Shown here in pieces: positions 1 through 64,000 of a stretch of 64,000 nucleotides of DNA. Both the position numbers and the translations under genes were made by a program. Under the pieces are notes generated by a model. It had not been told where the DNA came from and ran no database searches. It was given only the letters and a program-made list of their open reading frames with translations. This DNA comes from Quercus robur. Taxonomy: Eukaryota > Streptophyta > Magnoliopsida > Fagales > Fagaceae. The DNA is taken from the NCBI RefSeq assembly GCF_932294415.1, contig NC_065538.1:16963656-17027655 (forward strand), written 5' to 3'. Numbering within the stretch: the stretch's first letter is position 1; every line of letters starts with the position of its first letter.

Positions 1-1
1 G

Positions 2-962
2 TCTTTCATTGTGCTGTTAGTCTATGTTGATGATGTCCTAATAGCAAGCAATGACAAGAAGTAGGTTGGTCTTGTTAGATTAGAAATTTAAGTTGAAGGA
101 TTTAGGGGAATTGAAATACTTTCTTGGTTTGGAGGTGGCTAGAACAGCGAAGGAAATTTCCTTATGTCAAAGGAAATATTCTCTAGAGATATTAAGGGAT
201 GCTTGTTTACTTGGATGCAAGCCTGCTAAAGTTCCTACGAATCATACCTTGAAACTCAGCAAGTATGAGGGTGAGTTGCCACATGGTCCAAGTCAATATA
301 GAAGGCTTGTAGGCAGGTTGCTTTACTTGACCATCAACCGACCTGACATCATTTTTGTAGTGCATAAGTTGAGCCAATTTATGGCAAAGCCAAGGAAGCC
401 TTATTATGTAGCTGTTCTAAAGGTTTTGCATTACCTAAAAAATGAACCAGGGAAAGGAGTTTTCTTCTCTGCAAGCTTAGAACTCCATGTTAAAGGGTTC
501 AGTGATTTAGATTAGGCATCTTGTCCAGATACAAGGAGGTTTGTAACAGGGTATTGCATCTTTATTGGGGATTCATTAGTCTTTTGGAAGTCAAAAAAAT
601 ACTCCACTGTATCAAGATCTTTAGCTGTGGCAGAATATAGGGCTATGGTTGTGTCAACATGTGAAATTGTGTGGATTCTTTACTTGTTGAGAGACTTGCA
701 GGTTAGTCATGATAGAGAAGCATTGCTATTTTGTGACAACTAATCAGCCTTGCATATAGGATCCAATCCTGTATTTCATGAGAGGACCAAACATATTGAG
801 ATTGATTGCCACATTGTGAGAGATAAAGTTCTAGCTAAAGTGATCAAGTTGAATCATGTGAGAACTTACTATCAATTGGTAGACTTGTTAAGTTTTCTGA
901 GTTAATGTCCAAGATGGGACTGATCAATATATATCCTTCCTTAGTCCATCTTGAGGAGGAGT
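2..962 (+). mobile_element. Ty1/copia retrotransposon pol end (RT and RNase H), decayed
   Basis: This is the 3' part of a copia polyprotein. The reverse-transcriptase active-site motif YVDDVLIASND is read from position 2, then a frameshift near 62-93 moves to the frame that carries [15 protein letters not shown], the usual continuation. The RNase H part follows, with [20 protein letters not shown] and [17 protein letters not shown]. In-frame stops lie at 513-515 (TAG), 741-743 (TAA) and 903-905. The normal C-terminal motif KMGLINIYP appears at about 911-940 in another frame. A purine-rich GAGGAGGAG at 952-960 could be the polypurine tract. The window edge cuts the element, so gag and integrase are not seen. 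It is a dead copy. Confidence 0.93.
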
Positions 963-1385
963 ATCAAAGGCAATAGAATGCAGCAAGTCTAGCTACTACA
1001 CCAAAGCAGCTCAGAGATTCACACAATGTAGTAGCTAGTGCAGGCTCAACTGGTAAAGAACTAACAACTCAATCATCCAAGGATCAAGCTTCATGCTCCA
1101 GAGATAAAGGAATCTATGATGATTCTAAGTCTATCTAAATGACATTGTAGCTTAGCTCATTTTTGTACAATAAACTATTTGTATATTTTGTTAGTAGAGT
1201 TAATTAGTTTAGTCACACACGTGTTTTAGTTTGTTAAGTTTGTTATTTACTGTTCACATGTGTATGAGTTTGTTAAGTTAGTTACAGAACAGAAGAATTG
1301 ATTACCTTCTTAGCTTGTATATATAGGGATTTTAATCAATGAATGAAGCTGAGTAAATCAGTTTTCACCAAATTAATTTTCTCAT
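963..1385 (+). mobile_element. probable 3' LTR of the copia element
   Basis: This lies directly downstream of the copia pol end and its purine tract. It has an LTR-like layout: a TATA-like TATATATAGGG at about 1318-1328, then CAATGAATGAAGC as expected near a transcript start. No second LTR is in the window to compare, so both borders are uncertain. The right end may be anywhere before the LINE scrap that starts near 1387. Confidence 0.5.
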
Positions 1386-1386
1386 A

Positions 1387-1712
1387 GAATTCGCGGCAGA
1401 GCTGCTTTGCTGAAATTCTCCAGCAATTGTTGTCCCATCTCACTATTTCCTTAACACTAATACCAATGTCCCCATGACCAATTCTGTTTCTATTGAACCA
1501 TATTGCCCACGCCACTGTAAAGAAAAGGGCCATCTCGCTACTTGTTCCCTCAAGACAGATCTTGAAGATGACTGCCATAAAATCCCAGCAAGTGCGTAAT
1601 TCCCCAATTCGAATGTCAGTATAGATATCCCAAGTGTTTTGCTGCCCTACACTCCCACAAAGCAAGAGCCATTGACTCAACACCTTGGCCTCATAATTTG
1701 CATTGACCAATA
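1387..1712 (-). mobile_element. LINE ORF2 fragment (linker before RNase H)
   Basis: The minus strand is open for about 110 codons and contains AWAIWFNRNRIGHGD. This is the conserved linker between the zinc-binding zf-RVT region and RNase H in plant L1-type LINE ORF2 proteins. Neither the RT nor the RNase H core is attached, so it is a short isolated scrap. The family is recognised by motif only. Confidence 0.7.
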
Positions 1713-1815
1713 GTATTGATGTCACACCTCAATAAATTCCCCAATGTTAGGGAGGCTGTCAATTGTTACTCTCTAGATAAAATTACGAATTTTAGGTGGT
1801 GCTCGCATGTTCCAC

Positions 1816-2279
1816 TGTTATGATCCTAGTGTCCCATATTGATTAAGTGTAAGCTTAACCATGAGTTTATAAGCTCTTGGGCACCCTCCCCTTGCAAGCC
1901 GATTTTCAAGGGCGATTTCTACTCATGGATTTGTAACATTTAGTGTCAGAGCTAACCACCACCCTGATTAATCAGGTGTAGCTCATTGAGTATGAGATCA
2001 AATGAATTGTGACTTTGTGGTTGGATCCTGGAAGGGGCGACCTAGAGGCTAGATTAAAATTACCGATAGTTGAATGGAGCCACCAAAAAGAGAAAGGGCT
2101 ACCAATGGGTCAGTGTTGCTAAAGTGAGCCATCGTGGACGCCTAAGCGTGGTGGTATGTTATGGTTCTAGTGTCCCACATTGATTAAGTGTAAGTTTAAC
2201 CATGTGTTTATAAACTCTTGGACACCCTCCCCTTGCAAGCCGATTTTCAAGAGTGAGTTCTATTCATGGGTTTGTAACA
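1816..2279 (+). mobile_element. complete TRIM (terminal-repeat retrotransposon in miniature)
   Basis: Two 123-bp direct repeats (1816-1938 and 2157-2279) both begin TGTTATG and end TTTGTAACA, the TG...CA ends of LTRs. They enclose only 218 bp. Just inside the left repeat, 1940-1953 reads TTAGTGTCAGAGC, close to the plant initiator-Met tRNA primer binding site (TGGTATCAGAGC). The element is flanked by a perfect 5-bp duplication TCCAC (1811-1815 and 2280-2284). There is no coding capacity, so it must have moved with enzymes from another element. The two LTRs differ at several positions, so the insertion is not very recent. Confidence 0.92.
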
Positions 2280-2510
2280 TCCACACTTTCCTCCAAATGG
2301 GTTTCATTGGGTCACCATTTGAGCTCTCTCCTTCATGTTTTCCTTCCAGTATGTCAAGTGCTATAGGGTAAGCACTTTTCACACTGAAGTTGTCATGTTT
2401 TGCCACTACCCAAATTATAGTCATCTGGAAGTCTATGACTTAGTGGGATGCTAAGGATGGTGGTAATGTCATGTGGTAAGAACAATCTCTCCACCATATT
2501 TATCCTCCAT

Positions 2511-2574
2511 TGTTTTTTTGTTTTTTTTTGTTTTGTTTTTTTTTGTTTTTTTTTGTTTTTTTTTGTTTTTTTTC
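2511..2574 (+). repeat. (T8-9 G)n low-complexity tract
   Basis: Runs of eight or nine T are separated by single G in a near-regular array. The Phe-rich open frames here come only from this composition. Confidence 0.95.
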
Positions 2575-2666
2575 GGTATCAATGCTAGAGGAAGTTATAG
2601 GTATACCATCAAAATCCGCTTGTGGAGACATGAGCCACACGATATGCTGTTGGAGTTGGCAGCCAC

Positions 2667-2870
2667 CTATCCTCCCATATGTGAATCATTTTTCCATTCC
2701 CCACTCTCCACATATCCTCCCATATTTATGGCTTGCTTGAATGCCTCTCGATTAAATTGCTTTGTGGTGAGCAATTTGATTAGCAGGCTTGCTTGCCCTT
2801 TCATCAACGATTGCTCCAAAGCCTCCTTACTAATCTCAATATGGTCATTGTTAGTGGAGGATCTTGCCAA
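2667..2870 (-). mobile_element. LINE ORF1 N-terminal fragment (DUF4283-type)
   Basis: A 67-codon minus-strand frame reads MARSSTNNDHIEISKEALEQ and then LIKLLTTKQFNREAFKQAI. The second block matches the start of the DUF4283 domain in plant LINE ORF1 proteins, where 'GKLLTxRxFNKEAFK' is typical. The reading ends before the rest of the domain. It is an isolated remnant that does not join the LINE further right. Confidence 0.7.
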
Positions 2871-2879
2871 TCTTTGACA

Positions 2880-4770
2880 CAGACTAGACCCTCACTCATA
2901 TCAAAGATTTCACAAGAGAATACTAAAAGGAAAAAAAATAGGGAAAAGGAGCGTCAAAATGAAGATTGAGGGAATAATAAAAGAGAACAAAGACTATAGA
3001 AGAAGAGAAGGAATAATAATGGAGAAAGAATGATATAGAAGAAAAGGAGAGAAGAGACCTATCCTAGGTTTGAATTACCTGCACTTGTTAGGGAACGAGC
3101 TCTAGCTATTTTTTACTAAGTTCAAGAAACAATTCAAAGAATGTTAAGGGTCAATCTAGTGAGGGATAATTGAAGCAACTCTTTCATTTTATAATTCTTT
3201 AAGGAACAATTCAATGGGAATACTCCTAATAGTTATGTATTTTTTGTAATTATTTACCTCATTCCATACCCAATTTTTTTCCATAAGAGGAGTGGGGGTT
3301 ATGAGCCCATCCTTACATCCTCTCCCCTGTTGTCCCTTCCCTAAAATTAGGCTTTTTTTTTTTCCTCTCTCAGAAGCCTTGAGGGACTTGATGTTTGACT
3401 AATGGAATCTTTGTCCAAACAATGTTCCCCTCTAGGAACAAGTTAAATTTCCATTCATGTGATTGCAAGTTGGTGGGGAGTAATAAATGATGATGCGAGT
3501 CTTGGGGTATCATAATCCCAAAAATGTGATTTTTTATTTTTTATTTTTGTATTTAGCTTTATTTTTGAAACATTTAGTTAGTTGTCTTGTTTGCAAAACT
3601 ATTTAGCAAACTAGCATCTCAATGCTCTAAAACTCGAGTTTAAAGATGGAAATCGAGTCTTTAAGACTCAAGTTGCATGTGGTGGCAATCTAATGTGGAA
3701 AGAAAATCCATGTGTAACTCAAGGTCCTGCGTTCACCTAGTTTGTTCTTCTTCTTCTTCTGTGGGTTGAGTTCTTCTTCTTCCTCCATGGGTTCTTCTTC
3801 AAATTCTTTAGATCATCTTTCTTCTTCTTTAGATTCTTCTGACCTTGTTTTTCTTCAAATTCTTCTTCTTCTTCTATGGAACTTAAGTCCTAGAGATTCG
3901 AATTCCATTTGGCAAAAATCTTAATGTCAGCAATGAGAACTCGAGCCTTTAAGGCTTGAGTTTCTTCACTGAACTCGAGCCTCAAAGGTTCGAGATGTTA
4001 CTTTCCTAAATGGTTTCAAAACCTTGCTTACTAACGGAATTTTTTCTATAATCATGCAAGAGGGAAAATATCTCTTCTTTTTACGACCTTTGTGAATTTG
4101 ACCAATGATTGACTAGATCGAATCTCTCAGATTGGCAAGTAGCCAATATATAAAAATCTAGGGGTATAAACCAATTCAAGCCAACACCCCAAGCTGCTGC
4201 CGACAGAGTTGCACCCTTGCTCACTGCTACCGACAGAGCCACTACTGGTGATCGAAGAAGACTAATCACTCTAACGATAGTTCGATGTGCTTGCCAGTCG
4301 TGGTTTGTAGATTTTGACATCCACCAAACCATAGCGATGTGTGTGTATATCTCTCTCTCTCTCAAACCCATCTATCTCAATACTTTTCCAAAAATCCTAG
4401 ATACATTCATCACCTTTCTTTCTTGTGCTCCCTCTCTTTATCTCTCTAGAGCCAGATCAGTCTTGAGCTTAGAGAGAATGGTGGTGAGTGAGCAAACCAA
4501 ACCCATACTCACACCAAACCTAGTAACCCAAAAACCCACTAAATTGAAGTAAATTGAAGCAAATTTTTAGTGAATCTAAAGCAAATCTAACAAGGTATGA
4601 TTTGATGTGGATGTGGGTTTCATTTGTTATGGGTTTTGGTGTTTAGATCTTGGGTTTTGTTGATTAGATTTCAGGTTTTGGTGTTTAGATCTTGGATTTT
4701 TGGGTTTAGATCTTAGATTTCTAGGTTTAGATATTAGATTTTTGGGTTTAGAACATAAATTTTTAGATTT
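2880..4770. other. no gene recognised; low-complexity and repeat-like DNA
   Basis: The stretch holds purine-rich DNA at 2925-3060 and TTC-rich DNA at 3747-3880 that gives a spurious Ser-rich frame. CTCGAG-containing segments at 3630-3680 and 3930-3990 resemble a degraded foldback element. A loose GGGTTTAGATCTT-like minisatellite lies at 4610-4755. I see no coding region that I can support. Confidence 0.6.
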
Positions 4771-5087
4771 CTCTCTCTCTCTCTCTCTCTCGTGGAAAAA
4801 TCTGGGATTTTGGTGCTATTGACTTCCGATCTAGTAAAAACCATAATGATGGAGGCCAGAGAACCGACCTTCGACGATCATGATTGGAGCCAATAAAGGG
4901 GTAATCGACTCCTATGGTGTGGTGACCACTCTTTATCTCTCTCTCTATTGTGGCAAAATCTGGGATTTTGGTGCAATTGACTTCCAATCCAGCAAAAACC
5001 ACACTAATGGAGGCCAGAGAACCGACCTTCGACGATCATGATTAGAGCCAATAAAGGGCTAATTGACTCCTATGGGGTGGTGACCAA
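4771..5087 (+). repeat. 158-bp tandem duplication
   Basis: Two adjacent copies (about 4771-4928 and 4929-5087) each begin with a CT microsatellite. Each then has ATCTGGGATTTTGGTGC, GAGGCCAGAGAACCGACC and CTCCTATGG near the end. They differ by scattered substitutions. The offset between equivalent motifs is 158 bp. Function unknown. Confidence 0.9.
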
Positions 5088-5915
5088 ATTTTCCAATAAC
5101 CGCACTAATTGAACCATGAACACTATATGAATTTGGAATGCAGGTTTCTTTTCTTATCTATCAAAACAAGTGTAGCATAGTCCAAAATAAAAATCACAAC
5201 CCAAAATTGAAAATGGTTTAAAAAGAGAAATGCTACATTCATAACAGTTTCACTAAAATAATAGAATAAATGAATGTTTATATTACTTTTATGTAATTAG
5301 TAGCACATTAGTTTGTAAAACTTAAATAGTAAAATTTGAAGTATATGATTATTAAAAAAATGTATTATTCTTAATATCACTCTAATTTATAATTTTTGAC
5401 AACCACATACCTGGGGCTTCTAACCTTTTTTTATTTTTTTATTTTTTATTTAATAATAATAAATAGGGCAACGGAGACTTTTTTTTTTTTGTTTTGAAAT
5501 ATATACAAAGATAGTTGGGAGTGGAAGGATTTTAACTCTAGATGTTTTTATTAAAAGTGGTAGAAAGTACCAACTAGTTATACTACAAGAATTTTGGACA
5601 ACCAAATAATAACACTCACAAATTCATGTTTGGTTTTAAGAGAAGGGCTATTAGCTGCAGTCCATAGTCTAGAACAGGATTTCATTTAAACTGCCACGGT
5701 TTTTTCTTTTATGGGAACCACAAAATTCTTAATAGTTTTAAAACTATGATAATATTTCAAATTTAGAAAAAGGTACTTAGTCTGGACCACTCTTTTTCAT
5801 TTATTTTATTTGTTTTTAATTATGTTGAATTTCGAACTAAATTCTACATGAATTTATCATATTGATCGGTATGTATAAATTTATATATCTCTCATCTTCG
5901 GCACAAATTTTCTAG
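5088..5915. other. no gene recognised; region upstream of the receptor-kinase exons
   Basis: The region is AT-rich. I looked here for the signal-peptide exon expected before 5916 and found no convincing candidate. Confidence 0.5.
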
Positions 5916-7139
5916 GATTCATAAGCGTTGATTGTGGATCAACCTACGATTACTTGGATGAAGACACTGGTATATTTTACAAGTCAGATATAGGCAGGGG
6001 CGTAGCCAGAAATTTTTGGTTGGGGGGGCCGAGGTAATATTATCATATTGATTTACAATTCAAGAAAAATACAAAGTATGACATATATACATATATACAT
6101 GTCTTCTTGCATTAGTCTTAGAAATAAATAAAAAAACATAAAATCTAACCAAAATTAGACTACATTTACAAGAAATAATATTTATAGAAATTAAATATAA
6201 CAAAATCACTATAAGCAACTATAAAATAAATAGCAGTTAAACTCAACCAAATTAGACTACTATGGTCAAAAATAAATTCAAAATCAATTTCATTCATCTC
6301 AACTAAATTCAAAATCAATTTCATTCCTACTAATAGTCTAATACTGTATCCTCTCTCTATTCTCTAATGATAATTCCCACACCAGTACAACATAGGACTT
6401 TGAATAGCTATGGGACATAGCCTCACTCAAGAAAAAAAATGTGGGATATGGCTGACATGTCTTAGAGAATGAAAAGAAAAGTCAAAAAGATGAAAAGTAG
6501 GAATTTGGGGTGGGGCATTTTTATGGCTACGTATTGGAGGAGGGGCCAAGTTTTTCTCATAGGGGGGCCAGCTCTTAAATGAAAGTGTGAGACTTATTTC
6601 TTCCTACTACTATTATAGAGGTTTTAAAAAATTTTGGGGGGGCCAGCATAACGTGCCTCCGCCCCTGGATATAGGTTTTGTAGACACTGGGACAAATAAT
6701 GTCATATCCCCTGAACACTACTCTTCAAATACTGTTTACGGGCGGCAATTAATTAATGTGAGAAGCTTTCCCCAAGGGACAAAGAATTGTTACACATTGA
6801 AACCTGAACAAGAAAAGCAGCAATTATCTCATCAGAGCTTTCTTCCATTATGGAAACTATGACAACAAGAATGAAGCTCCCAAGTTCGACGTATATGTTG
6901 GGATTAATTATTGGACCATAGTTGAACCCACTAATTTATCACCGACATATCGTCCTTCTATGTTTTATGTTCCAACGTTTGACATCATATATGTCTGTTT
7001 GATAAACACGGGATCTGGAATACCTTTCATTTCGGCCTTGGAGTTGCGTCCAGAAGTCCCTTTATCCATTTGACTCCGGAGTGCAACAAAATGGCTGGCG
7101 ATATGACATGGGCTCCACAACTGATAAGGTGTTTGTCAG
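5916..7139 (+). pseudogene. RLK exon: N-terminal half of malectin-like domain, split by a MITE
   Basis: The exon follows the acceptor TTTTCTAG and starts FISVDCGSTYDYLDEDTG, the canonical malectin-like opening. After SDIG the hAT-type MITE (5995-6667) interrupts. Coding resumes at 6668 with FVDTGTNN, NVRSFPQGTKNCYTLKPEQ, then after a frameshift near 6820 KNEAPKFDVYVGINYW and LRP. A second frameshift near 7055 leads to YPFDSGVQQNGWRYDMG and the donor AG|GTGAATC at 7140. Removing the MITE and one copy of its duplication would leave the frame continuous at that point, so the MITE hit an exon that was still open there. Confidence 0.9.
5995..6667 (+). mobile_element. hAT-type non-autonomous element (MITE), 673 bp
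   Basis: The ends are CAGGGGCGTAGCC on the left and CCGCCCCTG on the right, which are imperfect inverted repeats of the CAGGGGCGGAG type common in plant hAT elements. A perfect 8-bp target duplication GATATAGG flanks it (5987-5994 and 6668-6675), as expected for hAT. G-runs near both ends (GGGGGGGCC) are typical of this family. There is no transposase frame. It lies inside a coding exon of the receptor kinase. Confidence 0.95.
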
Positions 7140-7559
7140 GTGAATCAGCTATAATTTCTTTTTTTGATTTTTCTTTAATTTTTTTTTTTCTGTTTATAGT
7201 TGACAGGGTCCCTAGAATTTATTTATTTATTTTAATCCTATATTAAAATTTGTGAGTTTTATTCCAAATTAAAAAAAAAAATCCATTTTTATTTTAGTAA
7301 AGAAAAAAAAAATTACTTAAAAAAAAATATTGGACACACCCATACTCACACTAATCAACATCCTACTTAAGTGCCAACTCATAATTGATGCATCATTTGA
7401 TAGTGGACATAACATGCACAAGTGCTTATGGTAGACCCACAAAAAAGTGCTCAAATCTAATTGTAAGTTGACACTTAATAGGGTGTGGAAATGGGTTTAT
7501 TTGTAGGTGGACTAGAAAGATGTCTACTTAAAAACAAATTGGTTTATGCATTATAACTA

Positions 7560-8015
7560 GGAGAAAATTGGCTTTTGCCATTTCTTTTTAAAATATCTAG
7601 CAAAATGTCTCATGTCTAAAACTAATTAAGGAAATACCCCTGTTTTAAAACTTGATTTTCTAAAAATCGAGTTTTAAACGTATAACTCGATTTTTGGAAC
7701 ATCGAGTTATAGCAAAATGGACTTAGATTTTTTTTTTTTTTTTTTTTTTGGAACTTGAGTTTCATGAACTCGAGTTCCATGTAAAGTACTCAAGTTCATG
7801 GAACTCAAGTGGCTTGAACTTTTGCAAGGAACTCAAGTTCTAGAAATTTTATTTATTTTTTATATTTTTCAGTTTGCTATAACTCGATTATCCAAAAATC
7901 GAGTTTTAAATTGAAAATCGAGTTTCAAAACAGGGGCATTTCCCTAAATAGTTTTAAATATGGGGCATTTTACTGAATATTTTTTTTAAAAAAAAGGCAA
8001 AAGCCCATTTTCTCC
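7560..8015 (+). mobile_element. foldback (long inverted repeat) element, 456 bp
   Basis: The left arm starts GGAGAAAATTGGCTTTTGCC and the right arm ends with the near-complement GCCCATTTTCTCC. The arms pair imperfectly for more than 100 bp and share the motifs TACCCCTGTTTTAAAAC, AAAAATCGAGTTTTAAA and TATAACTCGAT. A perfect 10-bp duplication ATTATAACTA flanks it (7550-7559 and 8016-8025). That duplication length suggests mobilisation by a MULE-class transposase. There is no coding capacity. It lies in the intron after the first malectin exon. A related copy is at 26028-26411. Confidence 0.88.
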
Positions 8016-8668
8016 ATTATAACTATGTATGTATGACACTATTTTGTTGTTGTTGTTGTTGACTTGTATATTGTCTGACACTTTGGTTGTTCGCTTATTT
8101 AGTATTCAAAATTAAAAGTGTGAGACTTCAATTTTTGAGTTTGAGAATTATTGTACTATCTAACTACACCTAATGGATTGTTTAGGTGTTTTTTTTCTTT
8201 CTTAGCAAGATGACTTTATAATTAGGCGTCATTATCAATTATGTATTGTTTTATGTTGTAATAATTTCTTAATTAATTGAATTAAATATCAATTTAGTGA
8301 ACACATGTTATTTGCTCTTAGCTTACCTTGACCCTCGATAAGCATACCTTGATCCTTGAGAAGCATATGAATTTTTATTTTTTATATTTGATTTTTTATA
8401 ATAATAAAAAAAAATTGTATCCACATGCAAGAATTAAAAATAACAAAAACTACAGTTGAAAATTGAGCTTTATTATTACAGAGCATAATATAATGTAGTT
8501 CAACATTTGAATTTCATAATAAATTGTTAAATATTTATTAATTGTTCCAATTACGATTAGAAAATCAATGTCCTAATTACTTAATTATGAAGTGATTGAA
8601 CATTTGTACTTATACTATTGCAGTTTCTAATATTTTTTAATGCTACAATGGCCTTTTTCCTATCCTAG

Positions 8669-9155
8669 GTACAAGAGCGATGTTTATGATCGACTCTGGT
8701 ATTCTGTTAGAACGTTATCAAACTGGGTTCCGATCAATACCTCCTTAGCAATTGACATGCAGAACAGCAGCGATAGCTATAAACCACCGCTAGAAGTGTT
8801 GAGAACTGCCGTCCAGCCACCAAGTGGTTACCATGCCTTACGTTTTGACGACAACACTACTGTAGATGCCTCTAAACGTTATGTTTGCTTTCACTTTGCT
8901 GAAATTGCAAAACTTACGCAAGGAATGAAAAGAGAATTCATTATTGATGGAATGGGGGAAAATATATCTCAGAACCTATAATGCTTGACCATTTAAAGCC
9001 ACTTTCCATATGTCTCAATCAAATATTCAAAGGCCATTTTAGTTTTTCTATTAATGCAACAACGGGGTCCGACCTTCCCCCCATCCTCAACGCCTTTGAG
9101 GTTTACGGTGTAATCTCTCCCTTCTATCTATTCAAAGCAACCGATTCAAGAGATG
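8669..9155 (+). pseudogene. RLK exon: C-terminal half of malectin-like domain
   Basis: The acceptor TATCCTAG precedes YKSDVYDRLWYSV. The frame runs through LSNWVPINTS, LRTAVQPPSGYHALRF and RYVCFHFAEIAKL, all typical of the second malectin-like block. A frameshift near 8950-8980 moves the reading to MLDHLKPLSIC, FSFSINATTGSDLPPILNAF and EVYGVI. The exon ends GATTCAAGAGATG|GTATGT. A stop follows at once if the first frame is kept. The next exon continues in the expected phase. Confidence 0.9.
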
Positions 9156-9589
9156 GTATGTTCTTTTATTTTAAAGAGATATTACAAATTTTATAACATT
9201 ACCATTGCAAGTTATGTGTTATTAATCACAAAAAGAAAAAAAAAATCATTTGTTATGATTTTGAATTTCATTAATCATATTCATTGCTATAGAATGTTAT
9301 GTTATAAAATTTGTAGTAATTATAGCATTTTATTTTATATCTCATTATTCTCTTTGCTGCTATAATAGTGGTAACATTGAGTCTAATGTTAGCATAGTAG
9401 ACTTTCTATTTTTATTTATTTTTAAATCCTTTTATTGGTTGAGCAATATTTCATAGAAAATATTTTTCACAACACATTTCACAGCTTTTAAGTTATTAAG
9501 TTTTCATTGATTCCTATTGGAACTAACAAACACAAATCTTTAGTACCGTTTTTAGAGTTTGGCAGAATCATTTTGATTTTTTATCCTCT

Positions 9590-9593
<4 letters not shown>

Positions 9594-9679
<86 letters not shown>

Positions 9680-9686
9680 TATATAT
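9594..9686 (+). repeat. (CT)n-(AT)n compound microsatellite
   Basis: About 33 CT units are followed directly by an AT run, inside an intron of the receptor-kinase pseudogene. A Ser-Leu repeat frame across it is spurious. Confidence 0.97.
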
Positions 9687-11046
9687 TAATAGTTAAAACT
9701 AAGAGAAAATCCAATTAGGTTTTAAATTGGATTCTAATTGTTGTCTAATTTGCGCCACGTGTATTTAAATATTTTTTTTTTAAAATTTTTGTTCTAAATG
9801 AATTAATGAAGCACAAAAGACAAAGGGTCTAATATAAATAAATTATCAAAAACTCAATAAAAATGAGTAAACTCATGTATATATTCAAAAGAATTTTAAA
9901 AAATAATAATAAAAGAGAGAGATAGAGAGTAATTTGAATCCATATACATATGTAATTGTAATTTTTTTTAATTGTATCGTGTATATGCACATATTATACA
10001 CCAGTATAAAATAATGATTAACTATATATGATGCTTTAATTTGACTGGCTTTCATAGACAATAAAGAGGCTTATGTAGTGAGCCCAAAGGAAAATCAATA
10101 TAACTTAACTGTTGTCAATTTTGTTGTGAAAAAAAATTGTATATGTAGTATTGTTCAGAAAGATTTAAAAAACATGAAGTGAGATCTTGCTTTTCCTTTT
10201 TTTTTTTTTTTTTAAATAATAATAATAACATGATAGTTGGAGAAGAAAGATTTGAACTTAAAATATATAAAAAATATATATTTTTATAATAATAATATGA
10301 TATTTGAACTTAAAATATAAAAAATATATATTACTATTGGAGAAGAAAGATTTGAACTCTGAATGTTTCTATTAGAAACACCAGGAAATCTTACTCTTAT
10401 AAATAAATGATAGTGTTTTTTAAAAAAAATTAAAAATTAAAAAAATCTTAGGGGGAGTCTTGTATGAAAAACCTATTTTTAGTATAAAAGTAAGTAATGT
10501 GCGTACAAGTTAATTAAAAGGACTTAGCTTAGTTCTAGTATCTCAAGTGTTGGACACAGTGTGATGGCAACCAGTGACTAATAGTGAACACATATCATCT
10601 CAACGAATCCAGTGCACTAGAGTACTAGATCAAATCTTTGCCCTATTTGAAAAGAGAGAAAATTGCTATAAACATAAATTATTTTACAACATTTTTATAA
10701 CCTGTTGATGTGGCAAATTATTACTGGTTCTTATATGGACCCATTATGTAATATGACATTTTTACTTACCAATAATCATTTAGGACATCAACAATTTTGT
10801 AAAAATGTTTGTGGCTTTAGTATTTTCCTTAAAAAGCTAGTGGCACCCCCTCTAAGTCACTTTATATGCGGTTGTGCTGCACCGAGAGAATTTCAGAAGA
10901 AAAGATGCTTTTGACACTATTGGATTATTACTTTTATTCCTTTGTTGATTTCATATTGTATAACAAGTATTCTAAATTTCTTATCCCTCCTTTCAGTTTC
11001 TTTTGAATGATTATAATCTTAAGTAACATTTTTTTGTAAACAACAG

Positions 11047-11182
11047 TGACTGCTATCGTGGACATTAAGCAAACTTCAAGAATCTCTAGAGACGACTGGC
11101 AAGGAGACCCATGTTCCCCCAATAAATATTCATGGAGTGGTTTGACTTGCAGTTCAGATGATATTCCCAGGATCATTTCACT
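11047..11182 (+). pseudogene. RLK exon: start of LRR region (WQGDPC segment)
   Basis: The acceptor ACAACAG is followed by VTAIVDIKQTSRISRDDWQG and DPCSPNKYSWSGLTCS, ending PRIISL at the donor GTGAGTG. The WxGDPC / W-GLTC pattern is diagnostic for the segment between malectin-like domain and LRRs in LRR-RLK subfamily I. The exon is open and in phase with both neighbours. Confidence 0.93.
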
Positions 11183-12419
11183 GTGAGTGCATTTTCAACA
11201 CATATGAACCAATGGAAGTTCAATGGATATGTTTGTTTTCTATATATCAAAATAAATATATTTATTTTTTAAAGAATAAATATCGAGTACGAATCCATTA
11301 GAAATTTAGAATAGCTGGACCATCACAAAACTGCTAGTAGTTTTAAAGATGCGCCATTCAAGATAACAAGATGGAATCGATCACATTTAATTCAAATGAT
11401 TTGTAAACTATGAGCGTTGGTTTCAATCTAAATATCTAATGGAATTGGATGAACCCAAATGTTTTGCATGTTACTGAATTGAAAATTGCACTATTAAAGT
11501 TTTCAATTATTGATTTTGCCTATTAAAATTTAAAAAGATAAATTGTTATTTTGATTCTTAAACTTTACTAGAAATTTGTTTTTTATCCTTAAACTTTAAA
11601 ATTTTCATCTTTTGTCCATAAACTATTAAAAATTTCATTTTTTTTTTTTTGTCCTTTAACAATTAAAAATGATTTACTTTCTGTTCTTAAACTTATCAAA
11701 AGTTTTCTTTTCGACCCTAAACTATTGATTTTCTTTTTTTTTTTTCATTTTTCATCTCTATTTTTGTTTCTAAACTATTGAAAATGATATTTAGAAAGTT
11801 TAGGGAAAAAAATTATTGATAAAGAGGGACTCAAATAATATTTTATCCTTAAAAAGAAACTTTGACTCTAACCACTAACTTTATAGGATATTTTGATTTG
11901 AGCCTTTGCAGTTGTATTCGTTAATGGGGATTGAGATCAGGTTGAATAACTAGGGTATTGTGTGTGATGCAATTGTAATCAATGAATGAGATTGAGAGTT
12001 GAAAAATATAACTTTCATTCAACCATTAAATTAAAATATTAAAAATAAGTTAAAAAGTTAAGAAAGTAAAAAAAAAAAAAAAAAAAAATTTGTGAGAGAA
12101 AAGAGGGTAAATTGCATCATATCAATCTCGTTAACGTGTGGTGCTAAATGCCAAATAAGCAGTCAATTTGGTCCATTTAAAACGTGTTGCATCACTTCAA
12201 AATACAGTTCATTAAATAAATAAAAAATTATCAAAAAGAATAAAATCTCTCTCTCTCTCTCATGGATGTTCAAATTGCAGAGGCCAAACATGAAACTGAT
12301 CTTCAAATCGATTGCACTCTATCTCTAAATTTGAAACTTAACTTCTAATAAGGGCATTTTCGTCCAAAAAAGAATATTCGTCAATATTGGCCATTGGGAT
12401 GATCAAGTCTTCCAAATGG

Positions 12420-12990
12420 ACATGGGCCAAAGACCCGTCGGGTAGCACCCCTTCAGAGGGTCTCGTCGGGCACCCACATATGTAGCTAACATACACATTG
12501 GTGTTTTCTAGTTCACAGACTAGCGGATAGGAAGGTGTACTGATGGGATGAAAGTAGCCTACACCTGACGGATAGGGCAGCAAACCGATGGGTTGAGATG
12601 GCCCAGGCCAACAAGTGAACCACTGGGCCCCATAAGCCTTTGTGTATTCCCCACTCATATATCCCTATATGGAAAGAACTTACGCGACAAACCCAAAGAC
12701 AAAACTCCGTGCTCGTATCTTCCCTATACGAGAAGAAAAGCCCAAGATCTCGGAGCCTTAACTCTAAATCTTCCCTACAAGGAAAAACCTTGTGATCAAG
12801 GGATCTAGGTCAGCTCTATATCACTATATAAGCATTAAATCTCTTCACCGGTGCTCTTTGTAGTCCTTTGTTTCTTATTGTTCTTCAGGTACTTTGATTG
12901 GCACGAGTATGTGCGATCAACTCACTAACGATTTTTGTGCAGCATCAGCTTTGATATCTTTATCTGGGTTTAGGATCTTTTCATTTGAGA
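12420..12990 (+). mobile_element. possible LTR fragment (Ty3/gypsy-like) in an intron
   Basis: GC-richer than its surroundings, with CCCGTCGGG-type motifs at 12435-12475, a TATA-like ACTATATAAGC at about 12822-12832 and pyrimidine-rich DNA after it. This resembles plant gypsy LTR promoters. I found no matching second LTR, no primer binding site and no duplication, so the assignment is tentative. Confidence 0.35.
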
Positions 12991-14214
12991 TCTGAGATTC
13001 GTTACTTAGGTTATCTTTTTCTCTCACATCCTTTTTGAAAACCTTAAATCATTGATCTTTTCAACCCTACTGCCTTAGCAACCATATCTTAATTTGATTA
13101 CTAATTTTGTATAGCCAGTGTACTTGTTTGTTGTTTGGCATGAGTTTATTTTTTTATGATTTTCTGAATGTCTCGTTTAGTTGCGGTCAGAAAAATATAT
13201 TGGAAAAAAGAAAATGGAAATCTTAGACTAATATTGAAGACTCTTGATTAGGGCAGTGGTTTTATGTTTGCTCAGCTGCTTTGGTATTAAAAATGGGGTT
13301 GAGATTTTGTACATATAGGTATATACATGGATAGGTTGTTAATGATGTTTGAGTTTGGAGAATATGGTTTCATAAAGTGAAAATTCAAGTTTTAGAATTT
13401 TCTAAGTGAAAATTTGAAATTCAGCATTTTCGATCGATCGAGCCATGATTAGTGTTTGATTCTTGTTCGATTGATAGAAAAGATCACTTGATCGATCAAA
13501 AGTTGTAAAACAGGATTTTCTGCAGAATTTTTTGGTGACTGTTTAGAAAGGTTGAAGAGGTTTCAAGCCTAGTGAATGGTTTTATGAAACATTTTGACTC
13601 TCCATACATGTCTTTTGATGAAATATAACCCTATGGTCATTCTCCAAAATTGCTATCTGTAAAACCCAACATTTTGGTTGTATCTTGGGAACAAATTTGC
13701 GATAACCCCTTGGCAACAATAGTGTGGGGGCAAATATTGTCTAAGGAAAACGATAATATTCCTCCAAGTTATCTATTTTATGTTTGTCTTTTATGTTAAT
13801 CTTGTTCTTCCATTATTACTTTGTGTAATATCCCTCATAGAGATGGGGTAGTGATATCAGTGGTGTGTTTTGTAGTGTTTCATGGTGGTTGTCATGTGGC
13901 TTTAATTTTGAGATAAAACCAATTGAGGTGTCGTGGCTATATACATGGTACCATGGCTGTGACTGAGAAGGGGTTATAGTTGAGCCTTTCAATGTTGATA
14001 AGGGTGTTTGAATCTGCAAGAAATTTCTAAATAAAGGCAACAGGAGAAGAAGAAAAAGAACTTAAAAATAAAAAATAAACTATTTCTTTTACTAATAAAT
14101 AATTAAAAGACATAAAAGATAGATTATTTTTGTAATGTAATCAAATGACGTGTTCTATAACCCTAACGCTAGTCGTTTTAAGTTGAGGTGGCCACCTCAG
14201 CAATAGTCATTAAC

Positions 14215-14787
14215 ATAGTTTTCAGAACCGGATCGGACCGGGAGGTCGGACCGTGAAAACCGGGAACTGGGATGAAAACCGGTTTTTTAAGCATAAAGAA
14301 CCGGATTTTTTGTTAATTCCGTGACCCGCTAAAACCGGGGTTGGACCGTACGAACCGGTGAGAACCGTGCGGTCCAACCCCTTAGCATTTTTTTTTTTTT
14401 TTTACAATTTTATTCTACTAAATTGAATTATCTATCTCTTACAAGGAATAAAAAAATTATAATTAAAATCCTTCAAAGATATTAAACTTTACTTCAAAAA
14501 TTAATCATAAATTTTAATGTTTTCATGGTTATTATTTTATTTTATTAACTTTCTTATTTAATTATTAAATATATGCTTGAAAATCATTAAATTTCCCTCA
14601 AATATATAGATATATTGTCAATTTTGCTAGTTTTATAAATTTAATATCTATATTTAGGCTTTAATTAATTATTTAATTAATTATGACGTCATCACGGTTC
14701 GACCCCGGTTCGACCTCGGTTCGACCTCAAAAACCTTGAACCTCTCCCTTTAACGGTTCAATGAACGGTCCGGGTCTGAAAACCTTG
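14215..14787 (+). mobile_element. MULE-type MITE, 573 bp
   Basis: The left end ATAGTTTTCAGAACCGGATC and right end GGTCCGGGTCTGAAAACCTT form imperfect inverted repeats built on GTTTTCAGACCCGGACC. Inside both ends are repeated AACCGG / GGTTCGACC motifs. A perfect 9-bp duplication GTCATTAAC flanks it (14206-14214 and 14788-14796), the length made by Mutator-like transposases. The middle is AT-rich with no frame. It sits in the intron between the WQGDPC exon and the first LRR exon. Confidence 0.88.
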
Positions 14788-15075
14788 GTCATTAACGGGA
14801 GGATTAAAGTATTAACATTAGGGGGTAAAATCATAATCATCTCAAACCTATAAGGTGTAATTACTAATTAACAATTTAGTTTTTTTATAAATTACAATGC
14901 TTGGATTTGAAATTTAACTGAGAACAAGCTCTTAAGGAAAATTTTTAGATGAATAGTTTCTGCTGTGATACTTAAAAAAAATTCATTATTCCTTTGTTTT
15001 GTGTGTGTATGTGTGTGTTTGTTTGATTTTGCAACAATGGCATCAACTCTTTCTTCTTCGATAAATTACAAGCAG

Positions 15076-15147
15076 GAACTTAAGCTCAAGCCAATTAACA
15101 GGGGAGATACCGATTTCACTCTCCAACCTCACAGCACTACTTTACTT
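15076..15147 (+). pseudogene. RLK exon: LRR 1 (72 bp)
   Basis: A 72-bp exon between acceptor AAGCAG and donor GTAAGT reads NLSSSQLTGEIPISLSNLTA then LLYL. This is one plant-type LRR (LxLSxxxLxGxIPxxLxxLxxL). Its phase fits exactly between 11182 and 15709. The exon is too short to stand out as an open frame by itself. Confidence 0.92.
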
Positions 15148-15708
15148 GTAAGTAAAAAAAACGGAATGGGATATTATTTTAGAATTCGAGTTTAATGTGA
15201 GTGTGCAAAAGTTTAACTTTTCTCATACTCTACCAATCACAACTTACTATGTATTTATTTATCTTTCCTTATAAACCACTTATGTTTAAAATAGAAAAAA
15301 CAAAATCAATCATATAACATATCATGATTGGTGGAATGTAAAGTGCGAAACACAAAAAGTGAGATATATGTTTTCTATTCCAACGTTTTTGGGTTCAAGT
15401 GATATCTTAACATGTATATGAATAGAGTCTTAGTGGATTCTCTCTAAAGATCCATAGAAAATGTGGTCGATGTTGTGGAGGACAAACTTTTAAATTTATA
15501 TGCAGGTGATGCAATTAAAAGTATTGTTGCTGTAGAGAAATGTTTTAAGCTTTATATGCAAGCACTATAATATTCAATGTGAGGTTGTCATCACTCATCA
15601 GTACTGACAAAAGAAAATAGTTTAACTTCAAATCCATGGATATCTTTACTCTTTACCCAAAGTTATTGTTAAATGTTTACATTTATTTTTTTCTTTGTTC
15701 AATTTTAG

Positions 15709-15780
15709 GGATCTATCATACAATAAATTGACTGGGAACATACCACAATTTTTAGCACAATTGCCAAATTTGAAGACTCT
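15709..15780 (+). pseudogene. RLK exon: LRR 2 (72 bp)
   Basis: The acceptor ATTTTAG and donor GTAAGT enclose DLSYNKLTGNIPQFLAQLPN then LKTL, a second LRR of the same length and phase as the previous exon. It is intact. Confidence 0.94.
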
Positions 15781-15929
15781 GTAAGTTATTGAACTAAAGC
15801 TATGTCCAACCTTTGGTTAGAATATTCTATTTTCTGTCCATGAGGCATCCTGAAAATCTCATGGAACTCATTACTTGGGTACTACTTGCAAGTTGGAAAT
15901 GACATTTTATTTTATACTATATTTGCGAG

Positions 15930-16013
15930 AAGTAATTTAAGTGGAAATAAGCTTGATGATTCAGTTCCAGAGGCTCTTATACAAAAGTCTAGGGATGGAT
16001 CAATGATCTTGAG
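15930..16013 (+). pseudogene. RLK exon: last LRR half and juxtamembrane start
   Basis: The sequence SNLSGNKLDDSVPEALIQKS followed by RDGSMILR matches the usual 'NLxGNxLxGSVPxxLxxKSxDGSL' block of this family. The acceptor is TTTGCGAG and the donor GAG|GTTAGT. The phase is consistent with 15780 and 16241. Confidence 0.9.
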
Positions 16014-16240
16014 GTTAGTTTTTCATGCTATTTATTTCATTTTTCTTTACATTTTTTTTGTTCTAATTTCAATTACCCCCCTAGCTATCACTTTCTAAAC
16101 ATGCAAAACCAATACAGAGGTTCTATGTTCATTTGTTTCATAAATATAATTTCATATATATATATATATATATATTTATAATGTTAATCTCATCTATCTT
16201 TTAAAAACTGAATTGTCATGGCATGTTTCAAATATGCAAG

Positions 16241-16405
16241 TCTTGAGAAAATGTCGGATCTTTGTCTCTCGGGTCCATGTACGAAAAAGGAGAAGAAACA
16301 GAAAAAGGAGCTTTTTGTTGTGACAATTGTTGCAACATCCGCAGTAGTTTTGGTTCTCCTGTTCTTTTTTTGTGCCCTGACTATCAATAAAAGGAAAAAG
16401 ACAAG
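16241..16405 (+). pseudogene. RLK exon: membrane-spanning segment
   Basis: This exon has DLCLSGPCTKKEKK, which is the NPDLC-like cysteine pair, then a hydrophobic stretch VVTIVATSAVVLVLLFFFCA, and ends with the basic stop-transfer NKRKKTR before the donor GTAAG. It encodes the single transmembrane helix of the receptor. The exon ends in phase 2 while the next kinase exon at 23170 needs phase 1, so a one-base lesion or altered splice site lies between them. Confidence 0.88.
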
Positions 16406-17053
16406 GTAAGCCTTCCTTTTTTATAATTGCTATTACAAATTTACAATATACAGTTCATAGAAGTTAAAAGTTGCAATAGTAACTTAAAAATGATAAATTA
16501 TTGTATAAAAAAAGTAATAAATTATAATTTTCAATTTCAATTTCAATGGAAGCTTTAATCCCATACTACATTAGGAAAATTTGTTGCAATAATTTAAAAT
16601 GAAGAAATCATTGTAATAACTTGATATCAATTATTTTGTATTTTATTGCAACAAAAAAGTCAAAATGATTGTTTATTACAATGAAGTTAACATTTCAATA
16701 ACTTAATATAAATGATTTTACTATCTATTACTACAACAAATATGAAATAATTATGTATTGCATAACATATTTATTATTGTATTAAAGTTGTCATTAAAAT
16801 ATTTAGAGTTTATTGTAATGGAATTTTTTGTTGCACAAACCTATTGTCTTAGATTTTATTGCAACATCTTGTATCAAAGTATTCAAAAAGGTGTTGTTTG
16901 AGAGTATAGGGTCTAAAGCTCTGACTTTCTTGCACTGTAGAATAGTTTGTCCCTTCCTGTGAAGGTGTTGAGAGGTTCCTTGGAGTACCACGTGTACTAC
17001 AAGGCTAGTTGGGTGTTTCTCGAGGGGTTTGGGAAACTTTTGTGAGAGTGTTT

Positions 17054-18655
17054 ATGGAGGATTTGACACAATCTTGGACGCGCCTGTCCCTAACAGAGAG
17101 GGAAGGACCGGGATGCTGTCTCACGCCTGATGAGAGTGTCAAACAATTCTCCATAGCTGCGAGATTCACGACGAGGAGAGCTATCAATGTCGACTCAATA
17201 GCAAGGACTTTCACCCCATTGTGGCGTGCAAAGAAAGGTTTCAAAATTCAAAAGATTGGAGACCATGAGATGTTGTTTTCATTTGACTCTAAAGAGGAGG
17301 TAGATAGAATCCTCAATAGTGAACCATGGAGTTTCGATAAGAATTTGGTGGTTATGCAACGTTATGATCATGATTCACCATTGGAGGATATCAGTTTCGA
17401 AAGAACAAACTTCTGGGTGCAAGTCCATGGATTACCAATAAAATTCATGACCATTGCAGCAGCGGAAAAAATTTGTGGAGTTGTGGGAGAGGTGATTAGC
17501 CAAACGGAGTCGAAGCTTTACGATGGGGGTAATTTTATACGGGTAAAAGTGGCCGTGGATATAAATTTACCACTATGTCGCGGTCGTCTTGTGTCTTTGA
17601 ATGATGAGAAGCAAGTATGGATTTCCTTTAAGTATGAAAGATTACCCAATCTATGCTATTGGTGTGGCTGCCTCACACATGACGACCGGGATTGTGAGCT
17701 TTGGATTGAAAGTGAAGGGTCTCTTAAGAGTGAACAGAGGGAATTCGGTCCTAGTCTACGTGCCCAGCCATTTGTGGCTTCAACAAGACACACTGTCTCG
17801 GTACCAGGCTACTATTCGACTATGAAGAAGACCATGCATGGCAAAGCTGGCGGCCAGAAGGAGAAAAACAGGCCAGCGCAGCCCCACCACCCAGAACCGA
17901 CCACCGGAGCTGAAGCTTTTACACAGGAGGACCGTTACAAAGATGGAATTAATTCCAACTTACCATGCAACGGCCACAGTGTTTCAAGCACAATAAATGC
18001 CAGAATTCCACCTATCACGCATGCATATAATTCTGTGTTTAAGGACTTACCTGAAGCGTCCAACATGGCAGAGAAGTCAACAAGGGCTGCAACGGTTTCA
18101 AACCCCATAAATGTCAAGAATCCTCCTATCACGCAAGCTTGTAATTCGGGGTTTAATGACTTACCTGAAGCGTCCAAAAGTGTAGAGAAGTCAACAAATG
18201 CTGCAAAGGTGCAATCAATGAGAGAATACGTGGGTGACAGGCCAGGAAAGGAAAAATATCCGGATATGGGAGCAGTTAATCCAGATATGGTGCAATCAAT
18301 GGGAAATCAAGAGGGTAAGGTGCCAGAGAAAGAAAGACAGCCGTTTGAGGGAATTAATTCTGGGAATTATGCTGAAGAGTCAAACGGCCAAAAAAGATGT
18401 GACCAGGCTAGGGTTACGCCCACTAGAATTTCGGACCAACCGAAACGTGTTCTACCTGTTTGGACACGCAGAGATAGGCCAGCCACCAAAGGTCTAAGTA
18501 AACCAACAGAAAAAATTACAGGAAAGAAGAGACAATATGTGAGTACCGATGACCATGTTGAATTGTTTTCCAAACGCCTTCAGATTTCTGAGAATGGTGA
18601 AGAGGCATCTAGTATATTGGCGGAGGCTGATGTTCAGCCCCGCCAGGAACAATGA
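17054..18655 (+). CDS. LINE ORF1 (DUF4283 and zinc knuckle, RNA-binding)
   Basis: The product binds element RNA to form the retrotransposition particle. The frame is open from ATG 17009 (548 codons). I favour ATG 17054, because MEDLTQSWTRLSLTEREG looks like the usual N-terminus of plant LINE ORF1 proteins; the 15 residues before it do not. Residues below count from 17009. A DUF4283 domain covers about 45-190 (FTPLWRAKKGFKIQKIGDHE, NFWVQVHGLPIKF). A CX2CX4HX4C zinc knuckle is at about 213-226 (CYWCGCLTHDDRDC). The C-terminal half is low-complexity and basic, with a 38-codon tandem duplication (325-362 and 363-400). The stop TGA overlaps the ORF2 start. Confidence 0.92.
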   Translation: MEDLTQSWTRLSLTEREGPGCCLTPDESVKQFSIAARFTTRRAINVDSIARTFTPLWRAKKGFKIQKIGDHEMLFSFDSKEEVDRILNSEPWSFDKNLVVMQRYDHDSPLEDISFERTNFWVQVHGLPIKFMTIAAAEKICGVVGEVISQTESKLYDGGNFIRVKVAVDINLPLCRGRLVSLNDEKQVWISFKYERLPNLCYWCGCLTHDDRDCELWIESEGSLKSEQREFGPSLRAQPFVASTRHTVSVPGYYSTMKKTMHGKAGGQKEKNRPAQPHHPEPTTGAEAFTQEDRYKDGINSNLPCNGHSVSSTINARIPPITHAYNSVFKDLPEASNMAEKSTRAATVSNPINVKNPPITQACNSGFNDLPEASKSVEKSTNAAKVQSMREYVGDRPGKEKYPDMGAVNPDMVQSMGNQEGKVPEKERQPFEGINSGNYAEESNGQKRCDQARVTPTRISDQPKRVLPVWTRRDRPATKGLSKPTEKITGKKRQYVSTDDHVELFSKRLQISENGEEASSILAEADVQPRQEQ

Positions 18656-21600
18656 GTTGCCTAGCCTGGAACTGTCGTGGGCTTGGGAACCTACGTACAG
18701 GGAGAGAGCTTGTGGAGTTGACACGGGCAAAAGATCCCTCTGTAGTGTTTGTGGCTGAGACACTTACAGATGATGCAAGGCTGGAGATTGTACAAAGAAG
18801 CATGGATTACGATCATAGATGGGTGGTTCCACGGGAGGGTAGAGGTGGTGGCTTGGCTTTGTTTTGGAAGTCTTCAATAAATCTGTCAGTAGTGGGGTCG
18901 TGCAAATATTATATTGATGCTATCGTAGATAGGGGTTCCGAAAATGAATGGAGGCTAACCGGATTCTATGGTGAGCCTGATACAGTAAGAAGATCAGAGG
19001 CATGGGAGAAGCTCAGGTATCTCAATTCTCAATCTGAAGTACCTTGGTTATGCTTTGGGGATTTTAATGAGATAATTAAACAAGATGAAAAGGTGGGAGG
19101 AGCTCTAAGACCCCATAATCAAATGCAATTGTTTAGAGAAGTGTTAGACGAATGTGGGTTTATGGATTTGGGGTATGTGGGACCAAAATTCACATGGGCT
19201 AGACATTATGATAATGGTAACTCAATATGGGAGAGACTAGACCGGGGTTTGGCCACTAATAATTGGTTTTTAAAATTTCCTGGTACAAGGGTTCACAATT
19301 TAAGGTGTGATTCTTCGGATCACAACCCAATCCTCATTGTGTTCTCAGGATTGGATCCTCCTAAAAGGAAGAAAGTATTTCGGTTCGAAGAAATGTGGTT
19401 GTCAAATCCGGGGTGTTCTGAAATTGTGGAAGCCGTGTGGAATAGGTGCGATAATGAATCTTTGGAAGGGATTGTAGGTAGAGTTGAAAAGTGTGGAAGG
19501 GATTTGGGTTGGTGGGAGAAGAATGTGTTTGGGAATGTAAGAAGGGAGTTGGAAAAATTGAAAAAACTTCTACCCAAGGCTGAGGAGGAGGCCATTCTTA
19601 GGGGCGACAATGCTAGAATTAGAGAACTAAGAAAGGAAATTGAAGAATGGCGGGATAAGGAGGCGACAATGTGGGCACAAAGATCAAGAGTTTTATGGGC
19701 AAGACAGGGGGATAAAAATTCAAGGTACTTTCATAGTTGTGCTACAAAAAGGTACCGAAAAAATTTGATTGAAGGTATGAGAGATGAAGAAGGGGCATGG
19801 AAGACCAATCCGGAAGAATTTACAGAAATCCTTGTAAGCTACTACCATTCACTTTTCAACTCCACGGGTCAGTTGGATTCTTCACAGGTATGGGAGTGCG
19901 TACCTAGGGTGATTACTGATGAGATGAATGCCCTATTATGCAAGAAATTTGAAGTACATGAAGTAGAAGTGGCTTTGAATCAAATGGCTCCCCTCAAAGC
20001 CCCTGGTCCAGACGGAATGCCACCTCTTTTCTACCAACACTTTTGGGGAACCGTTAATCATGATGTTACTGCCTCCATCCTCATGTGGCTAAATTCAGGT
20101 ACCTTGCCCCAATCTATTAACCATACTTTTATCACGTTGATACCCAAAACACACTCCCCAGAATATGCCCACCAATTTCGCCCTATTAGTTTGTGTAACG
20201 TGTTGTATAAAATTTTTTCTAAAGTTTTAGCCAACCGTTTAAAAAAAGTCTTACCTTCAATTATCACAGAACACCAATCTGCCTTTACCAAAGATAGACT
20301 TATTTCTGATAATATAATGGTGGCTTTTGAGACTTTGCATTGTTTACAACGTTATAATTCTGGATCGCATGGGTATATGGCAGTTAAACTTGACATGAGT
20401 AAGGCCTATGATAGGGTGGAATGGCCTTTTTTGGAGGGTATAATGAGGCGGATGGGTTTCAATGAAGGCTGGATAAATCTGATTATGTTGTGTGTTAAAA
20501 CTGTTACATACTCGGTGTTGGTGAATGGAGAACCTTGTGGAATGATTCACCCTACAAGGGGCATTAGGCAAGGCGACCCCATTTCCCCTTTCCTCTTTTT
20601 GCTATGCACTGAAGGGTTGAATGGGTTGCTCAAAAAAGCAGAAGGGAATGGGGATATTCATGGTTTCTCAATCTGTAGAAGAGGCCCAAAACTAACACAT
20701 TTGCTTTTTGCAGATGATAGTCTTCTTTTTTGCAGGGCAACAATGGAGGAGTGTGGTAAAGTATTGGAATTTTTAAATGCCTATGAAGTTGCTTCTGGCC
20801 AAAAACTAAATAGAAGCAAGACAGCATTGTTTTTTAGCAAATCAACCAATGAAGTTCTAAAGGAGCAAATTAAAGAGGCATGGGGTGTACCAGAAATTAT
20901 GCAATATGAGAAGTACTTGGGTCTACCATCCTTTGTGGGGAAAAGGAAAAAAGCAAGTTTCAATTACATTAAGGAGCGTGTGTGGAGAAAGCTTCAAGGA
21001 TGGGAGGGGAAGTTACTTTCACAAGCCGGTAGGGAGGTATTGATAAAATCCGTTATCCAAGCCATCCCCACATACACCATGGGATGTTTCAAAATTCCAA
21101 TCGGTCTATGCAATGAAATTGAGACCATGATTAAAAAATTTTGGTGGGGACAACGTGGAGATCGAAGGAAGATACATTGGGTCAAGTGGGATGAGTTGAC
21201 TAAAGCCAAAGGAGTGGGTGGCATGGGCTTTAGAGACTTAGCCAAATTCAATGACTCTCTATTAGCAAAGCAAGCGTGGAGGCTCTTGCATAATCATAAC
21301 TCCCTTTTCTACAAAGTGTTCAAGGCGCGGTTTTTTCCAAATTCAACCATTATGGAGGCCAAGGAATCAAGGATGGGGTCTTATGCTTGGAGGAGCATAC
21401 TTGTAGGGAGGGATGTCATTCGAAGGGGAGCTAGATGGAGAGTCGGTGATGGAAAAAAAATTCGAATTTGGCAAGATCATTGGCTACCAAGAAAACATCC
21501 ACCACAAGTACTTTCTTCTCCCTTGACAGATTTTGAAAACTCTAGAGTTGATATTCTTATAGACCCAAGTACGAGGAGGTGGGATGAAGAGATGCTACAC

Positions 21601-22755
21601 GGGCTGTTCAGTGCAGAGGAGGCAGAGCTAATCAAGACCATCCCCTTGAGTAGTGGAGCTTCCGAAGATATCCTATATTGGCCTCACTCAAGCAATGGTC
21701 ACTATAGTTGCAAGACCGGTTATAAATTCTTAAAAATGGAGGAGGAGCTGCCTGCTGCACCACAAGAATCCGTAAATGAAGAGAAGAAACTGTGGAATGG
21801 AATATGGTCACTCCAAGTTCCCCCCAAGGTGAAAACACTACTTTGGCGTGCATGCCGTGAAGCTATGCTGACAAAGAAGGCTTTATTCCGTCGAACTATT
21901 GCAACGGACTCAGACTGTGTTAGATGTCACGGCCATGATGAAGATTCATTGCATGCTTTGTGGTCCTGCCCAGAACTAGACACGGTGTGGTCTGACTTGG
22001 AGCTTTGGAATTTCAGGTGTGATGTTCAGTTCATGACCTTCAAGGAGCTGCTGTCATGGTTAATTGCAAACAACCATCAAACAGAGGTCTTTGCTGTAAC
22101 GGTTTGGACAATCTGGAACCAGCGGAACCGGGTTCGTCTCAACCAACCGGCAGACTCACTTCACCAAATCCCTCAGATTTCAAAGTCTTGGCTAGCCGAA
22201 TATCAAGCTCGGCAACTTCCTGTGACTACTCCAGTGCAGCAGAACCGAAATACCAGACCTCTTTGGAGACCTCCACCATCGGAGCTTTTCAAAATAAATT
22301 TCGATGGCGCCGTCTTCAAACAAGATAAGAAGTCTGGCATTGGAGTCGTTATAAGAGATCACCAGGGCTCTGTTATTGCCTCATGCTCAAAACCGGTGCA
22401 CCAGGAGCTAGGCAGTGAGGATGTTGAAGCAAAGGCTGCGGCATGGGCTCTGGTTTTTGCTTTGGATGTGGGGGTGAAAAGGGTAGTACTTGAGGGTGAT
22501 TCTCTGTCTGTTATCAAAGGATTAATGGGGGAAGGAAGGCTGCTAACTCCAATGGGATTGATCATTGAGGAGGCCAAACATTTATCTAGACATTTTGAAG
22601 AATTACATTACTCTCATGTTAAGAGGGATTGTAATAGTTTAGCTCATAATCTGGCTAGACATGCCGCTGGCATTCCGGATTTGTTAGTTTGGATGGAGGA
22701 TATTCCTTCACATTTTCATGATGTATTGCAAGCCGATTTATTAGGCTTACCTTAA
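18652..22755 (+). CDS. LINE ORF2: endonuclease, reverse transcriptase, RNase H
   Basis: The 1367-codon product nicks target DNA and copies the element RNA into it. The N-terminal endonuclease/exonuclease/phosphatase domain (1-230) has WNCRG (6-10), Glu36 in VFVAET, CFGDFNE, and the catalytic SSDHNP with Asp223 and His224. The reverse transcriptase (about 440-760) has KAPGPDG, LDMSKAYDRVEW, RGIRQGDPISPFLF and the FADD box at 686-689. A zf-RVT region follows (about 1040-1130, WRACREAMLTKKALF and CxxC...H). RNase H is C-terminal: FDGA (Asp1218), EAKAAAWAL, LEGDS and NSLAHNLARHA. All key residues are present with no break. It starts inside the ORF1 stop (ATGA), suggesting coupled re-initiation. 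Confidence 0.95.
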   Translation: MSCLAWNCRGLGNLRTGRELVELTRAKDPSVVFVAETLTDDARLEIVQRSMDYDHRWVVPREGRGGGLALFWKSSINLSVVGSCKYYIDAIVDRGSENEWRLTGFYGEPDTVRRSEAWEKLRYLNSQSEVPWLCFGDFNEIIKQDEKVGGALRPHNQMQLFREVLDECGFMDLGYVGPKFTWARHYDNGNSIWERLDRGLATNNWFLKFPGTRVHNLRCDSSDHNPILIVFSGLDPPKRKKVFRFEEMWLSNPGCSEIVEAVWNRCDNESLEGIVGRVEKCGRDLGWWEKNVFGNVRRELEKLKKLLPKAEEEAILRGDNARIRELRKEIEEWRDKEATMWAQRSRVLWARQGDKNSRYFHSCATKRYRKNLIEGMRDEEGAWKTNPEEFTEILVSYYHSLFNSTGQLDSSQVWECVPRVITDEMNALLCKKFEVHEVEVALNQMAPLKAPGPDGMPPLFYQHFWGTVNHDVTASILMWLNSGTLPQSINHTFITLIPKTHSPEYAHQFRPISLCNVLYKIFSKVLANRLKKVLPSIITEHQSAFTKDRLISDNIMVAFETLHCLQRYNSGSHGYMAVKLDMSKAYDRVEWPFLEGIMRRMGFNEGWINLIMLCVKTVTYSVLVNGEPCGMIHPTRGIRQGDPISPFLFLLCTEGLNGLLKKAEGNGDIHGFSICRRGPKLTHLLFADDSLLFCRATMEECGKVLEFLNAYEVASGQKLNRSKTALFFSKSTNEVLKEQIKEAWGVPEIMQYEKYLGLPSFVGKRKKASFNYIKERVWRKLQGWEGKLLSQAGREVLIKSVIQAIPTYTMGCFKIPIGLCNEIETMIKKFWWGQRGDRRKIHWVKWDELTKAKGVGGMGFRDLAKFNDSLLAKQAWRLLHNHNSLFYKVFKARFFPNSTIMEAKESRMGSYAWRSILVGRDVIRRGARWRVGDGKKIRIWQDHWLPRKHPPQVLSSPLTDFENSRVDILIDPSTRRWDEEMLHGLFSAEEAELIKTIPLSSGASEDILYWPHSSNGHYSCKTGYKFLKMEEELPAAPQESVNEEKKLWNGIWSLQVPPKVKTLLWRACREAMLTKKALFRRTIATDSDCVRCHGHDEDSLHALWSCPELDTVWSDLELWNFRCDVQFMTFKELLSWLIANNHQTEVFAVTVWTIWNQRNRVRLNQPADSLHQIPQISKSWLAEYQARQLPVTTPVQQNRNTRPLWRPPPSELFKINFDGAVFKQDKKSGIGVVIRDHQGSVIASCSKPVHQELGSEDVEAKAAAWALVFALDVGVKRVVLEGDSLSVIKGLMGEGRLLTPMGLIIEEAKHLSRHFEELHYSHVKRDCNSLAHNLARHAAGIPDLLVWMEDIPSHFHDVLQADLLGLP

Positions 22756-23169
22756 TAAAAGTATGGTACGTGTCTTTCTCAAAAAAAAAAAAAAAAAACT
22801 ATTGCAATTACTCTGATGTTATTGCATTTTTTTTTTTTTTTTTTTTTGTATAAACATATTTTCTAGTAGTGGAAGCTTTGTTGAGTATAGAGAAAGTATG
22901 CTTAAATTTTTTCAAGGAGGTTTGGTTTAGGTCATTTTGGTCACTCAGTAGTTGTTCTAGCAATAATTCTCCATTTAAATTTGTAGTAGAAATCTATGGC
23001 GACAATGTTGCTTGTGATGGTTAGACTATGATATTTGTGGGTGGCAATGAGTAGAAATTTGTGGGTTTTGATATTTATTTTTATAAGTTTAAGTAATTCA
23101 AGATTAAGGGAACAAAAATTACTCTCACTTTTTTTTGTGTATTACATGTGATCATTTCCTTTACTGTAG

Positions 23170-24726
23170 ATATGACTACAAAATCCAACTTCAAATTGAA
23201 GAGTCCGCAATATAACTACTCTGAGGTTGTGAGAATAACTAATAACTTTAAGACCATTATTGGAGAAGGAGGTTTTGGAAAAGTATATCTAGGCATCTTG
23301 AATGATCAAACTCAAGTTGCTGTTAAGTTGCTTTCTCCATCATCAAAGCAAGGTTATAAGGAATTTCGAGCAGAGGTTAGATCATGATTAAGAGTGCTGT
23401 ATTCTCTTTCATTATTTGAAAAGAATGAAAATTTTAAAATTGTATTGGAAATATGATAGCATGAAACATGAAACAACAAGGAAAATTTAATAAATTTTCT
23501 AAGGGTATTGATTTATGAAATAATTTAAAACTAAAATTTATGGGGAAAGAAAAACACAATTTTTTTTTTTCTAACAACTTTTTAAATGCAGGCACAACTT
23601 TTAATGATAGTTCATCATAGAAACTTAGTCTCTCTCGTTGGGTATTGTGATGAGGGTGAAAACAAAGTGCTCATATATGAGTACATGGCTAATGGCAACC
23701 TACAACAACATTTATCAGGTATAAATAATACTATTGTATTCAAGGTGAATCATTTAAGACTCAACATTTGTGAACTTATTAAGCTAAAAGCATATTAGTC
23801 GAGGGCAAGGTTGTTTTATAACTACAATTTGTAATTGGTAATGTCCACCAAGAAAGCATATCTAACCAATTCCTGTAACTAATGTCCGCACATTTCCCCC
23901 CTTTTTTAGTGGGGAAGGAGTTTGAAAAGGTTGAAAATTCATCAAGGGACTAGAAGATCTTTCCATGGTACACTAATTTGAGACATCAGACTAGTTACAA
24001 AAAGGGGGGGGGGGGGGGGGAGGGGGGATGAAAAATGGGGAATGCAATAAAAGCAACAATAATTCTGAATACAAGTTGATGCAATAAAAAACTACTAATA
24101 TGGATGCATATTAAAAGTGATGGCAATAGTTGTCATAGGTAAAATTAATATTACTCCAACCACAACAAACCATATTAACAATTGTGGAAAAATAAAATTA
24201 TAAGAAAATGTTATCTTCTTAACATTACTAAAAGTGAAAGGTTGCAAGGAATACACTGGGGAAACTAAGTCTCAACTAAATATTTGATCATTTTAGAATT
24301 ATTATTTCTATTCTAGTGTGATTGCAAAACCATATTATCTTCCATATCAACTACAACTGCAGACAAGTTAATACATTTTGGCTGCAGTGACCAATATAAA
24401 TGTCTTGAATTGGAATCAGAGACTTCAAATTGCAGTGGATGTAGCACACGGTTAGGAATAGATCAATCACATCATTATTTCTCCATAGCATCTATTTCTT
24501 TGTTTGCATACTAATTGCTTATTGGTGAAGTTGCAGGGTTGGAGTATCTACATAATGGTTGCAAGCCACCTATAATCCATAGAGATTTGAAGACCTCCAA
24601 CATCTTATTAAATGAAAACATGCAAGCAAAGATAGCTGATTTTGGGTTGTCTAAGGCTTTTGCAACTGAAAATGACTCTCATGTGTCCACTGGTCTAGCT
24701 GGTACACTAGGGTATCTCGATCCTGA
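23170..24726 (+). pseudogene. RLK kinase exons 1-4 (N-lobe to DFG and activation loop)
   Basis: Four exons: 23170-23375, 23592-23718, 24388-24450 and 24537-24726. The first has YSEVVRITNNFKTIIGEGGF with the glycine-rich loop (GEGGFGKVY), then QVAVKLL with the ATP-binding Lys. The second has [16 protein letters not shown] and [16 protein letters not shown]. The short third has VLNWNQRLQIAVDVAHG. The fourth has [30 protein letters not shown] and GTLGYLDPE. The catalytic HRD Asp and DFG Asp are present, so this part would be a normal RD kinase if expressed. Internal splice phases agree. Confidence 0.93.
24001..24029 (+). repeat. G-rich homopolymer tract
   Basis: A run of G interrupted by one A lies in an intron. 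Such a tract can form a G-quadruplex and is also a likely assembly weak point. Confidence 0.9.
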
Positions 24727-25276
24727 GTAAGTGTGATGAATTTATGCATTTTATATACTTTTTACCATAGTTAGAATATATTTAGGCAAGACCCATTAGT
24801 ATTCCGGTGGTCTTACACCATAATGCAATGTGGGGGTTCTAGTGGCACAAGAGCAAAGACCACACCTACAAGCCCCTTTTTTTATGCATTAAAAAAATTA
24901 AAATATATTTAGCTTCAGGTGATGTGTATGTAATTTCTAATAGATTTAGCAACACAATAAACCTTATTATGTTGAAATGTTCCACTACTTATATCTTTTA
25001 TCCTCGATGCACAAATTGGCAAAAAAATAGGGTTAACTATACTTTCCCCACTTAATTATGGTGCATTTGTAATCTCTCCTTAAACTTCAAAATTGAGTAA
25101 TGCCAATCTTTATTTTTGGGCAAAAAGTACTTTCCCTCCTTTTTTTTTGGTTGTTGTTGGAGAACCTAACTCTTGGCTATTAGTAATAAGCACTTTACCC
25201 TTTGTCTAATAAGACTTTCAGCCAAATTTAAGGGAAGAGTCAAAACTTTTCAAATGGTGTGTTTGAAAAGAATGTT

Positions 25277-25312
<36 letters not shown>

Positions 25313-27396
25313 TATTTTAGAAACAAACACACAGACAAAGGAAAAAGAAATGAGTTCTAACACAAAGGCACACCACAAACTCCACTTAAAAGACATGTTA
25401 AATTTTTAATTCTTAATTTAGGATGCAAAGTTCATTATATTATGTGATTTTAAAATAAGGTCTCCATATTAGAATTTTGAGCCTTTGACCACGACCGGCA
25501 CCTTATTTTCTTCACCAATTGGAATTTTCTAAAGGTCTATGAATACCCTCAGCTATTAAGAAAGGCTCAGGATAAGATCCCATTTTTTGCATTTTAGTTA
25601 ATCACTTTTTAAAAATTAAAACATCCATGTTAGATTCCCTATTCTATGCTTTATTTTATTTCATTAAAATAATATTATATTAATTAATTAATTAATTAAT
25701 TAATTAATTAATTATTTCTCTCATTTTTTAAAAACACCCACTTTTCTTTATTTTAGTTAACAAGACACAAAAATAATAAAATAATAAGGGTTTGGGGGAA
25801 GTTTAACATTGTTAACATTTTAGGGGTTGTTAGTTCACTTAATCTAGTCATGACTAGAACACTTATCTCCTTCTTATGGTACCACCTACCCAATTTGGAG
25901 GAATTCCTCCAAACTAGTTTGCATCCAGCTGTCATTTTTTCAATATCTCTACCAATGTTATTTAAAGTCTTCTTCTAATTCCTTTTATTAATTCTCTCTT
26001 GAATCAAATCATTACTTATTGGTTATTGGGGAAAATGGACATTTGCCCCTAATTTACAAACTATGCAACAAAATGCCCCTGTTTTGAAATTATTTAGTAA
26101 AATGCTCATATTTTTTAAACTTGATTTTAATAAAATCAAATTCTATGCAAAACTCGATTTCCTCAAAATCAAGTTCTATGTATGTTTTTGAGTGGAACTT
26201 GACATTAGCAATGTTGAGTTTCACTTAAATTTTCAAAAAAAATTTAGTGGTAAAATATGCATAGAACTCTACATTGCTAATATCGAGTTCCATCTATAAT
26301 TTGATTTTGTTAAAATCGAGTTTAAAAAATAGTACATTTTGCTAAATAATTTCAAAACAAGGGCATTTTGATGCATAGTTCCTAAATTTGGGGCGAATTC
26401 CCATTTTTCCCTCATTAATTGCTTTCCCATACACATGAACAAACCAACTCAAACAACTCTCGCTCTTATCTTTTAATCAATAAGAGTCACCCCTATCTTT
26501 GAAAATATTTCTTTATTTTGTATTATATATATATATATATATATTTTTTTTTTTCACTTATTTACCTTAACATTCTCATTTCAACCATACTCATTTTATG
26601 AACATGTTACTTTATAAGGACCGAACATTCAATACCATAGAATAGCTGGTTCAATAACAGTTCTAATTTTTTAGTTAACTTAACAGGTATTCTACAAACA
26701 CACAATACTTCTTATATACTTTTTCACTTTGTCTACCTTACTTTTATCTTATGATTCATAGATTCTTCGAACTCTCAATCCTTATGAATTATTGATCAAA
26801 TATATCAAAAGTATTCATTCTTTGGTATCTTTTGATTATAAAATTTTACAACATCTTCATGATTGTTTCTACTTTTGCAAAACTTACACTCCATGTATTG
26901 TGTTTATTCTTTCTTAATCTAGAGCTTTTAGACTCTAAATCACCCCTCCAAATTTATAACTTATCATTGATTTCACATCTAATTTCATCTACTAAAACTA
27001 TATCACCTGTCTTTCCTATTTCCACCCGATCCTCAATGCATCATTTACCCCGACCACCTAATTCTTAAACAAACCTACAGTTTTATCCTCAATTGATTTA
27101 CTCAATTCAATTTCTTTAATGGCTCCCATTAATAAAATGTTTTGAAATAACTTTTTGATCTCCTCTTCATTTATTTACACTCGTTGATCTTTATCTTAAA
27201 TACACTTGGAACAATTCAAGTCTCTTGTTTTCCTTTCTACTTGTCTTTGTGAGTTTAAAGATACTCTTTCAATGATCCTTTGTCATCAACTACTATATAA
27301 TTCATTGTAAGCCTTAAATACGGCATCTTGGGCTACTTTTTTCCTCCCTTCTTTGCCTCTTAATAATTTAAATTAGTGTCTTTACATCTACGTAGG

Positions 27397-27463
<67 letters not shown>

Positions 27464-27658
27464 TATTTGAACTTCCTCGTTCCACCACCAAGTCTCCTTA
27501 GCATCATTAAGATTCTCCAAGTACTCCTTTAACCACCATTTTTATTCAACTAGTTATTTGATTTCGCAGCTTATCAACATCTTTGCATAGGAACCATTTG
27601 CTGTATTTGATTGTTCTATCTTTAACCACAACAAAAATCACTTGTGTTTTACATACAG
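24727..27658 (+). other. RLK intron with repeats
   Basis: This is the 2.9-kb intron between the activation-loop exon and the last kinase exon. It holds a poly-T at 25279-25309, a (TTAA)n run at 25678-25712, the foldback copy at 26028-26411, and CT/TA microsatellites at 27401-27470. I see no other coding sequence. Confidence 0.8.
26028..26411 (+). mobile_element. foldback element, second copy (384 bp)
   Basis: The left arm begins GGGGAAAATGGACATTTGCC and the right arm ends CCCATTTTTCCC. The arms pair over about 130 bp (AAATGCCCCTGTTTTGAAATT on the left, AATTTCAAAACAAGGGCATTTT on the right). It shares ends and the TCGAGTT internal motifs with the element at 7560-8015. No exact duplication flanks it, so it is older or the ends are eroded. 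It lies in a late intron of the receptor-kinase pseudogene. Confidence 0.8.
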
Positions 27659-28067
27659 GTCTCAAGCATCTGGAAAATTAAATAAAAAAAGTGATGTTTA
27701 TAGTTTTGGTATTGTTCTATTTGAGATAATCACCGGTCGTCCAGCAATAATGAGAAAAAGTGAAGAAAGCACTCACATACTTGATTAGGTTTATCCTGTG
27801 ATTGAAAGTGGGGATATTGGAAGCATAGTTGATTCAAGATTACATGGAGAATTCTACACCAATTCTGCCTGGAAAACTGTGGAGATAGCCATGTCATGCA
27901 CACCATCAGCTGCAATCCAAAGGCCAGATATGAGTCAAGTATTGGTAGAACTAAAGGAATGTTTGGCACTAGAGATGGCTCATGGAAGTAGCCAAACAAT
28001 GGCAACTGAGGCCAATGAAATATACTCTATGGAGCTTCAATCAGATATTGATGCCCTGGTTAGGTAG
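27659..28067 (+). pseudogene. RLK last exon: C-terminal kinase lobe with nonsense codon
   Basis: The exon begins after acceptor CATACAG and reads SQASGKLNKKSDVYSFGIVL (subdomain IX), FEIITGRPA, then HILD and a TAG at 27786-27788 where the family has Trp (expected HIxxWV). The same frame continues VYPVIESGDIGSIVDSRLHG, WKTVEIAMSCTPSAAIQRPD and MSQVLVELKECL to a natural stop at 28065-28067. A single G-to-A change (TGG to TAG) explains the break. It would remove the last kinase subdomains. Confidence 0.93.
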
Positions 28068-29664
28068 TTATACTAAACAAAAACTTTGTGGTAAGAAGCT
28101 CCGTCTATGCAAATATGACAAATTATATAATAATTCATTTGTGTTTAAAAACTTCTTATACTTCATTATTTCATGTTTCTCACCATTTTTCAGGTAAGTT
28201 CAAGTGATGTATTATAATGTATTTTCATAGCTTTTGATGGGCATATTAGATACAATGATGCATAATTTTTGTGGTGAATGAATTCTTCTTATTATTATTA
28301 TATGCAAAAGATAATTTTTTCTTAATTATTTAAAACACATTACTGACTTACCGCTGATAAGTTGGTACCATAAACCATGGAATATGTATGCAAAATGATT
28401 TACAGTGACTAATCCATTGGCTCTATATAAGTAATATATATATATATGCTGTCAAGAGCTTTGTAACTTAACTAGTTAATACTTTCTAATATTTTTAACG
28501 GAGAGATATGTGGACTCCCCAAAAAAGAGCAAGAAAGCTAGGTTAGAACTTTTGCCCTATTTCTTTTGGTTTATCACACATTGAGTCCTTAGCAACGTGA
28601 CTCTTAGTGTGTATGTATTTTTAGGGTGAAGTGTGTGTGTAAGTTCCTTTTTCATATTTTTATTTTAGGAGTCACCACCAACCATTGGTTTTTTGTATTA
28701 TGTGTGATTGGTCATTTATTTGTCTAACTCTTTTCAAGTTATCTAATTAGCTAAACCAATTTTAAGGATTTATTAATTAAGGTAAATTAAAAGTCTCGAA
28801 CTAAAGATCTTAGACTCAGAAGTTTAGTTATGTGTGGGGAAGGTGTTAGGCACCCTACACCGCCTATCCAAAGGATAGTACCCCATCTTAATTTAATTCA
28901 AGCGTTATCCTTTTAGTGAAGAAATAAAATACTTGCCATTTTGATTTTTGAAAAAAGGTTTTACATAACTATATATCTATATATATATATAGACACACAC
29001 ATGTGGGTACTTATTTACTTATAATATATCATGTGAATATTCACATCAATGAATACTTACAATCAAAGCATGTGAGATAAATACATAAATAGCATGTGAG
29101 GGACATTTACCACATAGCTAGAAATGATACATACAATAGCATCTGAGTACTTATTTACTACATAATTAGCATGTGAATACTAAATACTATATACAAATAG
29201 ATTACAATGTAAAAATAAAAAGAGAAGGTTGGAAGGATAGCACCTTGGTGTCATCCACAATTTTTCTCATTTTTACCATACAAAAAAGATGACTAATATG
29301 TTAGTGCCTAAGAAAAGAGAGGGACTATGTAAGCTTGATTGGTGCCTATGAGTTCAATGGAATTGAACCATATGCACAAATGCTTAAAGATGTAATCCTA
29401 AGAAAAAGTTTTAAACAACAATGCATTAATTATTTTGGAAAGAATTTTTCTTTGAAAACATTAATTCTATTATTCTTGGAAAAGGGAAGTTTTAGGGGAA
29501 AAAAAAACATTTTCTTTTTTATGAAGGAAAAGTTTGTCATTTTAAAAAGGAAAAGTTTTAGAAAACTACTTTTGTCATGTTTTTCAAAGAAAAGAATTCT
29601 TTTGAACAAGTAAAGTTTGCAATGGGAAACAAATTTTCATTTTTTTAAGAAAGAAGTTCTTGAA

Positions 29665-29713
<49 letters not shown>

Positions 29714-30545
29714 AAGAAGAAGAAGAAGAAGAAGAAGAAGAAGAAGGAAGCCATTTTTTAGAGGAACCCAAAAATATTAAGGTGTTTTAAGTTTTCCCCA
29801 TTTTGAAGTTATTTTGTAGAAAACGCTTTTTAAGAAAACAAAAGAAAAGTGAGGTTCAAAAGACTCATGGGTTTCTTTGGCAAAATGGGTTAGAACCAAA
29901 AATCCCATGATTTTTGTGATGAAAGGAGAATTTGTAAAGCATTTTTGTAGGAAAATTGGTTTTGGATGAAAGAAAATTTTTTAGTTAAAGAAAATATTCA
30001 TGGGTTTTATTTTCAAAAGAGAAAGATTGGGTTCCAAAAATCCCTTGATTTTTAAGAAAATAAATGCTCCTTATAGAAACTTTGCTCATTCAATAGATTT
30101 CTTTTTATCATATTTTTTTGAAAAGAAATTCCAACGTGGTAAAAGAAAATTTTTTTATTTTGGAAGAAGAATTTCTTTTTCTTTTTTTTAAGAAAAATGC
30201 TTCTCATTTTTGGATTTAAAAAAAAAAAAGAAAGAGGAAGGAAAAAATATGTTTTTTTTTTTTTTTTTTTATAGAAAGAAAATTTAAAGGAAAAGAGAAG
30301 GCTTTAAAAAAGGAATTTTTAAGAAAGAGGTGAAAACAACTTTTGAAAAGGGGACAAAGCTTTTTGAAAAATCATTTTCTTTTGGAAAATCATACTAAAG
30401 AGATTTTTTTTACCCAAACTTATCAATTTATGGCAACATTATTAATGAGAAAAAGAAAAGAGCAACAATAGTAAATAAGTGATATGAATTTAAAGATGAG
30501 AAAATAAATGCAATAAAATAAAGGCAAATAAATAAATTTGCTAGA

Positions 30546-30698
30546 AATTAAATGACAAGGAAATGTAAAGTACTTGAATTTAAATGACAATAAAAGTAAA
30601 GTGCTTGAATTTTAATAACAATAAAAGTAAAGTTGCTTGAATTTAAATGATAATAAAAGTAAAGAGCTTGAATTTAAATCACAATAAAAATAAACATT
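30546..30698 (+). repeat. minisatellite, about 37-bp units, four copies
   Basis: The core AATAAAAGTAAAGTGCTTGA followed by ATTTAAATGAC repeats about four times with small changes. It is AT-rich and non-coding. Confidence 0.85.
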
Positions 30699-30903
30699 GA
30701 TTAAAAATGTTTTTTTTAGGGATTCTTTTTAAATAAGCTTTAATCTCTTTCAAATCTAATGTGTTCTTTGTCAAAAAGAGATGGGAGTTCTAAGCCATCA
30801 ACCATCCTTAAGACAACATGCCCATATTGTGTTTTATTTAAGGTTTAGAGCCTATTTAAAAGGAATAAATAGAAAATCTTTTTTATATTAGGTGATGAGA
30901 TAG

Positions 30904-30939
<36 letters not shown>

Positions 30940-31004
30940 CAATAGGATTTAAAAGGTGCAATTAATAAAAACGGAGTGGAGATAAGAAAAAATTAAATAA
31001 AGAG

Positions 31005-31140
31005 AGAAGGGGAAGAACATTAAAATAAATGGGATGACAATAAAGTAAAAGGGAAGTGGGCAGAACATTAAATAAATGGGATAATAAAGTAAAGGGGGAA
31101 AGGGGAAGAATATTAAATAAATGGGTAACAATAAAACAAG
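31005..31140 (+). repeat. tandem repeat, three units of about 45-50 bp
   Basis: Three units share GGGAAGAACATTAAATAAATGGG-like cores followed by ACAATAAAGTAAA. They give Pro/Leu/Phe-rich frames on the minus strand that are not genes. Confidence 0.85.
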
Positions 31141-31698
31141 ATAAATATATGAACAAGAATATAAAAGGTTCCCATATGCCTAGAAGAAATGAGATATCTT
31201 CCCCCTGAGGGTACTTCTCATATTAGGTCTAGGTTATGGTTCAATACCCATCTAGGAACTTAAAAACAATATCACAATCGACAACAAATAATATAAGCAC
31301 AAAGGAAAAGAGAGATAGATATGCACAAACACAAAAACAAAATTCTAGGAATTTAAAGCAATAAAGTAAAGAGAAAACAAGAAAATAAATGGAATTTCAT
31401 ATATAAGATGAATGGTGTTTACATAAGAAGAAATAGAGAGGCTAGAATGGGTGCAATTATTAAGAAACTACCCCATCCCTACATGTTATCCACAAAGATT
31501 ACAATAAAGATGAGAGGGGATGAATTTTTGTGATGGATTTCCTAAAGAGGGGAGAGAGAAATATTTTTATAATTTTCTAGGGTCTTTTATGATTTTTCTA
31601 GTATTTTTTTCTATAAATTTTCTATTTTTCACCTCTAAAAACTCAATATTTTTTACAAAAAAATGGGGCGATATTTATAGGGAGGCCAATAAAATTGA

Positions 31699-31738
31699 AG
31701 GCTATGTGATGGTGTTCTAGAATACCATCACATAGCCT
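31699..31738. repeat. perfect 15-bp inverted repeat (hairpin)
   Basis: AGGCTATGTGATGGT (31699-31713) is exactly complementary to ACCATCACATAGCCT (31724-31738), with a 10-base loop GTTCTAGAAT. It stands at the junction of two short frames that end in the same residues on opposite strands. No terminator role is expected in plant nuclear DNA. Confidence 0.9.
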
Positions 31739-32722
31739 CCCACTTGTACACCAAGTTTGGCTATTTTGTCTTTTTCTCGGTTTCTGGGCCGATTTTCACA
31801 TGGCTTTTTTGAGCCTTTCTGAGCTCTATTTTCCTCAAAATTTATATCCCTAAAAAGATATGGATGTCTAGTTTCCATAAGTTTTAACTTTGTGAGATTC
31901 AGAGCTACGGTCGTCAAGATATCACATCCGGAAGGGAGGTGATGCAGTGTAAGAAATTCTATAATGTTTTTCCTTAAAAAAATTTATTCCTTCCAATCCA
32001 TGACAGATTTCATCAAGCTCTTTTTGCGAGAGGTGGTCGAGACCTCATACTTTAAGCTGGTTTAGACTGATCGCTCCAATTATTGCCCAATTGGTACAAT
32101 TTTTTGTGTGAAGTTGGTCCAAAATTAGCCTGCTTGACCTAAAAAACAAAAAACAAAACAAAAAAAAGGTGAAACTTTAATTAGCTTCTTGGGGTTTTAT
32201 TAATATCTCATCCGTTTTAACTCCAATTTTGGCCCGTGATATCATTTTAGAGGAAAAAATATGACCTACGAGACGGTCCAAAGTTCAAATCAATCAAACG
32301 GTTGGATCAAAAAGTCAACTTTTTAACCATAACTAGTTAGGGTTTTTGGTCTTAATTGTTATCAGAGAGGTTTTGAACGTTGCAACCCTTTGATCCACCA
32401 CTGATAATGTTACATTTATTTGTTACCCTTTTTTGGCTTTGAAACTTGCGATTTGTACTTTTTTTCAAATTTTGGCATTTGGTTTGACACTTGAATCGGA
32501 GTCAAACAAAATATGATATCAATAAGATATATGATTTGAATTACCCTCTTCCAACAATGCCAAATAAAGCAACTGGCATCATTTTGTTGTGAAGACATCA
32601 TTTTTTGAGAATGAATTTAGTCCATTTTGTGGCCATTGGCTCTACAAATTTATTAGGAAATATAGTCAAATTATTAATCCATATCTCCCAGAATGGTACC
32701 CCCTCATCTAACATGACTTATG

Positions 32723-32757
<35 letters not shown>

Positions 32758-32856
32758 CTCCACGCACCCACATGCATACATATCTTTTCTTTTTTTTGGT
32801 TAAATTTTATAATGTGATAGTTACAATTAAGGGAAGGGGGATTTGAACCCTAGATG

Positions 32857-33157
32857 TAAGGGTATCCACTGAAACCCAGAAACCAACCCACCTGTCTGAA
32901 CCACCTGGGCTAACTCGAAAACCAACTAATCCAACGCCGGTGATAGGTAGCGGTGGGTCTTTGCCACCAAAAGCCGACTTAGGCGGGTTGGATGGTGGGT
33001 TTTCTTCTTCAAAACTAGATGAACCCAATCCAACCAACAAAACCCATGAAAGATGGCCGGATTTACCTAGATTCGTTTAGATCTAGCTATATTGTGGTTG
33101 TTTTCTCTCAGATCCAATGAAGATTTGGTAGTTATTGGTTAGATCAGGCAAAGATCT

Positions 33158-33213
<56 letters not shown>

Positions 33214-33518
33214 CTCTTAGATCTCGAGATGAGATAAAAAAATTTGCTCAAATCTGGGCTTGATGTGGTTGTTTTTGCTTCTATCCGACGAATATTCGGT
33301 GGTTGTAACACAAATTCAGCGAAGATATGGCGAATATTTGATGATTGTAACTCAGATCCAACTTCGACTGACTCAATCATTGTCCATCGAAGACCGATCT
33401 GACTTGACCTGAGGTTGTCTACAATTGGCGGCGAGTCGTTCAACCTTCCACCCGATGTGAGCAGGTCGATTGTGGGTTAGGCACAAACCCAACCTAGACC
33501 GACCTATTGACACCCCTA
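32857..33518 (+). mobile_element. hAT-like non-autonomous element, 662 bp
   Basis: The left end TAAGGGTATCCACTGAAACC and right end CGACCTATTGACACCCCTA are imperfect inverted repeats of the (T)AGGGGTGTCAAT type common in plant elements. Repeated AACCCACC / GGTTGG motifs lie near the ends. The flanking 8-mers CCTAGATG (32849-32856) and CCTGGATG (33519-33526) differ at one base, as expected for an old 8-bp duplication. A poly-T of about 50 (33160-33213) lies inside. A Lys-rich minus frame over it is spurious. Confidence 0.72.
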
Positions 33519-34140
33519 CCTGGATGGATGTCTTAGAAATATTAGAAGATGCTAACTAATTAAATTATAAGGCTCTTGCTGCCTACATAAGCTTTGTGTA
33601 TACGCAATGCACATACAACTTAAAATGTAAAAGAACCCATAAAATGTAAAAGAACCCATAAAATGATAGTATATCAATTATATTGTGTTTCTTTGTTGGA
33701 TTTTTTTTATATGAATAAGTCAATTATGCTTATAATTCTCCTATAATTTTTTTTTTTATTGATACGATAATATTTTAATTTGTGGTGTCCAATCAATGAT
33801 GATTGCTCTTATCGTTAGGCTAAAATATTAATCAATTATTTGTATAGATAGGATTTGAATCACAAATCTCTTATTCAACGATAATAGACTACTAGTTAAA
33901 CTAGTAATAATTTTTAGTAATTAAATAAATGTTATGTTGGCTTTTGTTAAACCCATAAATGACAATTTAGAGCCATATAATAACACATTTGTGCATCTAA
34001 AATCGAAGAGTTTAACTTAAAAATAATATCAAACTATGAATATTATATTATTTTCAATTTTTATTACAATACACTAGTTTATATGAAAAATAATAAATTA
34101 TCACATAAGGAATTTAGTCTTACCACTTTGAAATGTAATA

Positions 34141-34173
34141 ATTCCCCCCCCCCCCCCCCCCCCCTTTTTTTTC
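34141..34173 (+). repeat. poly-C then poly-T tract
   Basis: A run of about 21 C is followed by T. It is non-coding and a possible assembly weak point. Confidence 0.9.
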
Positions 34174-34210
34174 TATCTTTATTTTTACAATTATAACTTT
34201 TAAACCTTTG

Positions 34211-34738
34211 ATAATATTGGCCTTTGAAGTACCAGTTGCTCTGATTTCACCATCTTTGGAGGCGGAAGATTTTGAAGCAATACGGGTGAGCCTTTTAATA
34301 CATTTTTATCCCATTTGGAAGAGGCTTGTTGTTTGGACATTGATAAATGAAAGCCAATTACGTCAATGTACCAACAATAAGGCCTCCATACATTGAAAAG
34401 GTAAGTTGGGTTCCTTCTTCGATTCCAATTGGCCCAAAGGTCCTACTGTTGCTCTTGAATTCATACACCCATCTCATCAAAGACTTCGAGACTTCCATTC
34501 CAAACTGTGATCGGATAACCAAACTGCCACCATGCACTACAGGACAATCGTGGCCACTCACATTGATTAGGAACTCCTCTGGGTGTTGCAGCTTAATCTG
34601 GAATACACTCAAGAAAAAAAAAATAGTATTGTTTTTGCTCAAGAGAATTAAGCTTTTTGTCGATGGGAATTGCAAAGGAAGATGTACTTGAGTCCGGGTT
34701 TACCTTGATGTCTTCTAAGTCCAAACCTCTATGTTAAG
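34211..34738 (-). pseudogene. jacalin-like lectin domain, broken
   Basis: Read on the minus strand, an exon end RGLDLEDIK (near 34738-34710) precedes a donor GTAAAC. After the acceptor GTATTCCAG (34600 region) comes IKLQHPEEFLINVSGHDCPV then VHGGSLVIRS, RTFGPIGIEEGTQLTFSM and GGLIVG. After a frameshift, WYIDVIGFHLS follows, then a linker SKSSASKDGEI. This order is the second half of a jacalin-related, mannose/glucose-binding lectin domain with its downstream linker. The segment FHGRSG normally before WY is missing, a stop follows in the linker, and an insertion-like stretch near 34460-34500 disturbs the middle. The N-terminal half was not found. Confidence 0.85.
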
Positions 34739-35235
34739 GCATGAAAATAATATTTTATTCTGGTCATTAGCTACTTTAGTATTTTTCATTTACCACTTAA
34801 CCGCAAAAATTAGTTTGACACAATACCAAAAGATTATTATAACCCTTCATGTTTGACTTTGACTTTAACTTTAATGTGATACCAAAATCATAGTTTACCA
34901 AAAATTTTAACTTATCTTTATGTTTGATTTCGCTTTTATATTGTTAATGTTGTCTATTTCCGTTAGAAATATAACTATCCATAATATGATTTTCTCCTTA
35001 CAACAATAAAAATACTGCATTTCACAATATTTTAGAACTATCATAAAATAGTTAACACATGAAGGGCACCTAACGGTGAACTTATAAAGAGGAATGGACA
35101 ACATAACCAATATAAAAATAATATTAAATATGAATTGCTAAAATGGAAAAAAAAAAAAAATCTCAAATTTTAAATCATATTATAAAACATTGGACTCACA
35201 TATGAAAAAAAATTTAAATCCTTTTTTTTTTCAAG

Positions 35236-35269
<34 letters not shown>

Positions 35270-36751
35270 GTTGGATTAGGATCACATAGTTTCACCATAG
35301 AGTTGTGATTATAAAAGGATGAAGTAGATTTTGTCACAATCAAAAATTAACAAAATCAATTTCACTTGTTTCAAAATGAATAAGAAGAATTTTAAGAACT
35401 TTAGAATAAAGTTATCCCAGAAAATCTAAAAGGTCTTATTGTAAAAAGTCAATACTTTACGTTTTAGTTAAAGTATATATATCATGATTTTTTTTTTTTT
35501 TTTTTGAGGTGAATATATCATGAATTTTGATTTTAATTTCAAAGATAAGTGAAATTATTTAGACATTTTATTATTATATAAAAGATGGGTTTAAACTTTA
35601 AACTCATTGCCATTATGAGGGAAAAATAAGAGGATAAATCTGCATATAGTTGCAACATGTAACTTTAAAGAACTAATCTCACTTATGTATTTGATTTACA
35701 TGAGACTAAGAAAAAGGCAAATAGAAGCCCAATTAATTGCTCAGAGGAGGCCTTCTAAAGATCTGGCTGGCAGCACATAAAAAATAAGAACAACTTAGAG
35801 ACAACGAGGGGAAAGGCAATGGAGATAAAAATAATACATTCTTGTTCAAAACTAGAACAGCATTCATTTTATTAAAAGGAGATAAAATACCTTCTTCTAT
35901 TTTTTGAGAGAGAGTTTAAACTTATAGCATCCACTCTTAATGATAGTTTTTTATCATTAAACCAAAATACCAATCAATTTTTGATGCAAGCAAGGATTGA
36001 ACTTCAAATCTCTTATTCAACCATTAGAAACTTTATCAATTAAGTTAATTAGAACTCACAGATAAAATACCCTTCTTGTTCAATGCTAAAATAACATTCA
36101 TTTTGTAATATGATTGTGGCTGTTGTTGCTGCCAGTCACAGTTCTCTATTGTAGCTAATTGCACAAAAACTAGCTCAAAGAAATCCCGTCGTTCATATGC
36201 AATACATGGCTGTGAAAAGCCTTGTGTCATTCAGATTTGGTAATTTTTAGCAATATATGTGGAACATCAAGTCTAAGAACATAACACTTTTGACAACTAC
36301 TGACATGGCTAGTTGTGGTTTGTGCATAACAAGAAGTCTAGGAACGAAACATTTTTTGACAACTACTGACATGGCTAGTTGTGGTTGGTGCATAACAAGA
36401 GAAATGTCAATGATAGACCTAAGTGAAAGTGATGTTGCTCTAATTGCAACAAGTCATATAAGCAATTATTAGAAAGCAAAAATATTGTGAATGATGTTGT
36501 ATGCCTAATGTTAATTATGAGGATAGTGAAGAACATACACCTGCTAACTAGTTCATGAATTAACCAATCATTTTACTGATTTGGAGCGTACTAGTTCATG
36601 AATTAACCAAATCAGTGACTACTCATATTTAAAAGTCTCAATAATGTGTTCCGATTATATTTTAATCCTTTGACCAAAAAAAAAAAAAAAACAGGAGAAA
36701 GTTTAAATAGTAGAGCTACAGTTTTAGATAACTTTAGACACTGATATAGGA
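34739..36751. other. no gene recognised; AT-rich intergenic DNA
   Basis: It contains a TA microsatellite at 35235-35262 and a 65-bp tandem duplication (36271-36401). It should include the 3' end of the F-box transcript on the minus strand, but no clear poly(A) signal stood out. Confidence 0.6.
36271..36401 (+). repeat. 65-bp tandem duplication
   Basis: Copies at 36271-36335 and 36336-36401 share TTGACAACTACTGACATGGC and TAGTTGTGGTT.GTGCATAAC. They lie about 350 bp downstream of the F-box stop codon. Confidence 0.92.
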
Positions 36752-38999
36752 TTAAGCGTACAACCTCATCATCCGCCACTTGCCTACCATACGTTCAACA
36801 GATTCCCAAGATAGTCTATAACTGGTTGTCTGGTGCAGAACAGTCGGAGATGACTTCAACCAAGGAATCCAGCCAAATGTCCTTTTACCAGCAGCTGCTT
36901 CAATGTTTTCAATCTTGACACCCTTCAGAAAGTGTCGCCAACATTTATTTCGAGTGTTGTACGTACAGCAGTTTGGATTTTCTCCTCTGTGCATCATCTT
37001 TTCATGTACCAACTATACATCAGAGAAAAAAAGAAAGAAAAAGGAATTCAGTTACAATAGTTCCCAGGAAGCACAAATTCAAAGTTTATTCTTCCATACT
37101 ATGGAATCCATAGCTCCCATCACAGTTATGACAAAGTTCATAACATGATGTGTAGAGAAAACACACATGCGCGCACACACACAAACACCATACAGATGCA
37201 CAACCCATTAGACATGCATATTTGCGTACAAAGGGAAGTCTTCACGAAAATCATTTTTGACAGTATGACAATGTTATATGTTACAGCTCTGTGAGATCCT
37301 ATCATACCTTGGGGAATTCACTGCACGGAGATGATACTACTGATAGAATCTCTGGGTGCCATGTCCTCAACAAATTATCCAATAAATCTTCAAGGCCAAT
37401 TGATGGTTTGATTATTTCAAGCTTCAGATCAGATTGTGGAGGAAGCAAAATTTCTTCCAAATTTTCATGTATAATGACATTCTGAGGACAAGCAGGAAAA
37501 TAAATTTTGTCAGATGTAGTAAGTTGATAGGGGATCATAATTTTTCAGAAAGTTAAAAAGGCAAATACCTTTCTGGAGCGGACAACCAATTTTAAGCCAT
37601 TGGAGTGTTTTAACTTCTCAAGAAGTTTTCTCAATCTAGCAAACCAGAGAGCATCCTTACCTCCAAGGTGGTTATAGCTACGTATATGTACTGGTTCAAA
37701 AGAAAATTTGGCCTCCTTTAATGATAAAGGATTTGAAAATGAGAAAGGCATTTTATCACCCTTAAACTCGAATGAAAAGAGATTTGGAGCATCTATGTCA
37801 GCCTCCACTAGATTTTTGCATCCTCTCAAGACAAGTCTTCTAAGCCATATACTCGAAATCGTTATATTCTTCAATTTATTGCATTTGCTTAGGTCCAGTT
37901 TCTCAAGGAAAGGAAAACTAGCTAACCGATCTTGAAACATTTCATCTGTCATGTTGCCATCCTCCAATGTTAATCTTTTTAAAGAGACACAAGCAACCAA
38001 GTCAATTTTGCAGTGCATGGATTCCTTCCCACAATACCAAAAAGTTTGAAGATTTGGAGCTTTGACTTCAATCTCTTCCAGTCCATGGCAATGGTGTACC
38101 TCAACCCTGTCAAGTTTAAGAAGACCTGAAACCCGCAGAACCTTCAACCCTGTGCAGTGTATGAATCTCAAATCCTCAATTAAAGGGCAGCTGGAGATCA
38201 GATTGTCAATAATCTGTTGATCAACAAAGATCTTGCGGAGATACAGTTTTTGCAGTTTTGGAAGCTTTATATTGCAGTGAGATTTTAACATACACCCATG
38301 TAACCTTAATCCAGTTATTGTTTTTGAAGCAAAAATAGTTGGGGGCAACTTGTAACGTTTACTTTTCTTGACAACATGGAGATCTAGCTCTTTCATGTTG
38401 TTTTCAATGGAAATGTTGATCCACTGCTCCATATGAGGGGCCAGTTCTAAATCATATCTGGTAATATGTAGCACCAATTTCTGTATACTTAATTTTCGCT
38501 CAAGGTGGCTCTTCAGAGAGTTGTCAACAAAGTCAGTAAATACCTTCTTCATGTTCCTTATATCCTGACGTCCCTCTTGTTGTTGAATCTTGTGTTGGTC
38601 AAATATCAAAACGGAGAATGAAGTCCATATCTGCCTCCACTTTCTGGACAAGATACTTGTTCGAGCTGCATCTTTTGTATCATCAAGGAAAGAAAGGATG
38701 TGATGGATGATGTATTCAGGCAACTGGGTGATTAGATCCCTGGATTCAACTCTTCGGTCCAGCTTGTCTAAATGTTCCTCACTTAGCTTCCTTCTTTGCC
38801 CAATAGTCTTGTCAATGGTGTTGAAACCTCTTCTCATTCGTTTCCCACAAACAGTAGGTGTCTGTGAGACCAAATCCATGGGGATGGTTCTCTCATCCTC
38901 AGAAATGGAATCTTTTTTCTTTTCCCCAGTACGCATTTTCTTCCTTGAACCTTTCTGAAGGGCTCTTCTCAGCATCTTTTCTTATCCTCTTCTTGGATC
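36752..38999 (-). CDS. F-box/LRR protein (FBD-associated type), three coding exons
   Basis: It should be the substrate-recognition subunit of an SCF ubiquitin ligase: the F-box binds SKP1/ASK and the LRRs bind the target. Coding exons on the minus strand are 38975-37569, 37481-37308 and 37012-36752, all joined in phase 0 with GT-AG borders, for 613 codons and no break. The F-box is at residues about 81-120 (LITQLPEYIIHHILSFLDDT, SILSRKWRQIW). Irregular LRRs follow (about 200-430: LRGCKNLVEADI, LTLEDGNMTDEMF). The C-terminus (WHPEILSVVSSPCSEFPKV) is like that of FBD/LRR F-box proteins. The N-terminus has 75 extra residues with basic clusters, which could act as a nuclear signal. The start ATG 38975 is the first in the exon after the acceptor GCAGACAG (exon from 38999). 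Confidence 0.93.
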
Positions 39000-40216
39000 C
39001 TGTCTGCAGTAGTATTATGTTACATTTTCATGAAAGGAGAAAAAAATATTACAAAACAATTGAATTAATCAAAATTAAACACCCTGGGCAGGCATGGGGT
39101 TAAAAAATAAAAATAAAAAGATAGACAGACAAAAAGAAAGAAAAAAGATAGGGGGAAAAAACAGTTAGGAAAAGACTAATTTAAAATCTGCACAACGCAA
39201 AGACATGAAATTGATTACTACCATTCAAACAAAATCCTTAAAGCAATTTTTGTCAATATTAAAGTTTTCAATGGATTGGTCTAATGGAAATTTTAATTGG
39301 AATCCAAGATTTCTAAGAATGGCACAAAATTGAGAAAGTGGTTGAGGATTTAAGAGCTATTATAAGGAATGAAGTACAGAGGGTGGCAACTCTTTCCTTG
39401 GAGAAGTAAATGGAGAGTCAAAGCTTCACCAAGAGTGGGAATTTTCATTTGTATAGCAATATTAGGGAAGATCCTTACAACAGATAAGGAGAGAATGTGT
39501 GGAACAATCATTGCAAATTGGTGCTATTTTGTAAATTAAATTAGGACAGTGGATCCTCCAATTTCTTCACTGTGACATTGCTGGGGAAATGTAGACTCAT
39601 GTGTTTTCTTGTTTGGTGTTAAATGGGTCATGCCAAGAACAGCAGTTGCATTATTGCATTGTTGGAAAGGATGCTTTGGTAGATATTGCAGTGGTGAAAT
39701 TTGGAAGGTAGTTCCTTTGTGTTCAATGTATTAAACGGGCCATGCCAAGAATGGTGGTTGATTGATAGCATTTCTGGAAATGACACTTTCGTTGATATTG
39801 TAGCGGTGAATTTGGAAAGATTCTGTTTTGCAATGTGGTATCTTTGGAGAGAAAGGAAAGGTGCAGCATTTTTTAAGGTAGTGAACCATTGGTAATGAGG
39901 TCGAAGCTTTTGTCCTTGTGATCTCTTCATGATTGGACAATGGATAACGTTTCATTTTCGTTTTCAAATTTGTTGGAGTTCTTTGATCTTTTGAATTTTT
40001 TATGTTAGATATCATTTTGGGTTTTTTTTTTTTTTTTTTTTTGATAGGTAATAAAACTTTTATTCAAATATGGTGAACATTATGATCAAGAAAAAAATAC
40101 AACAAGAACAAAAACTTAAGCTAACAGAGTGTATGATGTCATTTTGGGTTCTCCTTGTATATCTTGTGTACTAGAGTTGTGCCCCTAATCGTGCTTTATA
40201 TTGAAGTTTACTAACT

Positions 40217-40252
<36 letters not shown>

Positions 40253-42257
40253 CGAAGCTTTCCATGGTAGCCTCTTCAACAACAGAAGTGAAAGTGAGAA
40301 GAAATTCCCCACTATGCAATTGAAGGATACATTATAACATGTTATGACTTCACATTTTAATGAACAAGCACAAGCATGGTGGTTTCATGAGTGTTGCAGA
40401 TGGTAACAAGACTTCCATATAGTCAACATATTAAAAGACAGTTAACTGTAATAACTCCTAGACACATATGAAGAAATTTCAGATGTAAAGGGTTTTTGGT
40501 CCCAATGGGTGGATCAGTTCAGTTTTAGAAATTATTTTATTAAAAATGCTACTTAGAAATATATCACTTGAAGACTGCAAATAATGTATTTATAGTTTAT
40601 ACTCTGTGGATGCTTTAAAATTTAAAAATGTTATGCAACATGCAAAAACCTAGTTTCTGAGTCCATTACATCAATGCCACTAAAATTTATTATCTCATTA
40701 ACTGCCTCATTATTATTGTTTTTTTTTAAAAGCACCCAACAAAACAAACTAATCTGATTTGAACCTCACAATTCAAATTTTAAATTATCACAATCTTCAT
40801 AATAACATGGTTGGCCAATTTGCCAATCCCAATTGCTAATTGGATATGCACCTGAGGATCTTTATAAGGATTAACAAACAATGTTTATATAATCCACTTA
40901 AATACATCACAAGATAAATAACTAAATTAGAAACAAGTTCCAGAAGAGAAAATAAATCTATGTGTCACCTTAGTTACTATCAGTAATTAATAATAAAGTT
41001 CCAAATTAGGGGAATCTGGGAATCACTTAACCAAAGATTTGAAAGAAAATTGGAATGAATGTCAATATATTCTACTTTTAGACTCTTTTTGCCATTAGAT
41101 CAGACACAATCATTCATCAATACTAGAAATGCACTAGAAAAGATACCCTATATCACTATTTTCCATGAAATGCCAACATTATACATAGTTGTCAAACCAA
41201 TAAATTCTAGAAAAAATACACTACAAAACAGGGGTGAAGGGCAGGTCATGAGACTAAATCTCCCAGAATTATAAAATCATGCACTTCATCTATTATTCTT
41301 CAAAGAACGCAAGAGTGTTGACGAGAATGACAAAACACAAAGAAATTTAATCTCAAAGGCAATAGTTGAAATTAGTCTTAAAATTATGAGTTCCCTAGCA
41401 GATTTATAATAACAATGAACAATTGAAGATCTTCAATACCAATAGATAATCAATCGGATATATTTTTAAAGAACACAGTAAACCAGAAATCCAAAAATAA
41501 GAATGAAGACAAAAAAATTAAAATGATTCGGGTAATCGTTTTCTTATGGGTTTAAACCAAAATCTGATTGTGAATCATGAAGACAACTACTATTGCTAGA
41601 CCACATTCCTTAGTAATTAAGGTTAGCTGCATGATACATTCTCAGTCTATTACTCTATTTTCTTTGTAGCTCTTCCTGCAATGTTTACTTACTAAAAAAA
41701 AAATTCACTTCCTGTAATCTTTTAAATTTGAAATAATTTTTTATGCTGATAATAAAGAATTCAAGAAAAAACAATATTAAAAAATAGAATTCAAAAGCAG
41801 AAGAACAAAAAGCAAACAAATTTGAATCCCCAGAAACTCAACTAATGTATTATTTACAGCAACTCTCCATTCAATTACTTCAATCCTCTACACATATAAG
41901 ATATTAAGACTATGTTTGAATCAAAAATTTTCAAAAAAAAAATATTTCCAGCAAATTTTTTATCTAAAAAGTCCCAATTTTTTCAATGAATTACTGACAA
42001 AGACGCTAAATTTATTCACACAAATCCATCAAAACAAACACAACCCAATTAAGCAACCGCATTAAACTCAATTGGGTATGCGTTATTTTTTGTGTATGAG
42101 ATCTCAAACAATTGAGATAAGCAAACAAAGCAAAGCATAAAAAGAAAGGAAACCCTTTTTTCCAAGAATCATAAGATAGTGCAAGTAAAACACAGAAACA
42201 CATACATATGATGTGAAGAAGAAAACGATGAAAGAGGAAGAGCGCTGAGGAAGTTAC
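39000..42257 (-). other. 5' UTR intron of the F-box gene (inferred)
   Basis: The minus-strand acceptor at 39000 (CTGCAGACAG) and the donor at 42257 (TTCGACAAG|GTAAC) would define a 3.26-kb intron between a non-coding first exon and the coding exon. It holds a LINE scrap, a TA microsatellite at 40220-40247 and otherwise AT-rich DNA. No transcript evidence is available. Confidence 0.55.
39540..39900 (+). mobile_element. LINE ORF2 remnant with internal 108-bp duplication
   Basis: The plus-strand frame 39701-39895 reads VLNGPCQEWWLIDSISGN and FCFAMWYLWRERKGAAF, the zf-RVT-to-RNase H linker of plant LINEs (compare AMWxLWxxRN). A diverged extra copy of the same stretch lies just upstream (about 39622-39730, GGTCATGCCAAGAA to GGAAGGTAGTTCC), so the scrap contains a partial duplication. 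Confidence 0.65.
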
Positions 42258-42588
42258 CTTGTCGAAAAGGACTGTCTCTGCAGAGAGAGACAGAGAACGG
42301 TGCTATGATCTACTTGCCAGGATTGTGTTACTACGACTTTTATTTATGGGTTGGGCTGTACTTTCTTTTATAATTGCGAGTTTTTGTGGGCTTTCCTCTA
42401 ATCTATACCACAAGCCCAATTGCAAGTCATATTGCGTTTCTTTTTCTTTTTCTTCTTAGAAAAAAACAAAAAACCTAACCTATATCTATATATTGGAATT
42501 GGATCAAACGCATTCCCCGCCACTGTTACACTCGTTCACAGCAAAATCAGTGAAACTGTGAAAACAAAAAGCTTTTGATTTCTCCCAG
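42258..42588. promoter_or_regulatory. bidirectional promoter between F-box and EMG1-like genes
   Basis: Minus side: a presumed 5' UTR exon of the F-box gene ends at donor 42258 and starts near 42320. A TATA-like CATAAATAAAAG (minus strand, about 42337-42350) lies upstream. Plus side: a presumed 5' UTR exon of the EMG1 gene ends TTCTCCCAG|GTTCGC at 42588. A TATA-like TATATCTATATATTGG is at 42481-42496. About 200 bp separate the two start regions. The placement rests on splice-site and TATA patterns only. Confidence 0.5.
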
Positions 42589-43828
42589 GTTCGCTATTCT
42601 TCTCTCAAACATCACTTTTTTCTCGTATAATATTTCTTCTCTAAAACAACACAGGCACAATTTAGGATACACAGATACTTCATTTAGATCAAGTGTGATA
42701 CTTGTGCCGTAACGGGTCTGTAACGGGATGTCCTTTTTTATCATGTTATAATTTTTTAAAAATTGCACATTGTGTTCGTGTTTGTGCATCCTACAGCCGC
42801 ACAATTCTCCATTAGAAAAAAAAATATATATATGGTTCAATACTGTATTTTGTCACATTCAATTGACGTTACATGTGAATTGTGTTATAAAGAAAGAAAA
42901 AAAAAATTGGGTTGGGTTGGGGATTTCTTTTTTTTTTTTTTTTTTTTTTTGCTTTCAAAATTATCTGTTTTAGTTGCAATAACAACAACAAAACCTTAGT
43001 CCTAAAATTTGGGGTCGGTAATGGATCCTTAACAATAAAGTCTTGTTTTCGTCACAAATAAGTCATAATTTCGAGACATGGGACTGACTCTTCCATGGTT
43101 GTGTTTTTGATGGACCTACATTTTGCAGCCTCTTGTTAGCACATTAACGTGAGTGTCATTGATGAACCACTACTGTTAGCTCTTAATTTCAGCTTGGTTC
43201 TCTTGGGTCTGGCTAAAATTATTTGAGAATTTTTAAATCTTACAGGGTTTTAAAGATACAGTAGCTTATCAAATTGAATCCAAACACTTAGTTGCATTGA
43301 CCAATAAAGCATAAACATTGTTATCATATTTAAGGATGATTAAATGCAATACAATTAGGTGTTTGAACTGCCCCTAAACTAAACATTGCTATTAGTTTTT
43401 AACTTTCTATTGAAGTATGAACACAAATTAGCTTTTAAGTTGAACTTATTGTGATTTGTTCCATATCCAACATGGTGGAATGATGGCCATCTTATTGTAA
43501 TTTGTTCCATATTCATCTTAACCAGTCTTATTATAAGGGATTAAGGGTGCTCACAAATGCTCATGCTCTGATTTTAGTCTATACATCTAAGCATAGCTTT
43601 TGGTATACAATTTATCAAGCTTGTGAATTGAAGGTTAAGCTAGACAAGTATAGGGAGAGATCATGTTCAGAGAGTGCTAAGTTTGCAGCCTTTTTCATCT
43701 GAAAATATGTTTAGGGAACTTGGTAATTTATGGTAATATTTTCCATGGGTGCAAAAGTCAATTTCTAGTGATATCAACCCTTCTCATTGGTGCCAGGAAG
43801 TACAATAATCATCTTCTTTGATCTCCAA

Positions 43829-46800
43829 ATGGTGAGGGCGTATGCAATGAAAGGGGAGAAGCGAAAGAATAGGGAAGAGAGGCATGACATAGAGCAAGAT
43901 GCAAAGAGAGCCATTACAGAGAACACAAGTGATGGTGAGGAAGCAGGAAAAGAGGTGGAGAATGGACTTGAGGGTATTCCAGTTGTCCCAAGTGACCAGA
44001 ATAATACGAACAAAGCCAGGGTCATCTTCATTCTTCAAAAGGCATCTTTGGAAGTTGCAAAAGTTGGAAAGGTCTGTTAATTATATTGGAACTTTTTTTT
44101 TCATATGTATGTTGTAAAAGATGAAATTTTTTGGTTTGGGTCTGTGTGGAGGGGTTGTTTTATGGGTTTTAGGCTTTCTGGTATGGTTGCAGTGCTTTCT
44201 TTAATAATTTTTTGTCAGAATATATACAAATTTTGATTTAGGTTCTCTGGGTTTTGGGTTTAACCTATGCTTTATGGCTTTTATTGGGATTTCTTTGTGA
44301 TTGATGTTTTTTTTTTTTTTTTAAACTAGTTTTATGCATACAGAGTTACCAACTTTTGAACTCAGACAACCATGCATAATTCTTAAAGAAAAATAACAAA
44401 AATCCTGCTGATTACAGGCCTGACATTGCTCATCAGGTTTGTGGACTTAGCAATTATGGGGTTGACATTGTGCTTCAATTATTGCTCTTGAATTTTTGAC
44501 ATTGGCGAACCATACATGATCTTAAGGCGTTGTTGTGTTCAGGCTCTCCTAACTATTTTGGATAGCCAACTTAATAAAAGAGGGATGGTGCAAGCCGTGT
44601 ATGTGAAAAGTGAGAAAGGTGTCCTTTTTGAAGTTAAACCATATACTCGTCTTCCAAGGACATTTAAGCATTTCTGTGGCCTTATGTGTAAGTTCAACAG
44701 TTCTCACCTCAACATCAAAAAGCACGCTGATATTGTGTCTATGAGTGTGTTTGTTTTTTGCTTGGGAGCTCTATTTGATGTTTTTAACTTCTTTTCTTCT
44801 CCTCTTGCTACCTGCAGTGCAGCTGCTACAAAAACTGAGTATTACTGCTGTTGGTAAGCGTGAGAAACTTTTGCTTGCTATCAAGAACACTGTAAGCCGG
44901 TATCTACCTGTCAACTCTCGCAAAATAGGTGAGGTTAATGTTGTATGATTTTTCCTGTGTTATCTATTCTGTCCTAGAAATGAGGTTAATATTTGCTTTG
45001 ATACCAGGCTTATCACATAGTTCAGTAAAATTGGTTAATATAAACAACTATGTGGACTCTGCTGATAGTGATGTTGACCTTGCTTTTGTGGTAAGCTCAA
45101 AATAATTTTAACACTGATACATATGTTATGTTACCAAAACTTGGAATTTTTTCTCTAATATCTGGGTTTTCAGGTTGGTGCAATGGCCCATGGTAAAATT
45201 GACAGGCAGGACGCAGATGATTTAATATCAAGTATGTTTTTTTCTACATTGTTTGCTTATACAAGTCCAAATAGTCACATCCTCTTTGCGTGCATGTCAG
45301 TGTGCTTTCTTCATGCTGGTGTGTATCTCTTCTTTCAGCAAATTTGAATTTGCCTTCACCACCAACACCCCCCCCCCCCCCCTTTCCAAAATTCACCACC
45401 ATCACAACAACCAAAATTTATTTCTAGAAATGGAGGATGTAGGTGGCTTTTGTTTCTGCTGACTACCAAAGACTTACGGCTATCTATTTAGAGATTGGAA
45501 TGCTTCTCAAAGAAACTCAGACTTGTCAATTGAGTTGTAGCTAATTTTCAAGCGGATGATTTCACATATTCTTTTCTCTTAGGTTTCAGCATTTGTATCT
45601 GATTGAAGATATGAATATGACTAAATTATGCATTTGAATAAGTGTTTCCTACAGATAGAAATGCGGCTGATTTGTCCTTACTTCTTTGACATGAATCAGG
45701 TGGGGTAGTTTCCTCCTTTTCTTGCCCACCTAATGCAGGATTATCAGTTGCATCATTTGTTGGGTACAGGAAAATTCACTCTTCTGTAATGTACAGTTAT
45801 CTCTTTTGTCCATGAGTGAGCATTCAGTAGGTTCTCGTCTTTGTAAAACTGCCTTCTCGAAGTCTATCATAATTCATAAATGAGATTTTCAAGTTTTCTT
45901 AAATTATAAAAGTGGAAAACCATGGAATTATGAGCAGTATTGGGTGAAATGGGGCAAGGATGGCTCAATTTCAATTGCAGCCTGAATCTGAGTTCATTCC
46001 TGCTTGAACCATGGTTACTAAGAATCCAGACTTACCACAGTAGAAAATTTGGGTTGGATGGTCAGGTTTTCCCAAGCACACGAACAAGGCATGCACATGA
46101 CTCACTATCTATGTTAGAAATTTATGTTCGTATTACTCAATACAATGTTAAAAATCAAATGTCTTTTAACACAGAATTAGGTGAGGTAGTAAATTTAGTC
46201 TTCATTGGTTGAACTCGATACAATACTGAGTTATAATATCTGATTCCAAATTGAATCAAAAGGGCCTTTACAAGGAGGATTTTAAGGTTATTTGACATTT
46301 TTATAATTGTGTAATCTTAACTGTAATGATAAATTGTCATATTGTTTACAGACTAGTAAAACTACATAGGGTGTTATTTATGACATTTCCAATCAAACTA
46401 TATCTGTTTTGATTTTTTTTTTTTTTTTTTTCTTTTGATGTTTTAAGTACTTGCATAAAGAAATACTCCTTTCTGTTTGCTCTTTAAAGTTTAGGAAATA
46501 AGCTTGAGAGTTTGTCTTGGACATCAGAGTATACAGATAATCTGATTTATAATCATTTTTGTTCCACATTGAGCATTCTGTGGGGTTGAAATTGTTCCAT
46601 GGCTACCTTTTCTAACAATGCTTGAGAACTTATTTTTTCAGCTTTGAGGTTCATGTTTTGTTTTTCTTACTGCTCTATTGAGGATAGTAAACCGTTGGGA
46701 AGCTTAGCATTATCTAATTGTTTTATTTTTCCTTTGGAAACAGAGTCCAAGTATGTCATTGATTCTTTTGGAACAAAAACATTATATTTTCTGTCTGCAA

Positions 46801-46903
46801 CTAACAACCTCCAATTTTTTCAGTTTCCGATTTCCCTCTGAGCGCTGCATACTGCATTGGAAAGATTACCAATGCTTTCGAGACAAAGCATAACATCTTG
46901 TGA
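43829..46903 (+). CDS. EMG1: EMG1/NEP1 rRNA pseudouridine N1-methyltransferase, with in-frame stop
   Basis: EMG1/NEP1 is a nucleolar SPOUT-fold enzyme that methylates a pseudouridine in 18S rRNA and helps assemble the small ribosomal subunit. Coding exons are 43829-44071, 44344-44436, 44543-44687, 44818-44928, 45008-45090, 45174-45231 and 46824-46903. Every junction is in phase, giving 270 codons, a normal family length. Family blocks: VIFILQKASLEVAKVGK, SYQLLNSDNHA, NPADYRPDIAHQ, ALLTILDSQLNKRGMVQAVY, GVLFEVKPYTRLPRTFKHF, LLQKLSITAVGKREKLL, YLPVNSRKIG, VGAMAHGKID and FPLSAAYCIGKI. The only lesion is TAA at 44377-44379 (codon 93), where the family has Asn (HANFL). This could be a null allele, a young pseudogene or a sequence error. 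ATG 43829 (MVRAYAMKGEK) follows the acceptor GGTGCCAG near 43796. Confidence 0.88.
45232..46823 (+). other. long last intron of the EMG1-like gene
   Basis: This 1.6-kb intron separates exon 6 from the short last exon. It holds a poly-C run at 45368-45381, a poly-T at 46407-46430 and no recognisable coding sequence. Confidence 0.75.
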
Positions 46904-47699
46904 GCCCTACTCACTCTTCTAATATTTGTCAACTATATTGTAGTGTATTCTTCCAAGGAAAATACATTTATCAATCAGAGAAATATGCGACAAGTTCTCA
47001 GGATGTGTTTATAGTTTCACAGTTGCAAGGGATAATAATTTTTTTTTCCTGTTTAAATGAAATTTTGTTCTGCAAATAATGCGTTTACGTATATTAGTTG
47101 AGAAGTCAAGATAATTGAGGGGCAGTAATATGGAATACACTATTGGCCTTGATATCTAATGTATTGAATCTAATGCTCTCAATCTATTAGAAGCATATAT
47201 TATTTGTTGTATCTACTTCATATCTGAAAATCTGAATACATACTTTGACCTTAGTTACTATCTCATTGAAATGTCCTACCACTTGATTGAATTAGTGTTC
47301 AATTACTCTTCATACTTTGCAAAGTAACAATTCTCTGTTGCTTGTACTCACGAAAAAAAAAATACTTGTTGTTTGTTGTTTTGTTTTTAAGGTTGCTTCA
47401 AGTACATCAGGTTGCTTCAAAATTATTTCAACCAAGCAATTTACGGGGCAAAGGGATTTTGCAATAGAAAAAAGGTGTTTTGTGGGGAAAAAGTTAAAAA
47501 CACGTCTATACTAAAATTTCAAAATATCTTAGATCCACTAATGACAAGATTGATTAATTCTATGCTTGGAGACTTTGTGATGCACAACCATAATCTTTTT
47601 ACTTTATATCCTTCCATACTACTTTTCACATCTCACTTGAATCAAGTCATTTGAAAGTTGCCAACATAGTAATGTCCACTTGATAGTCATCTTTGAAAG
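46904..47699. other. no gene recognised; EMG1 3' flank
   Basis: AT-rich DNA that should contain the 3' UTR of the EMG1-like gene. Small open frames show no family motif. Confidence 0.6.
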
Positions 47700-48180
47700 T
47701 CACTTGAATGCTTTACACATAGTAATGTCCACTTGATAGTCATCTTTGATACCTTCTTTAATATCTATCAACCTAGAGATTCTTCTAGGCTTATCAAGAT
47801 GTATCTTAGCAACCCATCTTGCAGTCACTTGTCTATTATGAAATTGTCCTTGAACAAGTGGGTGAACATTATAAAATGCTTTCACTTGCAAAGAGCCTTA
47901 GGTAATTCTTCATTTCTTTCAAAGGATAACCCTACTTAATTCTATAAGATTGTACAGCCTCTTTAATTAAACTCTATATTATCATTGTAAAATATTATCA
48001 TTGTAAAGCATGCCCAATTCAAACTGGAGATTTCTATTTTTGCCCTAAACTCAATAAATCTAGGTTGGCTATCATCTTCTGAATTGTGTAGGGCTCCAAG
48101 CAAATCTGCATCCTCATAATCAGAGCGCAATAAGATCATTCTGCCATGTGTATGTTTACCAATGCATGTAAAAATTTGAA
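47700..48180 (-). mobile_element. MULE transposase N-terminal remnant
   Basis: Minus-strand pieces read SDYEDADLLGALHNSEDD with PRFIEF, the acidic region at the start of MuDR-type transposases. Further on comes HNRQVTARWVAKIHL and KEGIKDDYQVDITMCKAFK, like the conserved 'VTARWLAKKYxDxFR...YGVDISxxQAYRAK' block. The first piece is in a different frame or distance from the second, and no catalytic region remains. It is a decayed Mutator-like element. Confidence 0.75.
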
Positions 48181-49588
48181 ATTCAAAAAAATTAAAATAT
48201 AGCTGCGATAGAAGCAAAAACAAAGAAGTTATAAAACTACACCCATTATATCGTGGAGGAGTTAAATGGTTAGAAAAAAAAAATAAAAAATACCTGTTCA
48301 TAAAATAAAAGGTAATTGTTCAAACCTCATATATATATATATATATATATATATGATCGGGTTCAAGTTACACTCAATGTAACTTTAAGAAATATTACAC
48401 TATCAAATTTTTTTTTTATAATTAGATGCGAATTTTGACAAATCTACTATTAGATTACATTATTTTTGTATATTCTTCATGCTTGAGAATTTTCTAGGTT
48501 ATCAAAGATTAATAGTCATGCCATCAATCAATTGTTTAGATAGTTGAAATAGTCATGTTATCAATCAAGGATTAATAGCCATGTGATCAAAGATTAATAG
48601 CCATGTCATCAATTAAGATTATTTTTACGAAAAGTATTTATAGATTAGATAGCTGAAATAGCAATCCTGCCTGAGAGATGTGGCAATAGTGATGATATGC
48701 AATGCAAAGTAGGTTAGGACAAATGGGAGTTGCAAAATGGGATGCCTACACAAACAAACATAATGCATTTTATATTAAATTAATATATAAGGTAAGATAT
48801 TTTGTAAAAATTAAAGGTTTGGTTGGAATTAATTTCTAATACTCCATACAAATGGTTCATCCTCTATATGTCTTAATATATAAGTTTAGATATTTTGTAA
48901 AAATTATAAGTGTGGTTGGAATTGATTTCTAATATTCCATACAAATAGGTCATCCTCTATACATCTTAAATAGCTTAAATATTAAGAAAAAATAAGTAAA
49001 TTCATCACATATTAGGAAAAATAAAACAAATATAAGACTTTATTAATATAAGAAAAATGTAACTTTATCAAGAGCCTACCAACATTACACTAAGAAGATG
49101 ATACAATTGTCAACGAATAAACTCCTCTTTCTACCCAAACATCTCCTTGAAAAGTGTGAACATGATTTGTTGAAGTTATTTTTAGTAGAAAACTACTTCT
49201 ATTATATGCCGCATAACTCATATTTATATGTCTATCCAACGCATTACCCTTATTCAACCCTAAGTCAATAGAAATATGTTGAATTGTAGGAGCATGGAGA
49301 TTGCTGGCAAAATTTCGATTTCTCCTACATGTTAGAATCATCATTCTTGAACGTGCAGAATAAGTGGACTTCATAGTACCACAAAAAATTGTTTAAAGTT
49401 TAAACCATCATGATAGAAAGACAAACCATCAGAAAAAAGCAAAAAGAAGAAAAAAAATTGTACAATACAAAAAGTAGATTATGTTTAATATATTTTGTAC
49501 TAACAAACAAAAAGTTCTGGCTGTTTTCATTTGTCTTTTCATCGTATTTATTTTTTTTAACTATGTATTTTGTGTTTTTGGATATTAA
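48181..49588. other. no gene recognised; tandem repeats
   Basis: The stretch includes a TA microsatellite at 48330-48354, short repeated TAATAGTCATG..ATCAAT words at 48508-48625, and a 93-bp tandem duplication at 48781-48967. The rest is AT-rich. Confidence 0.6.
48781..48967 (+). repeat. 93-bp tandem duplication
   Basis: Copies at 48781-48873 and 48874-48967 both start TAATATATAAG and share AGATATTTTGTAAAAATTA and TCATCCTCTATA. Confidence 0.92.
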
Positions 49589-49912
49589 GAGCATGTTTGG
49601 ATCCACGACTGCATTTTTGGATCTGCATTTTTGGATCTGCATTTTTGTTCTTTTTTTTTTTTTTTTTTGGTTTTCACGCGTTTTTGGAGTATTGCGTTAC
49701 TGTTCATTGAACAGTAACCGCAAATCTTGACTTTCTGCAGTAAACAGTGCACATGTGCACTGTTCATGGACCCACAAATTTCATTTTTTATCAATTTTTT
49801 CATTAAAAATGGGTCCCACAGTACTATTCACACATTTAAAAATTATTTTGCTACAGTGTTTTCAGTTTTCAGTTTTCAGTTTCAGCAAAATAAGCTCTAT
49901 CCAAACACACAC
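49589..49912 (+). mobile_element. Tourist-like (PIF/Harbinger) MITE, 324 bp
   Basis: The left end GAGCATGTTTGGATCC and right end ATCCAAACACACAC are imperfect inverted repeats of the G..TGTTTGGAT type. The flanking TAA (49586-49588 and 49913-49915) is the 3-bp duplication expected for PIF/Harbinger. The interior holds ACTGTTCA / GAACAGTAAC motifs and a poly-T. A related piece lies at 57473-57620. Confidence 0.78.
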
Positions 49913-50700
49913 TAAAAAGAGGAATTGAATAATTTTTTTTTTTTTTTTTTGGATTGAATCTTTGCTGCATTTTTTTTCAAGTCAAGGTTATTATTATTAC
50001 TAGTGTTTAACCCGCGCGATGCGCGGGATCATTTAAAATCTCATAAGTAGAAGAAAATACAGGTAATTGCTTTACATATATATTATACATTGTTAAGACT
50101 CTTAGTCATTACAACTCTACTGTGTATAACTATAAAAGTGGTTTCATTAGAAGTAATAAAGTTGTAAGAATTAGATATTTTTATATTTCTTTTAAAATAA
50201 GAAAGAAGAGAGGAAAAGAACTGGAAAGAGAAATTATTTAATTTTTTATATTTCTTAGGTAAAACTCCATAGTGTTTTATTAAGCAATTGAGAAGGAAAA
50301 ATAGCACAATTGACATTATAAGGGAAATCAAACAGCCATAGTACAATTACATACACTATATTGACACGCATAACTTTTTACTTTACAATAACAGAACAAT
50401 AGGGGAAAATCTATTTATTTTAATAAAGCAAATCCTGTTGTCTACATTCTTCATTCAGCTTATACACTTTGAAATCAACCATTTTGGGCCATCACAGTGT
50501 CTAACATACCAAATTGTGAAATATAATTACATTTTATAGTAACGTTGTTCTAATTTGTCAGTTTTAGTCAGCACATTCAGTTTATTCTTCTAAAGGCAAA
50601 AAAATTAAAATTAACAATACTATGAAATACGTAAAGATTCCTAGAGTAAGGTAGTATATACAATAGAGTTCAGTTTTTTTTCTTCTTTGTAGCAATTTGC

Positions 50701-51539
50701 TTAGTAGTTTTTTGACGCTTCAAGCGGCATTCTTTCAGGTCTTTGAACATATGTTTCTCCTATTTCTATTTTTTGATTGGCTGTGTACTTGTCCTTCCTT
50801 GATTTTCTTACAATTTCCTCCATTGTTTCCTGCAATAATTTGCATTGTTATGTATCAATTAGATATGTAAAGTAGATTATGTGTAGACTAATCTTTGAAT
50901 CATATAGTAAGCAAGTTGAAGTAAGTATGTTTCAATCACCTGATGTTCTTCAACTTTACTTGAGTCTTTTTGCTTATGTAAAACTTCCATCTCCAAAATT
51001 TTTGAGACCGTGAAATTTTCTTTTCCATACTTCAAATTATATTCATCAAGATGCAGTTGGAACAAATATTCATTGCCAATTATTTTTTGAATCTCTTTTG
51101 GTAAAGTATTCTCATCTAATTTCAACATCTGTATAAACAAAGTATCATTCTATTAGCAATATATATAAATATACATGCAACATTGGTAAGAAAGTATTAA
51201 AACTTTAGTTTTCAGAAAATAAATATATAGGACTGACATTTTTATATGAAATTACCTCTTCATGTATCTCTGCAAGTTCTTTTGCAGTTTTAGAAATAAT
51301 TTTCTCAGCTCCTTTGTCAAACAATATGAATGTGGTTGATCCGGTTTCATCTTGTACTTGGACTTGTATTCTATAGCTGTTTTAGATACAAAGTTGTTAT
51401 TAGAATGTTATATATAATTTGTGTGTGTTTTAGAATTTACAAATCAAAAATTTTTTTTTAATTACCTTGGGACTACAAATTTTGGCTCATTTTTACAACG
51501 TTCACACCATAGAACTCCTTTGACTTGTTTCACTTTCGT
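50701..51539 (-). CDS. replication protein A 70-kDa-like C-terminal exons (partial)
   Basis: RPA1 binds single-stranded DNA through OB folds; this part corresponds to the C-terminal OB fold with its zinc ribbon. Minus-strand exons are 51539-51466 (KVKQVKGVLWCERCKNEPKF, half of the zinc ribbon), 51376-51256 (YRIQVQVQDETGSTTFILFD, KTAKELAEIHEE), 51128-50940 (LPKEIQKIIGNEYLFQLHLD, EYNLKYGKENFTVSKI) and 50829-50701 (ending SKNY and TAA). All four are open and joined in matching phase with GT-AG borders. The first three OB folds expected upstream were not found. RPA-like genes are often carried by plant Helitrons, which fits its position. It may be a captured fragment rather than a working gene. 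Confidence 0.82.
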
Positions 51540-51882
51540 CTTGCATATAAAACATGCAACATAATAAATAATAAATAGGTAAACAAAATAAATAAAGCTA
51601 ACAACAACATTTTAAAAAGCCTCCCAATAAACTGAGTGTAATAGTCTGAGCAGTACAAAAATTAAAAGAAACAAAGACTTATAAGCATTCTAGTAAGTTA
51701 AAGACATATATCAATAAGGAAATAACAATAGATTTTACATTAAAAACTCAGTAATTAACATTAAATATAAAAAAATTTACTTACTAAAAATTACAAAATA
51801 ATTTTACTTCTTCAACATTCTGTTCTTAAACCATCCATCTTACTAAATGTAAAGACAATCAGAAAAGAAAAGTGAGATAAAC

Positions 51883-54800
51883 GAAGAACCCAAGAAATGG
51901 CTCTAACAACCATATATAAAAGAAAAGCCAATAGGAAATAACAAAATGCTATTCTAAATAAGAACCAAGTAAAAGCATTGTTAAATATTATGTGTAAATA
52001 ATTAAAGATTATAACTTGAGGCCAAAACATTGAATGAAAGAGAATAGATGTCCGGATTTTAATTCAATTTCAAATAACAAAAAATAACGTTGAGGATGTG
52101 AAATAAGAACTGAAATTAATGATTACATAATCATCACAAATAGAAATTCAAATCCTTCAAAACCAACATAATGTAATCATTGAGCTGCACTGAATAGTAA
52201 AATACCCAAAAATTGATCCACATATCTTAAGAAATAGGATTGGATGATTTGCAAGTTTTGGCAAGTAACAAAAAATTATTTTGGTCCTTCAGGAATTTTA
52301 ATCAAACAATCTGGACTCAAAAGAGAGTTTATCAATTAGGAACAGCTACCAAGTTAAATTCAGATCCAAATCCCGTTGAACAAATGTTACCCATTTACTA
52401 AGACACAAAAAAAATATATAAATACATGCTTACTAATTTCTTCTTCATCAACTGCTTTCGTTATAGTTTTTTTGTAACATAGACTTTTATCTATAATGAA
52501 AACATATAAACTTTTAAAATACCAAGACAAAAGAAAAGGTACAAAGGAATTAAAAAGTGAAGTTCCAAACTTTAAGAAAAATAAGACAAACAATACTTTT
52601 ACAGGTCAATTTACTGAAGAAAAAAAATTTAATTGAAACCAAATACTTCAAGAACAATTCTGACTATATTGTGCAAGGAAAAAACTAATTCAAACCCAAT
52701 GACATCAAATGAAAAAAACGTAACCCAAAAAAAAAGAGAGAGACAAAAGGAAAGTCAGGCCAATCTAAACCCTTCAATATGATTCGGTATCTCTTCTTGC
52801 AAAATACCAAACCATCGTATCTGGTAGAGAAATGCGTAAATCTGTAAAAGAAGAACCCAAGAAATGGCTCTAACAACCAACATAAACTTAGTTCTCATAC
52901 TTCTACTACATACATTAAAACCTAAATAATTTAGTATATTTAAGCATATAGTATCCAATATCCCCTAAAAATTTTAAACATTACTCTGTTCAAATCACAT
53001 CACGTATGTACTTCTATTCTCCAATAGGCCATTCTTCAAAGCAATTAACAACATCATCTAACTATAAAGCTTTTTTTTTTTTTTTTTAAATAATAAGTAA
53101 ACTATGATAACAGAGTATAATTTTTAAAAGAACATGCCAGATCAACTGGTTTCTCATTTGATTGAAATTTAATCACATGAAAAACCATAGCAAGCTCAGA
53201 TCAAATGCATAGCCAAACAAACTTCGGATTAGCCAAAAATAATTACAAATTTACTGAAAGAAATAAAAATAAATAAAATCAAAGAGAGGAAAAAAACAAA
53301 TAGTGGATTGCTATTGGCAAAACAATGTGACAGGAGATAGGAAGATTGCAAATCTTCATAGAAAAGTCATTAATTTAGTTGAAACTAAAAATAAATCTAC
53401 AAAATTTATATAAAAAAAAGAAACTAATTATAATCAATTCAACGTTAAATATTTACTCAGAGGAGTTTGAATATGTACTAAATGATGAAGGCCGGGACAT
53501 AAATTTATATGAAAATGCCTTTATATTGTAAATTAGAGATAAAAGGAGGGAAAGAAACACCTTAGGAGGCTTGATGTCAAAGTTTTCATATAGTTCATTG
53601 CAGAGAGTTCATCTGCCTCTCAAATCTCTTGTAAACCACTTATGGTAGTGTATGATTCTAATAGAGCCATCCCAATCGACTTGGACATAGCTAAGACACT
53701 AAAACACTAATCAGCCTGAACATTGCAAGTAAAGTTGTGGCCCACTCTTAGAAGATATTTCTTCAGGGAATAAGAAAATCAATTATGACTGTTCTGTCTA
53801 TTAGAGTTTCTCAACAAAGCAACCAAATAAAAGCATGAGATGTTTCAATATTAATGGTTTGAAAGTATATTTACGTTTTTGGTGAGCTAACAATAAAGAA
53901 TTAGATAAAGGAAACTAAATGTTACATACCTATTTCTACACCCCCTGTTCTGCAAAATGCCAGAATAGCCATTAAGATTGCAAATTGTTCACTTTAAAAT
54001 GGCTGGCTTTGCAAAGTAACCCACAATTCAACCAATAATAGTCAAATTCACAAATTCACAAACTCACAAATTCTTGGGAGCATATCACACTCTTAAAATA
54101 CAAATTGACTTTAGAAACCAATAATAGACAAACTAAAAGCCAAATATCTAATGTTGAATTGACTTTACAAATTTACTTTAGAAGTCAAATTGATTTTAAA
54201 ACTGAATAAAGGTTAAAACGATTCAAAAAAAAATCTAATGTTGGCCTTGCCATTGCCATCTACCCCATCAATCTCTGCTAAGCATTTAAAACAAAAGCAC
54301 ACCCAAACATAACTTTAAATGTTAACAAAAAGAATATATCAAGTATTGAGCACACACTTTACACTAAATTCTTTTGATGATATTATTCTTTCTTGAAACT
54401 TGATTATCCAATCAGTAGCTGTATTTTCTAAATTTGTCATAGTTCTATTTTCTCCTAGGCCTTTCCTAAACACATCTATTTTCAATAGGGCGATACTCCC
54501 AGTGCTATTAAAAAAAAAAAAAAAAAAAGTAATGATGATATTTTGAGACCAAAGAATTCAAAGAAAAATACTAAAACCCATCTTTTTTTAAACTGTTTTT
54601 GTTTAAAGTTTTTTTTAATCAAACATTAACAAATGATAAAGAGATACAAATTAAAAAAAAAGCAACAAAGGAAAATTAGGCTGGCCTGACCTTTATATTT
54701 AATCAAGTAGCTCTTCTTGAATAGATACCAACTGTCTTATAAGCCCGAGCAGAGATGATAGATCTACATTAGCACGTGAGGGAAAAAAAGTCATTGAAAA

Positions 54801-55110
54801 TACAAAATTACTGAGAAGCAACAATGTAAATGAAGCCCTCGAAAATTTGGCATATTTATGAATTATTAGTACTTGACAGGAAAAACTCAGCGAATCTGAA
54901 TTTCAACAAAAAATGAAAGGGTAAGAAGGTTTTTTAAACTGACAGAAGAGAAAGATGAAAGATAGACACACACCAAACAAATAACCAAAAAAAACGATGA
55001 AGATGTGAAATAAGAACTGAAATTAATGATTACATAATCATCACAAATAGAAATTCAAATCCTTCAAAACCAACATAATGTAATCATTGAGCTACACTGA
55101 ATAGTAAAAT
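51883..55110. repeat. dispersed direct repeats inside the Helitron
   Basis: A 109-bp segment (52095-52203) recurs at 55002-55110 with very few changes (shared GATGTGAAATAAGAACTGAA and AACCAACATAATGTAATCAT). A 30-bp segment with AAGAACCCAAGAAATGGCTC occurs at 51883-51912 and 52850-52879. These suggest internal segmental duplication. Between them I see no supported gene. A possible exon lies on the minus strand near 53675-53562 (WDGSIRIIHYHKWFTRDL, interrupted by one TGA, ending at a donor AAG|GTG), of unknown origin. Confidence 0.8.
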
Positions 55111-56411
55111 TTCACAAAAACAAATAAGCCAAAATTAATTGCAAAGGAAGATGAAGAGAGACTATAAAAGAAGCGGATGCAAACATTGTAATATGGTTTG
55201 AGTTGCAAAAAATTTGGAAGATTGTTTTACTTTTTAATAAGCTATTACCTATTTCCAATATGATGATGGTAAAGAATTTGGCTTCCATTAGCCAAGGATA
55301 TATATAAATAAATATTTAAAGCACATCAAACAGTAAAACTTAAAGCAAAATTTACATTATATTTTGTAAATAAAACATAATAGTTCAATGTCATATGACC
55401 AGTGAGTTTTATGAATAAGTAAACTTAGTATATATTTACACCCATTCAAAATAACAGAAACAGCTAGTAACCTAAGGTAAATTGTAATTACCAACTTCTA
55501 AATTTTAGTATGTATTTACTGCTTTAAATTAATTCCATGAGCTTACAGATAAATATAGTCACTATTCTACTAACAAATGTGCAATTAAACAATTAGGAAG
55601 CAAAAACATTAATACATCAAAACAAAGAACCATAAACTTTGCATATGAAAAAGAATCCAACAAATTTAGACAATATTTATACATTTTGGTGAAAACAGAT
55701 TCAGTACTTAGGAAATATATTCTTGAACAACATTGAACAAACAATTTTAATTTCAATCAAATGTTTGATACCCCTTTGTAGCTTCAGTTTTGTGGTCATG
55801 CCACATTGGCTGCTGCACATACAATCTTTGTAAGTATTCTACACTATGAAACTCAAAGAAAAAGAGGTGTGCTCCAACCAAACATGATCTACTAAATGAA
55901 TTACAAACAATTTCTGTCAATTTAATAGTAATTACATTCATTGTTTTATAAATGAAAATTCACCTACCAGCAACCATAAAGTTACAACAACAAAAATACA
56001 TTACACTTTCAGATTTCAAAGTCTTACAATCCAATCTAACCAACAACACAAATATACATCAGAATTGAATCTCACACCAAATCCACAAAACAAAATCAAT
56101 CATAACCCAAACACCTTAGGTTTTACGAATTAAGTTTGTACCCATATAAAATTATATATATGGCAAGCCACAGTATCTGAAACTTAAATTAATATATCAC
56201 ATACATCAATCACAGCACACAGATTTATCGAACAATAGTTCTTAAACGAAATTATGCAGGAAAATTCCTGCAGAAATTTGAACAATCAAACTTCACAACA
56301 AAGCACCAAAAGGGGAAAAATGAACACAGAGAATTAATGCATATATTTCGTCCAATTTTCACAACAAAGCACTCAAAAAAGGTAGAATGAACAAACAGAA
56401 ATGATGCGTAC

Positions 56412-56575
56412 CTTTCGTCAGAATATCGCCAATCTCTAACTCCGTATCTCAAAACCTATGAGGCGTTTGATCGTATTTAGCTTTGACGGATGCCGATTGT
56501 GATGCTCTAAGTCCGGCAGGGTATGGCAGTGGCCGGCCGTATGAATATCCACTGGTTCGCAGAGTCTGAAGAGAA
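56412..56575 (-). pseudogene. possible captured exon at the 5' side of the Helitron
   Basis: On the minus strand an acceptor CTTCTCTTCAG (56576) and a donor ACGAAAG|GTACGC (56412) bound a 164-bp, relatively GC-rich segment. It reads QTLRTSGYSYGRPLPYPAGL then RASQSASVKAKYDQ and meets a TGA. A further donor TTTTCCAG|GTACGT at 56738 suggests an upstream non-coding exon (56738 to about 56860). The origin was not recognised. The arrangement resembles a promoter plus first exons of a host gene. Confidence 0.4.
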
Positions 56576-57283
56576 GATCGATAGGGTTTTAATCGCTAAA
56601 CAGATCAACAATATTCCGTAAATTGACGGAAACAGGAGAAACTTATTCCGAAATCAGAGAGAAGTTTCAAAACCGAATCAAAACAACAAAAAATCATAGA
56701 GAGAAGGAGAGGGAGAGGGAGAGAGAGAAGAACGTACCTGGAAAACTCAAAAGGGGATAGTGATGATCAATCGAATCTCCACTGTGGCGCAAGTCTTTCT
56801 TCTTTTTTCTTTTCTCGTAGCGGAGTTTGATGTGAAAAGATCGCCTCTATCGTAGTATGGCTAGGGTTTTTTTTAGAGAGAAAAAAAGTTAAAAAGACTG
56901 ATGTGCAAAGAGTAGGTTTTTCCCCTTTTTCCCTTTCTCTTTCTCTGTATCGCAATATTGGCAGGGTTTTTTTTTTATTATTATTTTTTTTATTTTATTT
57001 TAAAGAAAGAGAAAATGTTAAGTAGTCTGAAGAGATAGGCAGATATTTTAAAATTTCTGCGTTTTTTTTTTTTCTTTTAACAGGTTTTTTTTTTTTTTTT
57101 TTTTTGTTAATATAAAAAAGTACAGCCAAACGGTGTTAATATTTTGAAACAATATAATGTATCGCTTTTTAAAGTTACACATGTCTGAATTTTAAGTAGG
57201 GACTTTTCCTATTTGTCATTACCTCCTTAATTCTAGGAACTCATTTTCTCTCAGCTTCTGCAATTATATATATATAGAATAGA

Positions 57284-58045
57284 TTATTGTTTTTAATTAA
57301 AGGTTAGGTTATTTTTTTTAACATAACTTTTTCATGTTTTAAATATTAGGGGGAGAAAGTTTGGATATAATTTATTTTCTTTTATGTTTTTGACTTGTGG
57401 GTTCGTTGTACCATCTAAGGTCACATGGGTGAATAGTGGGTACCTAACATATTGGTTGGAAAGTATATACATAGGGTCCGTTTGGATATAACTTATTTTA
57501 CTGAAAACTGAAAATACTGTAGCAAAATAATTTTTAAATGTGTGAATAGTGTCGTGAGATCCATTTTTAATATTTTTTTTTTAATAAAATGGTTGTGGGT
57601 CCCGTGAATAGTGCATGAACAGTGGATTTGGATCCTCTCCATTTCCAAATGAAGAGTATCCAGTTCACGGACAGGATCATTTTGAAAACTATCAAGGGTA
57701 GAAAACGTGTCACGTCAATTAAAAATGTAAACACACACTTAACTAGGGTTAAACACTTAAACTAGAGGGTTGTTTAACTCAACCGGACAAATTCTATTGA
57801 AAAAAAAAAAAAAAAAAAACTTTTAGGAGGGAAAAGTGAAACAGAGGTATATCCATGCACATTCAAAGCTTCACAGATTTTAACCCCAAAAAAACAAAAA
57901 AAACAAAAAAAAAAACAAAAAACAAAAAAAAAAAGCTTCACAAAAGGTTCAAATAACAAGTTCAGAGCACATCTTTGTTTCTATCTTGCCAAAACAGAGG
58001 TATATCCATAAAACTTGTTTATGCTTATCTTATTTGATGTTTGAT
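57284..58045. other. no gene recognised; truncated MITE
   Basis: 57473-57620 carries GGGTCCGTTTGGATATAACT, ATACTGTAGCAAAATAATTT and GGGTCCCGTGAATAGTGC, which relate it to the MITE at 49589-49912. Only one end is clear. A poly-A and CAAAAAAAA-type run lies at 57797-57935. Confidence 0.6.
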
Positions 58046-58416
58046 CATTTTTCTGCATTCATATTGTTGTCTTGGTGAGTTTATATTGTTGTTTTGGTGG
58101 CTGGATGCAAGTTAGAGTCTATCTGAATTTTTATTTTAAATTTTTTGAGATAAAGATTGAATCTTTATAATGGCTGGATGATTCTTGGAGTCCATCTCAT
58201 TTTTCTACATTTATATTGTTGTCTTGGTGAGTTTATATTGTTGTTTTGATGGCTGGATGCAAGTTAGAGTCTATCTGAACTTTTATTTTTAATTTTTTGA
58301 GATAAAGATTGAATCTTTATAATGGCTGGATGATTCTTGGAATATCTTTTTTTATTTTTTTGAGATAAAGATTGAATCTTTTTTTTTTTTTTTGAGATAA
58401 AGATTGAATCTTTATT
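58046..58416 (+). repeat. 152-bp tandem duplication plus two short partial units
   Basis: Copies at about 58046-58197 and 58198-58349 share ATATTGTTGTCTTGGTGAGT, GGCTGGATGCAAGTTAGAGT and GAGATAAAGATTGAATCTTT. The last word then recurs twice more (58360-58383 and 58393-58412), so it occurs four times in all. Confidence 0.92.
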
Positions 58417-58436
58417 AGTATATGTCATATTTGATT

Positions 58437-58688
58437 GCCTGGTCTATCCACACCAATGGTCCCTATTCTACCTGGTCTATTTCCCATTTGATTGCTGATA
58501 TTCAAGACTTGGCTGTGTCTTTTGTTTCTTGCAATTTTAGTTGGATTAGTAGATGCCGTAACTCTACTGCTCATTCAGCAACCAAATTTTCCCTTGCTTC
58601 CAATGACTCTTTCATTTTTACTCTGGCTACTCTTTCATTTTTACTCTGTCTCATTTTTTTACATCATCTCTGTTTTGAAAACAAATGA
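58437..58688 (+). mobile_element. LINE RNase H C-terminal remnant
   Basis: The frame HLIADIQDLAVSF then NFSWISRCRNSTAHSATKFS matches the end of the RNase H domain of plant LINE ORF2 (compare W-V-x-R-x-x-N-x-x-A-H-x-L-A). The rest is Phe/Leu-rich. It is an isolated scrap just upstream of the FAR1-like pseudogene. Confidence 0.65.
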
Positions 58689-58729
58689 TAGGTGAAAGTT
58701 ATAATAAATTTATGGTCAATTTTTTCTAG

Positions 58730-61348
58730 GGATAATGATGGGAATATATATTTCTTCTAATGTGCCCATGGAACCTACCCCATTTAAAGGGATGGAGTTT
58801 GAAGCAGATGAGATTGCATATGATTTTTATAATGAATATGACAGAAAGGCTGGTTTTAGTATTAGAAAAGAGTATGTAAATAAATGTAAAAAGACTGAAG
58901 TGGTTACTTCAAGGAGATTTGTGTGCGCGAAGGAGGGAGTTCAAGGCAAAGACAAGAGAGATTAGAATATAAAGAATCCACGAGCAGAAACAAGATGTGG
59001 TTGTGAAGCACGTTTGGATATTGTACTTAATCGAGATAGTAAAAATATGTGGCAAATGAATTTATTGCTGAGCATAACCACTATCTCTACCTCCCATCAA
59101 CTGTGCACATGATGCCATCACAACGGAAAGTGGCTGCAACTCATGCTATTGAAATTGATTTGGCACATGAATCGAGATTAAGATTAAAGCAATCTTATGA
59201 GCTTCTTAATAAGCAAGTTGGTGAATATGATAATCTTGGTTTTACTAAGCAAGATCATAAAAACTATTTACGCACTAAGCGACAGAGAGACATGGAGCAT
59301 GGGGAAGCTACTAGCTTGGGACGATATTTCAGTTATCAACTTAAGGAAAATCCTTCATATTATTTCGCTACTCAATTGGACTATGAAGAGTTGATTACTA
59401 ATATCTTTTGGGTCGATGCAAGAATGATCATTAACTATAGCCACTTCAGTGATGTAATAATGCTTGATACAATGTATAGTACAAATAGAGATGCAAGGCC
59501 ACTTGGAGTATTTTTGGGTCTCAATCACCATAGAGAAATTGTTTTATTTGGAGGTGCATTTTCATATGATGAAACAATTGAATCTTTTGTATGGTTATTT
59601 GAAACCTTCTTAGAAGCAATGTCTGAAAAGAAGCTAATCACTATTTTCACAGATCAAGATGCAGCAATGTCAGCTGCAATAAAAGTAGTCATGCCTAAGA
59701 CATATCATGTATTGTGTAGTTAGCATATGTGGCAAAATGCTGAGAAACACTTGGGTCATTTACTCAAAAATGAGTCTCAATTTAACGATGATTTCTTAGC
59801 ATGTATCTATGAGTATGATGGTGAAGATGAGTTTCTTACAGCTTAGAATGAAATGCTGGATAAGTAGGATGTTCGTGAAAATAAATGGCTAATTGATCTA
59901 TTTAAATTGAAGAAAAAATGGGCCCAAGCATATGTTAAGAGAACTTTCACTGCAGGAATGAAGACAACCCAACTTAGTGAGAGTTTCAATGCTGACTTGA
60001 AGGATTGCTTGTGTACTGATCTCAATATAGTAGAGTTTTTCACTCATTTTGAAAGAGTTGTCAATCAAAAACAGGATAAGGAGTTAGAAGCAAAATACAA
60101 CTCTAGACATAAATTTCCAAGATTGAAGCTCAAAAGCTCTCCTATGCTTAACCAAGTAGCAATAGTGTACACGCCTATGTTGTTTGATTTATTTCAGACA
60201 AAAGATGAAGAGGTAATGGCATTTTCTATCCTAGAATGCAATGTGAGTTAAACACATGGTTATGTGGTTGGAGTTTTCAATCAATATGGAAAATATGAAG
60301 TCATGTGGAATCCATTAGATGAGACTCTATCTTGTAGTGGCAGAAAGTTTGAGTCATTTGGTATTTTATGTAGGCATGGTTTGAAAGTTCTTAATGTATT
60401 GGATATCAAGTTGATTCCTAATAGATATATCATGAAGAGGTGGAGAAGAGATGCAAAAGATGGAAGCGGAAAAAATTGCACAACACATAACATTAAGCCG
60501 GATACTCGACTGGAATATGTAAATCGGTATCAAGATTTATGTCCAAAATATATTCAATTGGTGAATGAGGCATGTGAAACTAAAGAAGACCATAATATTC
60601 TAAGCTTAGCAATTGCAGATTTGAAAAAAATACTTTGTCACCTTAGGAATTGCAAAGCTAATGTAGAAGAAGACATCATTAGGCCTTCCACTGATTTTAT
60701 AGACAAAAAAGATCAATTATGTGCTTCGATTACAATTGTACCAAAAGGGATTAAAAAAATAAAAAAAAAAAAAAAAAAAAAGAGAGATTTATCATAATAA
60801 AAAGTGTAGGACAAAATCATGGATAGAAAATATGCTGAAACCAAACTAAGGCACATCAAAGAAGCAAACAAAAAAAAAGAAAAGTGCAGGAGGTAATCTT
60901 CTAAATTATCCTTACTTTCACCATTCTATTTTATTTTTGCACATTAATATAGTAGACTATTATTGTTGCTAAACTAGTACAATTTTTACAAGAAATATAT
61001 GCACATAACATCAGGGCACAAAAGAACACTGAGGATATCTCTTCTGGAAATATTACTAGTTTTACACAACTTTTAATGGTAAAGATATTTACAATTATAT
61101 ATTTTACTTTGATATTAATAATAGTTTAGATGCATGATTTGTAATTGGTTTTTTTGTAGTCGGCTTCTACAAGTTCTGCATCACATCAGGGAGGCTCATC
61201 AGCAAGTGTTGCATTAGCATCACATTTAGAGAGTCTATCAAATGTTATAGGCTCCAATGACAAAATTAATGGTGCAGGAGGTCTCTTAACTCAAGGAAGT
61301 GTTGCAAGTGGAGATCCCTTGACTCAAGAAAGTGTTACAAGTGGATGA
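58730..61348 (+). pseudogene. FAR1-related sequence (MULE-derived transcription factor family), broken
   Basis: FAR1/FHY3-type proteins are domesticated Mutator transposases that act as nuclear transcription regulators. The order is complete: a FAR1 DNA-binding domain (GMEFEADEIAYDFYNEYDRK, TSRRFVCAKEG, ETRCGCEARLD), a MULE transposase domain (NIFWVDARMIINYSHFSDVI, MLDTMY, TIFTDQDAAMSAAI), a SWIM zinc finger (SCSGRKFESFGILCRHGLKV) and Ser-rich tail exons (61015-61078, 61160-61348). Lesions: TAG 58963-58965, a frameshift near 59050, TAG 59721, 59844 and 59865, TAA 60249 and 60847. The SWIM motif CxC is CSG, so one zinc ligand is lost. A 5' acceptor TTTTTTCTAG before 58730 suggests a missing upstream exon. 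Confidence 0.9.
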
Positions 61349-62044
61349 AATGAAATGGTTCATAAATTCAAGCCATTTTTCTAGTTTAGGATCATGTTTT
61401 ATAATCTATGACACATGTTGAGATTAAGTGCTCTTGTTTTGTAATTTTCCTAGTTTAGACTAGAGTTTTGATGGTCCAAAACTTAGTCACATTTGGTCAC
61501 ATTCAAATGTTCAAACTTAGTCATATTTGTGACAAAGTGTTCTAGTTTTGTAATTTTCTTACTTTAAGATTGAAGTTATGATGATCCATAAATTTCCTTT
61601 TGTTACCAACTGACAGTTATTTAGCATGTCTGATATATCTCTACGTGGTGTTAATTTCTACATAATTATTTGTTGCTGTAGAAATTTTTATGTTTTTCTG
61701 CATAATTACTGTTTTTGCAGATTGTACATTCTGTAGATTGTAATTTCTGCATAATTACTGTTTGTGTTTCTACATAATTACTGTTTGTGTTTCTGCATAA
61801 TTACTGTTTATGTTTCTGCATAGTTTTTGTTTTCTTCATAGTTGTTGCTTTTAGTAGAAGGTTTCGGATATATTAGGAGTGGATCAGTTTCCCTCTTTGC
61901 TGTAGATAGTGTTTAGTTTTTGCCTAGGTAGGAGTTGTTGTTTTTATATGTAAGTATTGCTATTTGGGGAAAAAATTTATATAAATAAGCCAAGCTTTTA
62001 GCGTATGTTTCTAAGGCAAGTACCCAATGCCATCAGTGAATATA
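61349..62044. other. no gene recognised; 3' flank of FAR1-like pseudogene
   Basis: AT-rich DNA with short repeats of TTTGTGACAAAGTG-like words, and a tandem array at 61694-61840. Confidence 0.6.
61694..61840 (+). repeat. tandem repeat of a 23-bp unit
   Basis: TTTCTGCATAATTACTGTTT, with small changes (CTACATAATTAC, CTGCATAGTT), occurs about five times, three of them spaced exactly by GTG. Confidence 0.85.
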
Positions 62045-62417
62045 GGGTACGTTTGGTATGCTGTAATAGCTCCTGTAATGGAATAGTTATTCATGTGTAA
62101 TAGCAATTCGGTCATTTGGTTGCATCTTTATTACATGGATTAGTTATTACCTTGGAATGACTATTCTTTAAATTGAAGAATAGCTATTCCTCTTTAAAAT
62201 GGATGTAATAGTTATTCCTTAGTATATATAATAGATTTTAAAATTAATATATTTCCAAAAATATAAAGTTTCCTTATACATCATCTTTTACAAGCTTTCC
62301 ATATGTAACAATTAAACTTATGAATAGTAATAGTTATTCCATTACAATATCTTCTATTCCCAGTAATAAAAATTACTATTCCTAATGTAATCTACATTCA
62401 GTGTACCAAACGTACCC
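62045..62417 (+). mobile_element. MITE with 14-bp perfect terminal repeats, 373 bp
   Basis: The element begins GGGTACGTTTGGTA and ends with its exact complement TACCAAACGTACCC. ATA flanks both sides (62042-62044 and 62418-62420), fitting a 3-bp duplication, so PIF/Harbinger is the likely superfamily. The interior is full of AATAGTTATTCC-type words in both orientations. No coding capacity. Confidence 0.88.
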
Positions 62418-62420
62418 ATA

Positions 62421-63690
62421 ATGTATTTTGCAATAAAGCAATCTAGTTGTCATCTTGCTTTATTGCAATCTAGTTGCCATCAGTGAATATAATGTATATA
62501 TCAATCTATTTTGCAATAAAGCACTATTTAAATTTCTAGGGCAAGTACACATGTGCAAAGCAATTTAAGGCCAAAATGCAAATCACTTGGTTTTTGGTTA
62601 AATGCAAATCACTTGGCTTTTGGTTAAATGCACATTCATGTGAACTCTATGTACTTGCATTGCAAATTGGTAAGGGAGCCAGTTAATCACTTTCTTTTAC
62701 ATTGCTCAGCTAATCTGTGTACTTAGGTTGCACCCCTATGAGTTACTTGGCATTACAATCAAAATTCAATCCAACAGGGTAGAAAATAAGAGAATTTAAT
62801 AATAAAAAAATGAACAAATTTTATTAAAATGTACACTTTGATCACATAACAAGAATTCCATTGAAATAAACACTTTGATTATAATAACATGAAACTTCTA
62901 CAATTAATGTGCTTATTGCTTGACTATACATTTCACCTCTTGCTTCTTGATTATACATTCCATCCAAAGTCTACAATTTTCAATCTTAGCTTGATCACTT
63001 CAACTTGCCTCGTGTTAAACAACTTGCCCCATCTCTTGGTATGAATGTATGATGCTTCTTTCTTATGTAAGTTCTTTTGGTATCAAAGCTTTGGGATGTG
63101 TCATAGCTCCAAAGGCCCTTCTAATTTACTGATAATTAGGATCAATGAAACCTACATGCAATATTAACAAATCTCAATCGTTCAGAATTATAAAGAAACC
63201 AATAATAATAGAACCTGTCCAAAAAATTATGCAGACTTTTGAAATGGATAACCAAAAGGCCAATACAAGAACCAATCTACAAAAAGAGAGGCACAAAAAC
63301 TATCAGAAAATTCAATTATTCTTCCTATAAGAGCTTTAAAGTTCAAATACCAACCACAAAAAGGTTCTCAACAGTTCAGATTTTTGAAAATTGAAAATTC
63401 ATCTGCCTCACCCTAAAAGCTAGTGTATATTAGTAGTTAGCAGCCAGTAAACAAAATTCTAGCCATAGGCTGAATGTTTTCTTTTACCATTCATCATCAA
63501 AAGACAATTATGTGCATTCCATTCCTACAAAGGACAATTTACACACACCCAATTCTGCAATCAGTGACATGACAGGGAAAACAAAGAGACATTCACAATA
63601 CATTCCCTAAAACCTTTCATAATAAAGTGAACAATTAAAAATAAAATCAAAATCCATGCAAAAGCACAAACATTTACATAATAGTGAGAC

Positions 63691-63733
<43 letters not shown>

Positions 63734-63817
63734 CAAAAAACAAAAAAATGGAACCAAAAAATCTAGTAACCACAACATAAAACACACACACAAAGATAAT
63801 ATATAAAAATTGTAAGC
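62421..63817. other. no gene recognised; AT-rich, poly-A tract
   Basis: It contains repeated words (GCAAATCACTTGG..TTTTGGTTAA twice at 62576-62630) and a poly-A of about 40 at 63693-63731. Minus-strand pieces near 63000-63130 look weakly coding but were not recognised. Confidence 0.5.
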
Positions 63818-63979
63818 GTATAAACTAATCCCAATTCAAAAGAAAATCAAAAACCAAAAGAAAGCACTATTACAAAGCAAAACAAAGCAACAGTGACGGC
63901 GAGGCATTGTGTTTGGGTATAAACTAATCCCAATTCAAAAGAAAATCAAAAACCCCAAGAAAGCACTCTCACAAAGCAA
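63818..63979 (+). repeat. 61-bp direct repeat at 99-bp spacing
   Basis: GTATAAACTAATCCCAATTC followed by AAAAGAAAATCAAAAACC and GAAAGCACT.T.ACAAAGCAA occurs at 63818-63878 and 63917-63979. The array may continue beyond the window. Confidence 0.92.
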
Positions 63980-64000
63980 CTTCTGGCAGATGAAACCAGG

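What the first reader, a model, noticed from the sequence alone, without database searches (positions are those of the whole stretch)
16865..22798. A LINE with two unbroken ORFs inside a dead receptor-kinase gene
Seen: ORF1 and ORF2 are both open, with endonuclease (Glu36, Asp223, His224), FADD and RNase H residues in place, and an 18-A tail remains. Nearly all other elements here are broken. Inference: this copy is young and may be able to move. Its 3' UTR is only about 25 bp, with the poly(A) signal overlapping the stop codon, which is unusually compact.
Basis: partly seen in the sequence, partly recalled or inferred. Interest (0 to 1): 0.75.

Follow-up and report, generated by a model that had tools for sequence, protein, structure and literature searches.

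The report
Young plant LINE in receptor-kinase intron
This is a recently inserted, near-full-length plant LINE retrotransposon whose two genes are both open; it belongs to a known kind, but its family keeps an unusually tight joint between the two genes and at its 3' end.

Summary
The LINE is real: ORF1 17054-18655 and ORF2 18652-22755 are open, with the expected domains. Of 17 genome copies aligned, ten span both ORFs and all ten are broken. W has the shortest private branch of its subfamily (2 changes in 1560 bp; L009 4, L029 11), so it is young. Corrections: the element starts at 16892, not 16865; empty sites in two paralogous introns show 14 extra nt and at most a 2-bp target duplication; W lacks the family's first 7 nt; the fourth RNase H acidic residue is His, also in 17 of 17 copies. 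The receptor-kinase copy has TAG where three paralogs have TGG, but the LINE sits in an intron. Family traits: ATGA stop-start overlap (25 of 25 copies assessed), AATAAA overlapping the ORF2 stop with a 21-28-nt 3' UTR (W and 17 of 17), and low synonymous change around the overlap. Best reading: a young plant L1 that probably translates ORF2 by termination-reinitiation. Expression and mobility are untested.

The parts
16548..16556 (+). GGAAGCTTT, left copy of a 9-bp direct repeat that flanks the older MITE-like repeat into which the LINE inserted
   Evidence: also in paralogous intron L031, and as AGAAGCTTT in L032
16557..22870 (.). MITE-like repeat (about 393 bp without the insertion), multicopy in the genome, interrupted by the LINE; the name is a reading from its size, copy number and 9-bp flanks
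   Evidence: (560 candidates, 40 scored, 79 match rows)
16876..16877 (+). AA: the only possible target-site duplication (0-2 bp)
   Evidence: empty site TATCAA|CTATTGC in L031 and L032
16878..16891 (+). 14-nt extra stretch, absent from both empty sites and from the other LINE copies matched
16892..17053 (+). LINE 5' end and 5' UTR (162 nt), lacking the GTTTCTC found at the start of full-length relatives; no ATG
17054..18655 (+). ORF1, 533 aa: DUF4283 (45-166) and CCHC zinc knuckle (201-214)
17981..18208 (+). in-frame 114-nt tandem duplication in ORF1 (82% identical)
18602..18741 (+). stretch of low synonymous change around the ORF1/ORF2 joint (limits chosen after looking)
18617..18646 (+). predicted hairpin ending 5 nt before the ORF2 ATG
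18652..18655 (+). ATGA: ORF2 start overlapping ORF1 stop
18652..22755 (+). ORF2, 1367 aa: endonuclease, reverse transcriptase, zf-RVT, C-terminal RNase H
18672..18700 (+). predicted hairpin just inside ORF2
22754..22759 (+). AATAAA poly(A) signal overlapping the ORF2 stop (TAA 22753-22755)
22756..22780 (+). 25-nt 3' UTR
22781..22798 (+). A18 tail
22871..22879 (+). GGAAGCTTT, right copy of the 9-bp repeat flanking the MITE-like element
27786..27788 (+). TAG in the last kinase exon of the host receptor-kinase copy; TGG in paralogs L041, L042, L043

Best explanation
A recently inserted, nearly full-length L1-type LINE of the plant kind with a C-terminal RNase H. Shown: two open ORFs, their domains, a genomic family, the shortest branch of its subfamily, and the exact empty site. 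Inferred: it was copied by target-primed reverse transcription from a poly(A) mRNA; the endonuclease nicked the lower strand opposite C|AACTATTGC, the other strand was cut 0-2 bp away, and the cDNA 5' end was joined with a 14-nt extra stretch after losing about 7 nt. Inferred: one dicistronic mRNA is made, and ribosomes that finish ORF1 restart at the overlapping AUG of ORF2, aided by conserved RNA sequence or structure around the ATGA (this step alone about 0.6). Inferred: the mRNA's poly(A) tail, set by an AAUAAA built into the end of ORF2, is what reverse transcription starts on, so almost no 3' UTR is needed.
For: Domains and residues. ORF2 dN/dS against W 0.09-0.18 (17 copies), ORF1 0.14-0.46 (10 copies). 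All ten other aligned copies that span both ORFs are broken. 25 of 25 W+L009 diagnostic sites shared by L029; private changes W 2, L009 4, L029 11 in 1560 bp; W and L009 group with support 1.00 and branches of 0.0016 and 0.0018. Empty site in two paralogs. Target duplications in relatives: L013 14 bp, L011 16 bp with one mismatch, L009 9-13 bp, its last 4 being also the LINE's own letters. Duplications of L011, L012, L016, L017, L018 start Y|AAC or Y|AAG, as the site of W would. ATGA in 11 of 11 aligned copies and 14 of 14 more distant ones (4 of the 18 fetched lacked the search motif and were not assessed). AATAAA overlapping the stop in W and 17 of 17. Synonymous change at the joint versus the rest, in three pairs that share no branch on the tree: W/L018 6/34 v 409/1229, L022/L023 3/21 v 294/918, L027/L025 4/32 v 428/859. 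42 ATGs, ORF1's own included, precede the ORF2 ATG, and no -1 slippery heptamer lies in 18600-18651.
Against: No transcript, protein or mobility data. No usual target-site duplication in W. The missing first 7 nt and the His in RNase H may lower activity, although the His is a family trait. The hairpins show little covariation (13 sequences: 385 of 500 shuffles reach the score; 20 sequences: 35 of 500). The limits of the synonymous test were chosen after looking; the three independent pairs give p = 0.037, 0.062 and 1.5e-5; in four of the seven pairs compared, 92 to 277 of 1349 to 1675 windows are as low as the joint. A second trough at FADD is as low, so the joint is not unique. The UGGGA motif of viral restart signals is not in 18501-18651 of W and occurs only downstream, at 18684.
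Confidence: 0.85

Rival explanations
1. One reading: element 16865-22798 (implying an 8-bp TATTGCAA target duplication).
For: TATTGCAA occurs at 16857-16864 and 22800-22807.
Against: Both TATTGCAA motifs stand in the empty sites L031 and L032, with a near-identical stretch ending in TCTTGTATCAA between them. Relatives match only from 16892 on. A score of 8 or more was reached in 10 of 110 cross-copy controls.
Confidence: 0.02
2. ORF2 is reached otherwise: internal ribosome entry, leaky scanning, frameshifting, or a separate mRNA. The synonymous constraint would then reflect an entry site or another overlapping signal.
For: Low synonymous change extends some 90 nt into ORF2, which an upstream-only restart signal would not need (though a review reports a downstream structure for the stop-start LINE SART1; PMC5972666, passages).
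Against: 42 ATGs before the ORF2 ATG; no slippery heptamer in 18600-18651 and an ORF2 frame closed until 18631. The exact ATGA overlap is kept in 25 of 25 copies assessed, which internal entry would not require. A third overlapping ORF is unlikely: its 3' end varies from +50 to +146 among 25 sequences.
Confidence: 0.3
3. The 14-nt extra stretch is a 5' transduction: the source RNA began upstream of the source element. Full-length relatives carry unrelated stretches between target duplication and GTTTCTC: L010 56 nt, L011 3, L012 61, L013 8, L017 68, L018 51 (L016 35, but in what looks like a tandem-repeat target).
For: Duplication scores: L010 11, L011 13, L012 12, L013 14, L016 14, L017 11, L018 15, against a highest score of 10 in 110 cross-copy controls; L014 (4), L015 (5), W (8) and L009 (9) do not pass.
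Against: No other match reaches upstream of 16892, so none shares W's 14 nt. The extensions of 14 nt or more match no other fetched LINE copy next to its start (L012's has a 25-nt match some 530 nt upstream of L013's start). Genome-wide searches did not complete. End-joining filler would look the same.
Confidence: 0.4
4. An old insertion kept open by selection for a host function.
For: It is the one copy with both ORFs open among eleven that span both.
Against: Shortest private branch of its subfamily. Neutral decay without a disabling hit is compatible with up to about 0.4% divergence (95% bound at 0.1 indels per substitution), which covers the 0.13-0.18% seen.
Confidence: 0.03

Closest known systems
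Ta11-type L1 elements of plants with an Archaea-like RNase H (PMC5348765, passages)
   Same: L1-type ORF2 with C-terminal RNase H and a Cys/His motif upstream of it; Arg (R1325) where I take the Arg that marks this RNase H type to lie.
   Different: Last catalytic Asp is His in W and 17 of 17 copies. Placement against Ta11 itself was not possible (no plant reference sequences held).
Celine, LINE of poplar (PMC11288735, passages)
   Same: DUF4283 in ORF1, two overlapping ORFs, poly(A) tail; mostly broken copies (14 of 58 full-length ones intact).
   Different: Celine has a 635-bp 5' UTR and a 189-bp 3' UTR; here about 162 and 25 nt. The passages seen name no RNase H. Whether the family here favours centromeres was not tested.
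SART1 of silkworm and other termination-reinitiation systems (PMC5972666, passages)
   Same: Stop and start codons of the two ORFs overlap; conserved sequence downstream of the start.
   Different: Here inferred from sequence only; no UGGGA motif upstream in W.
Human LINE-1 ORF2p (PDB 8c8j, 9k6g and others)
   Same: Residues 307-882 align to the solved ORF2p (E about 10^-45).
   Different: Mammalian L1 has a 63-nt spacer between its ORFs (PMC5972666); that it has no RNase H is recalled.

Membership tests
Plant L1 LINE (Ta11-type, with RNase H) | ORF1 with DUF4283 and CCHC knuckle (DUF4283 after the Celine paper; knuckle recalled) | tested here: met
   PF14111 E 9.6e-22, PF14392 E 1.7e-13
Plant L1 LINE (Ta11-type, with RNase H) | ORF2 with endonuclease and reverse transcriptase | tested here: met
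   PF03372 E 3.5e-11, PF00078 E 3.5e-31; ORF2p structures
Plant L1 LINE (Ta11-type, with RNase H) | RNase H at the ORF2 C-terminus with Cys/His motif upstream | tested here: met
   PF13456 at 1216-1338 and PF13966 at 1018-1113
Plant L1 LINE (Ta11-type, with RNase H) | Catalytic D-E-D-R-D of Archaea-like RNase H | tested here: inconclusive
   D1218, E1259, D1283, R1325 present, last Asp replaced by His1332 (single copies L014 and L018 have lost D1218 or E1259); whether plant L1s in general have this His was not tested
Plant L1 LINE (Ta11-type, with RNase H) | Poly(A) tail and target-site duplications by target-primed reverse transcription | tested here: inconclusive
   A18 in W; duplications above the control range in 7 of 11 copies examined; W itself has 0-2 bp
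Plant L1 LINE (Ta11-type, with RNase H) | Phylogenetic grouping with Ta11 | not testable with these tools
   no plant reference elements held
Termination-reinitiation (stop-start) dicistronic RNA | Overlapping stop and start codons, conserved | tested here: met
   25 of 25 copies assessed
Termination-reinitiation (stop-start) dicistronic RNA | UGGGA 18S-complementary motif 40-90 nt upstream (calicivirus type) | tested here: not met
   no TGGGA in 18501-18651 of W; nearest at 18684, downstream
Termination-reinitiation (stop-start) dicistronic RNA | ORF2 translation depends on ORF1 termination | not testable with these tools
   needs a reporter assay

The most novel reading that the evidence does not exclude
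This plant L1 clade carries a conserved cis-acting RNA element of about 140 nt spanning the ATGA stop-start joint (a hairpin before, an open AUGA, a hairpin after) that makes terminating ribosomes restart on ORF2, and it has fused its poly(A) signal with the ORF2 stop: an L1 with nearly no noncoding sequence once ORF1 has started.
Probability: 0.4. Interest if true: 0.6.

Novelty: new member of a known kind. Interest (0 to 1): 0.4.

Why it matters
How plant LINEs express ORF2 from one mRNA seems unsettled: in the passages seen, the Celine authors only suggest reinitiation or internal entry. A conserved four-base overlap with low synonymous change around it is a testable site. A young, open copy with a base-exact empty site also gives a clean case of a LINE insertion almost without target duplication.

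Tried and rejected
Rejected: 8-bp target duplication. Rejected: overlapping third ORF as cause of the synonymous trough. No covariation support for the first hairpin alone. AlphaFold models of ORF1 1-225 and ORF2 1017-1367 without alignment had mean pLDDT 37 and 41 and were not used. CpG ratio of the LINE (0.49) lies inside the range of other 5.9-kb stretches (0.22-0.62) and says nothing on age. dN/dS of 0.96 between the two 114-nt units in ORF1 shows no constraint there. One protein scan of viral contigs matched nothing. Literature: the nine answered searches (capped listings of up to 20 titles) showed no paper on an ATGA overlap or an AATAAA-stop fusion in plant LINEs; the library lacks most subscription papers. 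Five papers were seen, all in passages only. Not done: 18S rRNA comparison, genome-wide origin of the 5' extensions, insertion polymorphism.

Full report
Observation. The stretch holds two long open frames on the + strand: ORF1 17054-18655 and ORF2 18652-22755. Pfam names DUF4283 and a CCHC knuckle in ORF1, and endonuclease, reverse transcriptase, zf-RVT and an RNase H domain in ORF2. Residues 307-882 of ORF2 align to solved human LINE-1 ORF2p. The endonuclease residues and FADD are present. The 3' UTR is 25 nt, AATAAA overlaps the stop, and an A18 tail follows. RNase H has D1218, E1259, D1283 and R1325, but the position aligned to the last Asp of two solved enzymes (weak matches, E 0.0087 and 0.11) is His1332; the same His stands in 17 of 17 copies.

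Family. The window lies in a 786-Mb genome of 42 contigs. A 601-bp RT query scored 40 of 1145 candidates. I fetched 20 copies, later one more, and 18 short pieces at the ORF joint. Seventeen of the 20 copies were aligned over their LINE range (L021, L024 and L026 were not). Ten of these span both ORFs (L010-L013, L015-L018, L022, L027), and all ten carry stops or frameshifts. The four nearest full-length copies (96.4-97.8% identical) have one to three stops each and no frameshift. ORF2 dN/dS against W is 0.09-0.18 (17 copies) and ORF1 0.14-0.46 (10 copies), so the lineage was under selection for both proteins.

Age. L009, a 5'-truncated copy, is 99.64% identical over 2799 bp. Of the ten differences five are W-derived, four L009-derived and one unclear. 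L029, also truncated, shares 25 of 25 sites that set W and L009 apart from L010-L013; in 1560 bp W has 2 private changes, L009 4 and L029 11. On an ORF2 tree of W and 17 copies W's branch is 0.0016. So W's private branch is 0.13-0.18%. With plant rates recalled from memory (1-7 x 10^-9 per site per year) this is at most about 0.3-1.8 million years. With no selection, open ORFs alone allow up to about 0.4% (95% bound at 0.1 indels per substitution).

Empty site and ends. The 5' flank has two close paralogs: L031 on the same contig, 0.3 Mb away, and L032 on another. Both have the receptor-kinase intron and the MITE-like repeat but no LINE, and read TATCAA|CTATTGC at the site. W therefore holds 14 extra nt (16878-16891), the LINE from 16892, and A18; at most AA is duplicated. 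Full-length relatives begin GTTTCTC then TGTTG or TGCTG, so W has lost 7 nt. A search in 11 copies (W included) with 110 cross-copy controls (highest score 10) found duplications scoring 11-15 in seven: L010, L011, L012, L013, L016, L017, L018. They are set back from the 5' end by unrelated stretches of 56, 3, 61, 8, 35, 68 and 51 nt; the target of L016 looks like a tandem repeat, so that one is uncertain. L014, L015 and W gave none above controls. L009 scored 9, within the control range (4 of 110 reach 9); its 13-bp match includes 4 letters of the LINE's own start.

The ORF joint. ORF1 stop and ORF2 start share ATGA. It is kept in 11 of 11 aligned copies and in 14 of 14 more distant copies in which the ORF2 start motif was found; 4 of the 18 pieces fetched lacked that motif and were not assessed. 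L024 and L026 also have it, but were found by a search that required it and are not counted. A hairpin just upstream is more stable than 1994 of 2000 synonymous recodings. Synonymous change is low around the joint: of 1699 windows of 14 codons, one at the end of ORF1 (18605) ranks 15th from the bottom, and one near the start of ORF2 (18673) shares the lowest value with a window at FADD (20689). Across eight representatives, ORF2 codons 1-30 differ synonymously in 0.15-0.16 of comparisons against 0.38-0.60 after codon 60. For seven pairs Fisher p values were 0.037, 0.062, 1.5e-5, 2.3e-5, 0.11, 0.031 and 4.3e-6; only the first three share no branch on the tree, and the limits were chosen after looking. 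RNAalifold places a hairpin on each side of the AUGA; pair counts give 96.3% paired cells and a covariation score reached by 35 of 500 shuffles, which is weak. A third overlapping ORF is made unlikely by its varying ends.

The 3' end. AATAAA is kept in 17 of 17 copies. In 14 of the 17 the ORF2 stop, read in W's register, is the TAA inside AATAAA; in W, L009, L025 and L027 it is one codon earlier and overlaps the signal. The 3' UTR is 21-28 nt in all 18. This fits an L1 that primes on poly(A) and needs no 3' UTR of its own; that step is inference.

Setting. The LINE lies in the same orientation as the gene, in an intron between an exon read by eye as transmembrane (16212-16409) and the first kinase exon. 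Four exon pieces pass Pfam's cut-off for a protein kinase; LRR and malectin-like matches stay below cut-off, and the transmembrane piece matches nothing, so 'LRR receptor kinase' is partly my reading. The last kinase exon has TAG at 27786-27788 where L041, L042 and L043 have TGG. W also differs from L031 by a 9-bp gap at the start of the first kinase exon. A last-exon query gave 42 match rows, 33 of them on the same contig between 15.2 and 17.5 Mb, so this is one broken member of a receptor-kinase cluster.

Verdict. A new, young member of a known kind. The two compact, conserved joints are the part worth following.

Noticed in passing
17981-18208: In-frame 114-nt tandem duplication in ORF1, present in W and L010-L013 but single in L015-L017, although its two units (82% identical) differ more than W and L015 do (about 92%).
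   Followed up: partly
L010, L012, L017, L018 (5' ends): Full-length relatives carry unrelated 51-68 nt stretches between target duplication and the conserved 5' end; origin unknown.
   Followed up: partly
20683-20740: Second trough of synonymous change, over the RT FADD motif.
   Followed up: no
window 22775-22780; 5' ends of L010-L013: Full-length relatives start GTTTCTC and this element ends TTTCTC before its A-tail: the same six letters at both ends.
   Followed up: no
contig C5, 15.2-17.5 Mb of G000: Large cluster of receptor-kinase genes (last-exon query: 33 of 42 match rows lie here).
   Followed up: no
22827-22847: T21 run 28 nt after the A18 tail, so the two could pair as an inverted repeat; the T run belongs to the older repeat.
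   Followed up: no
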